A stretch of DNA of 64,000 bases from Bacteriovorax sp. BSW11_IV (GTDB taxonomy: Bacteria; Bdellovibrionota; Bacteriovoracia; Bacteriovoracales; Bacteriovoracaceae). Position 1 is the stretch's first letter. Each line of letters begins with the position of its first letter. The notes below the pieces were generated by a model that worked only from the letters and a program-made list of their open reading frames with translations, made no database searches and was not told the origin of the DNA. The translations under genes and the position numbers were made by a program. Shown one piece after another: positions 1-64,000 of this stretch. The stretch spans positions 124,001 to 188,000 of the forward strand of contig NZ_AUNE01000052.1 in NCBI RefSeq assembly GCF_000447755.1. The letters are read 5' to 3'.

Positions 1-1
1 T

Positions 2-1177
2 GCCCTGGTTGTTATCATTCTTTTCGCCAAGTCTAGACTTGTAAGCTCAGGTGATGTGAAGCTTACAATTAACGGTGAGAAAGTTGTTTCTGTACCAGCT
101 GGTGGGAAACTTCTAAACGTTCTTGCTGACCAAAAGCTATTCGTATCTTCTGCCTGTGGTGGTGGTGGTACTTGTGGTCAGTGTAAAGTAAATGTTCTAA
201 GTGGTGGTGGTGAAATTCTTGAAACAGAACTTTCACACATCTCTAAAAAAGAAGCTCGTGAAGGGTGTCGTCTTTCTTGCCAGGTTTCTGTTAAGAACGA
301 CATGGACATTCACGTTCACGAAGAAGTTTTTGGTGTTAAAAAGTGGAAGTGTAAAGTTATTTCAAATAATAACGTTGCTACTTTCATTAAAGAATTCAAA
401 CTTGCTCTACCTGAAGGCGAAGTTGTTCCTTTCAGAGCGGGTGGTTTTATTCAAATTGAAAGACCTGCTGGTCTAACAATTAACTACAAAGACTTTGATG
501 TAGAAGAAGAATATAGAGAAGATTGGGATAAATTCAATCTTTGGAAATATACTTCTCATGTTGAAGACGAAACAATTCGTGCATACTCGATGGCAAACTA
601 CCCAGAAGAGTACGGTATTATTATGCTAAACGTACGTATTGCTTCACCTCCTCCAAGACAAGACCATTTACCTCCAGGTAAAATGTCTTCTTATATTTTT
701 AGCCTTAAAGCTGGAGATGAAGTTACTATTTCTGGTCCATTTGGTGAGTTCTTTGCTCGCGATACTGACAAAGAAATGGTTTTCGTTGGTGGTGGTGCTG
801 GTATGGCGCCTATGCGTTCACACATCTTCGACCAATTTAAGAGACTACACACTAAGAGAAAAGTTTCTTTCTGGTATGGTGCTCGTTCTGTTAGAGAAAT
901 GTTCTATGTTGAAGATTTTGATGGCATCCAAGCTGCAAATGATAACTTCAAGTGGCACGTTGCTCTTTCTGATGCTCTACCAAGTGACAACTGGACTGGT
1001 TACACAGGTTTCATCCACAATGTTCTTCATGATGAATACCTTAAAGATCACCCAGCTCCAGAAGATTGTGAGTACTACCTATGTGGACCTCCAATCATGA
1101 ACAAATGTGTTATCGAAATGCTTCTATCTCTAGGTGTAGAGAGAGAAGATATCATGCTTGATGATTTCGGGGGCTAA
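2..1177 (+). CDS. nqrF: Na+-translocating NADH:quinone reductase subunit F, 5'-truncated by window edge
   Basis: NqrF takes electrons from NADH through FAD and a [2Fe-2S] cluster into the sodium-pumping NQR complex in the inner membrane. The reading frame is open to the left edge and starts with a hydrophobic stretch ([13 protein letters not shown]), the end of the single NqrF membrane anchor, so the GTG at 56 is internal and the true start lies outside the window. Next come the plant-type ferredoxin cysteines ([10 protein letters not shown], with a fourth Cys in RLSCQ), the FAD-binding RAYSMANY motif, the NAD-binding [11 protein letters not shown] motif, CGPPIMNKC, and the family's C-terminal DDFGG. 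A strong terminator follows directly, so nqrF is the last gene of its operon, as is usual for nqrABCDEF. The identification is secure. Confidence 0.96.
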
Positions 1178-1215
1178 TCGCCAATATATTTGTCAAAAAT
1201 ATGTTTATAATAGAG

Positions 1216-1246
1216 AAGGGACCAATTTTTTTGGTCCCTTTTTTAT
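1216..1246 (+). terminator. Intrinsic terminator after nqrF
   Basis: A perfect 10-bp stem AAGGGACCAA / TTGGTCCCTT with a TTTTT loop is followed by TTTTATTT. It ends the nqr transcript just before the convergent LysR gene stops. Confidence 0.9.
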
Positions 1247-2142
1247 TTCACACAAAAAGAATTTCTCGTATTTTCAAAAACAAAATCCATAAACTCGCGA
1301 ACTCGCTTAGGGAGATTTTTACTCGGCGGGAAAACTAAGTTGATAGGAGAAGGAGTCTTATCGATAGGAGTTAGAACCTGTTCTAGTTCTTTATTAATTC
1401 TTTCTTTTATGCAGAAAAAATCAGGTAGAATTCCAATTCCCATATCTGATTTGGTGTAGCTTAGAATTTGTAAAAAGCTATTTGTATATAGACTTGCAGT
1501 CAAGGCGCTTCCTTTGGCCTTGCTCTCCATCATATCAGCAAAGACATCAACACCTTGTTCATTTTTAAATGTGATCAGTCTATGATCTTTTAGTTCATGG
1601 AACGATTTTGGGCGGCCATATGTCTTAAGATAATTTGGTGAGGCCATAAGAACTAGCGAGACTTGGCCTAGCCTTTTTTGTTTGTAGCTAGAGTCACTTG
1701 CTTGCCCAATTCTAAAGGCGACATCTATTTTATCGGCAACAAGATCTACAAAGCGATTAGTAAAAAGACATTCGAAGATAATATTAGGATAGAGCTCATT
1801 GAATTTTAAAATAAGAGGGGCGACTATATTATGGCCAAAGTCCTCGGCCGCCGTGATGCGAATAACCCCACTCATATTATCTTCTTCACTTTGAATATCA
1901 TCGAGTTCACTTTGTAGCTGAAAAATGAGTACCTTTGTCTTTTCAAAGAGTGCTTCACCGGCCTTCGTGAGCTGAATTTGGCGTGTTGTGCGCAGTAAAA
2001 GCTGAACCCCAAGCTCATCTTCTAAGGATGTAATAGCACGGCTAATACGGGATTTGGGGGCCTTAAAATAGCGAGCAGCTTGGGTAAAACTGCCTAATTC
2101 CGATACTTTACAGAATATTCTAATGAGGTTGAGATCGATCAT
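1243..2142 (-). CDS. LysR-family transcriptional regulator
   Basis: This is a LysR-type regulator of about 299 residues, the usual family length. The N-terminal winged HTH is clear (SELGSFTQAARYFKAP, SRISRAITSLEDELG, RTTRQIQLTKAGE), followed by a LysR substrate-binding domain (IRITAAEDFGHNIVAP, DVAFRIGQASDSS, MGIGILPDFF). I chose the ATG at 2142 (MIDLNLIRIF) because LysR proteins normally begin a few residues before this helix and a GGAA motif sits 7 bases upstream; an ATG at 2154 is also possible. Longer in-frame extensions would run into the divergent yceI gene. It probably regulates yceI and the dioxygenase, and itself, from the shared intergenic region. The effector is unknown. Confidence 0.9.
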   Translation of the reverse strand: MIDLNLIRIFCKVSELGSFTQAARYFKAPKSRISRAITSLEDELGVQLLLRTTRQIQLTKAGEALFEKTKVLIFQLQSELDDIQSEEDNMSGVIRITAAEDFGHNIVAPLILKFNELYPNIIFECLFTNRFVDLVADKIDVAFRIGQASDSSYKQKRLGQVSLVLMASPNYLKTYGRPKSFHELKDHRLITFKNEQGVDVFADMMESKAKGSALTASLYTNSFLQILSYTKSDMGIGILPDFFCIKERINKELEQVLTPIDKTPSPINLVFPPSKNLPKRVREFMDFVFENTRNSFCVK

Positions 2143-2195
2143 AATTTGTTCCATTTTTGCAATTATAAGTTCTATTATAGTCCTCTTTTGAAACA

Positions 2196-2211
2196 ATCGC
2201 AAATTAGCGAT
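2196..2211. promoter_or_regulatory. Candidate LysR operator between lysR and yceI
   Basis: Inverted repeat ATCGC-N6-GCGAT in the 106-bp divergent intergenic region, about 55 bp from the lysR start and 38 bp from the yceI start. It does not have the textbook T-N11-A spacing, so assignment to this LysR protein rests on position and symmetry only. Confidence 0.45.
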
Positions 2212-2248
2212 AATGAGTTTAACAATAAAACAAATGGGGAGATTCCAA

Positions 2249-2782
2249 ATGAAAAAATTTATTACAGTACTAGCTCTATTATCATTAAACGCTTTTTCAG
2301 CAGACGTTGACTTGGCACAAAGTTCATTTAACTGGAAAGGTACAAAAGTTACTGGTGAGCACGTTGGTGGACTTAAATTAAAAAGTGCTTCATTAGAAGT
2401 TGACAAAGATCTAATTAAAAGTGGAGAGTTTGTAATTGATATGAACACTCTTTCTGTTACTGATCTTCAAGGTGAGTGGGCAGATAAATTCTTAGGTCAC
2501 ATTAAAAATGAAGATTTCTTTGATGTAGGCAAGTTTCCAACTTCGAAGTTAAAAATTACAAGTGCGACTAAAGATGTAGTGAAGGGTGATTTAACAATCA
2601 AAGGTAAAACACAACCAGTTTCAATTAAGTTCAAAAAAGAAGGTAAGGCCTATGTTGGGAAACTTGTTTTCGATAGAACGAAGTTTGATATGGTTTATGG
2701 TTCAGGCGACTTCTTTAAAAATCTTGGCGACAAAATGATCCATAATGATGTTGCTGTAGACTTTAAAGTTGTTGTGAAGTAA
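2249..2782 (+). CDS. YceI-family periplasmic lipid-binding protein
   Basis: YceI proteins are periplasmic lipocalin-like barrels that bind isoprenoids or other amphiphiles. The 177-residue product has a cleavable signal peptide (MKKFITVLALLSLNAFSA) and then the YceI core: AQSSFNWKGTKVTGEHVGG, GEFVIDMNTLSVTDL, HIKNEDFFDV, FPTSKLKITSA, GDLTIKGKTQPVS and the closing VDFKVVVK. A further in-frame ATG at 2213 would place 12 residues before the signal peptide; the ATG at 2249 has a GGGGAG ribosome site 7 bases upstream and is preferred. Its stop overlaps the start of the dioxygenase gene by one base, so the two are translationally coupled. Confidence 0.92.
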   Translation: MKKFITVLALLSLNAFSADVDLAQSSFNWKGTKVTGEHVGGLKLKSASLEVDKDLIKSGEFVIDMNTLSVTDLQGEWADKFLGHIKNEDFFDVGKFPTSKLKITSATKDVVKGDLTIKGKTQPVSIKFKKEGKAYVGKLVFDRTKFDMVYGSGDFFKNLGDKMIHNDVAVDFKVVVK

Positions 2783-3552
2783 TGAAATCTCAAAATGTCA
2801 TGCCCGTGGTTTTCCTCGGGCATGGTTCTCCACTTTCTGCATTCGAAAATAATATCTTTACTCAGTCATGGCAAGAACTTGGAAAAAATCTAGAAACACC
2901 AAAAGGGATTATTATTTTATCTGCCCATTGGTATACAGATGATTTAAGAGTTACTGCTAGCAAAGATTTAAAAACCATTTACGATTTTTATGGCTTTCCA
3001 GACTTCATGTATGAGTATGATTATCAAGGTAAAAGTGATGAAGAGCTCATTCAAAAAGTTGCAACTCTTACGGGAGCAAAAAAAGATTATGAATGGGGAT
3101 TGGATCATGGTGCTTGGTGCTTACTAAAGCATATGTATCCAAAGAGTAATGTACCAGTTGTTCAAGTTTCTATCTCTAAAAATATGAGTATTGGAGATTA
3201 TAGGACGTTGGCCATGAATCTTTCTAAGTTAAGAAAAGAAGGGGTTCTGATTATTGGAAGTGGAAATATTACTCATAATTTAAGAAATCTCGATCGTTCG
3301 AACTCAGGTATTGTCTTTGATTGGGCCATTAATTATGAGAACAAGATAAAGGCCATATTTGACTCTGGTGATGATAATGTTCTTCAGGAACTGTTGCAAA
3401 GTGAGGAAACTAAAGTGGCCCACTCTGGTATTGATCATCTAATTCCTGCACTTATTTGCTCTTTCTTTAGGGAAGATGGAGAAAATTATTACTATTTTAA
3501 TGAATCAATCGTTATGGGGTCACTCTCAATGACCAGTTTCTATCTGAAATGA
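2782..3552 (+). CDS. LigB/DODA-type extradiol ring-cleavage dioxygenase (YgiD-like)
   Basis: This is a member of the class III extradiol dioxygenases related to plant DOPA 4,5-dioxygenase and E. coli YgiD, cytosolic non-haem metalloenzymes that open catechol rings. Visible motifs are FLGHGSPLSAF (His14), ILSAHWYT (His49), WGLDHGAWCLLKHMYP (His109), IGSGNITHNLR (His165) and HSGIDHLIPAL (His219). They match the metal ligands and active-site histidines of the family, and the 256-residue length is normal. It shares a TAATG junction with yceI and so belongs to the same LysR-linked transcription unit. The natural substrate cannot be read from sequence. Confidence 0.9.
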   Translation: MKSQNVMPVVFLGHGSPLSAFENNIFTQSWQELGKNLETPKGIIILSAHWYTDDLRVTASKDLKTIYDFYGFPDFMYEYDYQGKSDEELIQKVATLTGAKKDYEWGLDHGAWCLLKHMYPKSNVPVVQVSISKNMSIGDYRTLAMNLSKLRKEGVLIIGSGNITHNLRNLDRSNSGIVFDWAINYENKIKAIFDSGDDNVLQELLQSEETKVAHSGIDHLIPALICSFFREDGENYYYFNESIVMGSLSMTSFYLK

Positions 3553-3606
3553 GATAATAGTAAAATTTACTTTTCCAAAATCCCGTTATGGCCTAAATTT
3601 AAAGTT

Positions 3607-4728
3607 ATGTATTTTGATAATAAAAATATCAACTTTAAAGAGTTAATTGAACTTTCAGCGGATCAACTTGAAGACGGAATTGTTATTCTCGATAATCAAT
3701 TTCGCTGTCTGTTTCACAATCGGGCCGCTTTGGAAATTTTTGGCTCACGAATTCATAGTATGAAGGTTGCTAGACATCAGAGCAATGATTTTATTTTTTA
3801 TAAAGAAGATGGAGTTACTGAATTTAATTCTGATGACCTTCCTGAAAGAATTGTACTAGGTGGAAAAAAGATAACTAATATGCAAGTCTTTTTTACCAAA
3901 GATGAGGATCATTCTAAAAAGTGGTTACTGCTTAGTGGTAGTCCTATTATTCAAGATGGTGAATGCAGTGGTGGGATTTTTATTTATAAAGATAAAACAG
4001 AAATCAATGCACGAGAATTTCAAGAGCAAATATCTAAAGAGAAATTAAGAATTGCTATTGAACGAAGAGATGAATTATTAAGAATGTTGGCACATGATTT
4101 ATTAAACCCAATTGGATCTATTAGAGGGATTGCCGAGATACTTAAAGAGAATGAACAAATTCCTAAGGGCGACCTTGAGCTTGTTGATATCATTTTAAAT
4201 GCTGCTGATGGATTGATTCAACTGTTAAATGATACTCTTGAACAGGCCATGTATAAAAGTGAAAACAATTATCTGAAGGAAAGAATTCATCTTCATTCTT
4301 TTCTCACTGGTCAAAATAAAATCTTTGAGCTACTCGCAAAAAATAAAAATATTCAATTTTCTATAGAATGTTCTCTGGATCATTATCTCGAATTCGGTGC
4401 TTATGAGTTGTCTAAAATTCTTCAAAATTTAATTACTAACGCAATTAAGTTCACACCAGAAAATAAAAATGTCTTTTTAAGGGTGAAGGAAAATTCAGAT
4501 TTTTTAATTATAGAAGTAATCGATGAAGGCGTTGGGATGAGTGATGAAGTAATGCTAAAAATTCTTTGTTCAGGAACTGTTGACTCAAAGTCTGGAACTG
4601 ATGGCGAACATGGTCACGGTCTTGGTCTTCATTATGTGAAAAATATACTTAAATTGAATGGCGGTAATTTTCTCATCTCTCATAATCCTAAAGGTGGAAC
4701 AATTGTTACTGTCTCATTTAGAAAATAA
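3607..4728 (+). CDS. Soluble PAS-type sensor histidine kinase
   Basis: A 373-residue kinase without membrane segments. The first ~130 residues look like a PAS fold (DGIVILDNQFRCLFHNRAAL, WLLLSGSPIIQDGECSGGIF). Then follow a HisKA dimerisation helix with the phosphoacceptor His163 in MLAHDLLNPIGS and an HATPase domain with N box (NLITNAIKFTPEN), G1 (DEGVGMS) and G2 (GHGLGLHYVKNIL). No response regulator is adjacent, so it is an orphan whose partner lies elsewhere. It is followed by an AT-rich hairpin and then a thioesterase gene. Confidence 0.9.
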   Translation: MYFDNKNINFKELIELSADQLEDGIVILDNQFRCLFHNRAALEIFGSRIHSMKVARHQSNDFIFYKEDGVTEFNSDDLPERIVLGGKKITNMQVFFTKDEDHSKKWLLLSGSPIIQDGECSGGIFIYKDKTEINAREFQEQISKEKLRIAIERRDELLRMLAHDLLNPIGSIRGIAEILKENEQIPKGDLELVDIILNAADGLIQLLNDTLEQAMYKSENNYLKERIHLHSFLTGQNKIFELLAKNKNIQFSIECSLDHYLEFGAYELSKILQNLITNAIKFTPENKNVFLRVKENSDFLIIEVIDEGVGMSDEVMLKILCSGTVDSKSGTDGEHGHGLGLHYVKNILKLNGGNFLISHNPKGGTIVTVSFRK

Positions 4729-4760
4729 GATGTGTCTTGTATTCTAAGAACTTATTTTCT
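4720..4760 (+). terminator. AT-rich hairpin at end of kinase gene
   Basis: A perfect 10-bp inverted repeat AGAAAATAAG / CTTATTTTCT overlaps the kinase stop codon. The 21-base loop contains a smaller TCTT/AAGA stem. It could be a weak terminator or an RNA-processing element; there is no clean U-tract. Confidence 0.4.
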
Positions 4761-4771
4761 ATTCTATATCC

Positions 4772-5227
4772 ATGGAAAAAAGATTACGCGAAATTGAAGA
4801 TCTTATTAAAGAAAAAATACCAATGACCAGTCATTTGGCCTTTAAGCTTATTTCTTTTGAAAATGATGAACTCAAGCTTAGTTGTCCGCTTAAAGAAAAT
4901 GAAAATCATCATGGAACTATTTTTGGCGGGTCACTTGCTATGGCCTCAATTGTATCTGGTTATTCTCTCACATTCACAGCTTTAGAGGATAGACTTGGGA
5001 AAGATTGGGACGATCTTTACCAATTAGTTATCAAAGACTTTGCTTGTGACTATAAAAGACCTGTTCATTCTGACACAGTATGTGTGTCTCGACCAGAAAC
5101 TCCAATTTTTGAATTTGTAGAAACACTTCTCAGAAAAGGTAAGGCCCGTTTAAAAGTTAAAACTGTTATTTCTGATGATGAAGAAAGGCTCGCATGTGAG
5201 GCAACTTATGTTGCATATAAAAAATGA
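4772..5227 (+). CDS. YiiD C-terminal-type hotdog thioesterase-like protein
   Basis: The 151-residue protein resembles the stand-alone form of the YiiD C-terminal domain, a putative hotdog-fold thioesterase. The characteristic stretch is NHHGTIFGGSLAMASIVSGY, followed by LVIKDFACDYKRPVHSDTV and a C-terminal strand ACEATYVAYKK. The HGTIFGGS loop corresponds to the acyl-CoA-binding helix start in hotdog enzymes. It overlaps the downstream ASCH gene by 4 bases (ATGA), so the two are co-translated. The substrate is unknown. Confidence 0.8.
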   Translation: MEKRLREIEDLIKEKIPMTSHLAFKLISFENDELKLSCPLKENENHHGTIFGGSLAMASIVSGYSLTFTALEDRLGKDWDDLYQLVIKDFACDYKRPVHSDTVCVSRPETPIFEFVETLLRKGKARLKVKTVISDDEERLACEATYVAYKK

Positions 5228-5688
5228 CAATCAAGATATCTGAAAAAATTCAACAGTTTTGGAATTCTTTTATAAGTTCTGATGAGAATTATACTCATCT
5301 GAAAGATTATAAATTTCACGCCTGGAGTTTTGGTTATACTTCAGATCTGGCCAACAAGTTAGGCGCTCTTGTTTTATCAGGTAAGAAAACGGCAACCTGT
5401 AGCTTACTGCGTTCTTATCGTGGATATGAAGATGAGATACCCCGCGCGGGAGTCTTCAGTGTCCTTTGTGATGGTAGCGAAAACCCATTATGCATTATTC
5501 TCATTACTCACACATGGATTGAAAAATTCAGCGATGTTGATGATAGACAGGCCTTTGAAGAAGGAGAGGGCGATAGGACTCTAGCATATTGGCGCAAGGT
5601 ACATATCGATTTCTTCACAGAATATTACAAAGATTTCTCCGAAGATGAAGACCTTCTATGTGAGCGATTTAAAATTGTTTATAAGTAA
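5224..5688 (+). CDS. ASCH-domain protein
   Basis: ASCH domains are PUA-like beta-barrels that bind or process RNA or modified nucleosides. The 154-residue sequence carries typical family features: HAWSFG near the start, LVLSGKKTATCSLLRSY, the IPRAGVFSVLCDG turn, a strand CIILITHTWIEKFSDV, EEGEGDRTLAYWRKVH and a terminal CERFKIVYK. Its length matches the ~150-residue ASCH subgroup, not the short YqfB amidohydrolases. It is coupled to the thioesterase gene through an ATGA overlap. An exact enzymatic role cannot be claimed. Confidence 0.85.
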   Translation: MTIKISEKIQQFWNSFISSDENYTHLKDYKFHAWSFGYTSDLANKLGALVLSGKKTATCSLLRSYRGYEDEIPRAGVFSVLCDGSENPLCIILITHTWIEKFSDVDDRQAFEEGEGDRTLAYWRKVHIDFFTEYYKDFSEDEDLLCERFKIVYK

Positions 5689-5696
5689 AAGTAGTT

Positions 5697-6422
5697 CTAC
5701 TTAAAGTAAGTTGATTCTCGATATTTATTTAATTTTTGATCATTCTTTTTGATTTCACTAATTCGTGCAGGAATGGCCAAAATGTTCATTACGGCACCGA
5801 TGGCGAAAAGTCCTTCTTTAACAATCTTTCCTCCCTTATCTTTGGCCCCATATTCTCTAATCGTGATGATATTACCAAGCTCAAATACTCCTATGAGGTC
5901 AGGAGTTGTTGTTAAATCAAAAACAACTCTAAATTCAAAGTTCTTTCCTTTCATCTGTTGAAAGTATGAGTTCTTTAAGAGTCGATCTAATTCCAAATTC
6001 AAATTGACGTTAAGATAGGGGGAAGAACATCTTGTTATTTTTTTTGCCATAAATCCTTTCTTATTAAAATTTAAAAATATATGACAATGACCAAGAATAC
6101 TCTTTTCCCTCAGGGCATAATCGTATTGAATCATTCTCAAACGAGCACTCAGTTGTAGTACTTCTGAGCCACTTGCGAAGATGAAGTCTTTCTCATTTTC
6201 TTCAAGGCTTTTTGGAGTTATTGCTAAATCTTTTAAACTCACTTTTCCAATTCCTCTATTTGCTTTTTTAGTTTTTGTTTTTTTCTTTTCTCTCTTTTTT
6301 ATTTTTACGGGAATCTGTTTCCTTGATAGTGCATTCTCCATCTGTACGGAATGGCCCTTTATATGAAAGAACAAAATGAGGGCATGAATGAGTACTGAGA
6401 AAATAATCGTTAATTTAAACAT
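5697..6422 (-). CDS. TonB-like membrane-anchored protein of unknown function
   Basis: I do not recognise this as a named family member. The 241-residue product begins with one uncleaved membrane segment (LTIIFSVLIHALILFFHI), followed by a strongly basic Lys-rich linker (residues ~38-58, e.g. KKREKKKTKTKK) and a soluble periplasmic part with GHCHIFLNFNKKGFMAKKI and FEFRVVFDLTT strands. The layout, a short cytoplasmic end, an anchor ending in ALILFFH, a basic linker and a small C-terminal domain, resembles TonB/TolA-type energy transducers, though the linker is Lys-rich, not Pro-rich. No ExbB/ExbD is nearby. It is convergent with the ASCH gene with an 8-base gap. Confidence 0.6.
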   Translation of the reverse strand: MFKLTIIFSVLIHALILFFHIKGHSVQMENALSRKQIPVKIKKREKKKTKTKKANRGIGKVSLKDLAITPKSLEENEKDFIFASGSEVLQLSARLRMIQYDYALREKSILGHCHIFLNFNKKGFMAKKITRCSSPYLNVNLNLELDRLLKNSYFQQMKGKNFEFRVVFDLTTTPDLIGVFELGNIITIREYGAKDKGGKIVKEGLFAIGAVMNILAIPARISEIKKNDQKLNKYRESTYFK

Positions 6423-6588
6423 TAATTAATTAGAGAAAATATGGTCGAATTTGGCGTTAACTCCTTGTTAATATTTGGTCAAATTCTCCTATTGATCATC
6501 AATTTTCTCTATCCATAGATAGTTTAATTTCATTATATCCAAAAAGCATAGGCCCTTAAGATGATGAAGTAGTAATAAAGGAGTACGT

Positions 6589-8181
6589 ATGTTGGATTTC
6601 TCAAAAATAGATATTAAACGCAGGTTGGTGATTGGTTTTCTTATCGTTCCTACAATTATGGTTATTTTAAATATTGTAGGCATTAGTGAAGTTAATTCGA
6701 TCGATCGCGAACTCTATCAAATCAATGATGTTACGAGTGTGAAGCAAAGGTATGCAATCAATTTTCGAGGTAGCGTTCACGATAGAGCAATTAGTATTCG
6801 TGATGTTATTTTAAATTCTGATCCTTTGGAAATTGATAAGTCTATTTCTGACATTAGAACTCTTGAGCAGGACTATAAAAATGCTGCCATTAAGCTTGAT
6901 GATATTTTTGAAAAAAATATCGTTAATGAAAAAGAAAGAAGCCTTTTAGAAAATATTAAGAAAATAGAGCAAAAAGCATTACCCATTATTAACAAAACTA
7001 TGGAGTATAAAAAGAATAATCAGCTTGCGTTGGCCCAGGACACTTTGATGAATAATGCCCGTCCTGTTTTTATTGCATGGCTTGCGAGTATTAATGCTTT
7101 TATTGATTATCAAGAGTCGGTAAATAATATAGATGCAATATCTGCAAGAAATACGGCCAGCGGATTTCAAAATCTTATGATTATTCTAACGGCCATTAGT
7201 CTCTTGGTTGCAATTGTTTCGGGGCTGATTGTTACAAAATCAATTGTTGATCCTTTGAACCGTGTGGCACATGATATTGATAAATCTTCAAATAAAGTTG
7301 CCTCAGTTGCTGATCATATTCGATCTTCTAGTAACTCTGTTGCCACAGGTTCAACCAAACAAGCGGCGTCTATTGAAGAAATTAGCTCGGCCATTGAACA
7401 AATGAACCATATCGTAAGACAAAACGCAGAATTTTCTGAAAGGACTTCATCACTGGCCCAAAAATCTCGTGAAAGTGCTCAGGAAGGGGAGCGTGTTGTG
7501 ATGGATATGGTTAATGCGATTGAGGCAATTAATGAAAGTAATTATAAAATCATGGGCCAGGTGGACGATAGTAATCGTCAAATGAGTGAGATTGCAAAAG
7601 TTATTGAGCAAATTGGTGAGAAGACAACCATTATCAATGATATTGTTTTTCAAACGAAACTTCTTTCTTTTAATGCTTCAGTTGAAGCAGCAAGAGCAGG
7701 AATTCATGGTAAAGGCTTTTCTGTTGTGGCCGAAGAGATTGGAAAACTTGCTCAAATGAGTGGTGTTGCAGCTAAAGAAATTTCAGATATGTTAACAAAC
7801 TCTAGTGCCAAAGTTGAATCAATCGTCAGTGAAACACAAAGTCGAGTTAGTGAGCTAATTGAGTCAGGTAAAGAAAAAGTTGAAGCGGGAAGTATAATTG
7901 CAAGACAATGCTCAGATGTTTTACAGGAAATAGTCGTAAAGGTTAACAGTGTTACAGATATGGGTGTTGAAATGAGAAACTCTTTGAAAGAGCAAAGTGA
8001 AGGCTTTTCTTTAATCACAAAAAATATTTCAGAAATGGACAAAGTAACCCAAGAAAACTCTGTCCTCGCAACTGAAAATGTGACAACGATTCACTCTCTG
8101 AATGCGCAGACCATTGAGATGCGAAAGGCATACAGTAATTTGTCTGCACTAGTTGGGAACGAAATAAAAATTTCTGCCTAA
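6589..8181 (+). CDS. Methyl-accepting chemotaxis protein
   Basis: A 530-residue transmembrane chemoreceptor. A first membrane helix (VIGFLIVPTIMVILNIVGI) is followed by a periplasmic helical ligand domain of the 4HB type (~residues 35-190), a second membrane helix (IILTAISLLVAIVSGLIV), a HAMP region (SIVDPLNRVAHDI), and a cytoplasmic signalling helix bundle with the hairpin tip [19 protein letters not shown] and GKGFSVVAEEIGKLAQMS. The tip resembles the canonical VFQTNLLALNAAVEAARAG. The ATG has a good AAAGGAG site 7 bases upstream. It is monocistronic and ends in a strong terminator. The ligand is unknown. Confidence 0.95.
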   Translation: MLDFSKIDIKRRLVIGFLIVPTIMVILNIVGISEVNSIDRELYQINDVTSVKQRYAINFRGSVHDRAISIRDVILNSDPLEIDKSISDIRTLEQDYKNAAIKLDDIFEKNIVNEKERSLLENIKKIEQKALPIINKTMEYKKNNQLALAQDTLMNNARPVFIAWLASINAFIDYQESVNNIDAISARNTASGFQNLMIILTAISLLVAIVSGLIVTKSIVDPLNRVAHDIDKSSNKVASVADHIRSSSNSVATGSTKQAASIEEISSAIEQMNHIVRQNAEFSERTSSLAQKSRESAQEGERVVMDMVNAIEAINESNYKIMGQVDDSNRQMSEIAKVIEQIGEKTTIINDIVFQTKLLSFNASVEAARAGIHGKGFSVVAEEIGKLAQMSGVAAKEISDMLTNSSAKVESIVSETQSRVSELIESGKEKVEAGSIIARQCSDVLQEIVVKVNSVTDMGVEMRNSLKEQSEGFSLITKNISEMDKVTQENSVLATENVTTIHSLNAQTIEMRKAYSNLSALVGNEIKISA

Positions 8182-8188
8182 ATGACAT

Positions 8189-8220
8189 GGCCCTTATTTT
8201 TAATAAGGGCCTTTATTTTT
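8189..8220. terminator. Terminator between chemoreceptor and exported-protein gene
   Basis: Perfect 10-bp stem GGCCCTTATT / AATAAGGGCC with a TTT loop and the U-rich tail TTTATTTTT. It serves the chemoreceptor and can also serve the convergent gene, since an A-run precedes it on the plus strand only weakly. Confidence 0.85.
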
Positions 8221-8533
8221 AATCACATTTTTTGATCACTAATCTCTTTGTATCCCCAGCATAAGGTGAATAAGTCAAATGAATTGACTGCTCATCTTCG
8301 GCCACAGTGAATTCAGAAATTTCAATTTCATCAAAGTAGTTGTCATTTATAAATTCGAGAGCATTAATGGTTTGTTCAGTTGTCGCTTCGAAACAAATCT
8401 TACTATTACCATAATAGAGTTTGTGGATTTCAAGTGAGCACTTTTCAAAGTTGGTTGAAGCTTCAATAAAACGACAGTTTGCAGATACGTTTAGGCAAGT
8501 AACAAGTGTTAGTGTAGCGATGATTGATTTCAT
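8219..8533 (-). CDS. Small exported protein of unknown function
   Basis: A 104-residue product with a signal peptide (MKSIIATLTLVTCLNVSA) and a compact mature part containing four Cys (NCRFIEAS, KCSLEIH, SKICFEAT, IKKCD), which suggests two disulfides in the periplasm or outside. No family is recognised. It is convergent with the chemoreceptor gene and read from its own promoter; the RegA gene begins its 3' end about 60 bases upstream. Confidence 0.65.
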   Translation of the reverse strand: MKSIIATLTLVTCLNVSANCRFIEASTNFEKCSLEIHKLYYGNSKICFEATTEQTINALEFINDNYFDEIEISEFTVAEDEQSIHLTYSPYAGDTKRLVIKKCD

Positions 8534-8594
8534 GGATTCTCCTTATAGAACTATAAGGAACTATCGAATATCTAAATTCGAGTTACATGTCAAA

Positions 8595-9113
8595 TTATTT
8601 CGGGGTGTACTTTTTGAGCTTTCTTTGTAAGCTCTGACGGTGAAGTCCTAAGATTTTTGCGGCCTTAGAAATATTTCCATCACATTGTCCTAGAACAAAT
8701 TCAATATGTTCACGTTCTTTGCGCTCCAAGCTCATTTCTTCATTTTCTAAAACATTTTGGATATCGGCCCTATTTCCTTTAATGGTTGCAAGAAGTAGAG
8801 GAAAAGAAATTGGTTTGATCAAATAATCGTCAGCACCTTTTTTTACAGCATCAACTGTTGACGTTATACTCCCATGTCCTGTGAGAACAACAAGTCTGGC
8901 AAGAGGCCACTTCTTTTTAAAGTTTGGAATAAAATCAATGCCATTATATTCGCCTAGTTTTTGATCTAAAATAATATGGTCAATATTTTCATCCAAAGTT
9001 AGAGCATTTTTAGGATCGGAATAGGTATAAAGTTCGATATTATTAAATTCAAATTCCATTTTAAGAACTGTGGTGAAGTTGAGATCATTTTCAACTAAGA
9101 GAACTTTCATCAT
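8595..9113 (-). CDS. regA: RegA/PrrA/ActR-type response regulator
   Basis: This 172-residue regulator has the RegA architecture: a receiver domain with phospho-acceptor Asp50 (IILDQKLGEYNG), Thr in VVLTGHGS, Lys in DDYLIKPIS, then a Fis-type helix-turn-helix at the C-terminus (DGNISKAAKILGLHRQSLQRKLKKY). The HTH closely follows the GNISEAARRLGMHRRTLQRKL pattern of RegA/PrrA proteins, which control redox-responsive respiratory genes. Its start follows the sensor kinase stop codon immediately, so the two form one operon. Two ATGs in a row (9113 and 9110) are possible starts. Confidence 0.9.
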   Translation of the reverse strand: MMKVLLVENDLNFTTVLKMEFEFNNIELYTYSDPKNALTLDENIDHIILDQKLGEYNGIDFIPNFKKKWPLARLVVLTGHGSITSTVDAVKKGADDYLIKPISFPLLLATIKGNRADIQNVLENEEMSLERKEREHIEFVLGQCDGNISKAAKILGLHRQSLQRKLKKYTPK

Positions 9114-10355
9114 CTAATCCTTATGCTCAAGAGATTTAGAAATAATTAAATTAGCTACTGTTCCTCTTGTTGTTCCTTTTCTTCTTTCAATTGAAAGATT
9201 TCCGCCAAGCATTTCAAGTAAGGTCTTTGCATTATAAAGTCCTATTCCTGTACCTTGCTCTTTTGTTGTATTAAAAGGAGTTCCAAGTTTTATTAAAACA
9301 GATTCATCAATTCCTTCGCCATCATCAGTAATTTCAATGATGAAATGGTCTTCATTTTTATTAAGTGAAATGATGACTTCATTTGCATCGGCCTCAAATG
9401 AATTTTCAATAATATCTACAATCATTTTTGTGAAAGGAATTTTCGGTAGTAAAACATATGTTTCACTGATTGCTGGGGTGAATTTGATATTTAAATCTTC
9501 TCTAAGAAAATTATCAGTTGTTTTTTCCAATATTTCATTAAGAGAAGTCTTAGAGAGTTTTATATCTTTGTCATCTAGTCCCATTGACATCATTGATTGC
9601 AGACTTAATTCACATTGCGAGAATGAATTGCGAATTAATTCCATATCTAATTGTGTTGCTCTTCCTTCTTTTATTCTATCCAAGCACAATCTCATTGTTG
9701 CAAACGGGGTGCCCAGCTCATGGCAAAAACTTGCGCTAAGAGCTCCTAGGGCCTTGAGACCGTCAACTCTTATATTTTGTTTCACCATATTTTGTAATCG
9801 AAGACCAGTTTGTTCTAAGAGATATGAAAGCCAGCTCATTAAAGAAAAGCTCGCAAAGAGAACAATATAGATTCCAATTAAATCGTGGGCCTGTGGGATG
9901 AAATCATCACTTTGTAAATAAGGTGACCAGATTTGTAAAAGAAGCATTTGAGCACACGAAAGAAGAAGGACAATACTTTCTTTGAAGTTTACAAAAAGTG
10001 GGGCAATCATGGGAATTAGAAGCATTATGAAGTATGTCGGATTAACAATCCCACCTAAAAAGTAGAAGGCAATTGTTGTTATGATTAAATCTAAAAACAG
10101 TTGCCAAAAATTTGATACGGGAGCGCTCCCATTTTTTTTGTACTGATCTTCGAAAATATTGTTGATGAGTGTTGCGGCCATGAGAACAAAAATTACTTTA
10201 ACAAATTGTTCACTGGCGATCAGTTCAGTAATGGCCATCATCATGGCCATTAGGGCCAAGAGAGCACACATCAACCAGCGCAACCTAATCAAAATGAGGG
10301 CATCAAGTTTGCCGGCCGAGAGATTAAAAGTATTGATATTGAAATATTTAATCAT
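9114..10355 (-). CDS. regB: RegB/PrrB-type redox sensor histidine kinase
   Basis: A 413-residue membrane kinase with about six membrane helices in the first ~180 residues, including the loop motif GGIVNPT (residues 101-107). This matches the GGxxNPF quinone-sensing heptapeptide of RegB except for the last residue. The H box LGALSASFCHELGTPFATM places the phosphoacceptor at His212, with Cys211 directly before it. HATPase motifs follow (DIIENSFEADANEV, DDGEGIDESV, GTGIGLYNAKTLLEMLGG). RegB homologues sense quinone pool redox state. The gene is upstream of and abuts regA, and is divergent from apbE with a 64-bp gap, so apbE-nqrM is a plausible target. Confidence 0.9.
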   Translation of the reverse strand: MIKYFNINTFNLSAGKLDALILIRLRWLMCALLALMAMMMAITELIASEQFVKVIFVLMAATLINNIFEDQYKKNGSAPVSNFWQLFLDLIITTIAFYFLGGIVNPTYFIMLLIPMIAPLFVNFKESIVLLLSCAQMLLLQIWSPYLQSDDFIPQAHDLIGIYIVLFASFSLMSWLSYLLEQTGLRLQNMVKQNIRVDGLKALGALSASFCHELGTPFATMRLCLDRIKEGRATQLDMELIRNSFSQCELSLQSMMSMGLDDKDIKLSKTSLNEILEKTTDNFLREDLNIKFTPAISETYVLLPKIPFTKMIVDIIENSFEADANEVIISLNKNEDHFIIEITDDGEGIDESVLIKLGTPFNTTKEQGTGIGLYNAKTLLEMLGGNLSIERRKGTTRGTVANLIISKSLEHKD

Positions 10356-10419
10356 GGGCCTTTTCTATGACAATTTGTGTAAAATATCCATGGCCTTATT
10401 TCTTCTTTTTGGATAAAAA

Positions 10420-11457
10420 ATGGCCATGAAAACACTATCTTTAATCTTTCTATCCCTATTTTTATTGAGCGCTTGTACAGAGCAAAAAGTTTATTCACTT
10501 TTTGGCAAAACAATGGGCACAACTTATTCAGTAAAGTACACTTTAGGTAAAGTAACTATTTCTGAAAAAGCGCTCCAGGCACTTATTGATGAGGAGCTTG
10601 TTCATGTGAACGCTCTCATGTCGACTTATATTCCAACTTCTGAGATTTCACTTTTTAATAAAAATCAAAGTAGTGATTGGACAGTTATTCATCAAGATTT
10701 TTTCTATGTTCTAGAGCATGCTCTTGGCGTAAGTGAGGCCACTAATGGCATTTTTGATCCAACAATTGGTCCTCTTGTAAATCTTTGGGGCTTTGGGCCA
10801 GATGGTACGCGCAAAGTTCCTGAAGCACAAAAGCTTGCTTTTGCCATGGAGGCCGTCGGTCATAACCTTATCGTGATCGATAAAGAAAATCGACGCATCA
10901 AAAAGTTGCACCCAAGACTTTATTTAGATCTTTCGGCCTCAGCAAAGGGCTATGGTGTTGACGCAGTGGCTAAGGTTTTGGATCAAAAAGGAATCCATGA
11001 TTATATGGTAGAGATAGGTGGCGAGGTGAAGACATCTGGCCTAAAAAATGGTCATAAATGGAAAATTGCCATTGAAGCGCCACATCCAACAAATATTACT
11101 GAGCGCTATCAAAAAGTTGTTTCTCTTTCGAACCTTGCCATGGCCACATCTGGTGATTATCGCAATTTCTTTGAGCAAGGTGGAAAAAAATATTCCCATA
11201 CGATAAACTTTAAAACAGGTAAGCCTGTAGAGCATACTATGGCCTCAGTAACGGTTATCGATGAAAAAAGTTGTATGAACGCCGACGCATGGGCCACAGC
11301 TTTTAATGCAATGGGTCCAGTCGCGGCCATGGAGCTGGCCGAGAAATTAAATATAGCCGCATACTTTATTTACAGACTTGATAATCAAGAAAATGGACAA
11401 GAGGCCTCGCAATTTGTTAGTAAAGAGTCCTCTGCTTTTAAAAAAATCTTTGAGTAG
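10420..11457 (+). CDS. apbE: FAD:protein FMN transferase ApbE (lipoprotein)
   Basis: ApbE covalently attaches FMN to Thr residues of NqrB and NqrC on the periplasmic side. The N-terminus is a lipoprotein signal with lipobox LLSAC. The mature protein carries FGKTMGTTYSVKY, LMSTYIPTSEISLFN, TNGIFDPTIGPLVNLWGFG, LDLSASAKGYGVDAVAKVL, MVEIGGEVKTSG, TSGDYRNFFEQGGKKYSHTI and the Mg2+/FAD-binding NADAWATAFNAMG, all standard ApbE features at normal length (345 aa). It precedes nqrM by 6 bases, so the two NQR maturation factors are made together, separate from the nqr operon that ends 9 kb upstream. Confidence 0.95.
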   Translation: MAMKTLSLIFLSLFLLSACTEQKVYSLFGKTMGTTYSVKYTLGKVTISEKALQALIDEELVHVNALMSTYIPTSEISLFNKNQSSDWTVIHQDFFYVLEHALGVSEATNGIFDPTIGPLVNLWGFGPDGTRKVPEAQKLAFAMEAVGHNLIVIDKENRRIKKLHPRLYLDLSASAKGYGVDAVAKVLDQKGIHDYMVEIGGEVKTSGLKNGHKWKIAIEAPHPTNITERYQKVVSLSNLAMATSGDYRNFFEQGGKKYSHTINFKTGKPVEHTMASVTVIDEKSCMNADAWATAFNAMGPVAAMELAEKLNIAAYFIYRLDNQENGQEASQFVSKESSAFKKIFE

Positions 11458-11463
11458 GTTGAT

Positions 11464-11706
11464 ATGAAATATTTTTTAATCACATTTGCTGTCCTCTCTC
11501 TATCAATTGTTGCTATGGCGATTGGATTCATCTTTGCCAAGAAAGAGTTGAAGGGTTCATGTGGTGGTCTAGGTAATGTTATTGGTGAAGATTGCATGTT
11601 CTGCGGTAAAAAAGAAGAATGTGACAACGATCCCGAGCATAAGGCCGAGTGTGTAAAGCTAGAATGCACTCCAGATAATAAAGTTGAGCTTGTTGTTCAG
11701 CATTAA
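11464..11706 (+). CDS. nqrM: Na+-NQR maturation protein NqrM (DUF539)
   Basis: NqrM helps install iron in the NqrD/NqrE site of Na+-NQR. The 80-residue product has one N-terminal membrane helix (FLITFAVLSLSIVAMAIGFIF), then the family motif KGSCGGLGN with Cys33, and a cysteine cluster GEDCMFCGKKEEC (Cys44, 47, 53) plus Cys63 and Cys68. The order apbE-nqrM is common next to nqr genes. Cys63 and Cys68 in the tail exceed the four conserved Cys I know for the family. The start has little choice; it follows the apbE stop by 6 bases. Confidence 0.92.
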   Translation: MKYFLITFAVLSLSIVAMAIGFIFAKKELKGSCGGLGNVIGEDCMFCGKKEECDNDPEHKAECVKLECTPDNKVELVVQH

Positions 11707-11770
11707 AAAAAATTAATCTTTTAAATCACTAAAATCGTTTAAACTTCTCTTATGTTAAATGAGGGAAGTT

Positions 11771-12829
11771 ATGCTTAATTTATTCAAAAAAAAGAAATCA
11801 AATCATTCAAATATTGTTCATAAAGTTGAAGAAAAGATCGTTTACCGAGAAGATACAGCTAAAGTCAGTGCGCTAGAGTCACGATTGCATATCCTCGAAG
11901 AAGAAAATGAAAAGCTCAAGAGCGCTCTTCAAAATATTCAAAGTGGGCTTTCACAGGCCGTTTCACGCTCTCAAAAGGCCGTTACAGAGTTTAAAAGTAA
12001 TGAGCACAATGTTGAAATTGTACTTAGTGAAGTGGCCACAATTGAGCAGGGCACAGGCCATCTTAATCAAGTCGTAGAAGAAACCCGAGAAGTTGTAAAA
12101 GAAGTGAACACCAATACAGAAAGTGTTTTAGAGCTGATCCAGAATATTGAATCTATTGCGACACAAAGTAAGCTCTTGTCTTTCAACGCTTCTGTTGAGG
12201 CGGCCAGGGCCGGAGAGGCCGGAAAGGGCTTTGCTGTTGTGGCCATGGAAGTCCAGAAGATGTCTGTGCAAACTTCTGAACTTTTGGCGCAGATCAAAAA
12301 GGGTATGGAGAGAATCACAGGCTCTAGTGATCGCTTAAATCACTCAATTGACCGCTCCCATGAGGCCAGTTCAAAAATTTCTTCAACCCTTCTCAATTTT
12401 AAAGAAGTTTTAGTGGAACTTTTGAATAGAAATTCTGCTTCGCTAGAGGACGTTTACTATACGAACGATCAAATTTTTATGTCACTCGCAAAAATCGATC
12501 ACGTGATTTGGAAAATCAACACATACCTTTCCGTTATTCATGGCAGCGCTGTTTTTGATTTTGTTGATCACAAGAATTGTCGACTAGGAAAGTGGTATAT
12601 TGGTGGCGACGGGCACAAAAACTTTTCTAATGTGCGCGGTTATTCGAGCTTGGATTTGCCGCACTCTAAAGTACATAACTCGACTAAATCGATTTTGTCG
12701 CTGCTTGAAACCACTTCTAGCATTAACTATGAGATGCTCACAGAAGAAGCGCGCCAAATGGAAATTGCCAGTCAGGAAGTATTCTCAATTCTTGATGAAA
12801 TTTTAGAAAATAAGCCCCGTCAACATTGA
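11771..12829 (+). CDS. Cytoplasmic chemoreceptor-like protein with C-terminal CZB zinc-binding domain
   Basis: A soluble MCP of about 352 residues with no membrane helices. An N-terminal coiled coil (~residues 20-60) leads into the MCP signalling hairpin ([37 protein letters not shown]). The C-terminus is a chemoreceptor zinc-binding (CZB) domain with [11 protein letters not shown], the diagnostic [16 protein letters not shown] and LPHSKVHNS, which supply three His and one Cys. CZB receptors respond to zinc or hypochlorous acid and often regulate diguanylate cyclases or chemotaxis. I chose the ATG at 11771 because GAGG sits 6 bases upstream; an ATG at 11759 overlaps that site. Confidence 0.9.
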
Positions 12830-12840
12830 GGTTGCGGGGC
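12814..12840 (+). terminator. GC-rich hairpin at end of CZB receptor gene
   Basis: GCCCCG / CGGGGC with an inner CAAC/GTTG pairing overlaps the stop codon. No U-run follows, so it is a weak terminator or an mRNA-stability stem. Confidence 0.4.
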
Positions 12841-12987
12841 GTAACTTTCTCAAGTATTCCAGCAAGATAAATCTGCCTAGAGTAAAAGAATTCTTCACGA
12901 AATGGTAACTTAGTAATATATTAAAAGTGTGTTTTAATAAGTTGACCCTTTAACTCAGACAATCGTCTTAAATGGATTTTTATTTTT

Positions 12988-15714
12988 ATGAAGAATCTCG
13001 ATTTTACCCACTTATCAAGTTCAGACATTACTTACATTGACTCGCTTTTTGATCAATACAAAAAAGATCCTAATGCGCTAGAAGAGTCATGGCTAAAATT
13101 TTTCCAAGGTTTTGAATTCGGTTCAAATTCTCCTGCTGGAGGAGGCGACTTAAGTGAAGCAAAACTTAGAAAAGAATTTAATGTTTTCAGAATGATTCAA
13201 TCATACAGAACAAGAGGACATTTACTTTCTGATACAAACCCAATTCGTCCACGTAGAGACAGAGATGCAAGAATTTCACTTAAGCATTACGATCTCACAG
13301 AAGCTGATCTTGATGAAGTGTTCATGGTAGGAGAGTTTGTTGATTTAGGTCCAGCAAAACTAAAAGATATTATCGATCGCATGAATAGCATCTACTGTAA
13401 CAAAGTTGGTGTTGAGTACATGCATATTAACAATACAGACATTCGTCGTTGGGTAAGAGAAAAGTTTGAAAAAGGTTCAAGCACAATTCAAATTCCTTTC
13501 GAAAAGAAAAAAAGAATTCTTGAAAAATTGAATGAAGCAAACGTTTTTGAAAACTTTCTTCAAACAAAATATACAGGGCAAAAGCGTTTTTCTCTTGAAG
13601 GTGGAGAGACGACAATTCCAGCTCTAGACGGTATCATCAATAAAGGTGCTGAGCTTGGAGCGAAAGAATTTGTTTTTGGTATGGCCCACAGAGGGCGTCT
13701 AAACGTTCTTGCAAATATCATTGGTAAAACTTACGAGTACATTTTTTCTGAATTCGAAGGAAATTCACTTGAGCAGCAACAAGGTCAAGGTGATGGAGAC
13801 GTGAAGTACCACATGGGCTTTACATCAATTAGAAAAGCTACAGGTGGGGAAGATGTCACTTTAAAAATTCTTCCAAATCCATCACACTTAGAAACTGTTG
13901 CGCCAGTAGCAGTGGGTTACTGTCGTGGTCTAGTTGATCTTAACTACGAAAAAGATACATCGAAAATTGTTCCAATTATCATTCACGGTGATGCCGCCGT
14001 TGCGGGTCAAGGTGTTGTTTACGAAACACTTCAAATGTCTGAACTTGATGGTTACCAAGCAGGGGGAGCAATTCACTTTGTAATTAATAACCAAATCGGT
14101 TTTACGACTGACTTTGCTGATGCTCGTTCATCTGCTTACTGTACTTCAGTTGCTAAGATGCTTGATATTCCTGTTTTTCACGTTAACGGGGATTATCCAG
14201 AGGCCGTTCTTTTTGTTTCTGAACTTGCAATGGAATTTAGACAAAAATTTAAGAAAGATGTTTTCATCGATATGGTTTGTTATAGAAAGCATGGTCACAA
14301 TGAAGGGGATGAGCCGAAATATACTCAGCCACATCTCTACGGACTAATTGCTAAAGCTAAAAACCCAAGAGAGCTTTACCTTGATAGACTTCTTTCTAGT
14401 GGTGAGCTTAATAAAGATCTTGCTGAACAAATGACTGATCATTATAAAAATCTTCTTTCTGATCGTTTCAACAGCGTTAAGGAAAAAGATCTACCAGGAA
14501 GAGTTAAGGGACCACACAGAGAGTGGGAAAACTTAACTTGGTCTAAGCCATCGGACTTTGAAAAATCTCCAAATACAGCAGTGAAAAAAGCTGATCTAGA
14601 AAAAGTACTAGAGGCGATTACTTCTACACCAGAAGGTTTTAAAACTCTTAAGAAAGCTCAAAAGCTTCTTGATGAGAGAAAGACGAGATTTGCTGAAAAT
14701 AAAATTGACTGGGCCCTAGCAGAGCTTTTCGCTTACGGAACTCTTCTAAAAGATGGTCACAATATTAGATTTACAGGTCAAGATGTAATCCGTGGAACTT
14801 TCTCACATAGACACGCAAAAGTATTTGATGAGAAAACTAATCACGCCCACTGTGGTCTTGCTCACATTTCAGAAAAGCAAGGTAAAGTTTTTATTTATAA
14901 CTCTCTTCTATCTGAGTACGCAGTTCTTGCATTCGAGTATGGTTACTCGCAAGCAAGTCCAAGCTCGATGAATATTTGGGAAGCTCAGTTTGGAGACTTC
15001 TCTAACGGTGCTCAAATTATGATCGACCAATTCATCTCTGCTGCTGAATCAAAGTGGAGAAGAATGAGTGACCTTGTAATGCTTCTTCCTCATGGTTATG
15101 AAGGGGCGGGACCTGAGCACTCGTCATGTCGTCCAGAAAGATATCTACAGCTTTGTGCTGAAGACAATATGGTTGTTGGTAACTTTACAACACCTGCGAA
15201 TATGTTCCACGCTCTAAGAAGACAGCTTACTTGGAACTTTAGAAAACCACTTATTGTTTTCACTCCAAAGTCACTTCTAAGACACCCTCTATGTGTTTCA
15301 TCTGTAGATGATTTAACTAAATCAAACTTCCAAGAAGTTATTGATGACTCTGCGGTTAAAGCAAAAGATGTTAAACGTGTTGTTTTCTGTACAGGGAAGA
15401 TTTACTACGATCTATTAAAGAAACAAGAAGAAGATAACAGAAAGGATGTGGCCATTGTTCGTCTTGAGCAGTTGTTCCCACTTCCAGAAAAACAAATTAC
15501 TGAAGTACTTAAAAAATATAAAGGTGCTGATCTTAAGTGGGTACAAGAAGAACCATTTAATATGGGTTACTGGACATACTTATTAAGATTCAGAGAACTG
15601 TTTAGAGACTTTGATTGCATTTCGAGAAAAGCTTCGGCCTCTCCTGCAACAGGTTATGCAGCAGTTCACCAAAGAGAACAAAACGAAATAGTTGAGAAAG
15701 CATTTAAATTATAA
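12988..15714 (+). CDS. sucA: 2-oxoglutarate dehydrogenase E1 component
   Basis: This thiamine-diphosphate enzyme decarboxylates 2-oxoglutarate in the TCA cycle. The 908-residue protein begins with the E1 N-terminal segment (SSDITYIDSLFDQYKKDP, EESWLKFFQGFEF) that contacts E2. It then shows the conserved FVFGMAHRGRLNVLANI, NPSHLETVAPVAVG, IHGDAAVAGQGVVYETLQMS, VINNQIGFTT, DMVCYRKHGHNEGDEP, RFTGQDVIRGTFSHRHA, IWEAQFGDFSNGAQ and LLPHGYEGAGPEHSS. It is the first gene of the sucA-sucB-lpd set and is 12 bases from sucB. The intergenic region before it is 158 bp and holds a TTGACC box near 12942 but no convincing -10. Confidence 0.97.
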   Translation: MKNLDFTHLSSSDITYIDSLFDQYKKDPNALEESWLKFFQGFEFGSNSPAGGGDLSEAKLRKEFNVFRMIQSYRTRGHLLSDTNPIRPRRDRDARISLKHYDLTEADLDEVFMVGEFVDLGPAKLKDIIDRMNSIYCNKVGVEYMHINNTDIRRWVREKFEKGSSTIQIPFEKKKRILEKLNEANVFENFLQTKYTGQKRFSLEGGETTIPALDGIINKGAELGAKEFVFGMAHRGRLNVLANIIGKTYEYIFSEFEGNSLEQQQGQGDGDVKYHMGFTSIRKATGGEDVTLKILPNPSHLETVAPVAVGYCRGLVDLNYEKDTSKIVPIIIHGDAAVAGQGVVYETLQMSELDGYQAGGAIHFVINNQIGFTTDFADARSSAYCTSVAKMLDIPVFHVNGDYPEAVLFVSELAMEFRQKFKKDVFIDMVCYRKHGHNEGDEPKYTQPHLYGLIAKAKNPRELYLDRLLSSGELNKDLAEQMTDHYKNLLSDRFNSVKEKDLPGRVKGPHREWENLTWSKPSDFEKSPNTAVKKADLEKVLEAITSTPEGFKTLKKAQKLLDERKTRFAENKIDWALAELFAYGTLLKDGHNIRFTGQDVIRGTFSHRHAKVFDEKTNHAHCGLAHISEKQGKVFIYNSLLSEYAVLAFEYGYSQASPSSMNIWEAQFGDFSNGAQIMIDQFISAAESKWRRMSDLVMLLPHGYEGAGPEHSSCRPERYLQLCAEDNMVVGNFTTPANMFHALRRQLTWNFRKPLIVFTPKSLLRHPLCVSSVDDLTKSNFQEVIDDSAVKAKDVKRVVFCTGKIYYDLLKKQEEDNRKDVAIVRLEQLFPLPEKQITEVLKKYKGADLKWVQEEPFNMGYWTYLLRFRELFRDFDCISRKASASPATGYAAVHQREQNEIVEKAFKL

Positions 15715-15726
15715 AGGACAGAGATT

Positions 15727-16941
15727 ATGGCCGTTAAAATTACAATTCCAAGTATTGGAGAGTCTATTAGTGAAGTTACACTAGCATCATGGACAGTGAG
15801 CGAAGGTGACTACGTTAATGAAGGTGACATCATTTGTGAAATCGAATCAGACAAGGCAACTGTTGAGATGCCTGCTGAGCAAAGTGGTGTAATTAAATTT
15901 TTAGTTGAAGAAGGTTCAGACCTGCCAATCGGCGCTGAGATTGCTGAACTTGATACAGATGCAGCTCCTGCAGCTAGCGCTCCTAAAGCTGAAGCTCCAG
16001 CTACAAGTGCACCTGTTGCAACTTCAGCTGCTGCCCCAACTGGTGGAGACAAGAATTATCCATCTCCTGCTGCAAGAAAAATTCTTGAAGAAAAGGGTGT
16101 TGATGCTTCTTCTGTTGCTGGTTCTGGTAAAGATGGACGTATCACAAAATCTGATGCCATGAGCGCGAGTGCTGCTAAACCTGCTGCAAGTGCACCAAAG
16201 GCCGCTCCTGCACAAACGCCAAAAATGAGTGCAAATTTCTCTCGTGTTCAAAACGTTGAGAAGATGACACGTTTAAGAAAAACTATTGCAAACCGCTTAA
16301 CAGAAGCGAAAAACTCAACAGCAATGCTTACAACTTTTAATGAAGTTGATATGCACAATGTAATGCAGCTTCGTAAGAAATATAAAGATGCATTTGCTGC
16401 GAAACATGACATCGGTCTTGGTTTCATGAGCTTTTTTACAAAAGCTTGCACAATCGCTTTAAAAGAGTTCCCACAAGTTAATGCTCAAATAAACGGTGAA
16501 GATATTATCTTCCATGACTATGCAGATGTTGGTGTTGCAGTTTCTACTCCTAAGGGACTTGTTGTTCCTGTTGTGAGAAATGCTGAGTCGTTATCTCTTG
16601 CTGATATTGAAAGAGAAATTAAGAGACTTGCCATCAAAGGTCGTGACGGTAAGTTAACTGTAGATGAAATGCAAGGTGGAACTTTTACGATCACTAATGG
16701 TGGTGTATTTGGTTCAATGCTTTCAACTCCAATTATCAACATTCCACAATCAGCAATTCTAGGAATGCACAATATTGTTGAAAGACCAGTTGCTATTAAT
16801 GGTCAAGTTGTTGTTCACCCTGTAATGTATCTTGCACTTTCTTATGACCACAGAATTATTGACGGTCGTGAGTCTGTAGGATTTCTGAAACTCGTTAAGG
16901 ATTTAATTGAGGATCCTTCGAGAATGCTTCTTGATATCTAA
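15727..16941 (+). CDS. sucB: 2-oxoglutarate dehydrogenase E2, dihydrolipoamide succinyltransferase
   Basis: E2 core of the 2-oxoglutarate dehydrogenase complex (404 aa). One lipoyl domain carries the modified Lys43 in [13 protein letters not shown]. An Ala/Pro-rich flexible linker (~residues 83-105), a peripheral subunit-binding domain ([20 protein letters not shown]), a second Ala/Pro linker, and the catalytic domain ([20 protein letters not shown]) follow, with the active-site [17 protein letters not shown] near the C-terminus. It begins 12 bases after sucA with a good AAAGGACAG site. A hairpin and 63 bases separate it from lpd. Confidence 0.97.
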
Positions 16942-16958
16942 TTTTTTTGTTTTTTATA

Positions 16959-16981
16959 AGGCGCAGTTAAATACTGCGCCT
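16959..16981 (+). terminator. Hairpin between sucB and lpd
   Basis: Perfect 8-bp stem AGGCGCAG / CTGCGCCT with a 7-base loop, followed by ACTTATTTTTG. Possibly a partial terminator or processing site that lowers lpd relative to sucAB; lpd has no obvious separate promoter in the short gap. Confidence 0.6.
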
Positions 16982-17004
16982 ACTTATTTTTGAAGGATTT
17001 ATTT

Positions 17005-18411
17005 ATGAGTAAAGAATTTGATGTAGTAGTCATTGGTTCTGGTCCAGGTGGCTATGTTTGTGCCGTTAGATGTGCCCAATTAGGTTTTAAAACAGCAATC
17101 GTTGAAAAATATAATACACTTGGTGGAACTTGTTTAAATGTTGGTTGTATTCCATCTAAAGCATGGTTGGACTCATCTGAAAGATACTATGAGATGATTC
17201 ACTCTGCTGATAAGCACGGTATTGAAGTTGGTAAGGTAAAGCTTAACGTTAAAAAAATGTCTGAAAGAGTGGCCGAAGTCGTTAAGGGAATTACTGGCGG
17301 TGTTCAGTTTCTAATGAAAAAGAACAAAATCGAAGTTTTTACTGGTCATGGTTCATTTGTTGATGCCAACACAATTTCAGTAAAAGGTGAAAAAGAAACT
17401 GTTGAACTTAAAGCTAAAAAAGTTGTTATTGCAACTGGCTCTAAGCCTTCAACTCTTCCATTTATTACTCTTGATAAAGAAAGAGTAATTACTTCTACTG
17501 AAGCTCTTAAGCTTCAAGAAGTACCAAAGCACCTTATCGTTATTGGTGGGGGAGTTATTGGTCTCGAGTTAGGTTCTGTTTATAAGAGACTTGGTGCAAA
17601 GGTTTCAGTTGTTGAATATGCAACTGATATCATTGCAACTATGGATAAAGATTGTTCAAAAGGTCTGCACCGTGTTCTTAAAAAAGAAGGGATGGAATTT
17701 CACCTTGGTCACGGTGTAAGCGAAGTTACAAGAAACGGTAAAACTGTAACTGTTAAAGCAAAAGCGGTTAAAGATGGAAAAGAGCTTGTATTAGAAGGCG
17801 ATTACTGCCTCGTTGCCGTAGGGAGAAAACCTTATACAGATGGCCTTGGATTAGATAAGGCCGGTGTTAAAATGGATGATAGAGGTCGTATTGAGACTGA
17901 TGGTCATCTTCAAACAAATGTTCCTCACATCTTCGCCATTGGTGATGTTGTAAAGGGTGCAATGCTTGCTCACAAAGCTGAAGAAGAAGGTGTATTTGTT
18001 GCTGAGCTTATGGCAGGACAAAAACCACATGTAGACTACAACCTAATTCCTGGTGTTGTTTATACTTGGCCAGAAGTTGCAGGTGTTGGTGCAACTGAAC
18101 AACAACTAAAAGCTGATGGTGTTCCTTATAAATCAGGATCATTCCCATTTGCAGCTTCAGGTCGTGCGAAAGCTTCTGATGAAGCTGATGGGTTTATCAA
18201 AGTTCTAGCACATAAAGAAACTGATGAAATTCTTGGTGTTCACATGGTTGGACCAAGAGTTGCTGATATTATCAATGAAGCTGTTGTTGCAATGGAATTT
18301 AGAGCTTCTGCCGAAGACGTTGGTCGCATTTGTCATGCTCACCCAACTTATTCAGAGGCCTTTAAAGAAGCTGCTCTAGCGGCCACTGATAATCGCGCAC
18401 TCAATATGTAA
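17005..18411 (+). CDS. lpd: Dihydrolipoyl dehydrogenase (E3)
   Basis: FAD-dependent E3 that reoxidises dihydrolipoamide and makes NADH. The N-terminus has the FAD Rossmann motif VVVIGSGPGGYVCAVRCAQ and the redox-active disulfide GGTCLNVGCIPSKAW (Cys43 and Cys48). The NAD motif IVIGGGVIGLELGSVYKRLG, the second FAD contact PHIFAIGDVVKGAMLAHKAEEEG and the dimer-interface catalytic HAHPTYSEAF follow. I chose the ATG at 17005 (468 aa) with GAAGGA upstream; a TTG at 16990 would only add five residues. It is shared by other oxo-acid complexes and sits last in sucA-sucB-lpd. Confidence 0.97.
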   Translation: MSKEFDVVVIGSGPGGYVCAVRCAQLGFKTAIVEKYNTLGGTCLNVGCIPSKAWLDSSERYYEMIHSADKHGIEVGKVKLNVKKMSERVAEVVKGITGGVQFLMKKNKIEVFTGHGSFVDANTISVKGEKETVELKAKKVVIATGSKPSTLPFITLDKERVITSTEALKLQEVPKHLIVIGGGVIGLELGSVYKRLGAKVSVVEYATDIIATMDKDCSKGLHRVLKKEGMEFHLGHGVSEVTRNGKTVTVKAKAVKDGKELVLEGDYCLVAVGRKPYTDGLGLDKAGVKMDDRGRIETDGHLQTNVPHIFAIGDVVKGAMLAHKAEEEGVFVAELMAGQKPHVDYNLIPGVVYTWPEVAGVGATEQQLKADGVPYKSGSFPFAASGRAKASDEADGFIKVLAHKETDEILGVHMVGPRVADIINEAVVAMEFRASAEDVGRICHAHPTYSEAFKEAALAATDNRALNM

Positions 18412-18417
18412 AAAAAT

Positions 18418-18446
18418 AAAGGGCCAGAAATGGCCCTTTTTTATTT
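18418..18446 (+). terminator. Intrinsic terminator after lpd
   Basis: Perfect 9-bp stem AAAGGGCCA / TGGCCCTTT capped by a GAAA tetraloop and followed by a T-run. It overlaps the 3' end of the convergent gene by 6 bases. Confidence 0.92.
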
Positions 18447-19316
18447 GTATTTTTTCAGATACTCATCAATTTTCGTCATATCAATCCAAAGTCTTTTATC
18501 ATTCAAAACTTTTTGATTATCAAATAATGGGTTTGTAAGATAATGAACTTTTCTATTAATAATATTTGTATTGATTAAAGCGTCACGAACGGTTGGATCA
18601 CTAAAGAGTAGTTTATCAAATTCACCTTTTTCAATAAGTCTATTCAGTCCCAGAAGTAATCTGTCATAGAGTCTTTTATTTTTTTTACTAACGTAAAAAT
18701 AAAAAGGAGCAGGGTAGTAGAAGAGATGGTTTTTCTCTAAGGCAAAATCAAAATTTTTATTTTCTTCTATTTCTGATAGGGCCTCTGTTATTCCTCTAGG
18801 GTATCCCGTAAAACGGGAGTTATTCAGAAGTTGAAATGAAGTTTGATAATTGGGAAATCTAAAAAGTGACATTCCATTAAATTCTAAAATATCTGAATCT
18901 GGCCAATCATTGGCCTGTCCAAGGCGGATATTTTTAAAGTCTTCAATATTAAGACTCATTGGAAATTTATCTTGATCGTTTTTTCTAATGATCATGACTC
19001 GTAAACCAATGAGGCCTTTTAAAAGCGGAATAGGAATACTTTGAACTTTATTTTCTCGCTCAGGTGAAGACATGGACCACATCACTTGGAAGAACTCATT
19101 ATCCCTTACAAGTTCTACTTCACGTCCTTGTGGGATAAACTCGGCCTCTTTCAAAGAGTAGTCTCCGTACTCAGTTTTTGTTTCATCTAATGTTGCGATT
19201 AAAATCTTTCTTATTATTTCAAAATGTTTGTAGACATGGTTGTGACGAATAATCTCTTGTGAAAGAGTTGTAGGGGAAAAAAAGATAACGATTAATGGGA
19301 TTAAAATGGCCCTCAT
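18441..19316 (-). CDS. Orphan periplasmic solute-binding-like protein
   Basis: A 291-residue exported protein (signal MRAILIPLIVIFFSPTTLS) that looks like the family 3 extracellular solute-binding fold common as orphans in predatory bacteria. Supporting segments are VQSIPIPLLKGLIGLRVMII, LGQANDWPDSDILEFNGM, SRFTGYPRGITEALSEIEE, LFYYPAPFYFYVSKKNKRLY and GLNRLIEKGEFDKLLF, the last resembling the C-terminal helix of such proteins. There is no permease or ATPase beside it, so it is not evidently a transporter part. The ligand is unknown. Confidence 0.65.
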   Translation of the reverse strand: MRAILIPLIVIFFSPTTLSQEIIRHNHVYKHFEIIRKILIATLDETKTEYGDYSLKEAEFIPQGREVELVRDNEFFQVMWSMSSPERENKVQSIPIPLLKGLIGLRVMIIRKNDQDKFPMSLNIEDFKNIRLGQANDWPDSDILEFNGMSLFRFPNYQTSFQLLNNSRFTGYPRGITEALSEIEENKNFDFALEKNHLFYYPAPFYFYVSKKNKRLYDRLLLGLNRLIEKGEFDKLLFSDPTVRDALINTNIINRKVHYLTNPLFDNQKVLNDKRLWIDMTKIDEYLKKYK

Positions 19317-19367
19317 ACTTTCTTATTATAGCATGAGGGCATAAAGCTACTAGAGCTTAATTTATTC

Positions 19368-21668
19368 TTAATCTAATAGACTTTTAGGAAGTGCTCTAAA
19401 AAGTGCACTTAAAATCTCTGGACCGGCCTCAGGGTTAACCTTATCGTAACGATTTCCTTGAGCTTCCGGCGCTAAACGAACACCTTCTCTATAGCTACCT
19501 AATGCCATGGCATGTGGGCCAGTAATTGGAATAATATATTCAGTAATTCCCGTATCAGGAGGTAAAATAGCTGCCGCAGTTTCAACAAGCCCATCTCCTG
19601 GAGATGCGATATGTGTCCATCTGTGTACTGGTTGGCGTAAGAAGCCAGACCATAGTGATAGATTAGTCACTGCCAATTCTGACTCAGGTAAAGATGGGAA
19701 ACTCATCCATTTCATATTAGGAAACTCTCTGTGTATTTTAGTTATGTCGTATCCTTCCCAAGGATCATTGGCCAAAGACTCTATTCCATCTAACATATCT
19801 GATTTACCAGTTAAGCGCAGCCCTGTTCTCACTGCCAGCGCCGTTAAGTAATTAGCTTCTGTTATATACTTGGCCACAAAAGATGAGCGAACGACACCAC
19901 TTAATGAAACCATAAGTCGTACCTTTGCTCTTTCATTCTCAGGTAACACATGTCCAAATCTTAAGAAGTAACGAATAAAATCAGCTGTACCTTTACTCGC
20001 AGATACAAAGACAACTTTATCAAGTTTAGGAATCTTGTGCTTTAAGATTTCCCTAAGCATTGAAGAATTATAGTTACTCCCTTTGTTAGGATCAACTTCA
20101 AGCATTGACGAAGTAAATCCTAGATTACGAATTTCTTCGCTGGCCTTTCTGATAAGGATTGCATTATCACTATCATCACCACCTATACCTAGAACAAGAA
20201 AAACACCAATTTTTTTTCTCTCACTTGGATCAATTGTATAGAAGCTATCTGAGAAAGAGAGTTCTTTATTTAGAGTTGTTTGAATAATTTTTTCTTTCAA
20301 AATTTTACTATCTTCATTTTTATTTTCTAACACATTCTTAATATAGTTAAGGGCCCTCACTAAACCTGATTGCTTAGAAATTTGGCGTGTGTACGCCAGT
20401 AGATCTAAAGTTCCTTTACTTGTGTACGCCGTTGGGAGAGGTGCATTGATGACCTTCTCACAATCTCCACCTGTCATGAAAATATACCAGCATTGTAGTA
20501 GCTGTTTATCGTGATAGTCGCGATCAAATTTTATTGTTTTAAAACTATGATGTCTGTAGTCTTTGTTAGTTGAACTTTTTCCATGTCGGCCATGAACTTC
20601 AGATCTAAAAGTTCTAAGGTATTTATTAGGTGCATAGTACTCTAGATTATTATAGTTTTCTTCTAATAAGGGTTTGAATTTTTTTGGAACCTTTACCCAG
20701 CCATCCTGACGGTCATGATCTGCACGCCACTGATCCATTGATTTTGCAAGGCCAACGCCATCTGAATTTAATATGAAGCTTCCATAGTAGCCGTACTTCT
20801 TCTTTAGCGATTGAAATTTCTCAGGCGCAATGGGACATGATTTTATGTTTAAATCCTTTAAGGCCTTTTTAATTTTTTTCGTACTTCCTTCTGATGCATA
20901 TGTTGAACAGTTGATTGATTCATCTTGAGCATCATCGATGTAGTGGGCAATATCAATTTGCTTAACTTGCTTCCATTTACTATCAACACATTTGATATAA
21001 GGACCGATATCTTCTGCGAGAAGATCTCTGTTTTTTCCTAGGATATTATTCCAAAATCTAAGGCCGTTGAAGTTTGCTGCAAGATCGGCATAACTAAATA
21101 CGCCCGTTCCCCATTTCTTGCCACCGAAAATGACTTTTTCAGTATATACACCAGTGAGGAGGACATCTTCAATTTCATCCCCATTCAGATAGTGATCTTC
21201 AAAGTAAGCAAATCCTCGCTCAAATAAATGTTCGATTTTATCCACACCAATATAGGTGTTGTTGATATTAATAAGAGGGGACATGGCCAATTTACTTTTT
21301 TCTGCTCCTGGGCGCCCAAGTACAAATCCATCCCACATTGTCCATTCTCTATAAATTGACTCATTAGGAGTGAGGAAGATTTTCTCAATGGCCTTATCAT
21401 TTTCAATATAGTCTGTAATTTCACCAAAGACATGGTTATGCAGATATTTGCGCAGACCTTTGTAGAGTTTTTTATCGTTACATTTAACGTTGTCAGCATG
21501 GAGTTGTTCAAGCGTGAGTTCTACATACTCATTGATTTTTGCATTGATATAGGCCCTAGAATCATCGACTTTTTGATCTTTTACACTAAATTGGTCTATC
21601 TCTGCACCTTGTGCACTTAGAAAGGCCATAGAGGCTAAAAATCCGATTCCTAGTTGACGCAATTTCAT
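19368..21668 (-). CDS. Large exported protein with C-terminal alpha/beta-hydrolase-like domain
   Basis: I do not know this 766-residue protein. It has a cleavable signal peptide (LGIGFLASMAFLSAQGA), a long N-terminal region (~25-485) rich in charged and aromatic residues without a recognised domain, and a C-terminal part with alpha/beta-hydrolase logic. That part has a strand IGVFLVLGIGGDDS, a nucleophile-elbow-like VVFVSASKGTAD with Ser558, then SPGDGLVETAAA with Asp692 and ITGPHAMALGS with His719, in the order and spacing of a Ser-Asp-His triad. The elbow reads S-x-S-x-G, not G-x-S-x-G. It stands alone between two gaps and is probably an exported esterase or amidase; the substrate is unknown. 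Confidence 0.7.
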   Translation of the reverse strand: MKLRQLGIGFLASMAFLSAQGAEIDQFSVKDQKVDDSRAYINAKINEYVELTLEQLHADNVKCNDKKLYKGLRKYLHNHVFGEITDYIENDKAIEKIFLTPNESIYREWTMWDGFVLGRPGAEKSKLAMSPLININNTYIGVDKIEHLFERGFAYFEDHYLNGDEIEDVLLTGVYTEKVIFGGKKWGTGVFSYADLAANFNGLRFWNNILGKNRDLLAEDIGPYIKCVDSKWKQVKQIDIAHYIDDAQDESINCSTYASEGSTKKIKKALKDLNIKSCPIAPEKFQSLKKKYGYYGSFILNSDGVGLAKSMDQWRADHDRQDGWVKVPKKFKPLLEENYNNLEYYAPNKYLRTFRSEVHGRHGKSSTNKDYRHHSFKTIKFDRDYHDKQLLQCWYIFMTGGDCEKVINAPLPTAYTSKGTLDLLAYTRQISKQSGLVRALNYIKNVLENKNEDSKILKEKIIQTTLNKELSFSDSFYTIDPSERKKIGVFLVLGIGGDDSDNAILIRKASEEIRNLGFTSSMLEVDPNKGSNYNSSMLREILKHKIPKLDKVVFVSASKGTADFIRYFLRFGHVLPENERAKVRLMVSLSGVVRSSFVAKYITEANYLTALAVRTGLRLTGKSDMLDGIESLANDPWEGYDITKIHREFPNMKWMSFPSLPESELAVTNLSLWSGFLRQPVHRWTHIASPGDGLVETAAAILPPDTGITEYIIPITGPHAMALGSYREGVRLAPEAQGNRYDKVNPEAGPEILSALFRALPKSLLD

Positions 21669-21680
21669 ACATACTCCACT

Positions 21681-21695
21681 GTCTAAAATTTAGAC
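21681..21695. promoter_or_regulatory. Perfect palindrome upstream of the hydrolase-like gene
   Basis: GTCTAAA-A-TTTAGAC lies 13-27 bases before the start codon. A further TTTAGA at 21701-21706 extends the pattern of TCTAAA/TTTAGA half-sites. It may be an operator or a 5'-UTR hairpin. Confidence 0.4.
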
Positions 21696-21711
21696 GGCCG
21701 TTTAGAATAAA

Positions 21712-21737
21712 GAGGCATCCTTGTTCTTAAGTGCCTC
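21712..21737 (-). terminator. Intrinsic terminator of the DUF3617-type gene
   Basis: On the minus strand GAGGCA ... TGCCTC forms a stem followed by TTTATTCT. It lies 55-80 bases beyond the stop codon of the upstream minus-strand gene. Confidence 0.6.
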
Positions 21738-21791
21738 ATTTTCTAAAAGCTTACATATCTGTAAGGAGTATTAATTCAAATTGAGTGCCAA

Positions 21792-22277
21792 TTATTTGCA
21801 CTTAGAATCGATGAACGTTCCCACGAATGCCACTTTGATGGCCTTCTTGTCTTTTGTTGTCCCTTCAAACTGGCCGGCATAAGATTTTTCGTTATTGGCC
21901 TTAAGTGATGTTTTACCTTTTACACCATTCTTGCATTCAGTGGTCATTTCAAGTTCGCTCTTTGTTTTCTTTGTGATTTTATTCGTGCAACCTTTCTCAA
22001 CTTCGGCAAGTTTTTCAGGATTATCAATCATCTTCTGAGTCAAACATGTTTTTTTCTCAGACAAGATATCTAAGAAATCTCCACCACCTTGAGACTTCAT
22101 CATGTCTTTGACCATCTGTTGTTGGGCCTTTGGAATACTCTCTAGAATTTTACTTACTTGATCATTCATATTTACGCCGTCTACAAAAACTGTGGCCTTT
22201 TGTCCCCAGAGTCCAGATTTGATTTGGAGATTGGCATGTACGCTAGTAATCAGTAAAAATGGTAGAAAGTATTTCAT
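21792..22277 (-). CDS. Exported DUF3617-like protein
   Basis: A 161-residue exported protein with signal MKYFLPFLLITSVHA. The mature part follows the DUF3617 pattern: an N-terminal strand ending in GLW (LQIKSGLWGQKATVFVDG), a middle helix with Met/Gln (KAQQQMVKDMMKSQGG), then KKTCLTQKMID, KGCTNKI, TTECKNG and a final strand AIKVAFVGTFIDSKCK with paired Cys. The function of DUF3617 is unknown; members are periplasmic and may be monitored by envelope stress. It has its own terminator. Confidence 0.7.
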   Translation of the reverse strand: MKYFLPFLLITSVHANLQIKSGLWGQKATVFVDGVNMNDQVSKILESIPKAQQQMVKDMMKSQGGGDFLDILSEKKTCLTQKMIDNPEKLAEVEKGCTNKITKKTKSELEMTTECKNGVKGKTSLKANNEKSYAGQFEGTTKDKKAIKVAFVGTFIDSKCK

Positions 22278-22319
22278 AATAACCTCATGTTAATTTTTAT
22301 ATAGAATGACAAATTTGTT

Positions 22320-23381
22320 CTAAATCGTCTCGATAAAAAAATGCGGATAAATATAAATTTTTCTAAAGTTTGGATTCTCTCTTCTTAAGCGAATAGTTTT
22401 GGTTAATTCCTCATTTGGGCGAAGGATTTTTATGGCCTTTGTAAATGGAATTCTTCTTTTGGGATATTGAAGTTCAATATGGGGCTTTTTATGATCTAGA
22501 AAGCATAGACTACTTTCTTTGAAGTCACCAATCCATTGTCCTCGTTCATCTTCGAAGACAATTTGATCATCTGCTTTTGAAATTTCTTGTAATGAGTAAA
22601 AATTGTTAATTGAACACATCACAGTTTCACTTTTATTTTTTAAATTTGTGAGAGTTTGTTCGTTCTTATTGTGAGTCTCTTTTAAAATACTAAGACATTC
22701 TTTTGGATCAAGAGAGTTAAAAATATAAATAGAAGGATCATGGCGTGGCGTTTTTAAAGAAAGTTTTTCTTTAAGGTTTAACCACTTCTTACTTTTTAAA
22801 AGATTTATAAAATCACCATGGGATTCTACCGCATAAAGACAAATTTGGTGTTTACACGCAATCTCAAAAAGGTGAGTGAGCATTTTTTCTGTAAAAACAC
22901 TTGCAGGCAAATACATGAAATAGTTTTTTCCCTCAGGAAAGTTGGTCAAAAGGTTTTGATGATGAATTGTCTTGTCAGATAACTCTAATGATCTAAGGGC
23001 CTTTTTTGAGCTATTCACGCGCTCCAAAATATATTCGTAGCTTTCAACATTTGCGACGTTTTCATAGAGTGCACTTAAAATGGAGCCTTTGCTATAGCCA
23101 GAACCTAAGTCAATCAGCGTCTCATCATGATTGATATGTTTCAACAGTACATACCAATCTGCAAATGATGTGTTTAAAGCATTCATCGAAAGTTCATTAT
23201 CAGTGTAGCTATCTTTTAGATGATTATATTTACCAATAATATTGTCCTCACAATTTTTGAGCCCGACCAAGTCTTCAAGGGCCGCCTCTTTTTCCACTAT
23301 AGCTTTCTCATCACATAAGCACTGAAAATCTGATTTCAAGTAATCATTTAGGAGGTTTTTAAAGGACAAGATATTTTTCAT
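22320..23381 (-). CDS. Class I SAM-methyltransferase-like protein
   Basis: A 353-residue cytosolic protein. Residues ~70-215 look like a Rossmann methyltransferase: motif I is ETLIDLGSGYSKGSILSAL, followed by an acidic-ended strand (VESYEYILER) and FMYLPASVFTEKMLTHLFEIA. The arrangement with a long helical N-terminus before motif I recalls DOT1-like or related lysine methyltransferases, but I would not assign a substrate. The C-terminal ~130 residues (e.g. IVFEDERGQWIGDFKESSLC) are unrecognised. It is divergent from the GYF-PilZ gene, 70 bp apart. Confidence 0.65.
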   Translation of the reverse strand: MKNILSFKNLLNDYLKSDFQCLCDEKAIVEKEAALEDLVGLKNCEDNIIGKYNHLKDSYTDNELSMNALNTSFADWYVLLKHINHDETLIDLGSGYSKGSILSALYENVANVESYEYILERVNSSKKALRSLELSDKTIHHQNLLTNFPEGKNYFMYLPASVFTEKMLTHLFEIACKHQICLYAVESHGDFINLLKSKKWLNLKEKLSLKTPRHDPSIYIFNSLDPKECLSILKETHNKNEQTLTNLKNKSETVMCSINNFYSLQEISKADDQIVFEDERGQWIGDFKESSLCFLDHKKPHIELQYPKRRIPFTKAIKILRPNEELTKTIRLRRENPNFRKIYIYPHFFIETI

Positions 23382-23451
23382 AACTCAATGTTTTTACAGG
23401 TAATTGATGAATATAGTTTAGTAAATTGATCAGATAGTCGATAAGTCTTCT

Positions 23452-24621
23452 ATGAAGCAAGTGTACCTTATTAATTTAGATAACAACAAACATAAAGTCG
23501 ATCTCAATGGGCTCAAGGAGTATCTTGAATTTGGATGGATTGAGCTAGAGACTTTTGTCCTTGATTTGGAATCCAATAAGCAAATATCTGTCAAAGATAT
23601 AATTACTTCTTCAAAAGGTGCTTTACCTCCTTTACCAAATAAAACTCAAAGAGCTGCACCCACACAGCTAAATGAAGATGGCATTGGTAGAATGCTCTCG
23701 CTTATTTATGATAAAATTACGCGTCTTGAAGAGGTCACAAACTCTGAAGAATACATTCTAGAGCGTCAATTGAGAATGGAAATTGATGGACTCAATGAAG
23801 CAAACAGAATTTTACATGCTGAGAACTCAAAGCTTAAACAAGAAATTGCAGAGCTAAAGAGGCTCAATGAAAAAGTTTCCAAGTATGAAAATCAAATTAC
23901 TGAAGACCAGTCAAAAATTAAAAATCTCGAGGAGAATATTCTTTATCTAAATGAAAAGAAAAAAGAATACGCTCGTAAGTTTCATCAAAGTGCTGGTGAA
24001 CTTGAGAAGATTAAAGACTTCCATGGACAAAAAGAAGATAAAGAAGAGCGCAAACTTGTTGGTTCACTTTATGAAGTGACCAATGAAAAAGAATGGCTTA
24101 TTCGCAATGATGATGGAGTTAAAGGGCCATACTCTTTCGAAGATATTATCGGTTTTAAAAAACTCGGAATGCTTGATGAAGACTACTCCATTAAAAAGGA
24201 GAGTGAAAAACGTTGGGCAAAATTGCGAGATCGCTATGAAGTATGGGCGCCATTGCAAATTGATGAGATGGAAGGCAAGAAAACTTTTTACATTAAAAGA
24301 GCAGATTACCGAGCACCTTTTTATGATGTGGTTTCATTTGATTTGAATGAAGAAAATTACAAAGGTCATTGCACAAGTTTAAGTGTAGGTGGATGTTTTA
24401 TAGAGCTGCCAAAGATGCCAGAGAATGTTCAAAAAGGTGAAGTTGGAGAAATCCACTTTCAAAATTCAGTCTTGGCCACACCGTTTAGTGTAAAATTTGA
24501 AATCGTAAGAGTTAGTGATTCAAGACCTAGAGGAATTGGATTAAAATTTATAGAAGTATCACCTGAGGTTACAAATACTGTGGAAGCATATATTGAAACC
24601 TTTCTAAAAAAAGCAGCATAA
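23452..24621 (+). CDS. Coiled-coil GYF-PilZ protein, probable c-di-GMP receptor
   Basis: A 389-residue cytosolic protein with three parts. A short N-terminal domain (1-60) and a linker are followed by a long coiled coil (~95-190). Next is a GYF_2-type domain (EWLIRNDDGVKGPYSFEDII, GMLDEDYSIKKESEKRWAKL) and a C-terminal PilZ domain carrying RADYR (RxxxR) and SLSVGGCF, which fits the (D/N)xSxxG c-di-GMP-binding motif apart from Ser replacing Asp/Asn. GYF-PilZ fusions are frequent in Bdellovibrionota. It probably turns c-di-GMP level into a protein-protein contact. The partner is unknown and the gene seems monocistronic. Confidence 0.85.
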   Translation: MKQVYLINLDNNKHKVDLNGLKEYLEFGWIELETFVLDLESNKQISVKDIITSSKGALPPLPNKTQRAAPTQLNEDGIGRMLSLIYDKITRLEEVTNSEEYILERQLRMEIDGLNEANRILHAENSKLKQEIAELKRLNEKVSKYENQITEDQSKIKNLEENILYLNEKKKEYARKFHQSAGELEKIKDFHGQKEDKEERKLVGSLYEVTNEKEWLIRNDDGVKGPYSFEDIIGFKKLGMLDEDYSIKKESEKRWAKLRDRYEVWAPLQIDEMEGKKTFYIKRADYRAPFYDVVSFDLNEENYKGHCTSLSVGGCFIELPKMPENVQKGEVGEIHFQNSVLATPFSVKFEIVRVSDSRPRGIGLKFIEVSPEVTNTVEAYIETFLKKAA

Positions 24622-24688
24622 TCATCAATTAATTGAAATGATTGGTTGCACGTCGAATGAATTTTAGGGAAAATAGAAGAAATCTTTT

Positions 24689-24776
24689 TGGTGGTCTGGG
24701 CGAGACTTGAACTCGCACGCCTTATTCAGACACGGGATTTTAAATCCCGGGCGTCTACCGATTCCGCCACCAGACC
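24689..24776 (-). tRNA. tRNA-Leu (anticodon UAA)
   Basis: Cloverleaf on the minus strand: acceptor GGTCTGG / CCAGACC, D arm GCG...CGC with GGTAGA loop, anticodon stem CGGGA / TCCCG with loop TTTAAAA (anticodon TAA at 24742-24740), a long class II variable arm, T arm GCGAG-TTCAAGT-CTCGC, discriminator A and an encoded CCA at 24691-24689. It reads UUA (and UUG by wobble), the dominant Leu codon in AT-rich genes. Flanking bases form an extra helix with each other (see findings). Confidence 0.97.
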
Positions 24777-24807
24777 AAAAAGATTTTATGATTTTTAACT
24801 ATTAACA

Positions 24808-26343
24808 ATGGGTTGTCAATTGAAAAGGATTTCAAAGTTCATATTAATTTTTGTTCTTCTTACTGCTTGCGCAAAACAGGACAAGCAAAGTGGCGAACAA
24901 ATCGATCAAAGAGCATGGTTTAACACTGATAAACAGTTCTCATACCGCTCTAGCATGGGTGAAATTCCTTTTCACCCCTTTTTTGATGCGTCCGCGAAAA
25001 ACAAAAATTATTCTGAGAATGAGTTGAATGTTTTTATTTTGACTCAACGTGACTCAAAATTTCACTACGAATTCGATTTGGCCTCAGGCTCTGCTTATTT
25101 GAAAAGAACATTTTGCCCTTACAAAGATTCTTGGGCCCGCTACAGTTCAAAGCTTGAAACTCTTCCTTTTAACGTCGGTTTGGTTCCACGCTCCCTTGAT
25201 CAGCTTGCAGCACCCCAAAAAGTCTATATCTTTGGCAACGCACCTGAAGGGAAGGTTACTGACAGTGTCGTGTACCCAGTGAGAGTCGTCGGAGGAGTTG
25301 TTGAGCAGTATTGTCGAAACTTTCCATGCTCACTAAGAGATGAGTGGGTTTCTAGACTTGTTTATATCGCGGTTTTTAATGATGACGAAAATTTTAAAAG
25401 CGTTGTAGATCTCGATGGCCTTAAGAGAAAAGTTGATTGGTCAAATGCACGTGCGGCCATGGAGAATTATCTTGGAGCAAGTCATAATGAAGATAAGATT
25501 CTTCCGGCCTATCGTGTTCTCAATGAAGTTAGCTTGAACAATGTTCTTGATTTTTCTAGTAAAAACAACCATCACTTCACGGGCAATAGTGCAAAGGCCC
25601 TTCAAAAGAGTTGTCATGCCCTCTATGATTATGTCTGGAACAATGCTTCTGAGCTCTATCCAGAAGGGAAGAAGACTCCTTCTAAAAAGGCGCAAGAAAA
25701 GAAAATTCAAGATGAGAAATTTGAAAAAGATCTACCAGTTGCCTCAAAGCTACAGGGTAACGTTTTAATGTTCGAACAAAAAGAGAAGCCTTCAGAAGTT
25801 GAAAAAATTATGAATAAACGTTTTTCAAACTTCTCTTCTTTTTTTCGTCATTTTTACAACCACCATAGAAGCAAATATCTGACGTGCGAGAAATTCATTC
25901 AATCGAGTTCCATTACAGACAATTTTGAAAGACATTGGTTTTTTGCATACTTTTTGAACTACTTTCATCTTGAAGAAGTTGGTTTGATTTACAACTGTAA
26001 CAATGAAGCATGGATTGAAAATCCGCTTCTTCAATCAGGGAAAAGACTCTACGATAATAAAAAAATGCTTAGCGGATGTTCGACTGAATCTCTTGATCTT
26101 GCAATGATTCGTGGAATTACAGCTATGACGAGTCGCCAAAGAAGTGGCCTATCTTACTATAAATATATTGAGTATGATTCTGGTGCAGGGCACACTCACG
26201 AGAAGATTTATAGATGGATTTATGAATCGGGCAAGAGGTTGTCATGTGAAGACAACAAGTCGCAGTCCATTTTTCCTGAAGATGTGAACTGGCAGTCCTT
26301 TCATAAGAAAACACAGCTAGATAAAAGTGGGTATATTTACTAA
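24808..26343 (+). CDS. Lipoprotein of unknown function
   Basis: A 511-residue lipoprotein (FILIFVLLTACAKQ, lipobox LTAC). The mature part has no family I recognise; it is rich in Trp/Tyr/Phe and Cys, with repeated Cys-containing stretches (KRTFCPYKDSWARY, EQYCRNFPCSLRDEWV, LIYNCNNEAW, LSCEDNKSQS). The segment around 320-350 is charged, so a two-domain layout is likely. The start is the ATG at 24808 or the TTG at 24820, which gives a more typical short n-region; neither has a strong ribosome site. It ends 35 bases before the NuoB-like gene on the same strand and may be co-transcribed with that module. Confidence 0.7.
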   Translation: MGCQLKRISKFILIFVLLTACAKQDKQSGEQIDQRAWFNTDKQFSYRSSMGEIPFHPFFDASAKNKNYSENELNVFILTQRDSKFHYEFDLASGSAYLKRTFCPYKDSWARYSSKLETLPFNVGLVPRSLDQLAAPQKVYIFGNAPEGKVTDSVVYPVRVVGGVVEQYCRNFPCSLRDEWVSRLVYIAVFNDDENFKSVVDLDGLKRKVDWSNARAAMENYLGASHNEDKILPAYRVLNEVSLNNVLDFSSKNNHHFTGNSAKALQKSCHALYDYVWNNASELYPEGKKTPSKKAQEKKIQDEKFEKDLPVASKLQGNVLMFEQKEKPSEVEKIMNKRFSNFSSFFRHFYNHHRSKYLTCEKFIQSSSITDNFERHWFFAYFLNYFHLEEVGLIYNCNNEAWIENPLLQSGKRLYDNKKMLSGCSTESLDLAMIRGITAMTSRQRSGLSYYKYIEYDSGAGHTHEKIYRWIYESGKRLSCEDNKSQSIFPEDVNWQSFHKKTQLDKSGYIY

Positions 26344-26378
26344 TTGATAAGATGTCTTTTCCCGATGTAGAATAGGGC

Positions 26379-26894
26379 ATGAGTAAATATACTTCACGAT
26401 ATGCAACGGGCGAATTCGCCCTGTCACAATTTGCAACTTTTGCACAATCAGAGCAATTTGTTGAACGATTCGTTCACAAATTGAGTTTGAAGAGATTGTG
26501 GTTCTATCCTTTGGTCGATTTTATTGGTTTATCAAAGCTGATGGGTGCCTACTTAATGGCCCATGAACACAAGTATTCAATTAAAGATTTTATTAGTCCA
26601 AGTCTTGATATCAAAGAAGCTGATATTTTGATTCTCAAAGGGCCAATGACTCAAAAGATGTATGAGGAAATTCTCCCTCGCTTTCATTCAATGCCGCAGA
26701 AAAAGTGGGTTATTTATATCGGTCCTAAAAAAACTATTACATGGTCTGATAGTCTAGAATTTGATTTTGAAAATCAAAGTGAGATTGCTGTCGATATTTA
26801 TATCCCTGGTGGAAGAATTTCATCTCGCGCTTTGCTGGAAGGCATTGAGTTGTTGCATGAAAGGGTAGCGCAAGGAGTTTGTGCTAATGCTTAG
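26379..26894 (+). CDS. NuoB-like protein lacking all cluster N2 cysteines
   Basis: The 171-residue protein aligns by eye with NuoB (PSST). KEADILILKGPMTQKMYEEI corresponds to the ADVLIVAGTVTKKM region, KKWVIYIGPKKT to the PKWVIAMGAC region, and VDIYIPGGRISSRALLEGIE to VDVYVPGCPPRPEALLEGI. In true NuoB four Cys hold the terminal [4Fe-4S] cluster N2. Here CC, GAC and PGCP are all replaced and the only Cys is at position 168, near the C-terminus. The frame is intact. It overlaps the NuoCD-like gene by 8 bases. It is probably a structural or repurposed subunit; electron transfer to quinone through N2 is not possible. Confidence 0.8.
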   Translation: MSKYTSRYATGEFALSQFATFAQSEQFVERFVHKLSLKRLWFYPLVDFIGLSKLMGAYLMAHEHKYSIKDFISPSLDIKEADILILKGPMTQKMYEEILPRFHSMPQKKWVIYIGPKKTITWSDSLEFDFENQSEIAVDIYIPGGRISSRALLEGIELLHERVAQGVCANA

Positions 26895-28401
26895 TTCATT
26901 TGAAAATAGATTAAAAGATAAGTTTCAAGATGCTTTTTACAGCGAAAATGGTCATTTCTTTTTAAAAGATATGGGCGAGTCTTTGTATGAAGTGATTAAT
27001 GAGTTAAAAAATCAGTACGGGTTTATCGTACTTGTGGCCACTCATGAGCTTAGTGATGATAGAATTGCTATTCAGCTTTCAAACCTTGAATTTCACAAAA
27101 GAATATTCGTTCTCTGTAAGGCACAAGATTTACTTGTTAAAAATATTAATGAGCTTTTTCCAATGTTAAATTGGTATAAGAACTCTTGTACTTCATTAGA
27201 TTTTTCTCAATGTCCATTTCCTCGTGATTACTCAATCTCTGAGGAAGAAGAATTGGCGAGAGAGTATTTAAATTTGGGGCCAATATCACCTTTGACACTT
27301 AATCTCGCGAAATGCGCTGTTGAGTTAGATGGTGAAACAATTAAGCGATTCAAGATAGCGACAGGTTATCATAGAACAGGAATTGAATCTTCCTTATGTA
27401 AGAGAAATTTTCTACAACTATCAGCGCTTCTTGAAAATTACTATTCACCAATGTCTTTAGAAATGTCATTTTTAGTGAATCATACTCTTGAAACAATGCT
27501 TGGACTCAATATTTCTCTTAGAGCAAAGGCCATTAGAATGGTTATGCTTGAGTTATCTCGTATTGGTGGCCATTTCGCAAATTTTGAGCGCATCTTTTCG
27601 ACACTTGGTTTAAGTCTAGAATCTCATTTCGTGTATGGACTTAAAAATAGTGTTCACGAGCTGTTTGGCCACTATAATCATTCACAATACGGCGAAGGGA
27701 TTATAAAGCTAGGTGGACTTGTTCACGATTTACCAGTTGGCTGGATTGCTCGCTGTTTGAATACGCTGTCACTACTTGGTCAAAAAGTTTCTTCATTGAA
27801 AAATAACTTAACGAATTCAACTTTTTGGATGAGTAAAACAGAAACCTATAAAGTTCATGCAGGAGATGCCCTCGCGTTTGGATTCTCTGGACCCTCTCTA
27901 CGCTCAACAGGTGTAAATTACGATTTAAGAAAGGCGGATCCTTTTTATCTTTATGATGAAGTTCAGTTCGATATACCTCTAGGGATTGATGGAACAAACT
28001 ATGACCGCTTCCTCGTTCGTCTAGAAGAAGTGAATCAGTCTATCCGTATTATTTTGCAAATTTTAGATAATATGCCACAAGGTGAATACCTTATGGGGCC
28101 AATGAAAGAGTGGAAAAAGCTAAAGGCCAATGGTCAGCGTGCAGAATATATTGATGCCGTTTCTAAAGGACTAACCTTCAATAGTGGAATTTACTATTCA
28201 AGTTTCGAATCGACTCATGGAGAACTAGGTTTGTTATTAGAGGTTAAAGATGGAGAGTCGTCACCGTATTCGCTTTCTTTAAACTTACCTGGTCGCTCAT
28301 TTTTATGTGCCTTGGAAAAGCTACTGATAGAATCTTCATACACTGAGATATCGACTTCCATTGCTTCGTTTGGAATAGAAGGCAAGGAGGTTGATAAATG
28401 A
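26887..28401 (+). CDS. NuoCD-like fusion with altered quinone-site motif
   Basis: A 504-residue protein joining a short, poorly conserved NuoC-like part (1-110) to a NuoD-like part. VELDGETIKRFKIATGYHRTGIES mirrors the LELDGE...GYLHRGIE stretch of NuoD, later RAKAIRMVMLELSRIGGHF matches RAQYIRVILLELNRI, and the C-terminus SIASFGIEGKEVDK matches the GSLDIVMGEVDR end. The invariant GPxHPxxHG, whose His contacts ubiquinone, reads GPISPLTLN (131-139), so both His are missing. There are no CxxC pairs for nickel, so it is not a hydrogenase. The ATG at 26887 has AAGGAG 9 bases upstream. It overlaps its neighbours on both sides, in one operon. Confidence 0.82.
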   Translation: MLSSFENRLKDKFQDAFYSENGHFFLKDMGESLYEVINELKNQYGFIVLVATHELSDDRIAIQLSNLEFHKRIFVLCKAQDLLVKNINELFPMLNWYKNSCTSLDFSQCPFPRDYSISEEEELAREYLNLGPISPLTLNLAKCAVELDGETIKRFKIATGYHRTGIESSLCKRNFLQLSALLENYYSPMSLEMSFLVNHTLETMLGLNISLRAKAIRMVMLELSRIGGHFANFERIFSTLGLSLESHFVYGLKNSVHELFGHYNHSQYGEGIIKLGGLVHDLPVGWIARCLNTLSLLGQKVSSLKNNLTNSTFWMSKTETYKVHAGDALAFGFSGPSLRSTGVNYDLRKADPFYLYDEVQFDIPLGIDGTNYDRFLVRLEEVNQSIRIILQILDNMPQGEYLMGPMKEWKKLKANGQRAEYIDAVSKGLTFNSGIYYSSFESTHGELGLLLEVKDGESSPYSLSLNLPGRSFLCALEKLLIESSYTEISTSIASFGIEGKEVDK

Positions 28402-28820
28402 TTTTAGATAAAGTTCTTTATGATAAAAGAAATCCTCTTTCGTCACTGTTGAAAATAATTAGACTCTTCTTTGCAGATTTACTCATTGTTTTCAGAAAGA
28501 AAAAAATGGCGCCAGATATTTTGTTGGCAAGTCAGCTAAGAGGTATTCCTGTTAAAGTAAAAAAAGGTGGCTGCTCTGATTGCGATTTATGTATTCAAGT
28601 TTGTCCAACGAATGCTTTAGAGACTAATTCAAATAAACTGCTTTTAAATGTTGAGCGTTGTATTTACTGTGAAGACTGTATCACTTTTTGTCCTGATGAT
28701 TCTTTAAAGAGTTCTAAAATCAATGTCTTTTCAAGTCATGGAGAAAATAAGAACTTTCTTATTGATCTTGAGAAAGAAGGTGAGTTGGTTCTTGGGAAAG
28801 GGCAGACTGTAGAAGCTTAA
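28398..28820 (+). CDS. NuoI-like 2x[4Fe-4S] ferredoxin
   Basis: A 140-residue NuoI-type subunit. A hydrophobic and basic N-terminal part (LLKIIRLFFADLLIVFRKKK) is followed by the NuoI-like RGIPVKVKKGG and two complete four-Cys motifs, CSDCDLCIQVCP and CIYCEDCITFCP, that can hold two [4Fe-4S] clusters (N6a/N6b in complex I). In contrast to its NuoB-like partner, all eight ligands are intact. It starts within the stop of the NuoCD-like gene (ATGA) behind a GGAGG site. Its last 62 bases run antisense to the end of aat. There are no membrane-arm genes nearby. Confidence 0.88.
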   Translation: MILDKVLYDKRNPLSSLLKIIRLFFADLLIVFRKKKMAPDILLASQLRGIPVKVKKGGCSDCDLCIQVCPTNALETNSNKLLLNVERCIYCEDCITFCPDDSLKSSKINVFSSHGENKNFLIDLEKEGELVLGKGQTVEA

Positions 28821-29430
28821 TATAGTCTTTGCGCTTAATTTCCTCGCCACCCATGGCCTTAACAACTGATGTTACCATTTGAGTGTCCAGCATGGGCACT
28901 CCCATGTCTTGAAATTTTTCAAAAAGTTTTACAAGAACTACTTTTGAAGCATTCTCTTTGCGAAAAAACATGGACTCGCCTGAAAAAAAGCTATTAATAC
29001 AAACGCCATAAAGTCCACCTACAAGTTCTTCATTGTCATAGCATTCAACACTATAGGCGTAACCTTCTTTAAAAAGGTTATAATACCCCTCAATAATTTC
29101 TTCTGTGATCCAAGTGTCACTTTGATCTTTTCTATTTGTTAACTCTTGGCATCCGCGCATGACTCCTAGAAAATCTTGATTGAAAGTAACTTTGTAATGA
29201 CTTTTTTTCATAAACTTTATAAGTGAGCGCGGAATATGAAAATTTTTTAGCAGAAGCACGCCTCTGGGGTCTGGTGAAAACCAGGCCATCGGATAATCAT
29301 CACCTAATGGCCAAGGGAAAATTCCTTGTGAATAGGCCAATAAAAGCGATTCGGGGGCGAGATCTCCCCCGAGTGCAAGTAGGCCATTCTCATCGGCCTT
29401 ATCTATTGGTGGAAATTGAACGATTGGCAT
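28759..29430 (-). CDS. aat: Leucyl/phenylalanyl-tRNA--protein transferase
   Basis: Aat adds Leu or Phe to proteins with N-terminal Lys or Arg and so feeds the bacterial N-end rule (ClpS/ClpAP). The 223-residue sequence has the conserved GLLALGGDLAPESLLLAYSQ, GIFPWPLGDD, PMAWFSPDPRGVLL, WITEEIIEGYYNL, GYAYSVECYDNEELVGGLYG, GESMFFRKENASKVVLVKL and MLDTQMVTSVVKAMGGEEI. The start overlaps the agmatinase-like gene end by 32 bases, which makes it the last gene of a four-gene overlapping operon. Confidence 0.95.
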   Translation of the reverse strand: MPIVQFPPIDKADENGLLALGGDLAPESLLLAYSQGIFPWPLGDDYPMAWFSPDPRGVLLLKNFHIPRSLIKFMKKSHYKVTFNQDFLGVMRGCQELTNRKDQSDTWITEEIIEGYYNLFKEGYAYSVECYDNEELVGGLYGVCINSFFSGESMFFRKENASKVVLVKLFEKFQDMGVPMLDTQMVTSVVKAMGGEEIKRKDYIKLLQSALSQEPTHLLSQDQ

Positions 29431-30529
29431 TGGCCATGGCCTCGATTAAAAATTGTCCGAGAGAACTCGCAACACTTAAAGTCGTGTCCGGTTCACTTTG
29501 CTTACCTTCGTTAGTTGCTAGAAAAGGAGCAATCTCTACTATATCTGCCCCTGTAATAGGGAAGTTTGAACTAATGAGTTTTAAGATCGTCATGGCCTCA
29601 TGGGGGTCAAGACCATCTTTTTCTGGTGTTCCTGTTGCCGATGCATAGCTTGAATCAATAGCATCGATATCAAAGCTGACATAAATTTCTTGAACACCTT
29701 CTTTTTTGTAATGTTCAATAATTTCGTTGGCCACTTTCTCTGCGCCTTTTTCTTTTACGTCTTTGGCCCAGTGTTGATGAACTCCAAATGTTGTTTCCCA
29801 ATGCTCTTTAGATTTACCTGTAGAGCGAATACCAATTTGATGCATAAGCGCAGGTGAGTCTAAGAATTCGAGTACGTGTGTTGCCCATGATCCGAAACAA
29901 ATATCAATCCCCAGTCGTTCTACAAGTAAGTCCGTATGAGCATCAAAATGGACAACAGCGACTTTCTTGCCTTGGGCCTTTTTTGCTTTTAAATATGACT
30001 TCACCAAAGGGTAGCTGACAGAATGGTCTCCACCGATGGCAAAAATTCCTTTGGTTGGAAAAGTGTCATAGAAATTTTTTGTAAAATCTTCTGTGATCGA
30101 AAGAGAACTTACGGGAAGCTCACTTTTTTCATCGCCATAAAGCGCCTTACGACAATTGGCGATAGTTGGATCATTTAAATATTTGTCATGCAAAAGGTGA
30201 GGGATAACTCTAATATCACCCATATCAAAAATATTAAGATTGGGATTATCTGCTAAGAGCTGCTCTCTTAGAAATAATGGTCCCCAGTTGGCCCCTCTTA
30301 AAATACCGCCACCTGTATCTGAACACACTCCTAATAAACAAGGAGCATCACTGGTAGCAAGGCCATCAAGTGATTTCATCCAAAGGGCCTCTATATTTTC
30401 TGTGGTCTTGAAAAGTTTTTGATGAAGTCCTTCTTTTCTTTCTTTGGCCGTATTTACAGTAAAGACACCATTGCCTGGAGGGCAAAGATAAGTCTTCATT
30501 TTTGTTAATAGATCACTTTGTTTTTTCAT
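29399..30529 (-). CDS. Arginase/agmatinase/formimidoglutamase-family ureohydrolase
   Basis: A 376-residue, binuclear Mn enzyme family member. The metal-binding signatures are all present: GGDHSVSYPL, VVHFDAHTD and VSFDIDAIDSSYASATGTP; GVCSDTGGGILRGANWGP and ADIVEIAP support the assignment. It has an extra N-terminal segment of ~60 residues compared with agmatinase. The exact substrate (agmatine, guanidinobutyrate, formiminoglutamate or other) cannot be decided. It has a 4-base ATGA overlap with the upstream dehydrogenase gene and a 32-base overlap with aat, so it is part of one coupled operon. Confidence 0.88.
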   Translation of the reverse strand: MKKQSDLLTKMKTYLCPPGNGVFTVNTAKERKEGLHQKLFKTTENIEALWMKSLDGLATSDAPCLLGVCSDTGGGILRGANWGPLFLREQLLADNPNLNIFDMGDIRVIPHLLHDKYLNDPTIANCRKALYGDEKSELPVSSLSITEDFTKNFYDTFPTKGIFAIGGDHSVSYPLVKSYLKAKKAQGKKVAVVHFDAHTDLLVERLGIDICFGSWATHVLEFLDSPALMHQIGIRSTGKSKEHWETTFGVHQHWAKDVKEKGAEKVANEIIEHYKKEGVQEIYVSFDIDAIDSSYASATGTPEKDGLDPHEAMTILKLISSNFPITGADIVEIAPFLATNEGKQSEPDTTLSVASSLGQFLIEAMANANRSISTNR

Positions 30530-31500
30530 AGGATATAATCTTCTTTTATTTTGTTTTGTAGCAAGAGTTCTTTGTAAAACCCTTTGAATTCTTCAATTTT
30601 ATCACAGGTTTGAATAAACTTACTAATGACGTCAAATTCATATTTTATGATTTCAGAGTTTAATGACGAGTAAACACCTGCAATATGTGAAGTCGTTATA
30701 ATATTGTCCATTCCAAGAAAATCTATTTTCTTATAGGGTTCTTGTTCGAAAACATCAAGGTAGGCCGTGGCATACTTATTTTTAGTTAGCACTTCCATCA
30801 AATCCAGTTGATTCACAATAGGGCCTCGCGCCGGATTGATGAGGACAAAGTCTTTTGCTAATGAGGTAAGGAAGGCCTTATCAACTAAATACTTACTTGT
30901 AGGATTTAAACTGGCCGCCACGATGACAAGATCGCAATCTTTTTGTTCTAGTTCTTTATAACCTTTTTCAGGATCGTAAATACTCATTGATTGTACCAAT
31001 GGTCCCAAGCTTTGATGAACAAGTTTTCCAATATGCCCATAACCAATGAGAAGGACTTTTTTGGTATTTAGGAGATGACGGTTCCAAGTTCTATTAGCGT
31101 CCCATTCATCTTGCTTTTTAAAGGAGCTGTAATGTTTAAAGACAGCACTTAATATATAGTTTGTTACGGCATGGGCCCTAATAGGGTTTCCTAGAATTAT
31201 GGGAAAAGGTGCATTTTTAATAAAGTCATAACTTAAATTGTCATGACCCGAATTTGGATGAATAAGAAGTTTTGTATTCTTATATTCTTCCTCAGAAATT
31301 TGTTCTACTTTGGTTTGACTTGTTGTGATGAGAATAAGGGGAGAATTGCCTTCAGTGACTTCTTCTCCCCAGTGATATTCTATTTCAGGGATTATCTCAA
31401 GGTGCTTCTTCTCTATTTGTTTGAAGTTTGCACCTTGATATTCAGATACATTTTTTCTAACTACTTTATACTTTTGTCCGTTAGGTACCACTTTCTCCAT
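30526..31500 (-). CDS. D-isomer-specific 2-hydroxyacid dehydrogenase
   Basis: NAD-dependent oxidoreductase of the D-2-hydroxyacid family, 324 residues from the chosen ATG. The NAD fold shows KVLLIGYGHIGKLVHQSLG and an acidic residue at the second strand end (SIYDPE). The catalytic residues are the Arg in FVLINPARGPIVN, the Glu in LDVFEQEP and the His in TTSHIAG. I chose the ATG at 31500 because AAGGGA is 8 bases upstream; longer in-frame starts lie deep inside the upstream gene. It still overlaps that gene by 40 bases. The true substrate is unknown. Confidence 0.87.
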   Translation of the reverse strand: MEKVVPNGQKYKVVRKNVSEYQGANFKQIEKKHLEIIPEIEYHWGEEVTEGNSPLILITTSQTKVEQISEEEYKNTKLLIHPNSGHDNLSYDFIKNAPFPIILGNPIRAHAVTNYILSAVFKHYSSFKKQDEWDANRTWNRHLLNTKKVLLIGYGHIGKLVHQSLGPLVQSMSIYDPEKGYKELEQKDCDLVIVAASLNPTSKYLVDKAFLTSLAKDFVLINPARGPIVNQLDLMEVLTKNKYATAYLDVFEQEPYKKIDFLGMDNIITTSHIAGVYSSLNSEIIKYEFDVISKFIQTCDKIEEFKGFYKELLLQNKIKEDYIL

Positions 31501-33155
31501 GCTTCGTCCCTTTCGCCTGGGTCGTACACGTAGTGCTTGTATTTTGTTGTACAAACTCTCTTGTGCTCGACATTGTCGTTGAAGGGAGTTCTGACTGTAA
31601 CAGTTCGACAACTCTTGATTTTTTTATCGTACATCGTTTGACCAGATGTATGTTGGTTTTCACTTCTTACGAAATCAAGCCTGTCAGCTAAATCATCTAA
31701 AGTTACAGGTAGAATCTCACCTTTTTTCTTTGAGTATATTGAGTATTCTAACTCAATTGGTGAGTGTTCGTAAAAAATAAGTGAGGCCACATTATCAGGA
31801 GAAATTGTATTTCTTCCCCAAATATATTCTGTCGGCCAATCGATATGACCAAATGCGAGGAAAACCAGTTCTGAACACACAATCTTATCAGTTGTCGCAA
31901 CGTCAAAATTGAAGTCGTACTTTTTGCCAAGGTGCTCAAAAGAGCGACTATAAATGATATTGACGGCCTTTTTGTTTGTTAGAGCTCGCGGGTCTCTAAT
32001 TATTCCAATTTCATCAATTTCCATAAACTCTTTAAGAGTATTAAGGCGTACACCAGGTCTAACGGCCTCGATGATATTGTAGCCTTGTCTGATCTTTTCA
32101 TGGAAAGGCACGATGGCCGGAAGATCCCAAAAACCATAGGCCCTAAGTTGTGCTTCTGTACCTAACCAGATAGCAGCGTGACCATAGTGTCCAGGAATAA
32201 AAGTATCCGTTAGTGCAAAAGGAGTCTTTTCCACAAGAATATCTAATGGTTTTAAATGATCTTTGATGGCATTGTAAGCGTAGTGGTCATCGAAAAGATA
32301 TCCATGCCTCCATCTTACTGCTCCTACAATATTTCCAAAGACTCCACTTACAAAATTTGTTACACGACCTAAGAATGAAATCACTGAATCCATGAAGCCG
32401 TGGTTTGATAACACTCCGTAAGAGCGATCTAGGATTTCTCTTGTTGATTTATTATTAGCGAGCTCATCAGTGATAACTTCAATATCCTGATCATTCAAAT
32501 CAAGGATATTACCCCAGTTCTTTCTCAAACTCTTGGCATGGGCCTTAAGCATTTTACGATTTTCTTTAGAGAGAATTCTCTCCGCAAGCTCCATAAGTCC
32601 TTCGATATTTTTCTTTGAGAGAAAAATATTTTTGACAACTCGACGAATATTACCGTCTCTCCAGTAACCGTCATAAGAGTCGATGAGAATATCAAAAAGA
32701 TAGAGTTGGGCCGTGTACCAAATCATATTTTTCTTTAAAACTTTAGCGTCATCTAAAGGAAACATTTCATCTGAAGGAAGATCTTCAAGGGGTTTGTAGG
32801 CCAGTAAAAATTGAATATATCTAAGGGCCATAAGTTGGAAGGTATCAACAAGCTTACTCATGATGTCTAATTGAGCACCACTTATGACTTCGTTATCTGC
32901 AATGATAATTTGGATTTTTTTTGAAAACTCGCTATTGAAGTGACCCGTCTTTAAGGCCAACTTATTTAAGCGTGTGAAGTTCATTAAATTATTTTGCAAT
33001 GTTTCGGCACTGTTACCGCGCTCTACAGTAATTGTGTTGAGTTCATCACGAATTAACTGCAGTGTAATGGTAGGCGTATTGCTTGTTGCCCCAAAAGAAA
33101 GTTGTGTTGTGAAGACAACTCCTAAAACAATGATTAGACTCTTCAGTCTTTTCAC
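31461..33155 (-). CDS. Exported YiiX-like permuted papain-fold cysteine hydrolase
   Basis: A 564-residue exported protein (signal MKRLKSLIIVLGVVFTTQLSFG). Residues ~20-270 form an unrecognised helical domain. A YiiX/C92-type circularly permuted NlpC/P60 domain follows, with the His in FIPGHYGHAAIWLG and the Cys in DKIVCSELVFLAFG as the likely catalytic pair, plus LKPLDILVEKTP as the usual start of the fold. Such enzymes cut amide or lipid ester bonds in the envelope. It is the first gene of the overlapping operon down to aat, an unexpected partner set for a periplasmic enzyme. Confidence 0.82.
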   Translation of the reverse strand: MKRLKSLIIVLGVVFTTQLSFGATSNTPTITLQLIRDELNTITVERGNSAETLQNNLMNFTRLNKLALKTGHFNSEFSKKIQIIIADNEVISGAQLDIMSKLVDTFQLMALRYIQFLLAYKPLEDLPSDEMFPLDDAKVLKKNMIWYTAQLYLFDILIDSYDGYWRDGNIRRVVKNIFLSKKNIEGLMELAERILSKENRKMLKAHAKSLRKNWGNILDLNDQDIEVITDELANNKSTREILDRSYGVLSNHGFMDSVISFLGRVTNFVSGVFGNIVGAVRWRHGYLFDDHYAYNAIKDHLKPLDILVEKTPFALTDTFIPGHYGHAAIWLGTEAQLRAYGFWDLPAIVPFHEKIRQGYNIIEAVRPGVRLNTLKEFMEIDEIGIIRDPRALTNKKAVNIIYSRSFEHLGKKYDFNFDVATTDKIVCSELVFLAFGHIDWPTEYIWGRNTISPDNVASLIFYEHSPIELEYSIYSKKKGEILPVTLDDLADRLDFVRSENQHTSGQTMYDKKIKSCRTVTVRTPFNDNVEHKRVCTTKYKHYVYDPGERDEAWRKWYLTDKSIK

Positions 33156-33294
33156 TATGTACCCCCCGAAAAAAGATCACCAATTTAACCATTAAATTCC
33201 CCAATTTACTGGCCTTTTTTTTGTGGTGACGCCACTTGTTATTGCATGAGCTTGGACTCTGATCAAGGAAGGTGTAAAATTTTATCACCCAACG

Positions 33295-33323
33295 TTGACG
33301 AAGGGGTCTAAAAAACATAAAAA
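33295..33323 (+). promoter_or_regulatory. Candidate sigma-70 promoter of map
   Basis: TTGACG, a 17-base spacer, then TAAAAA, about 40 bases before the map ATG. The -35 is 5/6 and the -10 is weak. The 208-bp gap here holds no other gene. Confidence 0.45.
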
Positions 33324-33363
33324 GTATTGAAATTAAAGCTTTTTTTGGCATTAGGGGGCCATT

Positions 33364-34134
33364 ATGATCTCAATTAAATCAGGACGTGAAATCGAACTTA
33401 TGCGCCAAACTTGCGCTTTAGCTTCACGCACCCTTGAGTATATCGAACCATTTGTTAAGCCAGGTGTATCAACTGAGGAGCTTAATAAATTGTGTCACGA
33501 CTATATCCTTGAGAATAATGCCTATCCATCACCACTTAATTATCATGGATTTCCAAAGAGTGTTTGTACTTCATTAAACGAAGTCATCTGCCATGGAATT
33601 CCAAGCAAGAAAGATGTACTTAAAGATGGTGACATTTTAAATATAGATGTGACGACTTATTTAAATAAGTTTCACGGCGATACTAATAAAACGTTCCTTG
33701 TAGGAAATGTTAGTGATGAAGTAAGAAAACTTGTCGATGTCACTTACCAGTGTATGAGAGAAGGTATTAATCAAGTTCGTCCAGGTGGGCATATCGGAGA
33801 TATTGGAGCAGTTATTCAAGAGATCGCTCATGGATATGGCTATAGTGTCGTAGAGGATTATTGTGGTCATGGGATTGGAAGAGAATTTCATGAAGAGCCA
33901 CAAGTTGTTCACATCGGAAAAAAAGGTACTGGCCCTGAAATGAAGCCGGGAATGACTTTTACTATTGAGCCCATGATCAACCTTGGAACAAAGTATTCAA
34001 AAGTGTTAAAAGATGGATGGACTGTATTAACTAAAGATGGAAAGTGGAGTGCTCAGTTTGAACACACAATTCTTGTTACTGAATCTGGCCATGAGATTCT
34101 AACACTTCGTCAGGAAGAGAATGCGACTTTTTAA
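33364..34134 (+). CDS. map: Methionine aminopeptidase type I
   Basis: Cytosolic metalloprotease that removes the initiator Met. The 256-residue sequence is full length and carries the pita-bread motifs with metal ligands: NLYHG-like NYHGFPKSVCTSLNEVICHG, DILNIDVTTYLNKFHGDT (two Asp), EDYCGHGIGREFHEEP (His), MTFTIEPMIN (Glu) and SAQFEHTILVTE (Glu). The ribosome site AGGGGG is just before the ATG. Its last 14 bases overlap a BFD-type iron-sulfur gene. Confidence 0.96.
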   Translation: MISIKSGREIELMRQTCALASRTLEYIEPFVKPGVSTEELNKLCHDYILENNAYPSPLNYHGFPKSVCTSLNEVICHGIPSKKDVLKDGDILNIDVTTYLNKFHGDTNKTFLVGNVSDEVRKLVDVTYQCMREGINQVRPGGHIGDIGAVIQEIAHGYGYSVVEDYCGHGIGREFHEEPQVVHIGKKGTGPEMKPGMTFTIEPMINLGTKYSKVLKDGWTVLTKDGKWSAQFEHTILVTESGHEILTLRQEENATF

Positions 34135-34930
34135 CGAGCATCTTGCTACACCTATTCCTTTTCGAGAGGTCTTTTTACCAAGTGTTAAAGAGACCTTTGA
34201 AGTTTCTGATAATTTAAAGATTTCACTTTATCTACTAATAGATAAAAGAAATCGTGTTGAAGATATTTCTTATAAATTAGAAGGCGATTTTAATCAGAAA
34301 AATCACGCTGAATTTTCATTTTTTTGCGAATACATTCTTGGCCACGATGCTAGAGAAGTTTTATCGCTAGAATGGCCAATTTTATTACAAGAAAATGACG
34401 ATGAGTCGCGAAGATTTCTTTTCTTACCGGCCGTTCTTTATCGTCAGCTTCTTAAAAAATTATATTATTCTGATGCTCAAGTTCTTTCATGGAAAGAAGG
34501 AGAGTTGTTGTGTCGCTGTTTTGGAGTGACGCAAACAGAGATTAAGAACAAACTTGTTCACGGTGAGATCACTTCTTTGCGAGAGGCCACAGACTTAACC
34601 ATGGCCGCTGGTGGATGCGGTAGTTGTGCTCATGATATTGAAGAGCTTATCAGTGATTTTTGCAATGACTTAGGCTGGCATTTTGCCCATCCTGAAAATC
34701 CCCGCTTGGCAAAAGATGGGAGCTATCCTTATATCAAAAATCAGCCCCCAGTTTATTGGATTCTTGCTCTTGATGAAATTTTAAAGGATTTAGGAGTACA
34801 AGCAGAGATCGTCGATCTTATTGGTCATGATCTTCATGTTAAGGTAAGTGGGCCTGTGGCCGTTGGAGAAATTGAGAAGGCCATTAAAGAAAGAACTTCA
34901 GTGGTCTTTCACTTGATTGCTCTTACTTAG
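34121..34930 (+). CDS. BFD-type [2Fe-2S] protein with NifU-like layout
   Basis: A 269-residue protein. The clear element is a central bacterioferritin-associated-ferredoxin-type domain: LLCRCFGVTQTEIKNKL and AAGGCGSCAHDIEELI give the C-x-C...C-x2-C set for a [2Fe-2S] cluster. The N-terminal ~110 residues (LEGDFNQKNHAEFSFFCEYI) recall the IscU/NifU N-terminal domain but without an obvious Cys set. The C-terminal ~80 residues (ILKDLGVQAEIVDLIGHDLHV) recall a NifU C-terminal fold without CxxC. It may be a degenerate NifU-like scaffold. It overlaps map by 14 bases and is probably translationally coupled. Confidence 0.72.
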   Translation: MRLFNEHLATPIPFREVFLPSVKETFEVSDNLKISLYLLIDKRNRVEDISYKLEGDFNQKNHAEFSFFCEYILGHDAREVLSLEWPILLQENDDESRRFLFLPAVLYRQLLKKLYYSDAQVLSWKEGELLCRCFGVTQTEIKNKLVHGEITSLREATDLTMAAGGCGSCAHDIEELISDFCNDLGWHFAHPENPRLAKDGSYPYIKNQPPVYWILALDEILKDLGVQAEIVDLIGHDLHVKVSGPVAVGEIEKAIKERTSVVFHLIALT

Positions 34931-35540
34931 ATTTTTCGTCTTTTTCCTTATCTTTTTCTCTTTTTTCGCAGGCCGCGAAAATATCTTTCAATTGATGAAG
35001 CTTGGAAAAAATAAAAGTGACTTCTTTATTTTTCGTTTTAATCCAATCTTTATCCAAGTCTTCTCCAATATAGCGGTACTCATGAAAGAGAGTCGCTAGC
35101 TGCGGTATTTCTGTCTTAAGACAGGCCGCACTTGGAGCTTGGGCCTGAATTTGCGAAAGGTAATCGAAGAAAATTAAAGGAAGAGAATCGATAAGACGTC
35201 CCATTTCCGTTAAGAGAAATCTATTTGATGGAGCTAGTTCAACATCAACGGGTTGAAAAATAGAAACACCTTCAGTGAGACCATAGTAGAGTAGTCCTAG
35301 TGAAGGAGAGTTTTTAATTCCTTTTCCACAAATCTTTTCAAAGTATTTTTCTTTAAGAGACAGTTTTTGAAGCGCACTGGCCTCGATGATAAAATATTGA
35401 TTCAACTTATAGAGTGGCCCCGTAGATTTTTTCTTGTGTAAAACTAATTCTTCACGCCCTAAGCACTCGATGATTGTACCACTGGCCAAGGTGTGGAGAG
35501 ACAGGGAAAAACTTAATAATATCAGTAGCTTTTTCATCAT
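34923..35540 (-). CDS. Exported protein of unknown function
   Basis: A 205-residue product with signal peptide LLILLSFSLSLHTLASG, three Cys in the mature part beyond the first (ECLGREE, KICGKGI, AACLKTE, AACEKRE) and a highly charged Lys/Glu tail (residues ~190-205). No family is recognised. Its last 8 bases overlap the convergent BFD gene end. It is divergent from tatC with a 117-bp gap that contains the palindrome CCCTTAAGGG at 35618-35627. Confidence 0.6.
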   Translation of the reverse strand: MMKKLLILLSFSLSLHTLASGTIIECLGREELVLHKKKSTGPLYKLNQYFIIEASALQKLSLKEKYFEKICGKGIKNSPSLGLLYYGLTEGVSIFQPVDVELAPSNRFLLTEMGRLIDSLPLIFFDYLSQIQAQAPSAACLKTEIPQLATLFHEYRYIGEDLDKDWIKTKNKEVTFIFSKLHQLKDIFAACEKREKDKEKDEKSK

Positions 35541-35657
35541 ATCATTACTTTTACATTTTATTTTCTAAGAGTTATAACCTTATCGGTATTATGATTAAAT
35601 AAATTAAAAAATTCAAACCCTTAAGGGAATAATTCCGAGAGGATTACGAGGTTATTC

Positions 35658-36401
35658 GTGAAAGAGATGACTCTGGTTGAACATTTAGAAGAGCTAAGAT
35701 CTGCCCTTGTTCGAGTAGTGTTTATCCTCGCGATCAGCTTCGGCGTTTGTTATCACTTCGGTGATGTCATATCTGAATTTCTATTGGCGCCATTGCGTGA
35801 GGCCTTGGCCTCTAAAGAAACGGCCGGACAAATTATTTACTTAGGAATTCTTGATAAGGTTCTCAGTCAATTTCAAGTTGCCTTTTGGTCTTGTGTAATA
35901 GTGTCATCTCCATTTTGGTTTTATCAAATTTGGAAATTTATTCGACCTGGTCTCTATGATTACGAGATTAAAGCAGTTCGTCCGTTTATTGTTGTCGGAT
36001 TTATTTTGTTTTGGCTTGGTATCAGTTTTGGTTATTTCTTAGTTTTTCCACTTACTTTCCAAACGCTCATGATGTTTGGTGTTTCAAATGTAGATGCTTA
36101 TATTTCATTGAAAGAATACTTGGTTTTAACAAGCAAAGTCCTTGTGTTTTTAGGAATAATTTTTCAATTGCCAAACTTAATGTTGATCTTGGGTTTTATG
36201 GGTCTTGTGACTAAGTATTCATTGAGAAATTGGCGTGGTTATATCTACGTATTCTTTGCAGTTATGTCTGCAATCTTAACGCCGCCAGACGTTTTAACGA
36301 TGTTGGGTCTATGGATTCCATTAACATTACTGTTTGAAGTGGGACTGCTTGCAGTAAGTTTTATTGTTCATCCGTATCTGGCAAAACAACACGGATCTTA
36401 A
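35658..36401 (+). CDS. tatC: Sec-independent protein translocase subunit TatC
   Basis: Six-helix inner-membrane receptor of the twin-arginine export pathway. The 247-residue protein has the N-terminal TLVEHLEELRSALVRV (conserved Glu and Arg contacts), periplasmic loop features FQVAFWSCVIVSSPFWFYQI, IWKFIRPGLYDYEIKAVRPF, an interior AYISLKEYLVLTSKVLVFLG helix and NWRGYIYVFFAVMSAILTPPDVLT. I chose GTG at 35658 because GAGG is 6 bases upstream and it keeps the conserved N-terminus; an ATG at 35667 is the alternative. tatA/tatB are not in the window. Confidence 0.95.
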   Translation: MKEMTLVEHLEELRSALVRVVFILAISFGVCYHFGDVISEFLLAPLREALASKETAGQIIYLGILDKVLSQFQVAFWSCVIVSSPFWFYQIWKFIRPGLYDYEIKAVRPFIVVGFILFWLGISFGYFLVFPLTFQTLMMFGVSNVDAYISLKEYLVLTSKVLVFLGIIFQLPNLMLILGFMGLVTKYSLRNWRGYIYVFFAVMSAILTPPDVLTMLGLWIPLTLLFEVGLLAVSFIVHPYLAKQHGS

Positions 36402-36459
36402 TTTTCTTTTTCGTATTTCTTAATTTTATTTTTTTTAAAACTGTGCCGATGAACTCCAT

Positions 36460-36837
36460 ATGAAAAAGTTCACTGTGTGTTCGTTGATAAGAGATAAATC
36501 TCTTTCTTTTAAATTTGAGCGTCTTGTAGAGATCTTTGATTGTCCAATTAGTCATTCAAAGATTCAAAATATTTCTGAAATAAAAGAAGACCTCGCCAAT
36601 ATCGATTTGTTCGTCTTTTATGAACACGATGTGTCGAAAGAGGAATTCATTAATCTTGTTTACGAAAAAAGAATTCCTGTACTCATATTTACTCACAACC
36701 TAAATAATTCACACTTCAGATCCATTTTTAAAGATTCTCCCTTTGACCCTTTTATAGAGGGACCCTTTTCTTCTTTTGATATAGCCGCGAAGATGGGTGA
36801 TATTTTTGAAATGATTGTCCACTCGCACAAAGGCTAG
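36460..36837 (+). CDS. Small protein, possible pseudo-receiver domain
   Basis: A 125-residue protein without signal or membrane segments. The alternation of strands and helices (FTVCSLIRDKSLSFKF, IDLFVFYEHDVSKEEF, RIPVLIFTHNLNNSHFRSIF, AAKMGDIFEMI) fits a receiver-like fold, but the acidic pocket and the phospho-acceptor Asp are not convincingly present. No firm function. It stands between tatC and a membrane protein gene, same strand. Confidence 0.5.
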   Translation: MKKFTVCSLIRDKSLSFKFERLVEIFDCPISHSKIQNISEIKEDLANIDLFVFYEHDVSKEEFINLVYEKRIPVLIFTHNLNNSHFRSIFKDSPFDPFIEGPFSSFDIAAKMGDIFEMIVHSHKG

Positions 36838-36904
36838 CCTTATCAACTCCTTGATTATAAAATAGAAGGGAATTCATTGTTCTAATTTATATGAGGAGTT
36901 CCCT

Positions 36905-37381
36905 GTGCTCAGATTAGTGTTTACTCTTATTGTCGCTTGGTTTTCTACAAGCTGTCTGATTGATTTTGTTGCTGTACCTACGGTTTTTAGAACTGTATCT
37001 AAATTGAATGAGGCCGGTGCAGTAGGGATGAAAATCTTTTCAACATATAATGTCGTCGAAGTTATTTTAGGTCTTATCATTTTTGGTTACGCTCTTAAGT
37101 CTGTCGTAAAAAAAGGACTTGGACGTAAGATTTTTGCTTTTTTTAGTTTGGTGGTATTTGGAATTGCTCTGACATATAACTTTCATGTTAGTCCAAGAAT
37201 CATTGAGATCAATACTGAAAGAGCTAAGTATGAGATGGAGAGTCCAGAGTATCAAAAGATTTCTGTTGAACATGGTTTCTACCACAGACTCTATGTGAAT
37301 TTGGATAAAGTGAAAGTTACATTACTACTTGTGATGTTAATAATGGCGTTTCAAAAATTGCCAAAAGGTGAAAACGAATGA
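36905..37381 (+). CDS. DUF4149-like membrane protein
   Basis: A 158-residue protein with about four membrane helices (LRLVFTLIVAWFSTSCLIDF, VVEVILGLIIFGYAL, KIFAFFSLVVFGIALTYNF, VTLLLVMLIMAFQ). The loop containing FYHRLYVNLDKVK and VSPRIIE resembles DUF4149/TMEM205-type proteins. It starts at GTG 36905 behind GAGGAG. Its stop overlaps the hldD start by 4 bases (ATGA), so it is coupled to LPS heptose synthesis. Function unknown. Confidence 0.65.
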   Translation: MLRLVFTLIVAWFSTSCLIDFVAVPTVFRTVSKLNEAGAVGMKIFSTYNVVEVILGLIIFGYALKSVVKKGLGRKIFAFFSLVVFGIALTYNFHVSPRIIEINTERAKYEMESPEYQKISVEHGFYHRLYVNLDKVKVTLLLVMLIMAFQKLPKGENE

Positions 37382-38355
37382 TTCTACTTACTGGTGGCGC
37401 CGGATTTATCGGTAGTGTTTTACTAAAAGAATTAAATAATATTGGCCGCGAAGATATCGTTGTTGTTGATCGTCTGCGTGATGGTGTGAAGTGGCTCAAT
37501 CTTAGAGGATTGAAGTTTCAAGAATATATTCTTGCTGACGAACTCTTTGATGGTGATCATGATGATGTGTTAAGTGAGATTACTTGTATTTTTCACATGG
37601 GTGCGTGTTCGGCAACAACTGAGCGTGATGTCGATTACCTTATGAAAAATAACGTCGTGTATTCTCAAAATCTTTTTCATATTGCCCTTAATCGCGACAT
37701 TCCTTTTATCTATGCCTCTTCAGCGGCTACTTATGGTGCGGGTGAGCATGGTTATTGTGACAATGAAAAAGAAATTTCTAAACTGCGTCCTCTCAATCCT
37801 TATGGATGGTCAAAGCAACTTTTTGACGAGTGGGTGCTAAGACAAAAAGAAAAACCAACAAAGTGGTTTGGAGTTAAATTTTTCAACGTATACGGCCCAA
37901 ACGAATACCACAAAGCAGATATGCGCTCTCTTGTTCATAAAGCATTCGGTCAAATTAATGAGATTGGGATGGTTAAGCTCTTTAAGTCTCATAAAGAAGG
38001 TTATGAAGATGGCAAACAGCTTCGTGACTTTGTCTATGGACCTGATGTTGCACTTGCCATGATTGAGATGATGAAAACTTCAAATGTTCAAGCTTCTGGT
38101 ATTTATAATTTAGGAACAGGTAAGGCCCGTAGTTTCTACGATCTTATGATGGCCACTTTTGATGCTATGAATGTTCCAGCTAAAGTTGAATTTATAGATA
38201 TGCCAATGTCAATTCGTAATCAGTATCAATATTTTACTGAGGCCGATATGACGAAATTCTTTAAACTCTTTCCAAAGTTCAAATTTAGAAGTGTTGAGGA
38301 AGGCGTTGGTGATTATGTAAAAAATTATCTTCTTAAAGAGGACCCGCATTACTAG
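37378..38355 (+). CDS. hldD: ADP-L-glycero-D-manno-heptose 6-epimerase
   Basis: HldD makes ADP-L-glycero-D-manno-heptose for the LPS inner core. The 325-residue protein has the NADP Rossmann start MILLTGGAGFIGSVLLKEL, VVVDRL with the basic specificity residues, HMGACSATTERDVDYLM, SSAATYGAG, the catalytic NPYGWSK (Tyr-x3-Lys) and FFNVYGPNEYHK. Late motifs HKEGYEDGKQLRDFVYG and IYNLGTGKARSF are also characteristic. It shows that the cell has a heptose-containing LPS core. It is coupled to the upstream membrane gene and abuts the next ORF with no gap. Confidence 0.95.
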   Translation: MILLTGGAGFIGSVLLKELNNIGREDIVVVDRLRDGVKWLNLRGLKFQEYILADELFDGDHDDVLSEITCIFHMGACSATTERDVDYLMKNNVVYSQNLFHIALNRDIPFIYASSAATYGAGEHGYCDNEKEISKLRPLNPYGWSKQLFDEWVLRQKEKPTKWFGVKFFNVYGPNEYHKADMRSLVHKAFGQINEIGMVKLFKSHKEGYEDGKQLRDFVYGPDVALAMIEMMKTSNVQASGIYNLGTGKARSFYDLMMATFDAMNVPAKVEFIDMPMSIRNQYQYFTEADMTKFFKLFPKFKFRSVEEGVGDYVKNYLLKEDPHY

Positions 38356-38781
38356 ATGGCAAAAAAACTTGGAGGAGTGTTAGAGGCCGCAAAACTTTTG
38401 CAATCTCTAGCACCCGAGCACCGAAAAAATCTTATTGAACAAATTGCAAAAAAAGACCCTCAGATGGCCTTGCAATTAAGACAGCATATGGTCACTTTGG
38501 AAGATCTCGCTAAGCTTACATTAAAGATGAAGGTTGATCTCCTAAAGCGCATTTCACTAGATGACCTTGCTCTTTCTCTAAAAGTTCATCCGAGCTCTCT
38601 TCAAGATAAAATTATGGAAGGACTTAGTTCTTCTATGAAGCAAACAATGATTGATGTATTTACTGGGCCACCAGTTCTCTATACTAAAGTCGCAGAGGCC
38701 GAAAGACGCGTCCTAGACGTTGTTTTGCAGATGCATGAGCGCGGTGAAATTTCTTTTTCTAATAACGACGAGTACGTTTAG
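38356..38781 (+). CDS. FliG C-terminal-domain-like protein
   Basis: A 141-residue protein resembling the middle/C-terminal armadillo-like part of the flagellar switch protein FliG. The stretch RISLDDLALSLKVHPSSLQDKI matches the REVDNEDLALALKG...LREKI segment, and GPPVLYTKVAEAERRVLDVVLQMHERGEI matches GPVRLSDVEEAQKEILEIARRLEEEGEI. The FliG N-terminal domain and the torque helix seem absent, so it is a short paralogue, not FliG itself. It starts directly after the hldD stop. It may bind flagellar or other helical partners. Confidence 0.72.
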   Translation: MAKKLGGVLEAAKLLQSLAPEHRKNLIEQIAKKDPQMALQLRQHMVTLEDLAKLTLKMKVDLLKRISLDDLALSLKVHPSSLQDKIMEGLSSSMKQTMIDVFTGPPVLYTKVAEAERRVLDVVLQMHERGEISFSNNDEYV

Positions 38782-39088
38782 TCCCCACTAAATTTTCTTT
38801 GAGTCACTTTTTGTCACTGCTTTTCAGTGTCATTAAGACATCAGTGTCACTAATGCTTATTATTAGTTTCATTAACTTTCGATGTAACTATATGTTATTA
38901 CAGGAACCTTTAGAGTGGCCAATTTTGGCACGCATCATGCTTATAGTAAAAGCAGAAAGGATGGCATCTCTAGGATGGAGATGAAGATCAGGAAGATCGC
39001 ACTAAGGCACAGAAGCTTTTTAATCATCTAAGGAACAAACTCACTGAAGACTTTCATCACGGTAGATGAAAAAGGAAAAGGGGATTTT
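38782..39088 (+). other. 307-bp gap holding a sigma-54 promoter and a possible short upstream ORF
   Basis: The left part is AT-rich with no gene I can support. A strong -24/-12 promoter lies at 38925-38942. Downstream, an 18-residue basic ORF (ATG 38975, stop ending 39031, MEMKIRKIALRHRSFLII) precedes the zinc-finger gene; it has only a weak ribosome site and is offered as a possible leader peptide. Confidence 0.4.
38925..38942 (+). promoter_or_regulatory. Sigma-54 (-24/-12) promoter of dksA-like gene 1
   Basis: TTGGCACG-N4-ATGCTT, with GG at 38927-38928 and GC at 38939-38940 separated by exactly 10 bases. It fits the RpoN consensus TTGGCACG-N4-TTGCT at all but one of the defined positions. 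It lies about 150 bases before the start codon. Confidence 0.8.
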
Positions 39089-39532
39089 ATGACAATCAAC
39101 GTGGAGCACTTCAAAAAAATGTTTCTTGAAATGAAAAACGGTAATGTTGCCCTAGATTCAAATGATGAAATGGGATCGACAAGATTAGGCGGGGATGATG
39201 CTGATCTTGCAAATGCTGAAAGAGATCGCGCAATGGTTTTAAAGTTAAAGCAACGCGAGGCCTTCTTTTTCAGAAAAATCGATGAGGCCCTAACTAAGAT
39301 TGAAAATGGCGAGTTTGGCCAGTGTGAAGACTGCGGTGGTGACATCGGAGAAAAAAGATTACTTGCCCGTCCTACTGCAAGTATGTGCATCAACTGTAAA
39401 GAAGAGCACGAAAGAAATGAAGGACACTTACTATACGCGAAAAGATCAAAAACTATTGGAACTGAGCTCATTACTAACGGTGAAACGTTAGAAAAGGCCT
39501 TCAAAGAAGTTCAAAAATATGCTGCAGTTTAA
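39089..39532 (+). CDS. DksA/TraR-family zinc-finger regulator 1
   Basis: DksA-like proteins enter the RNA polymerase secondary channel and tune transcription with (p)ppGpp. The 147-residue protein has a coiled coil, a DxxDxA tip (Asp36, Asp39, Ala41 in GGDDADLANA) as in functional DksA, the helix ERDRAMVLKLKQREAFFFRK, and the four-Cys zinc finger (GQCEDCGGDIGEKRLLARP, SMCINCKEEHE). The C-terminus is longer than that of TraR. The ribosome site AAGGGGA lies before the ATG. Expression should depend on sigma-54 (promoter at 38925). A terminator follows. Confidence 0.9.
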   Translation: MTINVEHFKKMFLEMKNGNVALDSNDEMGSTRLGGDDADLANAERDRAMVLKLKQREAFFFRKIDEALTKIENGEFGQCEDCGGDIGEKRLLARPTASMCINCKEEHERNEGHLLYAKRSKTIGTELITNGETLEKAFKEVQKYAAV

Positions 39533-39556
39533 TTCAAAAATATAACGTCATAAAAC

Positions 39557-39586
39557 GGCCTCACATGAAGTGGGGCCTTTTATTTT
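39557..39586 (+). terminator. Intrinsic terminator of dksA-like gene 1
   Basis: GGCCTCAC / GTGGGGCC (one G-T pair) with an ATGAA loop, followed by TTTTATTTTT. Confidence 0.85.
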
Positions 39587-39663
39587 TGTATCTATAAATT
39601 ATATAGATAATATGTCTTTTATATAATTTAACAATTGCGATAAATCTTTTATAAATAAGTTGT

Positions 39664-39689
39664 CTAGAGATCGAAGGTTGCGATCCTAG
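39664..39689 (+). promoter_or_regulatory. 5'-UTR hairpin directly before an exported-protein gene
   Basis: CTAGAGATCG / CGATCCTAG (9 bp with one bulged A) around an AAGGTTG loop, ending a few bases before the AAAGGAG ribosome site. It may stabilise the mRNA or affect translation. The 170-bp gap upstream is very AT-rich. Confidence 0.45.
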
Positions 39690-39703
39690 AAAAAGGAGTT
39701 TTT

Positions 39704-40081
39704 ATGAAGTATTTAATGGCAATTGTTCTACTACTATCCGCAATGGGTGCTAACGCAAATGAATGTTACATGAAGTTTGTCGACGACGGTAATCACGATA
39801 GTAGGTCATTCCAAATTAACGACATTGATTTAAATAATGACTTTGATGAAGACGCCATGTCTTTTTCTAAAGAGGCCATCGTACAGGTTGCGAAGTCAAT
39901 TGGTTGTAAGGCCCATGACTTAGGTCTCGCAAATAAAAATGCCATGGGCGAGAGCTGTGTAGAAATGATTCCAGGCAAACCATTTTCTAAAGTGTGTTAT
40001 GTTGAAAGTGACGTTGGTTACTTTATGGTTTCAAAAGATATGCTCGACCACGTAAACATTATTTACAATCGCTGGGACTAA
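39704..40081 (+). CDS. Exported protein of unknown function
   Basis: A 125-residue product with signal peptide MKYLMAIVLLLSAMGANA and a mature domain with four Cys (NECYMKF, SIGCKAHD, GESCVEMI, SKVCYVES) that could form two disulfides. No family is recognised. It lies between two sigma-54-driven zinc-finger genes, has its own 5'-UTR hairpin with a good ribosome site, and is followed by a GC-rich structured element. Confidence 0.6.
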   Translation: MKYLMAIVLLLSAMGANANECYMKFVDDGNHDSRSFQINDIDLNNDFDEDAMSFSKEAIVQVAKSIGCKAHDLGLANKNAMGESCVEMIPGKPFSKVCYVESDVGYFMVSKDMLDHVNIIYNRWD

Positions 40082-40085
40082 AAAA

Positions 40086-40133
40086 ATGGTAGGGCGCGCT
40101 TTGGCCCATGTGCCGGAGGCGCGCTGACACCAT
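40086..40133 (+). ncRNA. GC-rich structured element of unknown class
   Basis: Nested inverted repeats: ATGGT / ACCAT outside, GCGCGC / GCGCGC in the middle, GGC / GCC inside with loop CCATGT. The GC content contrasts strongly with the surroundings. There is no U-tract, so it is not a standard terminator. It could be a small RNA, an mRNA 3' end stabiliser, or a REP-like element. It matches no riboswitch I recognise. Confidence 0.45.
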
Positions 40134-40178
40134 CCCAAATCTAAGTTCCTAAAATCATCATCTCATTTTTAAAAATCA

Positions 40179-40195
40179 TTGGCACAGTTTTAGCA
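40179..40195 (+). promoter_or_regulatory. Sigma-54 (-24/-12) promoter of dksA-like gene 2
   Basis: TTGGCACA-N4-TAGCA, GG at 40181-40182 and GC at 40193-40194 with 10 bases between. One mismatch in each box against the RpoN consensus. About 55 bases before the start codon. Confidence 0.75.
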
Positions 40196-40227
40196 ATAGT
40201 ACGGACATCTCCTAGGAAGGGAGTGCG

Positions 40228-40269
40228 ATGAACGTTTATTGGGAGTTTCAATGGATGAGAAAACACTAA
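40228..40269 (+). CDS. Possible 13-residue leader ORF overlapping dksA-like gene 2
   Basis: ATG behind AAGGGAG (5-base spacing) opens a 13-codon frame (MNVYWEFQWMRKH) that runs through the start codon of the downstream gene in another frame. The ribosome site is better placed than for most genes nearby. It could couple or dampen translation; it may also be chance. Confidence 0.3.
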   Translation: MNVYWEFQWMRKH

Positions 40270-40652
40270 GTCACTTTAGAGAATTATTCTTAGTTATGCG
40301 TAGCAAGCACATGCAGAGTAATTACGATTTAGAAAATGATTTTATTTGGCGCAACGAGGAGAGTGCCCTCAAAGTAAAGCTGGCAAAGAATCGCGATCAC
40401 TATTTAAAAAGGCTTGATATGGCCTTAGAGCGTATCGAAGATGGAACTTTTGGTCACTGTGTTGAATGTCTTGAAGAAATTGAGAAAGTTCAAATCTTTA
40501 TGCGTCCTACTCAGACCCATTGTAATGATTGTTCAGGATCTGCTGTGGAACTCTATAATAAGATTGTTCCTTTTAAGCGCAATCAAGAAAACACAGTCGA
40601 AAATAATGTTTTACCATTTGTCAGAAGAAATGAAATGGATTCCTCATTTTAA
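40251..40652 (+). CDS. DksA/TraR-family zinc-finger regulator 2, divergent
   Basis: A 133-residue relative of the protein encoded at 39089. It keeps the coiled coil (LKVKLAKNRDHYLKRLDMAL), the EDGTFGHCVECLEEIEK and FMRPTQTHCNDCSG finger with all four Cys, but has lost the DxxDxA acidic tip (the region reads NDFIWRNEE). It may therefore bind RNA polymerase differently or antagonise its relative. I chose ATG 40251 with GGGAG 5 bases upstream; a TTG at 40239 would add four residues. Expression is probably sigma-54-dependent. Confidence 0.87.
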   Translation: MDEKTLSHFRELFLVMRSKHMQSNYDLENDFIWRNEESALKVKLAKNRDHYLKRLDMALERIEDGTFGHCVECLEEIEKVQIFMRPTQTHCNDCSGSAVELYNKIVPFKRNQENTVENNVLPFVRRNEMDSSF

Positions 40653-40665
40653 ATTAGAGGAATCC
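40637..40665. terminator. Hairpin across the convergent 3' ends
   Basis: Perfect 9-bp GGATTCCTC / GAGGAATCC around an 11-base loop that contains both stop codons. No U-run on either side, so weak termination or mRNA protection. Confidence 0.45.
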
Positions 40666-43600
40666 TGGAGTAATAATTACTTTCTTTCTTGGAATGTTGA
40701 AATTTAAATTATTCGGTGGAGTATTTGTTCCCGAAGGCGGAAGGGCCATTGCAGGAGCACGATCTGATGTAGGATTTAAACAGGCATCAGTATCACATTT
40801 TCTAACTAGAAAATTAGCGTTAACAAATTCATTCGAATCATTCTTTTGTTGTTTAACCTTAACGTAGTAGCTATAAGACTTTCTTGCATAAGTTCTTTCA
40901 ATTCCACCAGAGCTTTCTGAACAGGCCGCTTTTGGAGATTCATCTTTTTTGATCCTAACTTTAGAACAGAACCAAATATGATCTTTAGTGAAATTACCAT
41001 TTTTGACAACTTTAAGTTTATAACTCTTTTCTTCTTTTTTAACTTCAACAAGCTTAATAGAAATTCCTGGATTTGCATCATCTGAATCACGAGATGGAGC
41101 TGAATCAAGAGGTGAGACCATATGTGTCTGTTCCACTCTTGCAAGCTCACTACCATCAGCACCGATTAAAAGTCCAATTACAGTTACAAGATTTTCTTTA
41201 TCTTTTCTTGCTATTTTTACACCGTCATTTTCAATTTTATCATTACATGGAGCGATCTCAGTATTACATGAGTATGTAAAACTAACTCTGGCACCATCTG
41301 GCATTGAAGAAATGACTTCAGGTGTAAGCAGCTCATGTGTTTCAGTCGTTGATATATTAATAACAAAATCAAATAGCGATTCAGCTGATGGTTCAGTAGG
41401 TTCTTCTGGCGGTATTTCTCCACCTGGTAAACCTTGAACTTCTGGGCCAGATTCATTCTCTGCACTTGTCGTTGGAGGAACTTGATTCTGGTTTGTTTCA
41501 TTATCTCTAGAGGCCGTATAAGCAATAGAAGCCGCTTGAGAGGCAAGCACTCTTTGCGGTGATCTCTCATTAACAATTCTCAAAGCAGAACCTTGAGTTG
41601 TTGGTTGTGGTTTTCCTGCTGCAATTCTTTGCTCGGCCTCTTTTAAAGTAGCGAGTCTATTAACTGGAGGTGTGCGCACAGCATTTTGTGCTGCAATTCT
41701 TTGCTCGGCCTCTTTTAAAGTTGCTAATCTATTCACTGGAGCAATTTTAGCTGGTTCATCTACAACTCGTGAGAATGTTCCAGGAAGTGCGTCGGCCTCA
41801 ATGGCCTTCATTGGAGGTCTAACGATGACGTCAGTTGCCTTACCAATATATTCTCCGCTTCCTTCGGCCGAAACTTGACGCCCTGTTGTCGCAACACCTG
41901 TTCCTGTCTTTGCAGGTAGCTGAGCTTTTGTTGGGCCAAGGGCAGCTCTTGTTGGAGTGACATCTATTGGAGCATTTTCTAGAAGTTTATAGTTTGGTCT
42001 TAGAACAACTTCATTGGCCTTGCCAAGAAACTCCCCTTCTACAACTTTTGGTGTTGTCGCCGGCAACTGCGCCTTATAAGGAATAGGTAAATTTGGAGTC
42101 GTTGGCTTAGGTCCTGTCAGAGCTTTTAGCGATGGAAGTTTTTCAGGATCTAATATTCTCGTTGCAAATCCTTGAATTGGAGCATTCTCAAGAGCAACTC
42201 TTGGAGGAGAGACAACGATATCAGTACTTTTTCCAATGAATTCACTTATTGGAGATTCAACTTTTGGGACCACGTCTTGTTTTTTAGCAACGGCAGTGGA
42301 CTGCTTTGTTGCAACAGCTGTAGATTCTTTTCCTGCAATACTTCCAACGTTTGGTACAGCATTTTGAGCTGCAATTCTTTGCTCAGCTTCTTTTAAAGTC
42401 GCAAGTCTATTCACCGGAGGTGTTTTTGTCGGTGTTTGTGCAGTGGCCTTCGGAGGAGTTGGTGGTGTTGTTTTTGGAACTTTGGCCAATTTAAATGAGC
42501 TTAGCACAACAGGTGCTGCAAGGGCCGCACTAAAGGCCGCTTGTGTGCGACAACGATCCATATTTGTGGCCGCTAAACTTTCTTTCATTCTGTCGCCACA
42601 TGATCTCACTTCTGATTTTGGAGTTTGTAAGAAAGTAACTTCTGCCTCTTTACAGGCGTCGTAAACTTTCATGGCCTGATTTCCTGCAAAAACAGTATCT
42701 GCTGCAAGTGCCCCTTTATTTATTGTACTTGTGGCCTTAATGACTTTACTTGCTGTTACGGCAACCTTTAAGACGTTCACTGCAAATAGGGGGGTGAAGC
42801 TAAGTGCGATAGAAACACCGACATCAATGAGAACTTCATCTGCTTCGTCTCTATTTTGTTTTGAGCCTTCGACACAAGTATAGAAGTTGTTGAGCTTATT
42901 TAAGTTCGGTGATTTGAGATACATTCTATTTTCTGTGTTGTAGTTCGCTCTTTTAAGGATTTTATCGAAATCGCTACAACTTGTTCTTTGACCTTTAAGA
43001 CATTGAAGAGCTCTTTGATAGTCATTTACAAGTCCATCAATTTCTTTACTTGAGTCCTTCATTTGTTGGCGTAGTGCTTTACTGATTTCATCTTTCGTAG
43101 GTTCAGGAGCTGGCTTATTGTATGAATAAGCATTGGTCGATGCACGTGCTTTTGCCATGATTTTTTTGAAATGTTTCCCACGTAATATGGGATTGCTATC
43201 AAGAATAACATTTTGCTGCGCTTTGAGTTCTTTTTGTCTCTCAATAAGCTGTGCCGCTTCTCCTGCATTCATGTAGCTACCGTATCCAAGACTTGATATT
43301 TTTTTATTAATCTTATACAACTCATCTTGAATTTTTCTAGCGGCCTCAACTGCACTTGTTGTTGAATCCAGTTTTTGCTCGAAAAGTTCGTTGGCCTTTC
43401 CAAGTTCACAGGCTTTTAGATCAAGACAATGATTAGCATTAGAGTATGAACCTCTAAATTCACTACAATTGAAAGAATTTTCACCAAGAGTTGCATCTAA
43501 ATTCGCCTTAGATTCCATAAGGTCATTGATACTTTTTTGAATCTTTTCTGATTTCATATTGTAGTCAACCATCATATAGGCCGGTGCTACATTTGAGTCT

Positions 43601-44592
43601 GACTCTTTTCTTCCATCTTCAACTTTGCTAAGTGCGATTGAATCGCATTTTTCAGCAAATTGAGAGAGTTGATCATCGTTTGGAAATCTCTCTTTTAATT
43701 CTGATTTCAGTTTTACAATATCAAGATCTTTCGGAAGGGAAGATTGGCAAATCGAGCGCGGATCTTTGAATTTTCCATCACTGAAGACATAGTTGAGTGC
43801 ACCTACAACTCCATTTGAGTAAACATTATCAAGGGAGTCTGCAATTACTTGTGGGCATCTGTTAATTTCTTGGGTCGCAAAACAATCGCGATTTAATGTC
43901 GGTTTATTTACATTTTGAATGATTTCTTCAACGTCGCGAACAATTGGTCCGGCCTTGATTGAGTCATCAGCGCGTACAATCTCGTCAAGTTTCTTTTCGA
44001 GATCCATACAGTCGCCGCTTTGTTTTGCCTGATTACAATATTCTAAAACATTGTTTTGATATTTTCTAAATTTTGGGGAAGCGACAAGATCTGCAATTTC
44101 AGAAGGTGAAAGCTTTCCCTTTTTTATACAAGCATCAGTCAGGTTTTGGTATGGTCCAGCGTTTTCTACACATGAGCCTTGCTTAAAAAGAAGAGGGTTA
44201 CATTGAAATTCGTTTTGGCCACAGCTCGATTTGTAACCACTGTTTGCAATTTTAGCAGGGTGCTCACAAGACTGATTAACGACCTGGCTAGGATAAGTAC
44301 CATAGAAGCACTTACTGGCACCATTGGCATAGGCGTTTTCTGGAAAGAACAGTGACGTAAATGTTTCAATTTTATCTTTTGTTCCGAATGAATAAGATGA
44401 TACGCGAGGGATGGGAGTGTTTCTCTCATCAAGAATCTGAAACTTTATATAAGTATTGTAGATGGCAATTCTTTTCGCACCAGAGAAGTTACTAACTTCT
44501 TTTTCACTGAAAGGACGAAGCGACTTGGCCATGATTGGAAATGGCAAAATTAAGTTTAAGATTAGCAGTAGTAATAGTCTTTGATTATTCAT
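40654..44592 (-). CDS. Giant exported protein with two internal repeat families
   Basis: I do not recognise this 1312-residue protein. It has a signal peptide (LLLLLILNLILPFPIMA). The N-terminal half is Cys-rich and helical (CFGTYPSQVVNQSCEH, CNQAKQSGDCMDLEK, DCFATQEINRCPQ). A hydrophobic/Ala-rich stretch (~620-700, VSIALSFTPLFAVNVLKVAV) separates it from a Pro/Ala/Lys-rich middle (~720-1035) with three copies of VNRLATLKEAEQRIAA and three looser copies of an E-(F/Y)-(I/L)-G-K-(S/A)-x-(D/E)-V unit. The last ~270 residues are beta-rich with four Cys (CSKVRIKK, AACSESSG, KCDTDACL). It may be a surface or attachment protein. It is monocistronic. Confidence 0.75.
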   Translation of the reverse strand: MNNQRLLLLLILNLILPFPIMAKSLRPFSEKEVSNFSGAKRIAIYNTYIKFQILDERNTPIPRVSSYSFGTKDKIETFTSLFFPENAYANGASKCFYGTYPSQVVNQSCEHPAKIANSGYKSSCGQNEFQCNPLLFKQGSCVENAGPYQNLTDACIKKGKLSPSEIADLVASPKFRKYQNNVLEYCNQAKQSGDCMDLEKKLDEIVRADDSIKAGPIVRDVEEIIQNVNKPTLNRDCFATQEINRCPQVIADSLDNVYSNGVVGALNYVFSDGKFKDPRSICQSSLPKDLDIVKLKSELKERFPNDDQLSQFAEKCDSIALSKVEDGRKESDSNVAPAYMMVDYNMKSEKIQKSINDLMESKANLDATLGENSFNCSEFRGSYSNANHCLDLKACELGKANELFEQKLDSTTSAVEAARKIQDELYKINKKISSLGYGSYMNAGEAAQLIERQKELKAQQNVILDSNPILRGKHFKKIMAKARASTNAYSYNKPAPEPTKDEISKALRQQMKDSSKEIDGLVNDYQRALQCLKGQRTSCSDFDKILKRANYNTENRMYLKSPNLNKLNNFYTCVEGSKQNRDEADEVLIDVGVSIALSFTPLFAVNVLKVAVTASKVIKATSTINKGALAADTVFAGNQAMKVYDACKEAEVTFLQTPKSEVRSCGDRMKESLAATNMDRCRTQAAFSAALAAPVVLSSFKLAKVPKTTPPTPPKATAQTPTKTPPVNRLATLKEAEQRIAAQNAVPNVGSIAGKESTAVATKQSTAVAKKQDVVPKVESPISEFIGKSTDIVVSPPRVALENAPIQGFATRILDPEKLPSLKALTGPKPTTPNLPIPYKAQLPATTPKVVEGEFLGKANEVVLRPNYKLLENAPIDVTPTRAALGPTKAQLPAKTGTGVATTGRQVSAEGSGEYIGKATDVIVRPPMKAIEADALPGTFSRVVDEPAKIAPVNRLATLKEAEQRIAAQNAVRTPPVNRLATLKEAEQRIAAGKPQPTTQGSALRIVNERSPQRVLASQAASIAYTASRDNETNQNQVPPTTSAENESGPEVQGLPGGEIPPEEPTEPSAESLFDFVINISTTETHELLTPEVISSMPDGARVSFTYSCNTEIAPCNDKIENDGVKIARKDKENLVTVIGLLIGADGSELARVEQTHMVSPLDSAPSRDSDDANPGISIKLVEVKKEEKSYKLKVVKNGNFTKDHIWFCSKVRIKKDESPKAACSESSGGIERTYARKSYSYYVKVKQQKNDSNEFVNANFLVRKCDTDACLNPTSDRAPAMALPPSGTNTPPNNLNFNIPRKKVIITPGFL
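41622..42425 (-). repeat. Two interleaved repeat families inside the giant exported protein
   Basis: Three near-identical ~48-bp units encoding VNRLATLKEAEQRIAA lie near 41622-41670, 41689-41740 and 42367-42420 (the first two back to back). Three units of the pattern (S/G)E(F/Y)(I/L)GK(S/A)(T/N)(D/E)(I/V)(V/I) followed ~12 residues later by (E/A)NAP or EADALP alternate with Pro-rich linkers. DNA-level identity of the first family suggests recent duplication or conversion. Confidence 0.85.
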
Positions 44593-44730
44593 TGTTTGTA
44601 TTGTCGCCTATAAGTTGACCTTTCTGATAATATTTATCGGACTCTTTCTTAATTAAATGAAATTATTTATTTTGTTTTTTCGTTTAGCCGCCTTCGAAAA
44701 TTGGCAGTGCTTTGTAAGCTGTTAATTTTT

Positions 44731-44760
44731 TTGACGAATTGTTTTTCAATACGCTAAGAT
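44731..44760 (+). promoter_or_regulatory. Sigma-70 promoter of the small ORF
   Basis: TTGACG, 18-base spacer, TAAGAT, about 40 bases before the GTG of the 21-residue ORF. The rest of the 208-bp gap upstream (44593-44800) shows no gene and should hold the promoter of the giant-protein gene on the other strand. Confidence 0.55.
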
Positions 44761-44800
44761 TTTTATTAGGCATGAGGCTTCCACTTACAAGGATGTTGGT

Positions 44801-44866
44801 GTGAATAAAAATCTTATCATTCTAATCGCTCTCATTATCATCACCATTGAGATGGGGCGTATGTGA
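44801..44866 (+). CDS. 21-residue hydrophobic peptide
   Basis: GTG start with AGGA 8 bases upstream, encoding MNKNLIILIALIIITIEMGR and a final Met before TGA. One membrane helix (LIILIALIIITI) and a short charged end are typical of small membrane proteins or type I toxin-like peptides. It is bracketed by its own promoter-like boxes and a strong terminator, so it is a complete small transcription unit in front of alkB. It could also act as a leader peptide. The function is unknown. Confidence 0.5.
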   Translation: MNKNLIILIALIIITIEMGRM

Positions 44867-44870
44867 AGAA

Positions 44871-44900
44871 AAGGCCCCTGTAGGATATAGGGGCCTTTCT
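44871..44900 (+). terminator. Terminator or attenuator after the small ORF
   Basis: Perfect 9-bp AAGGCCCCT / AGGGGCCTT, 9-base loop, then TCTTTTC. It lies 5 bases after the small ORF stop and about 34 bases before the AlkB-like gene. Confidence 0.8.
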
Positions 44901-44930
44901 TTTCAAAAGGCCTATGGCATACTCTTTATT

Positions 44931-45785
44931 ATGTCTCAATCAAATTACAAAAAAAAATCACCCGCTAAAAACACGAAGAAGAAAATCATCGATGGCATGT
45001 ACTACAATGCAGGTTTTCTCAATGGACCTAGTAAAGAACAGCTCATTAATGAAATCGAAAAATTTCATCCAATTTGGGAAGAGCGATTTTCAAAGTCCAA
45101 TCCCCCTCCAGAAGGGGATACGTGGCGTGGCCTTCTAAGGCCGGTATATTGGCTTGGCAATTGGCAATTTGCTTGTCTTGATTATTTTCATCCTCCTCAT
45201 GGCCTTGAACATCGCTGCTTGAGGGCAGAGCAGTTTCCTCCATTCATGCAAAAGCTTGTGGATCAGATAGAGGCCATGACTCATAAAATGGCCCGTAACG
45301 ATGTACCAAAAGGATGGAAGCTAAATACATGTCTGATTAATTATTACGGCTCAAAAAGAGATGAGGCCGGCCAGATGCAAGATTTGGCCCGTGTGGGAGA
45401 CCATAAAGACAGTGAACCTGGACCGGTGGCCTCCATTTCCATGGGGGAGAGGGCCATGTTCCAATTTGTTAAGGGAAAGGCACAGGACCCAAAGAACGTT
45501 GTTCATGAAATGTGGTTAAACGACGGCTCTCTACTTATTTTTTGGTCGAAGAGATTTAAAGAAGAGCTTTTTCACCGCGTCCAACGTGTTGAGGCAAAGG
45601 GAAATCGCATATTCAATGATCATTTAGATGACTACGAAACTCGCAGAATTAATCTGACATTTCGCTATGTGCCCGACCAGTATATTTATCCTCTAAGCGA
45701 AATGCCTCGTGAGAAAGTTGAAGATATCAATCCCTATCTAGAAAAGCTTGCAAAGTATTCTGAATATTTTAAGAATCTAGTTTAA
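44931..45785 (+). CDS. AlkB-like 2-oxoglutarate/Fe(II) dioxygenase
   Basis: A 284-residue AlkB-family enzyme; these remove alkyl groups from DNA, RNA or protein by oxidation with 2-oxoglutarate. The fold markers are LNTCLINYYGSKRDEAGQMQ, VGDHKDSEPG with the HxD iron ligands, VASISMGERAMFQF, a second iron His in EELFHRVQRVE, and RRINLTFR with the 2-oxoglutarate-binding Arg. The start at 44931 (MSQSNYKKK) lies after the upstream terminator; the longer frame would start inside the small ORF. The N-terminus is basic, in keeping with nucleic acid binding. The substrate is not known. Confidence 0.9.
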   Translation: MSQSNYKKKSPAKNTKKKIIDGMYYNAGFLNGPSKEQLINEIEKFHPIWEERFSKSNPPPEGDTWRGLLRPVYWLGNWQFACLDYFHPPHGLEHRCLRAEQFPPFMQKLVDQIEAMTHKMARNDVPKGWKLNTCLINYYGSKRDEAGQMQDLARVGDHKDSEPGPVASISMGERAMFQFVKGKAQDPKNVVHEMWLNDGSLLIFWSKRFKEELFHRVQRVEAKGNRIFNDHLDDYETRRINLTFRYVPDQYIYPLSEMPREKVEDINPYLEKLAKYSEYFKNLV

Positions 45786-45786
45786 T

Positions 45787-45814
45787 AGGTGATCACTTCT
45801 AGAGCTGATCACCT
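45787..45814. terminator. Bidirectional terminator between alkB-like and acyltransferase-like genes
   Basis: Perfect 9-bp AGGTGATCA / TGATCACCT with a 10-base loop, lying between the two stops and overlapping the 3' end of the minus-strand gene. Confidence 0.65.
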
Positions 45815-46620
45815 TTAGATATACGAGACTTCGGTAGGATTACCGTATGAGGCTTTACCGTCACTTTTTCACCAATAATAACATCACCCATAATTGAGGC
45901 CTTAAGGCCAATGGTTGCTCCTTGCTTGATCACAACTGGAGAAAGAATAAGAAATCCTCCCTGTGCGTAGTGACCAAAAATTGTGGCCGAACCACCAATG
46001 GTAACATTATCTTCTAAAGTAATTAAACATGGATCTGAGATATTAGAAGTGTTGATCATAACTCCGCGACCAACTTTCATACCCATCATTTTGAAAAAGA
46101 GAATATTGAGGGGAGTGGGTGTGATGAAATCGAGAAAAGTATAACGAACCATCTGTGTAAGAGCGTTGTGGTAATACCAAGGAAGTGTCTCTATAGAGAA
46201 CCAACTTCCACGCCAATTTGATTTAATTTTAGAATTTAATCTTAAGGCCCAATTAAAAAATGGGGCCAAGAACACGAGAGAAATTCCAAAAATAAAATAA
46301 GAGACACCAATCCCCATTCCTACGCAAAAAGCACGAAGTAAAAGTGCCCAAGAAGCACTCCATTCATATAAAGAAGTGACAATGGCCACTCCGGGAGTCA
46401 GGGCAATTCCAAAACTCAGGAGATAGATAATGATCATGGGAGCGATGGCAATGAGAAAAGCAAAAGAGCGAAAACTCCTAATGATTGTTTCAAATTTCCC
46501 ACGAATTCCTTTTTTATCAGATTTACGCGAGTGGACATCAATACGTTTTGTTTCACGTACATTTTCTTTAAATGAGCTTTGAAGGTGAGGTAAATCCTCG
46601 TAATTTTTATTCTTTGTCAT
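45799..46620 (-). CDS. Membrane protein with left-handed beta-helix acyltransferase-like domain
   Basis: A 273-residue protein. Two or more membrane segments near residues 50-125 (AFLIAIAPMIIIYLLSFGIAL, AFCVGMGIGVSYFIFGISLVF) are followed by a C-terminal hexapeptide-repeat domain (VGRGVMINTSNISDPCLI, LEDNVTIGGSATIFGHYA, VVIKQGATIGLKASIMGDV, IIGEKVTVKPHTVILPKSRI). This layout resembles the C-terminal part of Pls/PosA-type and related acyltransferase-like proteins that lack the adenylation domain. The acceptor is unknown; an envelope lipid or polymer is likely. It is divergent from the peroxide operon. Confidence 0.7.
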   Translation of the reverse strand: MTKNKNYEDLPHLQSSFKENVRETKRIDVHSRKSDKKGIRGKFETIIRSFRSFAFLIAIAPMIIIYLLSFGIALTPGVAIVTSLYEWSASWALLLRAFCVGMGIGVSYFIFGISLVFLAPFFNWALRLNSKIKSNWRGSWFSIETLPWYYHNALTQMVRYTFLDFITPTPLNILFFKMMGMKVGRGVMINTSNISDPCLITLEDNVTIGGSATIFGHYAQGGFLILSPVVIKQGATIGLKASIMGDVIIGEKVTVKPHTVILPKSRISKGDQL

Positions 46621-46687
46621 AGTAATATTATAGCTTTTTGGACACCTATTAGCCTAGCTCTTTTTTTATATCTAAATTGCCAATAAT

Positions 46688-46720
46688 TAAATTGTGTACA
46701 ATTTAGTTTTGTGATAGATT
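46688..46720 (+). promoter_or_regulatory. OhrR-type operator overlapping the promoter of the peroxide operon
   Basis: An 18-bp palindrome TAAATTGT-GT-ACAATTTA (46688-46705) covers a -35 box TTGTGT (46692), with a 17-base spacer and a -10 TAGATT (46715). AATTGT/ACAATT half-sites are typical of OhrR/MarR operators. Binding here would block the promoter of gpx-ohrR. Confidence 0.65.
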
Positions 46721-46743
46721 TTCAAAAAACACAGGGAGGATTA

Positions 46744-47220
46744 ATGAAAACAGTATATGAATTTAAGGCCATTGATATCAAAGGAAAAGAGCGCTCACTT
46801 TCAGAGTTTGAAGGCAAGCCTTTACTGATAGTAAATACGGCCAGCAAATGTGGTTTCACCCCTCAGTACAAGGAACTTCAGGATCTATACAAGAATTTTG
46901 AAGGTAAGGTAGAAGTCTTGGCCTTTCCATGTAATCAATTTGGAGCACAGGAGCCAGGTGAGTCCGAAGAGATTCAAAGTTTTTGTGACTTAACTTTCAA
47001 TGTGACTTTTCCATTATTTTCAAAAGTTGATGTAAACGGTGATGAGGCCCATCCTCTCTATAATTTCTTAAAAGAATCATTGCCAGGACTTCTTGGGTCA
47101 AAGGCCGTGAAGTGGAATTTTACAAAATTTCTCGTAGATAAAAATGGTGTACCAGTTAAAAGATATGCCCCTCAGGTTAAACCCAGTGAAATTTTCGATG
47201 ATATTAAGGAGCTATTATAG
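46744..47220 (+). CDS. Glutathione-peroxidase-family thiol peroxidase
   Basis: A 158-residue Cys-type GPx that reduces organic and lipid hydroperoxides, probably with thioredoxin. It shows IVNTASKCGFTPQYKELQ (peroxidatic Cys), VLAFPCNQFGAQEPGE (Gln and resolving-region Cys) and KWNFTKFLVDKNG (Trp/Asn of the tetrad). The ATG at 46744 follows a perfect GGAGGA site; an ATG at 46711 lies next to the -10 box and is not plausible. It is the first gene of an OhrR-controlled operon and its stop overlaps the ohrR start. Confidence 0.93.
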   Translation: MKTVYEFKAIDIKGKERSLSEFEGKPLLIVNTASKCGFTPQYKELQDLYKNFEGKVEVLAFPCNQFGAQEPGESEEIQSFCDLTFNVTFPLFSKVDVNGDEAHPLYNFLKESLPGLLGSKAVKWNFTKFLVDKNGVPVKRYAPQVKPSEIFDDIKELL

Positions 47221-47663
47221 TGACTGATGACAGTATTCTTCTTCATAAGCAATTGTGCTTTTCTATCTACCGCCTGAGTAAAGCGGTGATTCAAACGTAC
47301 AGACCCTTTTTGGATGAGATCGATTTAACTTATCCTCAATATTTGTCCATGATTGTTTTATGGGAAACAAAGAAAATAAACGTAAAAGATCTTGGAGAAA
47401 GACTCTGTCTTGATTCCGGAACACTTACTCCACTTATTAAACGTCTTATTGATAAGGGGTATGTTGAAAAGAAGCGATGCTCAGATGACGAGAGGATTGT
47501 TAATATCTCTTTGACAAAATCAGGTGAAGAGCTTCAAAAGAAGGCCTGTGAAATGAGAGATAAAATGCTCTCATGTGTGGCCATTGATCCAAAAAGAGAA
47601 GCAGAACTTAAAAATAAAATAGATGAATTTTACAACACTGTTAAAAGTGAAGGAGTTAAATAA
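47220..47663 (+). CDS. ohrR: OhrR-type MarR-family organic peroxide sensor
   Basis: A 147-residue MarR repressor. The N-terminus LHKQLCFSIYRLSKAVI places the reactive Cys at position 13, as in OhrR (QLCFALY pattern), followed by TYPQYLSMIVLWE, the winged helix VKDLGERLCLDSGTLTPLIKRL and wing KKRCSDDERIVNISLT. Oxidation of this Cys by organic peroxides releases DNA. It begins with GTG overlapping the gpx stop (TAGTG) and ends overlapping the nitroreductase start, so it is autoregulated within its operon. Confidence 0.92.
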   Translation: MTDDSILLHKQLCFSIYRLSKAVIQTYRPFLDEIDLTYPQYLSMIVLWETKKINVKDLGERLCLDSGTLTPLIKRLIDKGYVEKKRCSDDERIVNISLTKSGEELQKKACEMRDKMLSCVAIDPKREAELKNKIDEFYNTVKSEGVK

Positions 47664-48301
47664 TGAACGAACAAATTTTGAAAGCTCTAGATTGGAGATA
47701 TGCAACGAAGGTTTTTGATGCCAATAAGAAAATTAATGAAAAGGACTTAAATGTTTTAAAAGAAAGTTTACGTTTGGCACCGTCTTCTTATGGATTACAA
47801 CCTTGGAAGTTTATCATTGTTGAAAATCCTGAAGTGCGCACACAATTGCGCGAGTTTTCTTGGAATCAAACACAAGTAACAGATGCTTCTCACTATATTG
47901 TCTTTACTGCTCTTAAAACAATGGATGAGAGTTATGTTCAAAAATACATTGAAGATATTGCAAACACTCGCAATCTTCCTGTTGAAGGATTAAAAGGGTT
48001 TAAAGATATGATGGTGGCCAATATTGTTAATGGTGGTCAAAAACAAGATATATCTGCTTGGGCCCAAAGACAATCTTATATAGCTATGGGAGAGCTCGTA
48101 CTCGCTGCAGCTCTTTTAGGAATTGATACTTGTTGCTTAGAAGGTCTTTCTCCAGCTGATTACGACAGAATTCTAGGGCTAGACAACTCTCAATATGCAA
48201 CGATTGCTGCTGTTGCCGTAGGTTATAGAGCAGCAGATGATAAGTACCAAGATTTGAAGAAAGTGCGATTTTCTGAAGACGAAGTTTTTCAAACAATCTA
48301 G
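47663..48301 (+). CDS. NAD(P)H-dependent nitroreductase-family flavoprotein
   Basis: A 212-residue FMN enzyme of the NfsB group. The conserved RYATKVFDANKKI, RLAPSSYGLQPWKFIIVEN, FVQ-like YIAMGELVLAAALLGIDTCC, LEGLSPADYDRILGL and a closing VAVGYRAADDK are visible. Such enzymes reduce quinones, nitro compounds or reactive aldehydes/enals. It is coupled to ohrR by a 1-base stop/start overlap and is 9 bases from the YqhD-like gene; it belongs to the OhrR operon. Confidence 0.9.
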   Translation: MNEQILKALDWRYATKVFDANKKINEKDLNVLKESLRLAPSSYGLQPWKFIIVENPEVRTQLREFSWNQTQVTDASHYIVFTALKTMDESYVQKYIEDIANTRNLPVEGLKGFKDMMVANIVNGGQKQDISAWAQRQSYIAMGELVLAAALLGIDTCCLEGLSPADYDRILGLDNSQYATIAAVAVGYRAADDKYQDLKKVRFSEDEVFQTI

Positions 48302-48310
48302 GAGCATGAC

Positions 48311-49462
48311 ATGTTAAATTTTGAATTTCAAAATCCTGTTCACGTTCTTTTTGGAAAAGGTGAGATTGCGAAGCTTTCTCATCTTTTGAAAAACAAGAAA
48401 AAAGTGATGATTACTTTTGGTGGTGGAAGTATCAAAAAAAATGGTGTTTACCAACAAGTGGTAAATGCTTTAGAAGGAATTTCATTCGTTGAATTTGGAG
48501 GAATTGAACCAAATCCTCGCTATGAAACACTGATGGAAGCGGTCGCTCTTGCCAAAAAAGAGGGTGTTGATTTTCTTTTGGCCGTAGGTGGTGGCTCTGT
48601 AATTGATGGAACGAAATTTATTGCACAGGCCATTTGCTATGAAGGCAGTGATCCCTTTGATGTTTATCGTAAGCGTTTACCAATTACGAAGGCAATTGAA
48701 CTTGGAAGTGTGCTCACTTTAAGTGCCACGGGATCTGAGATGAATATGTTTACAGTTGTGACAAAAGGTAAAGATAAGCTTGGTTATGGTCATCCTCTTC
48801 TTTATCCAAAATTTTCAATTATTGATCCAACAGTGATGTTCTCTCTGCCAAAAAAACAAGTGGCCAATGGTATCGTTGATGCTTTTGTTCACGTTACAGA
48901 ACAGTACTTAACTTATCCTGTAAATACACCTCTACAAGACCGAATTGCAGAAGGGATTCTTTTAACTTTGCTGGAAGAAGGTCCAAAAGTAATGAGTAAT
49001 TTGGAAGATTACGATGCTAGGGCAAATATGGTTTGGTGTTGTACGATGGCCCTAAATGGAATCATAGGTGTTGGTGTTGTCCATGACTGGGCAACTCATG
49101 GAATTGGTCATGAGTTAACAGCACTTCAAGGTATTGACCATGGAAGAACGCTTGCTGTTGTTCTGCCAAGTCTTTTGAGAGTGCAAAAAGATAAGAAAAA
49201 AGAGAAATTGCTTCAATTTGCAAATCGTGTATTTGGTATCAATGAAAGTGATGAGAACAAGGCCATTGAATTAGGGATCAAGGCCATGGAAGAGTTTTTC
49301 CACTCGCTTGAAGTTCCAACAACTCTTGGTGACTATGGTCTGGATCGATCATTCATCGAAGAAGTGAAGGAGAACTTGAGGTCTCGTCAATTTGGTGCAC
49401 TTGGTGAGCACCAAGATATTGATCTCGAAAAAGTGGGTCTTATCTTAGAAGGCGCACTATAA
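48311..49462 (+). CDS. yqhD: YqhD-like NADPH-dependent iron-containing aldehyde reductase
   Basis: Iron-type alcohol dehydrogenase of 383 residues. It carries FQNPVHVLFGKGEIAKL, TFGGGSIKKNGVYQQV (NADPH-type start as in YqhD), AVGGGSVIDGTKFIA, VTEQYLTYPVNTPLQDRIAE and the metal-binding His in HDWATHGIGHELTA and GIDHGRTLAVVLP. YqhD reduces short aldehydes formed by lipid peroxidation, which fits its place behind gpx, ohrR and a nitroreductase. Its stop overlaps the convergent TetR gene by 6 bases. Confidence 0.93.
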   Translation: MLNFEFQNPVHVLFGKGEIAKLSHLLKNKKKVMITFGGGSIKKNGVYQQVVNALEGISFVEFGGIEPNPRYETLMEAVALAKKEGVDFLLAVGGGSVIDGTKFIAQAICYEGSDPFDVYRKRLPITKAIELGSVLTLSATGSEMNMFTVVTKGKDKLGYGHPLLYPKFSIIDPTVMFSLPKKQVANGIVDAFVHVTEQYLTYPVNTPLQDRIAEGILLTLLEEGPKVMSNLEDYDARANMVWCCTMALNGIIGVGVVHDWATHGIGHELTALQGIDHGRTLAVVLPSLLRVQKDKKKEKLLQFANRVFGINESDENKAIELGIKAMEEFFHSLEVPTTLGDYGLDRSFIEEVKENLRSRQFGALGEHQDIDLEKVGLILEGAL

Positions 49463-50044
49463 AGTAATAGATTGAAGAATAAGTTTGAGTGAAAACTCAA
49501 CTTGTTCTTCAATTTCTTTTTCACCTGTCTGATAAAATTGCCCATCGATAATTAGAAGTGCAAGACCATGAAGTCCCGACCAAAAATGGCGGGCCGCCAT
49601 CTGAGGATCAACTTTTTTGAAAACTTTTTCGCTGATGCCTTTTTCAATGAGTTCAATTAAAAAAAGAAAGGCCTTATCTGCATACTCACAACTTCCTTCT
49701 TGGAGTTCACTCGAATAACGATAGAACATAGAGCGGTATTGCCCCTCTTCATCAATAGCAAATTGTACATAGGCGTGACCAACATTTAGAAGGTGCTTAT
49801 CGACTTTCTTGTGAACTGGAGCACTCGTTAGGGCATGGTGGAAACTCTCAAATGAGCGCGCAACAATTGCATTAATTAACATATCTTTGTTTTTGAAGTG
49901 GCGATAAAGTGACACATGACTGACGCCAAGACTCGTTGCCAATTCTCTTAATGAAAAATTGGGGTGCCCTTCTTTTTTTATATATTCAATGGCCAGGGTT
50001 AGAACGCTCTCTTTCAAGTCCCCGTGATGATAGGTATTTGTCAT
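49457..50044 (-). CDS. TetR-family repressor
   Basis: A 195-residue TetR regulator. The N-terminal HTH is MTNTYHHGDLKESVLTLAIE, FSLRELATSLGVSHVSLYRHFKNKDMLINA; the C-terminal ligand domain is of the TetR_C_13-like type (RHFWSGLHGLALLIIDGQFY). It is divergent from a flavodoxin-like quinone reductase with a 75-bp gap that holds four half-sites (50071-50109), so it most likely represses that gene and itself. The inducer is unknown, perhaps a quinone or an electrophile. Confidence 0.9.
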   Translation of the reverse strand: MTNTYHHGDLKESVLTLAIEYIKKEGHPNFSLRELATSLGVSHVSLYRHFKNKDMLINAIVARSFESFHHALTSAPVHKKVDKHLLNVGHAYVQFAIDEEGQYRSMFYRYSSELQEGSCEYADKAFLFLIELIEKGISEKVFKKVDPQMAARHFWSGLHGLALLIIDGQFYQTGEKEIEEQVEFSLKLILQSITL

Positions 50045-50070
50045 TTTTTTATCCTACAACATATTTTCAA

Positions 50071-50109
50071 TGTTTACAATGGTAACATTTATGTTACAGT
50101 TGGTAACAT
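50071..50109. promoter_or_regulatory. Multiple half-site operator between tetR and quinone reductase
   Basis: GTAACAT (50082), ATGTTAC (50091) and GTAACAT (50103) alternate in orientation, with TGTTTAC (50071) as a fourth imperfect half-site. The central pair forms the perfect 16-bp palindrome GTAACAT-TT-ATGTTAC. Spacings are 2, 5 and 4 bases. Confidence 0.75.
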
Positions 50110-50119
50110 TGGAGGAATA

Positions 50120-50704
50120 ATGAAAAATATCGTTGTCATCAATGGCCATTCAAAAGAGGGAAGCTTCAATGAGGCCATAGCAAATACATATGCCGATCAC
50201 AAAAGAACAATCGGTCATAGGGTTGAAACTCTTCATCTTTACAAGATGACATTTGATCCTGTTCTTAAAACGGAGTACAAAGAGGGAAATGCCAAGCAAC
50301 CCCTTGAAGAGGATCTAAAACGCGCATCAGAACTTATTCAAAACTCTGATCACCTTGTTTTTATTTATCCTGTTTGGTGGGGGAATATGCCCGCAATTTT
50401 AAAAGGCTTTATTGATCGCGTTTTTGTTCCTGGATTTGCCTTTCGCTATCATAAAGATTCACCTTTTTGGGATAAGCTTCTAAGTGGAAAATCGGCAACC
50501 GTGATTACGACTTCGGATTCACCAAATTTTTGGTTAAAACTTGTAAATTGGTCAGCGCCATCGCGGGTGCTGACAAAGTCCGTGCTCGAATTTTGCGGCA
50601 TCAAAACGAAGAAAGTTTTAAATTTTGCTGAAGTTCGAAAATCAACTCCCGCCTCTCGTGAAAAGTTTTTGAAGAAGGTGCAAACTCTCGATTCGCACCT
50701 CTAA
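50120..50704 (+). CDS. NAD(P)H:quinone reductase, flavodoxin-like fold (KefF/MdaB type)
   Basis: A 194-residue FMN/FAD enzyme that performs two-electron reduction of quinones. Features are KNIVVINGHSKEGSFNEAIA, HLYKMTFDPVLKTEYKEG, DHLVFIYPVWWGNMPAILKGFIDRVF, PGFAFRYHK and ATVITTSDSP. The ATG at 50120 has a perfect GGAGGA site; an in-frame earlier ATG lies inside the tetR gene and is not credible. It is controlled, by context, by the divergent TetR protein. Confidence 0.92.
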   Translation: MKNIVVINGHSKEGSFNEAIANTYADHKRTIGHRVETLHLYKMTFDPVLKTEYKEGNAKQPLEEDLKRASELIQNSDHLVFIYPVWWGNMPAILKGFIDRVFVPGFAFRYHKDSPFWDKLLSGKSATVITTSDSPNFWLKLVNWSAPSRVLTKSVLEFCGIKTKKVLNFAEVRKSTPASREKFLKKVQTLDSHL

Positions 50705-50712
50705 TTTTTGAC

Positions 50713-52446
50713 TTAAGCGTGTTGGATTGGGATTGAAAACTTAAATACCGATCCACCGTCTTCATTTGGTGTGGCCCAGATTTTTCCTTCGTGGGCCTCA
50801 ACAAAGTCAATGCAAAGATTGAGTCCCATTCCAATTGAATCTGGAGAAAGACGATTTTTCTTACTCTTCTCTTTCTCAAATAGTGAGTTCAAAAAGGCGT
50901 TAGAAACTCTATCGCCTTTATTTGAAATTGAGAAAATGGCCGTTCCATTTTCTTGTTTCGCTTCGATTTCAACATTACTATTTCGGGCCCCATGTTTAAT
51001 AGCATTAGATAGGAGATTTCTTGTAATAAGCGCCATAATATTTGGATCGGCGAGAATTTTAAAATTATTCTCAGTCTTATTCACGATATCAACTTCTCTA
51101 GAATGGCCTATTGGTCCAACTTCTTTAGTACATCTTTCGATCAAATCTAAAACAGAAAATTCTTCTTTGTGAATTTCAAGTGTCTTGTTTTGCCCTTTTA
51201 TCCAGTGGAGAAGATTGAAAAGAAAGTCTTTAGATACTAGGGAGGAGTAGCTCATGACACCCAAAGTTCTTTTAATTCTTTCTTTATCAAGTTCATCGAC
51301 TTTTTCAAATAGTTGAGTTGAAAGAGAGTTTAGACTATTAATATTTCCCAAAACGTCATGAGAAATAATTGAGAGTAGCTTATTTTTAAGCGCGATATAT
51401 TCTTCTAGTTCATTTGTTAAAACTTTCTCTTTTGTTGTATCAAGAAGAGTAATAATTTTTCCTTGATAACTATCCTTTTTCTTATTCACTAGATCATATT
51501 CAATTCTAAAATAACGGCATCGGTCGTGTTCAAGATGAGGGATGGTAATTGAAATATTATCGTTAATCTTGGCCACTTGTTCGTCGCTTAAAAAACTGAA
51601 GACTCTATCCAAATTGATCCCGGCCCTTATTTCATTATGACATAATTCCTTGGCCTGAGTGTTGAAGTTTTTTAGCGTATTATATTTATCAAAAACAAAA
51701 ATTGGATTCTTTGTATTTTCAAATGCAATATTGCGCGAGAGTAGATAGAGGTCTAAAAACTCAAACTTAAATAGGGCAAAACTCAGTCCTAGAGCAGAGG
51801 GTAGAAGAGTAACAGGAGTTAATTGTAACCAGCGATAGTTTTCATCAACAGTCATGGCATAGGTATCAGCAAAGATTGAAAAACCAGTACTAATGAGAAT
51901 AACAGTGGCCTGGCTACGGTATTTAAATGTTTTAGAAAAAACTAATTTAATAAAAAGAAAGAATAAACCTGTATATAGCAACAGATAAGTGTAAATGACA
52001 TGAAAGTAAAAAATGGGTCCGTCTTTATATTTAATGGTTGTTATTCCATGGATCGTGATGGTTTCAAAGTCATAACTGAAATAATCTCTTGTAAACGGTA
52101 GCCAGCATGTGATGGCAATGACAGCAGCTGGGGTAAGAATAATCGTCGTGAGAGTTTTAGTTAGTTTGATTTGTTCTTTGAAAAAAACGTGAATGAAAAT
52201 GAGGGCCCATAGGGGGCAGATAAAAGCAACGCCAATAAACTTGAAGCGAGTAAAGGCCACAAGTAAATCCATATCGTGAAGCTGGATAATATTGAGGGCA
52301 CTAAAGCACCAAATAAAATACCCAAGCAAGATAAAGAACAATGTCTTTGAACCACTATGTTTAAAGTGACTCGCAGTTCTTTGCATCAAGAGGGTGAAGG
52401 TACAAATTGAAATAATCAGTAAAAAATTTAGGATGATGTTTAGCAT
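50713..52446 (-). CDS. Sensor histidine kinase with N-terminal 7TM and PAS domains
   Basis: A 577-residue membrane kinase. About seven membrane helices in the first ~220 residues look like the HisKA-associated 7TM module (e.g. FILLGYFIWCFSALNII, IFYFHVIYTYLLLYTGLFFLF, LTPVTLLPSALGLSFALFKF). A PAS domain (NPIFVFDKYNTLKNFNTQA), the phosphoacceptor His in SIISHDVLGNINSLN, and an HATPase with NLLSNAIKHGARNS and GMGLNLCIDFVEAHEG follow. The G1 box is atypical (ISNKGDRV without DxG). There is no partner regulator beside it. It is convergent with the quinone reductase gene, with an 8-base gap. Confidence 0.9.
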   Translation of the reverse strand: MLNIILNFLLIISICTFTLLMQRTASHFKHSGSKTLFFILLGYFIWCFSALNIIQLHDMDLLVAFTRFKFIGVAFICPLWALIFIHVFFKEQIKLTKTLTTIILTPAAVIAITCWLPFTRDYFSYDFETITIHGITTIKYKDGPIFYFHVIYTYLLLYTGLFFLFIKLVFSKTFKYRSQATVILISTGFSIFADTYAMTVDENYRWLQLTPVTLLPSALGLSFALFKFEFLDLYLLSRNIAFENTKNPIFVFDKYNTLKNFNTQAKELCHNEIRAGINLDRVFSFLSDEQVAKINDNISITIPHLEHDRCRYFRIEYDLVNKKKDSYQGKIITLLDTTKEKVLTNELEEYIALKNKLLSIISHDVLGNINSLNSLSTQLFEKVDELDKERIKRTLGVMSYSSLVSKDFLFNLLHWIKGQNKTLEIHKEEFSVLDLIERCTKEVGPIGHSREVDIVNKTENNFKILADPNIMALITRNLLSNAIKHGARNSNVEIEAKQENGTAIFSISNKGDRVSNAFLNSLFEKEKSKKNRLSPDSIGMGLNLCIDFVEAHEGKIWATPNEDGGSVFKFSIPIQHA

Positions 52447-52481
52447 GGAAAAATTCTATGGGGAAAGTTTCCAATCATCAA

Positions 52482-52506
52482 TAAAAAACCCCTCCTTGCG
52501 GAGGGG
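52482..52506 (-). terminator. Intrinsic terminator of htpG
   Basis: On the minus strand CCCCTCC / GGAGGGG with a 4-base loop (stem 52489-52506), followed by TTTTTTATT. It lies 65-90 bases after the htpG stop. Confidence 0.88.
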
Positions 52507-52570
52507 CGGTCAAGACACCTAAGTGTATAAGTGTTTGCGTTGAAAAAAAACCAGAAGGATGCCCTGACGC

Positions 52571-54466
52571 TTATTGTAATGCAATTGATGTGAGTTCTTG
52601 CATGAGGGACTGAGTTCTTTCGATAAACAGATCTTTTTGCTCTGCTTTCAGACCTTCAGAAGAAATCGTTGCCATATCTTCTACGTGTTTACATAATTTT
52701 TCAACCAGTGCTTCATTTTTTCCGGATTCATGTATTTTCAATGCGTTACGCACAAGAGGATTCAAGGGGTTAACGACTAAAGTCTTTTTAATAGGAAAAC
52801 TCATGCCTCCACCCATACTCTGGGCCATTTTTGAAAAGCGCTTCATTTGCTCATCTACCTTGAAATAGGCCGGAGAGTGTGAGTTCTTAATCTTGGCAAT
52901 TTCGATCTCTGTATCGTCCATTTTGGCCTCCTCTCCCTCTTTTTTAGGAGCAAGGATGCTAATGAAAAGATCTTTGATTTTCATATCCTCTTCATTTGTA
53001 TTTTCGCTTTCAAGAATATTGGCAATTTCAGCATCAACACTCGTGAATTGAACGTTGTGCTCTCCAACTTTCTTCGTTTCTGCATGTTGCATAAAATGTG
53101 GATCAATATGGTCGTCTACTTCTAGAGTTTGCACACCAACACTTAGCAGCTCTTTTCTAAGTGAGTTGTCTGATTTTTCTTTTTCAAAGTAGATAACTTT
53201 ATCACCAAGCTTTTCTTTGTATTCGGCCGGAATTGATTCTTTATATTCTGTCAAAGTCATGAACTTACCAGCACTATTTTTGAAAAGAACACGCTCTCTC
53301 ATAAGTTCATCAAATTTAGGATCTGACACACATCCGTATTTTATAAATAGATGAATGTCTTCCCAAATCTCTTCGTAGCGAGGACGATCTTTTATCCATA
53401 ATTTTTTAAGGGCCTCGGCCACTTTTTTTACAATATAGTTTGAGATCTTAGAAATATTTGGATCACCTTGCAGTGAAGATCTAGAAACATTTAGAGGAAT
53501 ATCAACAGAGTCTACAGTTCCTTTGAGAAGGCCTAGGAAATCTGGCATGATATTTTTTACGTTATCAGAAACGAAAACCTGCTTACAGTAAAGACGGATA
53601 TTTCTATCTGTCATTGGTTTCGTAGGATTAAATTTCGGGAAGAAAAGCACACCATCAAGAGTGAATGGGTGGTCTACTTTTAAATGAATCCAAAATAAAG
53701 GATCACCATCCATAGGGAACATTTTTTGATAGAAGTTTTTATAGTCTTCATCTTTAAGTTCACTTGGGTCTTTTTTCCAAATTGGGTTTGTATCGTTGAT
53801 TTGTTGTTGTGTTAGCTCTTTACCTTCTTCTAGTTTTTCGTTCACATTGATGAGAACAATAGGGTAAGGCATAAAATCGCAATGATTTTTAAGAGTCGTA
53901 GAAAGTTTAAATTCACTTAAAAATTCTTTTGAATCTTCTGCAATATGTAGAGTAATTGTAGTTCCTACATCCGTTTTAGATGACTCGGTAAATGTGTAGT
54001 CTGTATCACCTTCACAAATCCATTTTGTTGCTTTTGCTCCATCTTCCATAGAAAGTGAGTCAACTTCAACTTTGTTGGCCACCATAAAGGCAGAGTAAAA
54101 TCCAAGACCGAATTTTCCAATGATGTCGTTATTTTTCTCACCATTTTGTTCCATCTTTTTAACAAATTCTTCGGCACCAGAGAAGGCCAGTTGGGCGATA
54201 TATTTTTCAACCTCTGATTCAGTCATACCAAGACCGTTATCAGTGATCGTAATTGTATTTAATTTGTCATCGACTTTGATTTCTACACGTCCGGCCGGAA
54301 CTTCTACGTTTCTAGTTCTTCCTAGAGTGCTTCTTTTTGTAATGGCGTCAGTGGCGTTGGCCACAAGCTCGCGAATGAAAATATCGTGCTCTGAGTAAAG
54401 CCATTTTTTAATAATGGGAAAAATGTCAGCCGTTTGAACGGAAATACTTCCTTTTCTTTCGCTCAT
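52571..54466 (-). CDS. htpG: Molecular chaperone HtpG (Hsp90)
   Basis: ATP-dependent cytosolic Hsp90, 631 residues. N-terminal ATP domain: WLYSEHDIFIRELVANATDA, TITDNGLGMTESEVEKYIA, NDIIGKFGLGFYSAFMVA, DVGTTITLHI. Middle domain: DGDPLFWIHLKVDHPF, GVLFFPKFNPTK, LYCKQVFVSDN, GTVDSVDIPLNVSRSSLQ with the catalytic-loop Arg. The C-terminal dimerisation region carries the NPLNPLVRNALKIHE stretch. I chose ATG 54466 with GGAG 8 bases upstream; TTG at 54472 only adds two residues. It is expressed from a sigma-32-like promoter. Confidence 0.97.
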   Translation of the reverse strand: MSERKGSISVQTADIFPIIKKWLYSEHDIFIRELVANATDAITKRSTLGRTRNVEVPAGRVEIKVDDKLNTITITDNGLGMTESEVEKYIAQLAFSGAEEFVKKMEQNGEKNNDIIGKFGLGFYSAFMVANKVEVDSLSMEDGAKATKWICEGDTDYTFTESSKTDVGTTITLHIAEDSKEFLSEFKLSTTLKNHCDFMPYPIVLINVNEKLEEGKELTQQQINDTNPIWKKDPSELKDEDYKNFYQKMFPMDGDPLFWIHLKVDHPFTLDGVLFFPKFNPTKPMTDRNIRLYCKQVFVSDNVKNIMPDFLGLLKGTVDSVDIPLNVSRSSLQGDPNISKISNYIVKKVAEALKKLWIKDRPRYEEIWEDIHLFIKYGCVSDPKFDELMRERVLFKNSAGKFMTLTEYKESIPAEYKEKLGDKVIYFEKEKSDNSLRKELLSVGVQTLEVDDHIDPHFMQHAETKKVGEHNVQFTSVDAEIANILESENTNEEDMKIKDLFISILAPKKEGEEAKMDDTEIEIAKIKNSHSPAYFKVDEQMKRFSKMAQSMGGGMSFPIKKTLVVNPLNPLVRNALKIHESGKNEALVEKLCKHVEDMATISSEGLKAEQKDLFIERTQSLMQELTSIALQ

Positions 54467-54503
54467 AGTCAAAAACTCCTTCTTTAAATTAAACTCCCAT
54501 TAA

Positions 54504-54531
54504 CTATGGGGCCATTTTCTCCAACGTCAAG
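54504..54531 (-). promoter_or_regulatory. Sigma-32-like heat-shock promoter of htpG
   Basis: On the minus strand CTTGAC, 14-base spacer, CCCCATAG. This fits the RpoH consensus CTTGAA-N(13-15)-CCCCATNT with two mismatches. Predicted transcription start is about 30 bases before the start codon. Confidence 0.8.
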
Positions 54532-54622
54532 GTTCAAACCATGGACGAATTTAATTTTTTTGGCTAAATATAAGAAATTCCAATTATAATAAGGAAAAAT
54601 CCTTAAAGGCAGGAGCGACGAC

Positions 54623-55156
54623 ATGACGCCAAATAATCCTTTCCCAAATAAAGATGATGTCATCATTATTACAACTGGGGGAACAATTGAGAAAACTTAC
54701 GATGAAGTTGAGGGTTCACTCTTAAATCGTGAGTCGGTTGTAAAGCAAATGATTCTTTCGCGCCTACGCTTACCTTATACGCATTTAAATGTTTTTACGA
54801 TTATCAATAAGGACTCATTGGATTTCACTGATGCTGATCGTTTGCTCTTATTAAATACGCTTAAGGCCCAATCTCAGATGGGGCTACCAATTGTTGTACT
54901 CCATGGAACTGATACAATGAGTGTCAGCGCTGAATACGTTCAACAAGAAATGACTGATCTCAATGTTCCAATCGTATTCACAGGGGCCATGAGACCAATG
55001 GGTTTCGAAAATAGCGATGCCACTCAAAATGTTACTGAGGCCATGCTGGCCGCAAAATTATTGGGGCCTGGAATTTATATTAGTTTTCACAACAGAATTT
55101 TCACTGTGCCAGGTGTGAGAAAGAATAAACTTACTCGTACATTTGAAACATTTTAG
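54623..55156 (+). CDS. Half-length asparaginase N-domain protein
   Basis: A 177-residue protein equal to the N-terminal domain of L-asparaginase: VIIITTGGTIEKTYDEVEG with the nucleophile-region Thr, VVLHGTDTMSVSAEYVQQ with the Thr-Asp pair, IVFTGAMRPMGFENSDATQN with the supporting Lys position changed. The second domain (~150 residues) is absent: the stop is clean and the next gene is unrelated. Stand-alone N-domains of this kind occur in several bacteria. Activity is uncertain, since full-length enzymes complete the site with the C-domain of a neighbour subunit. It is close to the next gene (9 bases). Confidence 0.83.
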   Translation: MTPNNPFPNKDDVIIITTGGTIEKTYDEVEGSLLNRESVVKQMILSRLRLPYTHLNVFTIINKDSLDFTDADRLLLLNTLKAQSQMGLPIVVLHGTDTMSVSAEYVQQEMTDLNVPIVFTGAMRPMGFENSDATQNVTEAMLAAKLLGPGIYISFHNRIFTVPGVRKNKLTRTFETF

Positions 55157-55165
55157 GAAATTGCA

Positions 55166-55819
55166 ATGCTTGTAAAAGACACAATCAACTTATTTAAAAA
55201 ATCATTTGTGTCTTTACTTCCCATTTATATTTTCATGCTAATCTTGAAACCTTTTGGCGTCTATTTGAGATTATTTCTTGGTGATAATCAAATTGCATAC
55301 CTAGTCAGTGATGGTGTGACTTCTTTACTAGTGGGGCTATTAAATATTTTTATTATTCTCTCACTTTTGGCCAATGATAAAGGAGAGAAGCATTCATTTT
55401 TCTCTCTGCTTGTTAATAAAAAATGGTCAGTCATTGATTACTTCTTCACTGTAGTTAAATTTGTCATTCTCCTAATTGCAGGCTTTTGCTTACTCGTTAT
55501 TCCTGGACTTCTGGTGGGATTTTATTATTCCTTTGGTCCAATGGTGTCACTTGTTTATGAAAATGAAGAAAGTGTTTTTAAAAGATCGGCCGCTATTGTT
55601 AAGGCCAATTTAAAACCTGTCATTATTTTATATGTGCTGATATCTGTTTATGGAATGGGAAGTGAATTTATCTTGCTACCAAGTTTGAAAGCGACGCCAC
55701 TGTATGAAATGATTTTTTGTGCTTTCGATGTCATTCCTTCAGTGATCTTATTATTGATGAGTTTTTTGATAGTAAAACGTGAAAGTCTTGAGGACACTAG
55801 AACTTCTGATGAAGTCTAG
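55166..55819 (+). CDS. Polytopic membrane protein of unknown function
   Basis: A 217-residue protein with five or six membrane helices (SFVSLLPIYIFMLIL, VSDGVTSLLVGLLNIFIILSLL, DYFFTVVKFVILLIAGFCLLVI, KPVIILYVLISVYGMGS, FDVIPSVILLLMSFLIV). A conserved-looking PGLLVGFYYSFGPMVSLVYENEE followed by FKRSAAIVKAN resembles the YciC/DUF975-type fold where a motif of this kind lies between helices. No firm function. It is probably co-transcribed with the asparaginase-like gene. Confidence 0.6.
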   Translation: MLVKDTINLFKKSFVSLLPIYIFMLILKPFGVYLRLFLGDNQIAYLVSDGVTSLLVGLLNIFIILSLLANDKGEKHSFFSLLVNKKWSVIDYFFTVVKFVILLIAGFCLLVIPGLLVGFYYSFGPMVSLVYENEESVFKRSAAIVKANLKPVIILYVLISVYGMGSEFILLPSLKATPLYEMIFCAFDVIPSVILLLMSFLIVKRESLEDTRTSDEV

Positions 55820-55823
55820 TGTC
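55793..55823 (+). terminator. Hairpin overlapping the end of the membrane protein gene
   Basis: GACACTAG-A-ACTTC / GAAGTCTAGTGTC (13 bp with one bulge) around TGAT, then CTCAATATATTTTT. It includes the stop codon and lies between convergent genes. Confidence 0.65.
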
Positions 55824-55840
55824 TCAATATATTTTTAAGA

Positions 55841-56137
55841 CTAATCTAGAAAAGTCGTCTTTCCATCATTCACAACAATTCCTGAGAAATCATCGCCTGA
55901 TTCAAATGAACAAGAGTAGCTACCTGTAATTTCAGTGCTCTCGATTTCACCTTTTGAAAGTGGACACATAATGTGCTCATTCACTTGCCAAAGACTTACT
56001 CTAAGAGCGCATTCACCATTTTCATCAATAGTTTTAGAAATAACTTTACCAATGACTTGGGCCTCGTACTGTTTGCAAGAAAAGGCCTGAGTTTGAGTCA
56101 TAGCTGCAAAAGCGATTAAAACAAATAGAGTTTTCAT
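55841..56137 (-). CDS. Small exported protein of unknown function
   Basis: A 98-residue product with signal MKTLFVLIAFAAMTQTQA. The mature part has four Cys (SCKQYEAQ, GECALRV, IMCPLSKG, YSCSFESG) and alternating beta-type residues, so a small disulfide-bonded beta domain is plausible. No family is recognised. It is divergent from the first fibre gene with a 196-bp gap. Confidence 0.6.
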   Translation of the reverse strand: MKTLFVLIAFAAMTQTQAFSCKQYEAQVIGKVISKTIDENGECALRVSLWQVNEHIMCPLSKGEIESTEITGSYSCSFESGDDFSGIVVNDGKTTFLD

Positions 56138-56276
56138 AGGTATCCTTCGTGTGGGTTAAATTTAGGCGCATAGTAATATTCAAAAGAGGGCCTGTAAACA
56201 AATTGGGAATTAAGATTTCGTTAGATATTGTCAAAAATAAGGAATAAGTCACCTAAGTTACATAAATTTATAGCTG

Positions 56277-56299
56277 AGTGTTTATGTTTTCTAAACACT
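56277..56299. promoter_or_regulatory. Inverted repeat upstream of fibre gene 1
   Basis: AGTGTTTA-N7-TAAACACT, perfect over 8 bp, 35 bases before the start codon. The half-site TAAACACT recurs at 58121-58128 before fibre gene 2. It may be an operator or a 5'-UTR hairpin. Confidence 0.5.
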
Positions 56300-56333
56300 G
56301 TCCGAATAGTCACGCGAGTAGGGGGAGGGTGTG

Positions 56334-58076
56334 ATGAAAGCAATATATTTTGTTGTTCTTATTGGTTTATTAGCTTCATGCGTAGTTGGCAATAGTCATA
56401 TTGATGTTTCTGAAATTCATGATGATACACGAGGTGGAAGCTCGCAAATAGGTCGTGCGCAAGTGAGTTCTGTTGCAATTTCAAATAATCAATTGATCGT
56501 CCAAGGAAAATCATTTTTGCCTGTTCAGAAAATTTCCATTACGGGTGATGGTTTTTCAGAAGACTTTTCAATTGAATCCATTACTGAAAATAAAATTGTG
56601 GCCAATGGACTTCAAAATATTTCTTTTAAAGTGGGTTCAATTTTTAATTTAGTCATTAGTGATTCAAACGGATCTGCCTCTTTTTCGGTAACTTTTGAAT
56701 TACAAAATGGAGCAATTGTTGATGCTCATATCAGTGGTACTGCTAATATATCACAATCAAAAATTCAAAATCTAACAACGGACTTAGCTTCGAAATTAAA
56801 TATTGCAGATATTGATATTGACCCTGCATTGGCCGCAAATAGTGACACTAAAGTAAGTTCTCAAAAAGCGGTTAAAGCTTTTGTGGCCAATGAAATAGAT
56901 GCCAATGGCAAATGGGGAAAATCTGGAAGTGATATTTATTTTAATAATGGCAGTGTGGGGATTGGGACGAGCTCTCCCTCTAAGAGACTCGAGGTTTATG
57001 GAACAAGTCAGAGTACATCAACCGTAAGTATTACAAGAAATAGCGACAGCAATTTTGGAAGCTATTTAGAATTCTCAAAATCAAGAGTTGATGGTCTTGG
57101 TGTTAGTGGAGATCGAATTGGTGAAATTAAATTCATTGCACCTGATAGTGCGGGGTCATCATTAACCTATTCAAGAATTTATACGAAATCTACTTCGGCA
57201 ACAAGTGGTAATGCCTCTGGGGATATTTCATTTCAAACCTTGCAATCAGGTGTAGAAAGTACAGCACTTCTTATTTCGGATTATATTTATGCGAATAGAA
57301 GTTTACAGCTTGAGGGAAGCCAAACTGTTTTAATGAGAAATAGTAACAGTTCTTCAGGACATGGGATGAATTTTTATAAGAGAAGATCTTCAGGAGCAGT
57401 TCAATCGGGAGATAATCTCGCATGGATTTCAGCGCAGGGGCATGATGGAACAAATTGGGGATCATACTCAAGTGCAATAAGTTTTCGTGCAACTGAAAGT
57501 CAAACGGCTTCTGCGGCCGGAAGTCAAATTCAATTTCAAACAACTCAAAATGGGACGACTTCGCCCTTTATTCGCATGACTGTTCATCACGATGGGAATG
57601 TTGGAATAGGAACAACTGCGCCATCGCATCTTTTACATGTCAATGGCGTGGCCCGCTCGACCCAAGCGAGCTTTGATACTTCTTCTGATCGAAGAGTGAA
57701 GGATAATATTCGTGATGTTCAAAACGGACTTGAGATGATTATGAAACTTCGTCCAGTTCGTTATGAATATATTAAAGAATATGTAAGTCGTAGCAGGGAA
57801 CTTGCAGGTGTTAAGACAGGATTTGTCGCCCAAGAAGTAGCACTGGTTGACCCTACAATGGTAAAGAAAATTGTAGAGAAATACAGTGACAAAGTTATTG
57901 AGGATTTCAATGTTTTAAATACGGCCAATATGATTCCTTTACTTGTTTCTGCCACTCAAGAACAAGAAAGAGAAATCTCTTCATTGAGAAATATGAATGA
58001 GAAATTGGAGAGTAAAGTAAATCAAATGAAAGAAGTTTTATGCGAAATAAAACCGAGTGCTTCTCTTTGTCATTAG
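56334..58076 (+). CDS. Lipoprotein-anchored tail-fibre-like protein with S74 chaperone domain (fibre 1, MAT-like)
   Basis: A 580-residue surface fibre. The lipobox LLASC is followed by a beta-domain (~40-125) shared with the second fibre, a phage-fibre DTKVSSQKAVKAFV segment, two SVGIGT / NVGIGT shaft turns, and a C-terminal intramolecular chaperone (peptidase S74) starting SSDRRVKDNI, with GFVAQEV inside and a coiled coil at the end. The Ser and Lys of the self-cleavage dyad are present. Bdellovibrio MAT proteins have this plan and recognise prey surfaces; this role is inferred here. The start is ATG 56334 with GGGGGAGG 5 bases upstream. Confidence 0.85.
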   Translation: MKAIYFVVLIGLLASCVVGNSHIDVSEIHDDTRGGSSQIGRAQVSSVAISNNQLIVQGKSFLPVQKISITGDGFSEDFSIESITENKIVANGLQNISFKVGSIFNLVISDSNGSASFSVTFELQNGAIVDAHISGTANISQSKIQNLTTDLASKLNIADIDIDPALAANSDTKVSSQKAVKAFVANEIDANGKWGKSGSDIYFNNGSVGIGTSSPSKRLEVYGTSQSTSTVSITRNSDSNFGSYLEFSKSRVDGLGVSGDRIGEIKFIAPDSAGSSLTYSRIYTKSTSATSGNASGDISFQTLQSGVESTALLISDYIYANRSLQLEGSQTVLMRNSNSSSGHGMNFYKRRSSGAVQSGDNLAWISAQGHDGTNWGSYSSAISFRATESQTASAAGSQIQFQTTQNGTTSPFIRMTVHHDGNVGIGTTAPSHLLHVNGVARSTQASFDTSSDRRVKDNIRDVQNGLEMIMKLRPVRYEYIKEYVSRSRELAGVKTGFVAQEVALVDPTMVKKIVEKYSDKVIEDFNVLNTANMIPLLVSATQEQEREISSLRNMNEKLESKVNQMKEVLCEIKPSASLCH

Positions 58077-58226
58077 GCCATGCAGGTAAAGATGCCATCG
58101 GACAGAGGCGAATTTTAAACACTTAAGTCCTTTACTCGGGCATAAGTTGCCTAAATAACGATCTTTTATTTGGAAAACTTAGAGCTAAGTTAAAATTTCC
58201 GAAGAGAATGTGAGGAGTTATATTAG

Positions 58227-61200
58227 GTGTTTAGGGTACATTTTCACATTATTCTTTTGTTTGGGACCATATTCATAACACAGTCATGTGTAATGGATAA
58301 GGGGAGCATCACTATCTCTGGGATCGGAGATAAAATCTTAGGTGCTAAAACTCAGATGGATAAAGCGAAAGTTTTTTCTGTATCTATCGAAAATAATCAA
58401 CTCATCATTCAAGGTGAAGATCTTTTATCCGCAAAAAAAGTTTCAGTAACTGGAGATAGCTTTTCTGAAAACTTTGCCATTGAGTCTGTCTCTGCATCTA
58501 AAATCGTGGCCAATGGATTGAATAATATCTCTTTTAAAGTTGGTGCTCTTTTCAATCTCATTATCAGTGACAGTTATGGTTCTGCTACATTTTCAGTAAC
58601 GTTTGAGCTTCAAGATGGAGCGGTCACGGCCACAAAGATTCATGATATGGGAGCAGCAGAAGGTCAGGTTCTAAGATTCTCCGCAGGAGAGTGGGGGCCG
58701 GCCGATCTTTCAGGACTTAACTACGCAGGCAATTGGGATGCTTCAAGTTTGGCAGCTCCTTCTGTTTCACCAAGTGGCGGGGATTATTATATCGTTACAA
58801 GTTCAGGGGCCACAGATTTAGCAGGTGGACCAGGTACGAATTCATGGCTTGTTGGTGATTGGGCCATCTACAACGCTGTTCTTGGTCAGTGGGAGAAAGT
58901 CGCAAACGGCTCAACTGTAACTAGTTTTAACGGCAGAAACGGAGTCGTTACCGCTCAAGATGGTGACTACTCTCTTAGTGGTTTGTCTGATGTTGATATG
59001 GCAGGAGCGAGTGCGGGTAAAGTTTTAAAATATGATGGTACGAAATGGATTATGGGCGATGACCTCTCGGGAGGTGGTGCCGGTTCTGTCAGTTCAACTG
59101 AAATCGCTGACGGCTCCATTGTTGATGCAGATATCAATGCCTCTGCAAATATCTCTCAATCAAAAATTCAAAATTTAGCAACAGATCTTGCTGCAAAATT
59201 ACCTCTAACAGGAGGCACCTTAGCTGGTGCTCTTGATATGGGTGGAAATAATATTGGCAATGTCGGAACTGTTGATGGGGTAGATGTTTCATCGCTAAGT
59301 ACATCAGTTGGAACGAATACTTCAAATATTTCTACAAATGCAGGAGATATTCTTTCTTTACAAACAAGTGTTGCTACTAACGCTACAGATATTGCGACGA
59401 ACACCACTGCAATTGGCACAAAGTTCAATTCTTCAGATGTTGACACCGATATTACTTTGGCCGCGGATAGCGATGGAAAAGTCCCTTCCCAAAAGGCCAT
59501 TAAGGCCTATGTCGATAACGCAGTTACAGGTGTTGGGGCAACTGATTTTGTAAAACGTGACGGAACGATTGCAATGACTGGCTCTCTTGATGCTTCTACT
59601 TTCGGGATTAAACTTAAAGATGCAGATATCAATTATGTTACGATAAAAGCAAATAATGCAATGAGTGCAGATTTAAACTTTATACTTCCGGCAACAAATG
59701 GAACAAGTGGATATGTTCTTTCCACTGATGGTGCTGGAAATTTAAATTGGATTGCACCCACAACAGGAAGTGTCACCAATGTTGCCGTTACGGCCCCTTT
59801 ACAATCGAGTGGTGGGGCAACACCAAATTTATCCATTACACAATCAAGCTCATCTACAAATGGTTATCTCTCAAGCACAGATTGGAATACCTTTAATAAT
59901 AAGGTCGCGACATCTCGTACGATCAACGGTAAGTCTCTGGCCAGTGATGTGACATTAGTCACGACAGATATTACAGAAGGGACAAATCTTTATTTTACGG
60001 ATGCTCGCGCTAAAAGTGCAGCAGTTGTAAATTCAACTGCTGGTTCCCAAACCGATCAAGCGCCAAGTGTCGCTTCAATTAAAACTTATGTAGATACAGC
60101 AGATGCTACCAAAGTTGATAAGACTACAACTGTTAATGGTAAGGCCCTCTCAAGTAACGTTACTTTGGTAACTACTGATGTTGCAGAAGGGACAAATCTC
60201 TATTTTACAGACGCTCGAGCTAAGAGTGCTTCAGTCGTTAACTCAACTGCAGGAAGTGAAGCCGATCAAGCGGCATCTGTAAGTGCGATGAAAACGTATG
60301 TCACAAACGAAATTGATGCCAATGGAAAATGGGTTAAAACGGGAAGTGATATTTATTATAATACAGGTAACGTTGGAATAGGAACAGCGACGCCAACGTC
60401 CCAATTGCATGTTGCAGGAAGTAGTACTGATACTGTTGCTGGCTTTCCAAACTTTATTCATTTCGTTCTTGATCTTGATAACACCGCGCTTTCTGCGACA
60501 AGTAATAGAGGATTGCAATCAACAGTTAACTATAATTCTGCACTAGATAGTACTGGAACAAATGCTTCTAATGTCGGCTACTTTGTTCATAACTCTGCGG
60601 CCAATATTACTCGTGCCCATGCATCAGAAGGGGCCATCGTTTCCATGTCTACAGGTAATACCACTCACGCCGTAGGAGTGAGAGCGAGTTATTCTGCACA
60701 AAGCGGAACAATTGAAAATGCCTACGGTGTAGAAGTCGCATCTGGTGGAATTGAAGCGAATATTACTAATGGTTACGGTGTCTATGTTAAGACAGTGAAA
60801 GGAACCAATAAATGGTCATTTTTCACTAACGATGCTACTGCTCCAAGCTTCTTTGCAGGTAGTGTTGGTGTTGGAACCCAAACTCCTGATACTCAACTTG
60901 AAATAGCGGGGAGTGGAACTGGGGCCGGCAGAGGGATTTCTTCTACCGCCTATAGTAATACAAATCCAGCAGGTCTTCTTGTACTTAGAGGGGCAAGAGG
61001 AACAGAGGCGGCGCCAACGGGAATGCTAAATGGTTCACGATTAGGTTGGTTGAGTTTTAGTGGACATGATGGAACTAATTTTGTTTCTCAAAATAATCCA
61101 ACTGGTATATCTGCTAAAGCTGCTGAAGACTGGAGTGCTACTGGTCACGGTTCTTATTTATATTTTCTCACGACAGGAATTGGTCAAATTGATGGTTCAG

Positions 61201-63365
61201 TTCGCATGACAATTACTGATAGTGGTAATGTGGGAGTTGGAACAAGTTCACCTGCAGAAAAACTTGATGTAGTTGGTAATATAAAAGCAACGGCCTTTAT
61301 TGGTGATGGTTCTTCTTTAACTGGTGTCACAGCAAGTAGTACAAGTAATAATGTGAACTCAGTGATTACGGCCGATGCTGATAATAATGGAACAGGAGAC
61401 ATTCTTTTCAATACGGGAACTAATACAAGAATGGCCATAACCAATTCAGGTAAAGTAGGGGTTGGAACAACTTCACCTACAAAAGATATTCATATCTCGG
61501 CCAGCGGGACCACTTCAGGGCCAGGTATTAGACTCCAAAATACCAGTACCAATGGGGCCGATTTTCAAATGGTTGTTACCGCTGATGGCCATGGTAATGG
61601 TGCGAATAAATTTATCTTACAAGATAACAATGCAGGTGATCCACGATTGACAGTTGATGGTAACGGTAATGTTGGGATCGGTACGGCATCTCCTTCTGGA
61701 CTTTTGCACTTAGAAAAAGCAGATGCACCACTTTTAAGAATTACAAGAGGTGCAGTGTTAAATGCTCTTTTAGGAGACCTTGGAGCTACAAATAATGGGC
61801 AATTGAATCTTTATGATTCAACAGGAACCTTAGGAACCTTACTCACTTCAAGTGGCCCATCTTATTTACTTGGTGGAAATTTGGGAATCGGAACAAATGC
61901 GCCTGCTCAGCCTCTTCATATTCAATCAACATCTAATATCCCTCTTTTAGTTGAAAGTACTGATGCCGTTGCAAGAATAGAATTAAAGGATCCAACATCA
62001 TCAAATGCCATTGTAACAAGTTCAGGCCTTTTGCAATTTACAACCAATGGGACAACTGCCGCAGAAACCAGAATGACCATCGATTCTACTGGTAATGTCG
62101 GTATTGGAACGTCTGCGCCAAATGCTACGAATAAGATGACTGTAAAAGCTGGCGGGGGAGCTTCTGGAATTAGAGTTGAGTCTGAAGATGGTACGGAGGC
62201 CGGACACTTTTGGCCTTCATGGATGACTTTAAAGAAGGGTGGCACAAACACATATATGGGAATTGGACTTCAAGATGATGGTCAACAGTGGAACCTTGTT
62301 CATCATAATGATGGTTCATTTCGCATCCAAGATGTGACAGCATCTTTTGCTAATCGTTTTACAATTACGGATGTCACTGGAAACGTCGGAATTGGTGCCA
62401 CTGCTCCTACATCAAAACTGGCGATCGTCCAAACTGACGACACTGCACACAAGGGAATTAGACTTACAAATTCTGCAAATACGGCATCATTTGGTATCTA
62501 TGTTGATGCTACAGATAAAACACATATTGGTGCACCTACAGCTTCGCCAGATGCGATGGTTTTAGAAAATAGTTCCGGAATTGTTGAATTCACTGCCAAC
62601 CGTCAATGGCTAACGGGAAAAGATGGCGCAGACAATTTTTGGTATGGAACAAAAAGTGGTGACGACACTTCAAGTTTTTTTGGTGTTAAATCAGATGCTT
62701 CGAGTATTCCATCTTCTATAATGTTTAGAACTCAAAATGTTGAAAGAGCGGTTATTACAAGTGCAGGTAACGTTGGTATTGGAACTTCAAGTCCAGGTTC
62801 AAGATTGGATATCGTTGGTGGATCGGCCGCACTACATATTAGACATTCTTCTCAACCAACATTTTGGCAAGTGGGCCCTGATGGCTCAAATAATTTTATT
62901 ATATACAATCAAGCAGGTAATGGCGCCTATCTTACTAATGGTGGTACTTCCTGGGTTGCCAATTCTGATAGAAGACTTAAAAGAGATATCGAAACTATTC
63001 CTAATGCTCTTACAAAATTGAGTGAAATAGATGGTGTGACTTATTGGTATAACGAAGACGATTCTGAACAACAGCGAAGAGTTGGGGTTATTGCCCAAGA
63101 TGTAAAAAAAGTTTTACCAGAGGCGGTAACTGAAAGAAACGGTTTTCTAGGAGTTCGCTACCAAGAGATTATCCCTTTAGTTATAAATGCCACAAAAGAA
63201 TTTTATCAAAAATATCTGGTGGGTCAGTCACAACAAGATGAGAAGATTCGTCATTTAGAAGAAGAGAACGAGAAGCTTAGAGCTAAGAATGATGAGATTG
63301 AAAAGCGACTTGAAGCTCTTGAGAGGAAAATGGCCAGTCTTCCTGATGAGACCGAATCGAATTAA
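58227..63365 (+). CDS. Giant lipoprotein-anchored tail-fibre-like protein with S74 chaperone domain (fibre 2, MAT-like)
   Basis: A 1712-residue paralogue of fibre 1. It has a lipoprotein-type signal (IILLFGTIFITQSC), the shared N-terminal beta-domain, a phage-fibre-like WxxGDW/NGRNG module (~165-255), DGKVPSQKAIKAYV segments, a tandem repeat around GTNLYFTDARAKSA (two copies), and about nine shaft turns of the G(N/S/K)(V/L)G(I/V)GT type separated by variable, phage-like domains. The C-terminal S74 domain starts NSDRRLKRDIE, contains VGVIAQDVKKVLPEAV, and ends in a long coiled coil. Start GTG 58227 follows GAGGAG. A trimeric surface fibre is probable; the ligand is unknown. Confidence 0.87.
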   Translation: MFRVHFHIILLFGTIFITQSCVMDKGSITISGIGDKILGAKTQMDKAKVFSVSIENNQLIIQGEDLLSAKKVSVTGDSFSENFAIESVSASKIVANGLNNISFKVGALFNLIISDSYGSATFSVTFELQDGAVTATKIHDMGAAEGQVLRFSAGEWGPADLSGLNYAGNWDASSLAAPSVSPSGGDYYIVTSSGATDLAGGPGTNSWLVGDWAIYNAVLGQWEKVANGSTVTSFNGRNGVVTAQDGDYSLSGLSDVDMAGASAGKVLKYDGTKWIMGDDLSGGGAGSVSSTEIADGSIVDADINASANISQSKIQNLATDLAAKLPLTGGTLAGALDMGGNNIGNVGTVDGVDVSSLSTSVGTNTSNISTNAGDILSLQTSVATNATDIATNTTAIGTKFNSSDVDTDITLAADSDGKVPSQKAIKAYVDNAVTGVGATDFVKRDGTIAMTGSLDASTFGIKLKDADINYVTIKANNAMSADLNFILPATNGTSGYVLSTDGAGNLNWIAPTTGSVTNVAVTAPLQSSGGATPNLSITQSSSSTNGYLSSTDWNTFNNKVATSRTINGKSLASDVTLVTTDITEGTNLYFTDARAKSAAVVNSTAGSQTDQAPSVASIKTYVDTADATKVDKTTTVNGKALSSNVTLVTTDVAEGTNLYFTDARAKSASVVNSTAGSEADQAASVSAMKTYVTNEIDANGKWVKTGSDIYYNTGNVGIGTATPTSQLHVAGSSTDTVAGFPNFIHFVLDLDNTALSATSNRGLQSTVNYNSALDSTGTNASNVGYFVHNSAANITRAHASEGAIVSMSTGNTTHAVGVRASYSAQSGTIENAYGVEVASGGIEANITNGYGVYVKTVKGTNKWSFFTNDATAPSFFAGSVGVGTQTPDTQLEIAGSGTGAGRGISSTAYSNTNPAGLLVLRGARGTEAAPTGMLNGSRLGWLSFSGHDGTNFVSQNNPTGISAKAAEDWSATGHGSYLYFLTTGIGQIDGSVRMTITDSGNVGVGTSSPAEKLDVVGNIKATAFIGDGSSLTGVTASSTSNNVNSVITADADNNGTGDILFNTGTNTRMAITNSGKVGVGTTSPTKDIHISASGTTSGPGIRLQNTSTNGADFQMVVTADGHGNGANKFILQDNNAGDPRLTVDGNGNVGIGTASPSGLLHLEKADAPLLRITRGAVLNALLGDLGATNNGQLNLYDSTGTLGTLLTSSGPSYLLGGNLGIGTNAPAQPLHIQSTSNIPLLVESTDAVARIELKDPTSSNAIVTSSGLLQFTTNGTTAAETRMTIDSTGNVGIGTSAPNATNKMTVKAGGGASGIRVESEDGTEAGHFWPSWMTLKKGGTNTYMGIGLQDDGQQWNLVHHNDGSFRIQDVTASFANRFTITDVTGNVGIGATAPTSKLAIVQTDDTAHKGIRLTNSANTASFGIYVDATDKTHIGAPTASPDAMVLENSSGIVEFTANRQWLTGKDGADNFWYGTKSGDDTSSFFGVKSDASSIPSSIMFRTQNVERAVITSAGNVGIGTSSPGSRLDIVGGSAALHIRHSSQPTFWQVGPDGSNNFIIYNQAGNGAYLTNGGTSWVANSDRRLKRDIETIPNALTKLSEIDGVTYWYNEDDSEQQRRVGVIAQDVKKVLPEAVTERNGFLGVRYQEIIPLVINATKEFYQKYLVGQSQQDEKIRHLEEENEKLRAKNDEIEKRLEALERKMASLPDETESN
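59916..60305 (+). repeat. Tandem duplication inside fibre 2
   Basis: Two ~65-residue units in a row, each with NGK(S/A)L(A/S), (S/D)(D/N)VTLVTTD, EGTNLYFTDARAKSA, VVNSTAGS and a QA(P/A)SV...KTYV end. The DNA copies are clearly related but have diverged at many third positions, so the duplication is not very recent. Confidence 0.8.
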
Positions 63366-63369
63366 TTGT

Positions 63370-63999
63370 CTAAAGTAGCTCGTTCATCTTCGAAAAGCAG
63401 TTCGCTCCATCTTCAATTCTAGAAATCAATAAGTCTATATTAGGATTGTTGTATCCCGATTTTAAAATTTTCATGAATTGTTCTTTGTATTCAGAATTTT
63501 TTAAAAGCTCAATAAACCAATTTTCATGAATTAATTTAGTGTTTATAAATGGCATGATATTATCATTGAGATAGAATCTACCGTTCATAATTGGATTATT
63601 GTGATACTTAGTTACTAGTTCTTTTACATCATTTCGATATTGACTCTCAAGTAGGATATCAAGTAGTTTTAACTCTTTCATTCGAGATTCTGTGTAAATT
63701 CTTTTTTCTAATAACTTTATTAATGAATCAAAAGCTTTCTTAGATGACTCGTTATTGATTCTTGGTAAATTGAGATACGCTTCTACAAAAAATTCCGAAA
63801 TCTCGAAAATAGTCATATTCTCAAAAACATTGATTGCTAAAAGATCAATTGCTTGACGATCATAAGTCGTAAGAATTGAATCTAATTGAATTTTGTAATA
63901 AGCACGGTAAAGGCGATTGATCTCATCGTCGTTTTGGTTTCGACCAATCTCTGATAACATTTTGAAGAAATCGTAAATTTCTATATCTGTTGACATCAT
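63370..63999 (-). CDS. Unknown helical protein at the window edge (possibly truncated)
   Basis: A 209-residue, Leu/Ile/Asn-rich, all-helical-looking protein without signal or membrane segment (e.g. IFEISEFFVEAYLNLPRI, KAFDSLIKLLEKRIY, FIELLKNSEYKEQFMKIL). No family is recognised; the pattern suggests helical repeats. The Met at 63999 lies one base from the window end, so an upstream start cannot be excluded. It is convergent with fibre gene 2 with a 4-base gap. Confidence 0.55.
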   Translation of the reverse strand: MMSTDIEIYDFFKMLSEIGRNQNDDEINRLYRAYYKIQLDSILTTYDRQAIDLLAINVFENMTIFEISEFFVEAYLNLPRINNESSKKAFDSLIKLLEKRIYTESRMKELKLLDILLESQYRNDVKELVTKYHNNPIMNGRFYLNDNIMPFINTKLIHENWFIELLKNSEYKEQFMKILKSGYNNPNIDLLISRIEDGANCFSKMNELL

Positions 64000-64000
64000 T

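Follow-up and report, generated by a model that had tools for sequence, protein, structure and literature searches.

We analysed a 64,000-nucleotide stretch of the Bacteriovorax sp. BSW11_IV genome (contig NZ_AUNE01000052.1), hereafter the window, in which two neighbouring plus-strand genes encode phage-fibre-like proteins, here called the short and the long fibre (Table 1). Each protein begins with a predicted lipoprotein signal peptide and a beta-rich N-terminal base, continues into a shaft with capping loops and ends in a Peptidase_S74 (S74) chaperone/protease domain followed by a coiled-coil tail. On one side of the pair, a 177-aa asparaginase N-terminal-domain protein (window 54623-55156) has a full-length match of 88% identity in a genome of the same genus. 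On the other, a minus-strand gene in the same block (window 63373-65208) encodes a 612-aa exported protein without clear family; the part within the window has no match in the 11 relatives searched.

Table 1 Features of the fibre pair and its block, numbered from the first nucleotide of the window
Feature	Position	Strand	Evidence and remarks
Block of ~9.4 kb, part within the window	55841..64000		98-aa gene, both fibres, 612-aa gene; continues to about 65.4 kb; missing at the locus in two relatives
Short fibre gene	56334..58076	+	580 aa from ATG, 581 from GTG at 56331; S74 above Pfam cut-off; PDB match to MAT tip 8oml, E 1e-13
Short fibre, lipoprotein signal peptide MKAIYFVVLIGLLAS, then Cys	56334..56381	+	Lipid-acceptor Cys codon at 56379; lipobox ...GLLAS, then Cys; lipobox scan
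Short fibre, lipid-type base, predicted IPT/TIG-like Ig fold	56445..56697	+	Alignments and fold comparison; limits transferred from the model of the long protein
Short fibre, capping-loop motif VGIGTSSPSKRLEV	56955..56996	+	Motif count
Short fibre, capping-loop motif VGIGTTAPSHLLHV	57600..57641	+	Motif count
Short fibre, S74 chaperone/protease, then coiled-coil tail	57684..57863	+	SDRRVK from 57684, the predicted self-cleavage site
Long fibre gene, 1712 aa, GTG start	58227..63365	+	ORF
Long fibre, lipoprotein signal peptide MFRVHFHIILLFGTIFITQS, then Cys	58227..58289	+	Lipid-acceptor Cys codon at 58287; relaxed lipobox ITQSC
Long fibre, lipid-type base, predicted IPT/TIG-like Ig fold	58353..58604	+	AlphaFold model, domain pLDDT about 90; VIA Z 8.4 to IPT domain
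Long fibre, neck, about 500 residues	58641..60146	+	Short protein without neck; common to C40, C12 and C33 paralogues
Long fibre, shaft, nine capping loops	60372..62813	+	Loops at 60372, 60864, 61230, 61455, 61671, 61881, 62097, 62385, 62772; MAT tip structures 8oml, 8on4, 8ol4, 8ond match here
Long fibre, S74 chaperone/protease	62964..63131	+	SDRRLK from 62964; coiled-coil tail to 63365

Both S74 domains score above the Pfam cut-off (E 8.6e-13 in the short fibre, 1.9e-17 in the long) and carry an SDxxxK motif. GIGT-type turns number exactly two in the short fibre and exactly nine in the long, and a stricter capping-loop motif occurs twice and eight times, respectively, whereas none of 200 shuffles gave more than one. 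The third residue of these loops is I or V, a type that fits the consensus V-G-[GN]-x-x-x-P-x-x-x-L published for the beta-helical shaft of Bdellovibrio mosaic adhesive trimers (MATs; PMC10769870). Crystal structures of MAT tips from strain HD100 (8oml, 8on4, 8ond and 8ojn) match the shaft and tip region by sequence with E values of 1e-13 to 1e-3, and further PDB matches represent phage and cellular kinds of S74 (7dc3, 6f45 and 4uw8). The bases of the two fibres are 53% identical over 133 aa, and the modelled base domain of the long protein spans about 84 residues (23-106 of the mature chain). These results bear out much of what a first-pass annotation had read from the DNA, namely a lipobox, a common N-terminal domain and an S74 domain on both proteins, two versus about nine turns, and phage-like parts, which we see as matches of phage tail-fibre profiles to shaft and tip. 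Its comparison with Bdellovibrio MATs holds for shaft and tip, which are homologous to the solved MAT tips, but not for the base, which differs from the MAT base; the host genome itself belongs to the Bacteriovoracaceae rather than to Bdellovibrio. Phage tail spikes and fibres (endosialidase, the T5 L-shaped fibre) and cellular MYRF likewise carry a C-terminal S74 domain with SDxxxK, but the genes of the pair belong to a bacterial chromosome, and their products have a lipoprotein signal peptide and a base domain of cellular kind.

Base-profile searches identified 14 base-bearing fibres in the genome, seven with the base of the pair (lipid-type) and seven with a MAT-type base. The genome encodes 10 S74 proteins, and two of the seven lipid-type fibres, on contig C12, are without S74. 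Five lipid-type fibres thus exist besides the pair, further copies that the first-pass annotation had proposed to look for, and their sharing of one base agrees with its picture of a constant base bearing variable lengths and tips. Lipid-type fibres without S74 contain FGE-sulfatase (C-type-lectin-like), F5/8C, LamG and other domains, and LamG and C1q domains are found among the fibre paralogues. Alignments break off abruptly along the proteins. The long fibre matches a paralogue on contig C40 at 69% identity over 751 aa, with the 69% confined to residues 1-738 and background beyond; identity to paralogue C12b is about 80% at residues 101-350, none at 451-900 and 60-82% at 1001-1150. The short fibre aligns to the long one through the base and then jumps to position 643 of the long protein, the neck missing. 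The pair had also been described as paralogous, and the two do have one base type; because the closest paralogue of the long protein lies on another contig (C40), they are neighbours on one base and not a tandem duplicate, and we reject simple tandem duplication.

Exchange also appears to cross base types. The shaft and S74 domain of the long protein align to the MAT-type fibre C2b at 28% identity over 874 aa, whereas the bases of the two do not align. A tree of 62 S74 domains, weakly resolved from few columns, requires at least 16 base-label changes, of which 4 are forced by well-supported branches; shuffled labels give 21. At the level of sequence, shafts and S74 tips are common to both bases.

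One and the same lipobox scan was applied to both sets of bases. A strict lipobox is present in 70 of 84 distinct lipid-type bases, and a Cys occupies the lipobox place in 81 of the 84 (11 of them beyond the strict scan, by eye); one of the remainder has no Cys and two have a long insert. Of 71 MAT-type bases the scan called 3, each with the Cys inside the hydrophobic stretch and an ordinary cleavage site after it, and a true lipobox is absent from about 65 copies of the MAT-type base. Fisher's test on lipobox presence in the two sets gives 8e-26, a value that overstates certainty because the rows are related and not independent. Lipid-type copies from other families of the phylum have a lipobox-like Cys in seven of eight cases examined, and Asp occurs at position +2 in none of 58 lipid-type bases. 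In the pair, the Cys directly follows the hydrophobic stretch and is kept in relatives, and both proteins are predicted to be lipidated. Two fibres of one genome (L071 and L137 in G123) show a long Ala/Ser-rich stretch between the signal peptide and the lipid-type base.

The AlphaFold model of the lipid-type base predicts seven Ig strands (domain pLDDT about 90). Fold comparison places IPT domains best, with VIA Z 8.4 for plexin A2 and 8.3 for MET at r.m.s.d. 2.8-3.1 over 74 residues, a range that allows chance resemblance. Pfam TIG is silent on this base, Pfam and NCBIfam searches assign it no family (weak matches such as CoaZ_rpt_PGGG reach 0.003), and a profile search of the PDB returned nothing significant; the base is predicted to adopt an IPT/TIG-like Ig fold on a modest fold match. 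The MAT-type base is predicted to contain strands plus a helix, and its fold comparison gave middling matches alone (best Z 6.8), none of them clear.

HD100 MATs (Bd1334, Bd2133 and Bd3182; NF053851 Bdello_MAT_N) resemble the pair in their beta-helical shaft, V-G-x-x capping loops, S74 or other tips and many mosaic paralogues. They differ at the N terminus, where they have an ordinary signal peptide and MAT_N in place of a lipobox and a predicted IPT/TIG-like base. Some 28 Bdellovibrio MAT_N proteins have ordinary signal peptides, including Bd1334 of HD100, a 1151-aa protein that contains the 8oml sequence and Bdello_MAT_N. Of 129 Bacteriovoracaceae genomes, 50 contain the lipid-type base, as do 8 genomes from other families in the phylum; it was not detected at E 0.001 in the Bdellovibrio-type genomes searched, HD100 among them.

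In two relatives, one of the same genus (G001) and G003, the locus runs from htpG and an asparaginase-like gene to the gene at window position 65524; the fibres and the 612-aa gene are missing, and G001 also keeps a membrane gene. On this comparison the pair belongs to a block that has been either gained or lost. The matches of phage tail-fibre profiles to shaft and tip would also suit genes for the tail or tail fibres of a prophage or of a particle derived from a phage, but we regard such an origin as very improbable. The neighbours of the pair are HtpG, the asparaginase-like protein, a histidine kinase and an alcohol dehydrogenase; the block locus contains no integrase or phage genes, and no tRNA lies near the pair (the single tRNA of the window is at 24.7 kb). 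Moreover, virion fibres are not expected to have lipoprotein signal peptides, and numerous paralogues are dispersed across the genome. The phage structural genes that the first-pass annotation had named as a sign of prophage origin are thus absent next to the pair, which has housekeeping genes upstream. A quite different objection is that the pair are canonical MATs with no more than a diverged N-terminal domain, the two bases forming one family. Shaft, tips and the following linker (MGA..GQVLkwngt) are identical in kind, and each base is beta-rich and about 100-130 residues long, yet we consider a single family unlikely. In profile-profile comparison, a 28-column linker after both bases aligns and the bases themselves do not. 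Bdello_MAT_N weakly matches 27 of 28 MAT-type bases (best E 3.9e-8, under the model's 60-bit cut-off) but none of 58 lipid-type bases and neither protein of the pair. The predicted topologies differ, as described above, and the signal peptide types are opposite. Since only the linker aligns, it likely marks the joint where bases are swapped.

The published definition of MATs specifies a conserved N-terminal domain of ~130 aa directly after an ordinary signal peptide (PMC10769870). By that definition and on their sequences, the pair are not MATs, and because this N-terminal feature is missing we class them as MAT-type fibres on a lipoprotein base. We think it probable that they are two of a repertoire of such adhesive fibres in the Bacteriovoracaceae, with trimerization, lipidation and surface display predicted, and that they probably work like MATs. 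Documented at sequence level are the lipobox, the base, the capping loops, the S74 motif, modular exchange and the two base types. We infer trimer formation, self-cleavage, surface display and adhesion from published MAT and S74 work, in which autocleavage of the Bd3182 S74 domain at its catalytic serine was demonstrated (PMC10769870). The pair might instead serve as lipid-anchored adhesins for general attachment to particles, biofilm or surfaces and not for prey recognition, a role we rate as rather unlikely, although MAT-like bases with S74 in Bacteroidota such as Tenacibaculum and the generic carbohydrate-binding folds among the tips speak for it. Against it, the Bdellovibrio relatives are displayed on the cell surface, one of them as a binder of prey glycans (PMC10769870). 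For the pair in this organism, prey recognition would be a guess by analogy.

In the mechanism that we propose for MAT-type fibres on a lipoprotein base, each fibre would be exported by Sec, lipidated at the Cys and sorted to the outer membrane, consistent with the lack of Asp at +2. Three chains would intertwine to form a beta-helical shaft, variable in length and interrupted by capping loops. The C-terminal S74 domain would act as a chaperone of trimerization and then remove itself by cleavage on the N-terminal side of the SDxxxK serine. The binding tip thereby uncovered would contact prey or some other surface. Paralogues would differ in length and tip as a result of recombination among neck, shaft and tip modules on a constant base. 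On the assumption that each residue adds the same rise as in the model of Bd3182, which is about 550 Å long (PMC10769870), extrapolation gives mature shafts of roughly 300 Å for the short fibre and 1100 Å for the long. Counting against lipid anchoring is the passage of a lipid-anchored fibre of ~1500 residues across the outer membrane.

These findings extend MAT-type fibres to the Bacteriovoracaceae, for which a small literature search (Halobacteriovorax/Bacteriovoracaceae) found nothing relevant on such fibres. According to the founding paper, it is unknown what anchors MAT fibres to the surface of the predator (PMC10769870). A natural family that joins MAT-type shafts and tips to an evident lipid anchor offers a simple, testable answer to how fibres are held in at least one branch, and suggests a second way of fixing phage-like fibres to the cell beside the published Bdellovibrio type. 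We tentatively propose, as a possibility somewhat short of an even chance, that a predatory lineage uses two unrelated docking bases, one of the MAT kind without a lipid and one IPT-like and lipidated, for one fibre library whose shafts and tips are exchanged. If so, the base would determine the place at which a fibre is held and the firmness of its attachment, for example whether it is kept on the predator outer membrane or is shed or deposited in prey, and genomes with both bases would allow the role of the base to be studied on matched fibres. The predicted fold of the lipid-type base is similar to that of Ig/TIG-like domains in Bacteroides SGBP-B (6e57; VIA Z 6.9), a glycan-binding, lipid-anchored surface protein. 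SGBP-B differs in having no beta-helical shaft and no S74, so that the likeness is one of fold alone.

Several fibres in other genomes add to this variety. Two S74 fibres of Bacteroidota (L200:5440-8658 and L201:4402-8556; Tenacibaculum and Chitinophagales) match the MAT-type base profile at the N terminus after an ordinary signal peptide; judged by sequence, MAT-like bases may reach beyond Bdellovibrionota. A lipid-type base from another family (L247 in G056) is almost like those of two Bacteriovoracaceae genomes (G059 and G083), reflecting recent transfer or a binning error. In a 2040-aa MAT-type fibre (L044:2317-8436), repeated C1q-like modules seem, by eye, to occupy the middle of the protein, and tip-type domains may thus sit within the shaft too. 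A genome from another family of the phylum (G043) encodes fourteen short S74 proteins, mostly of ~300 aa and several in tandem, for example on contig C87.
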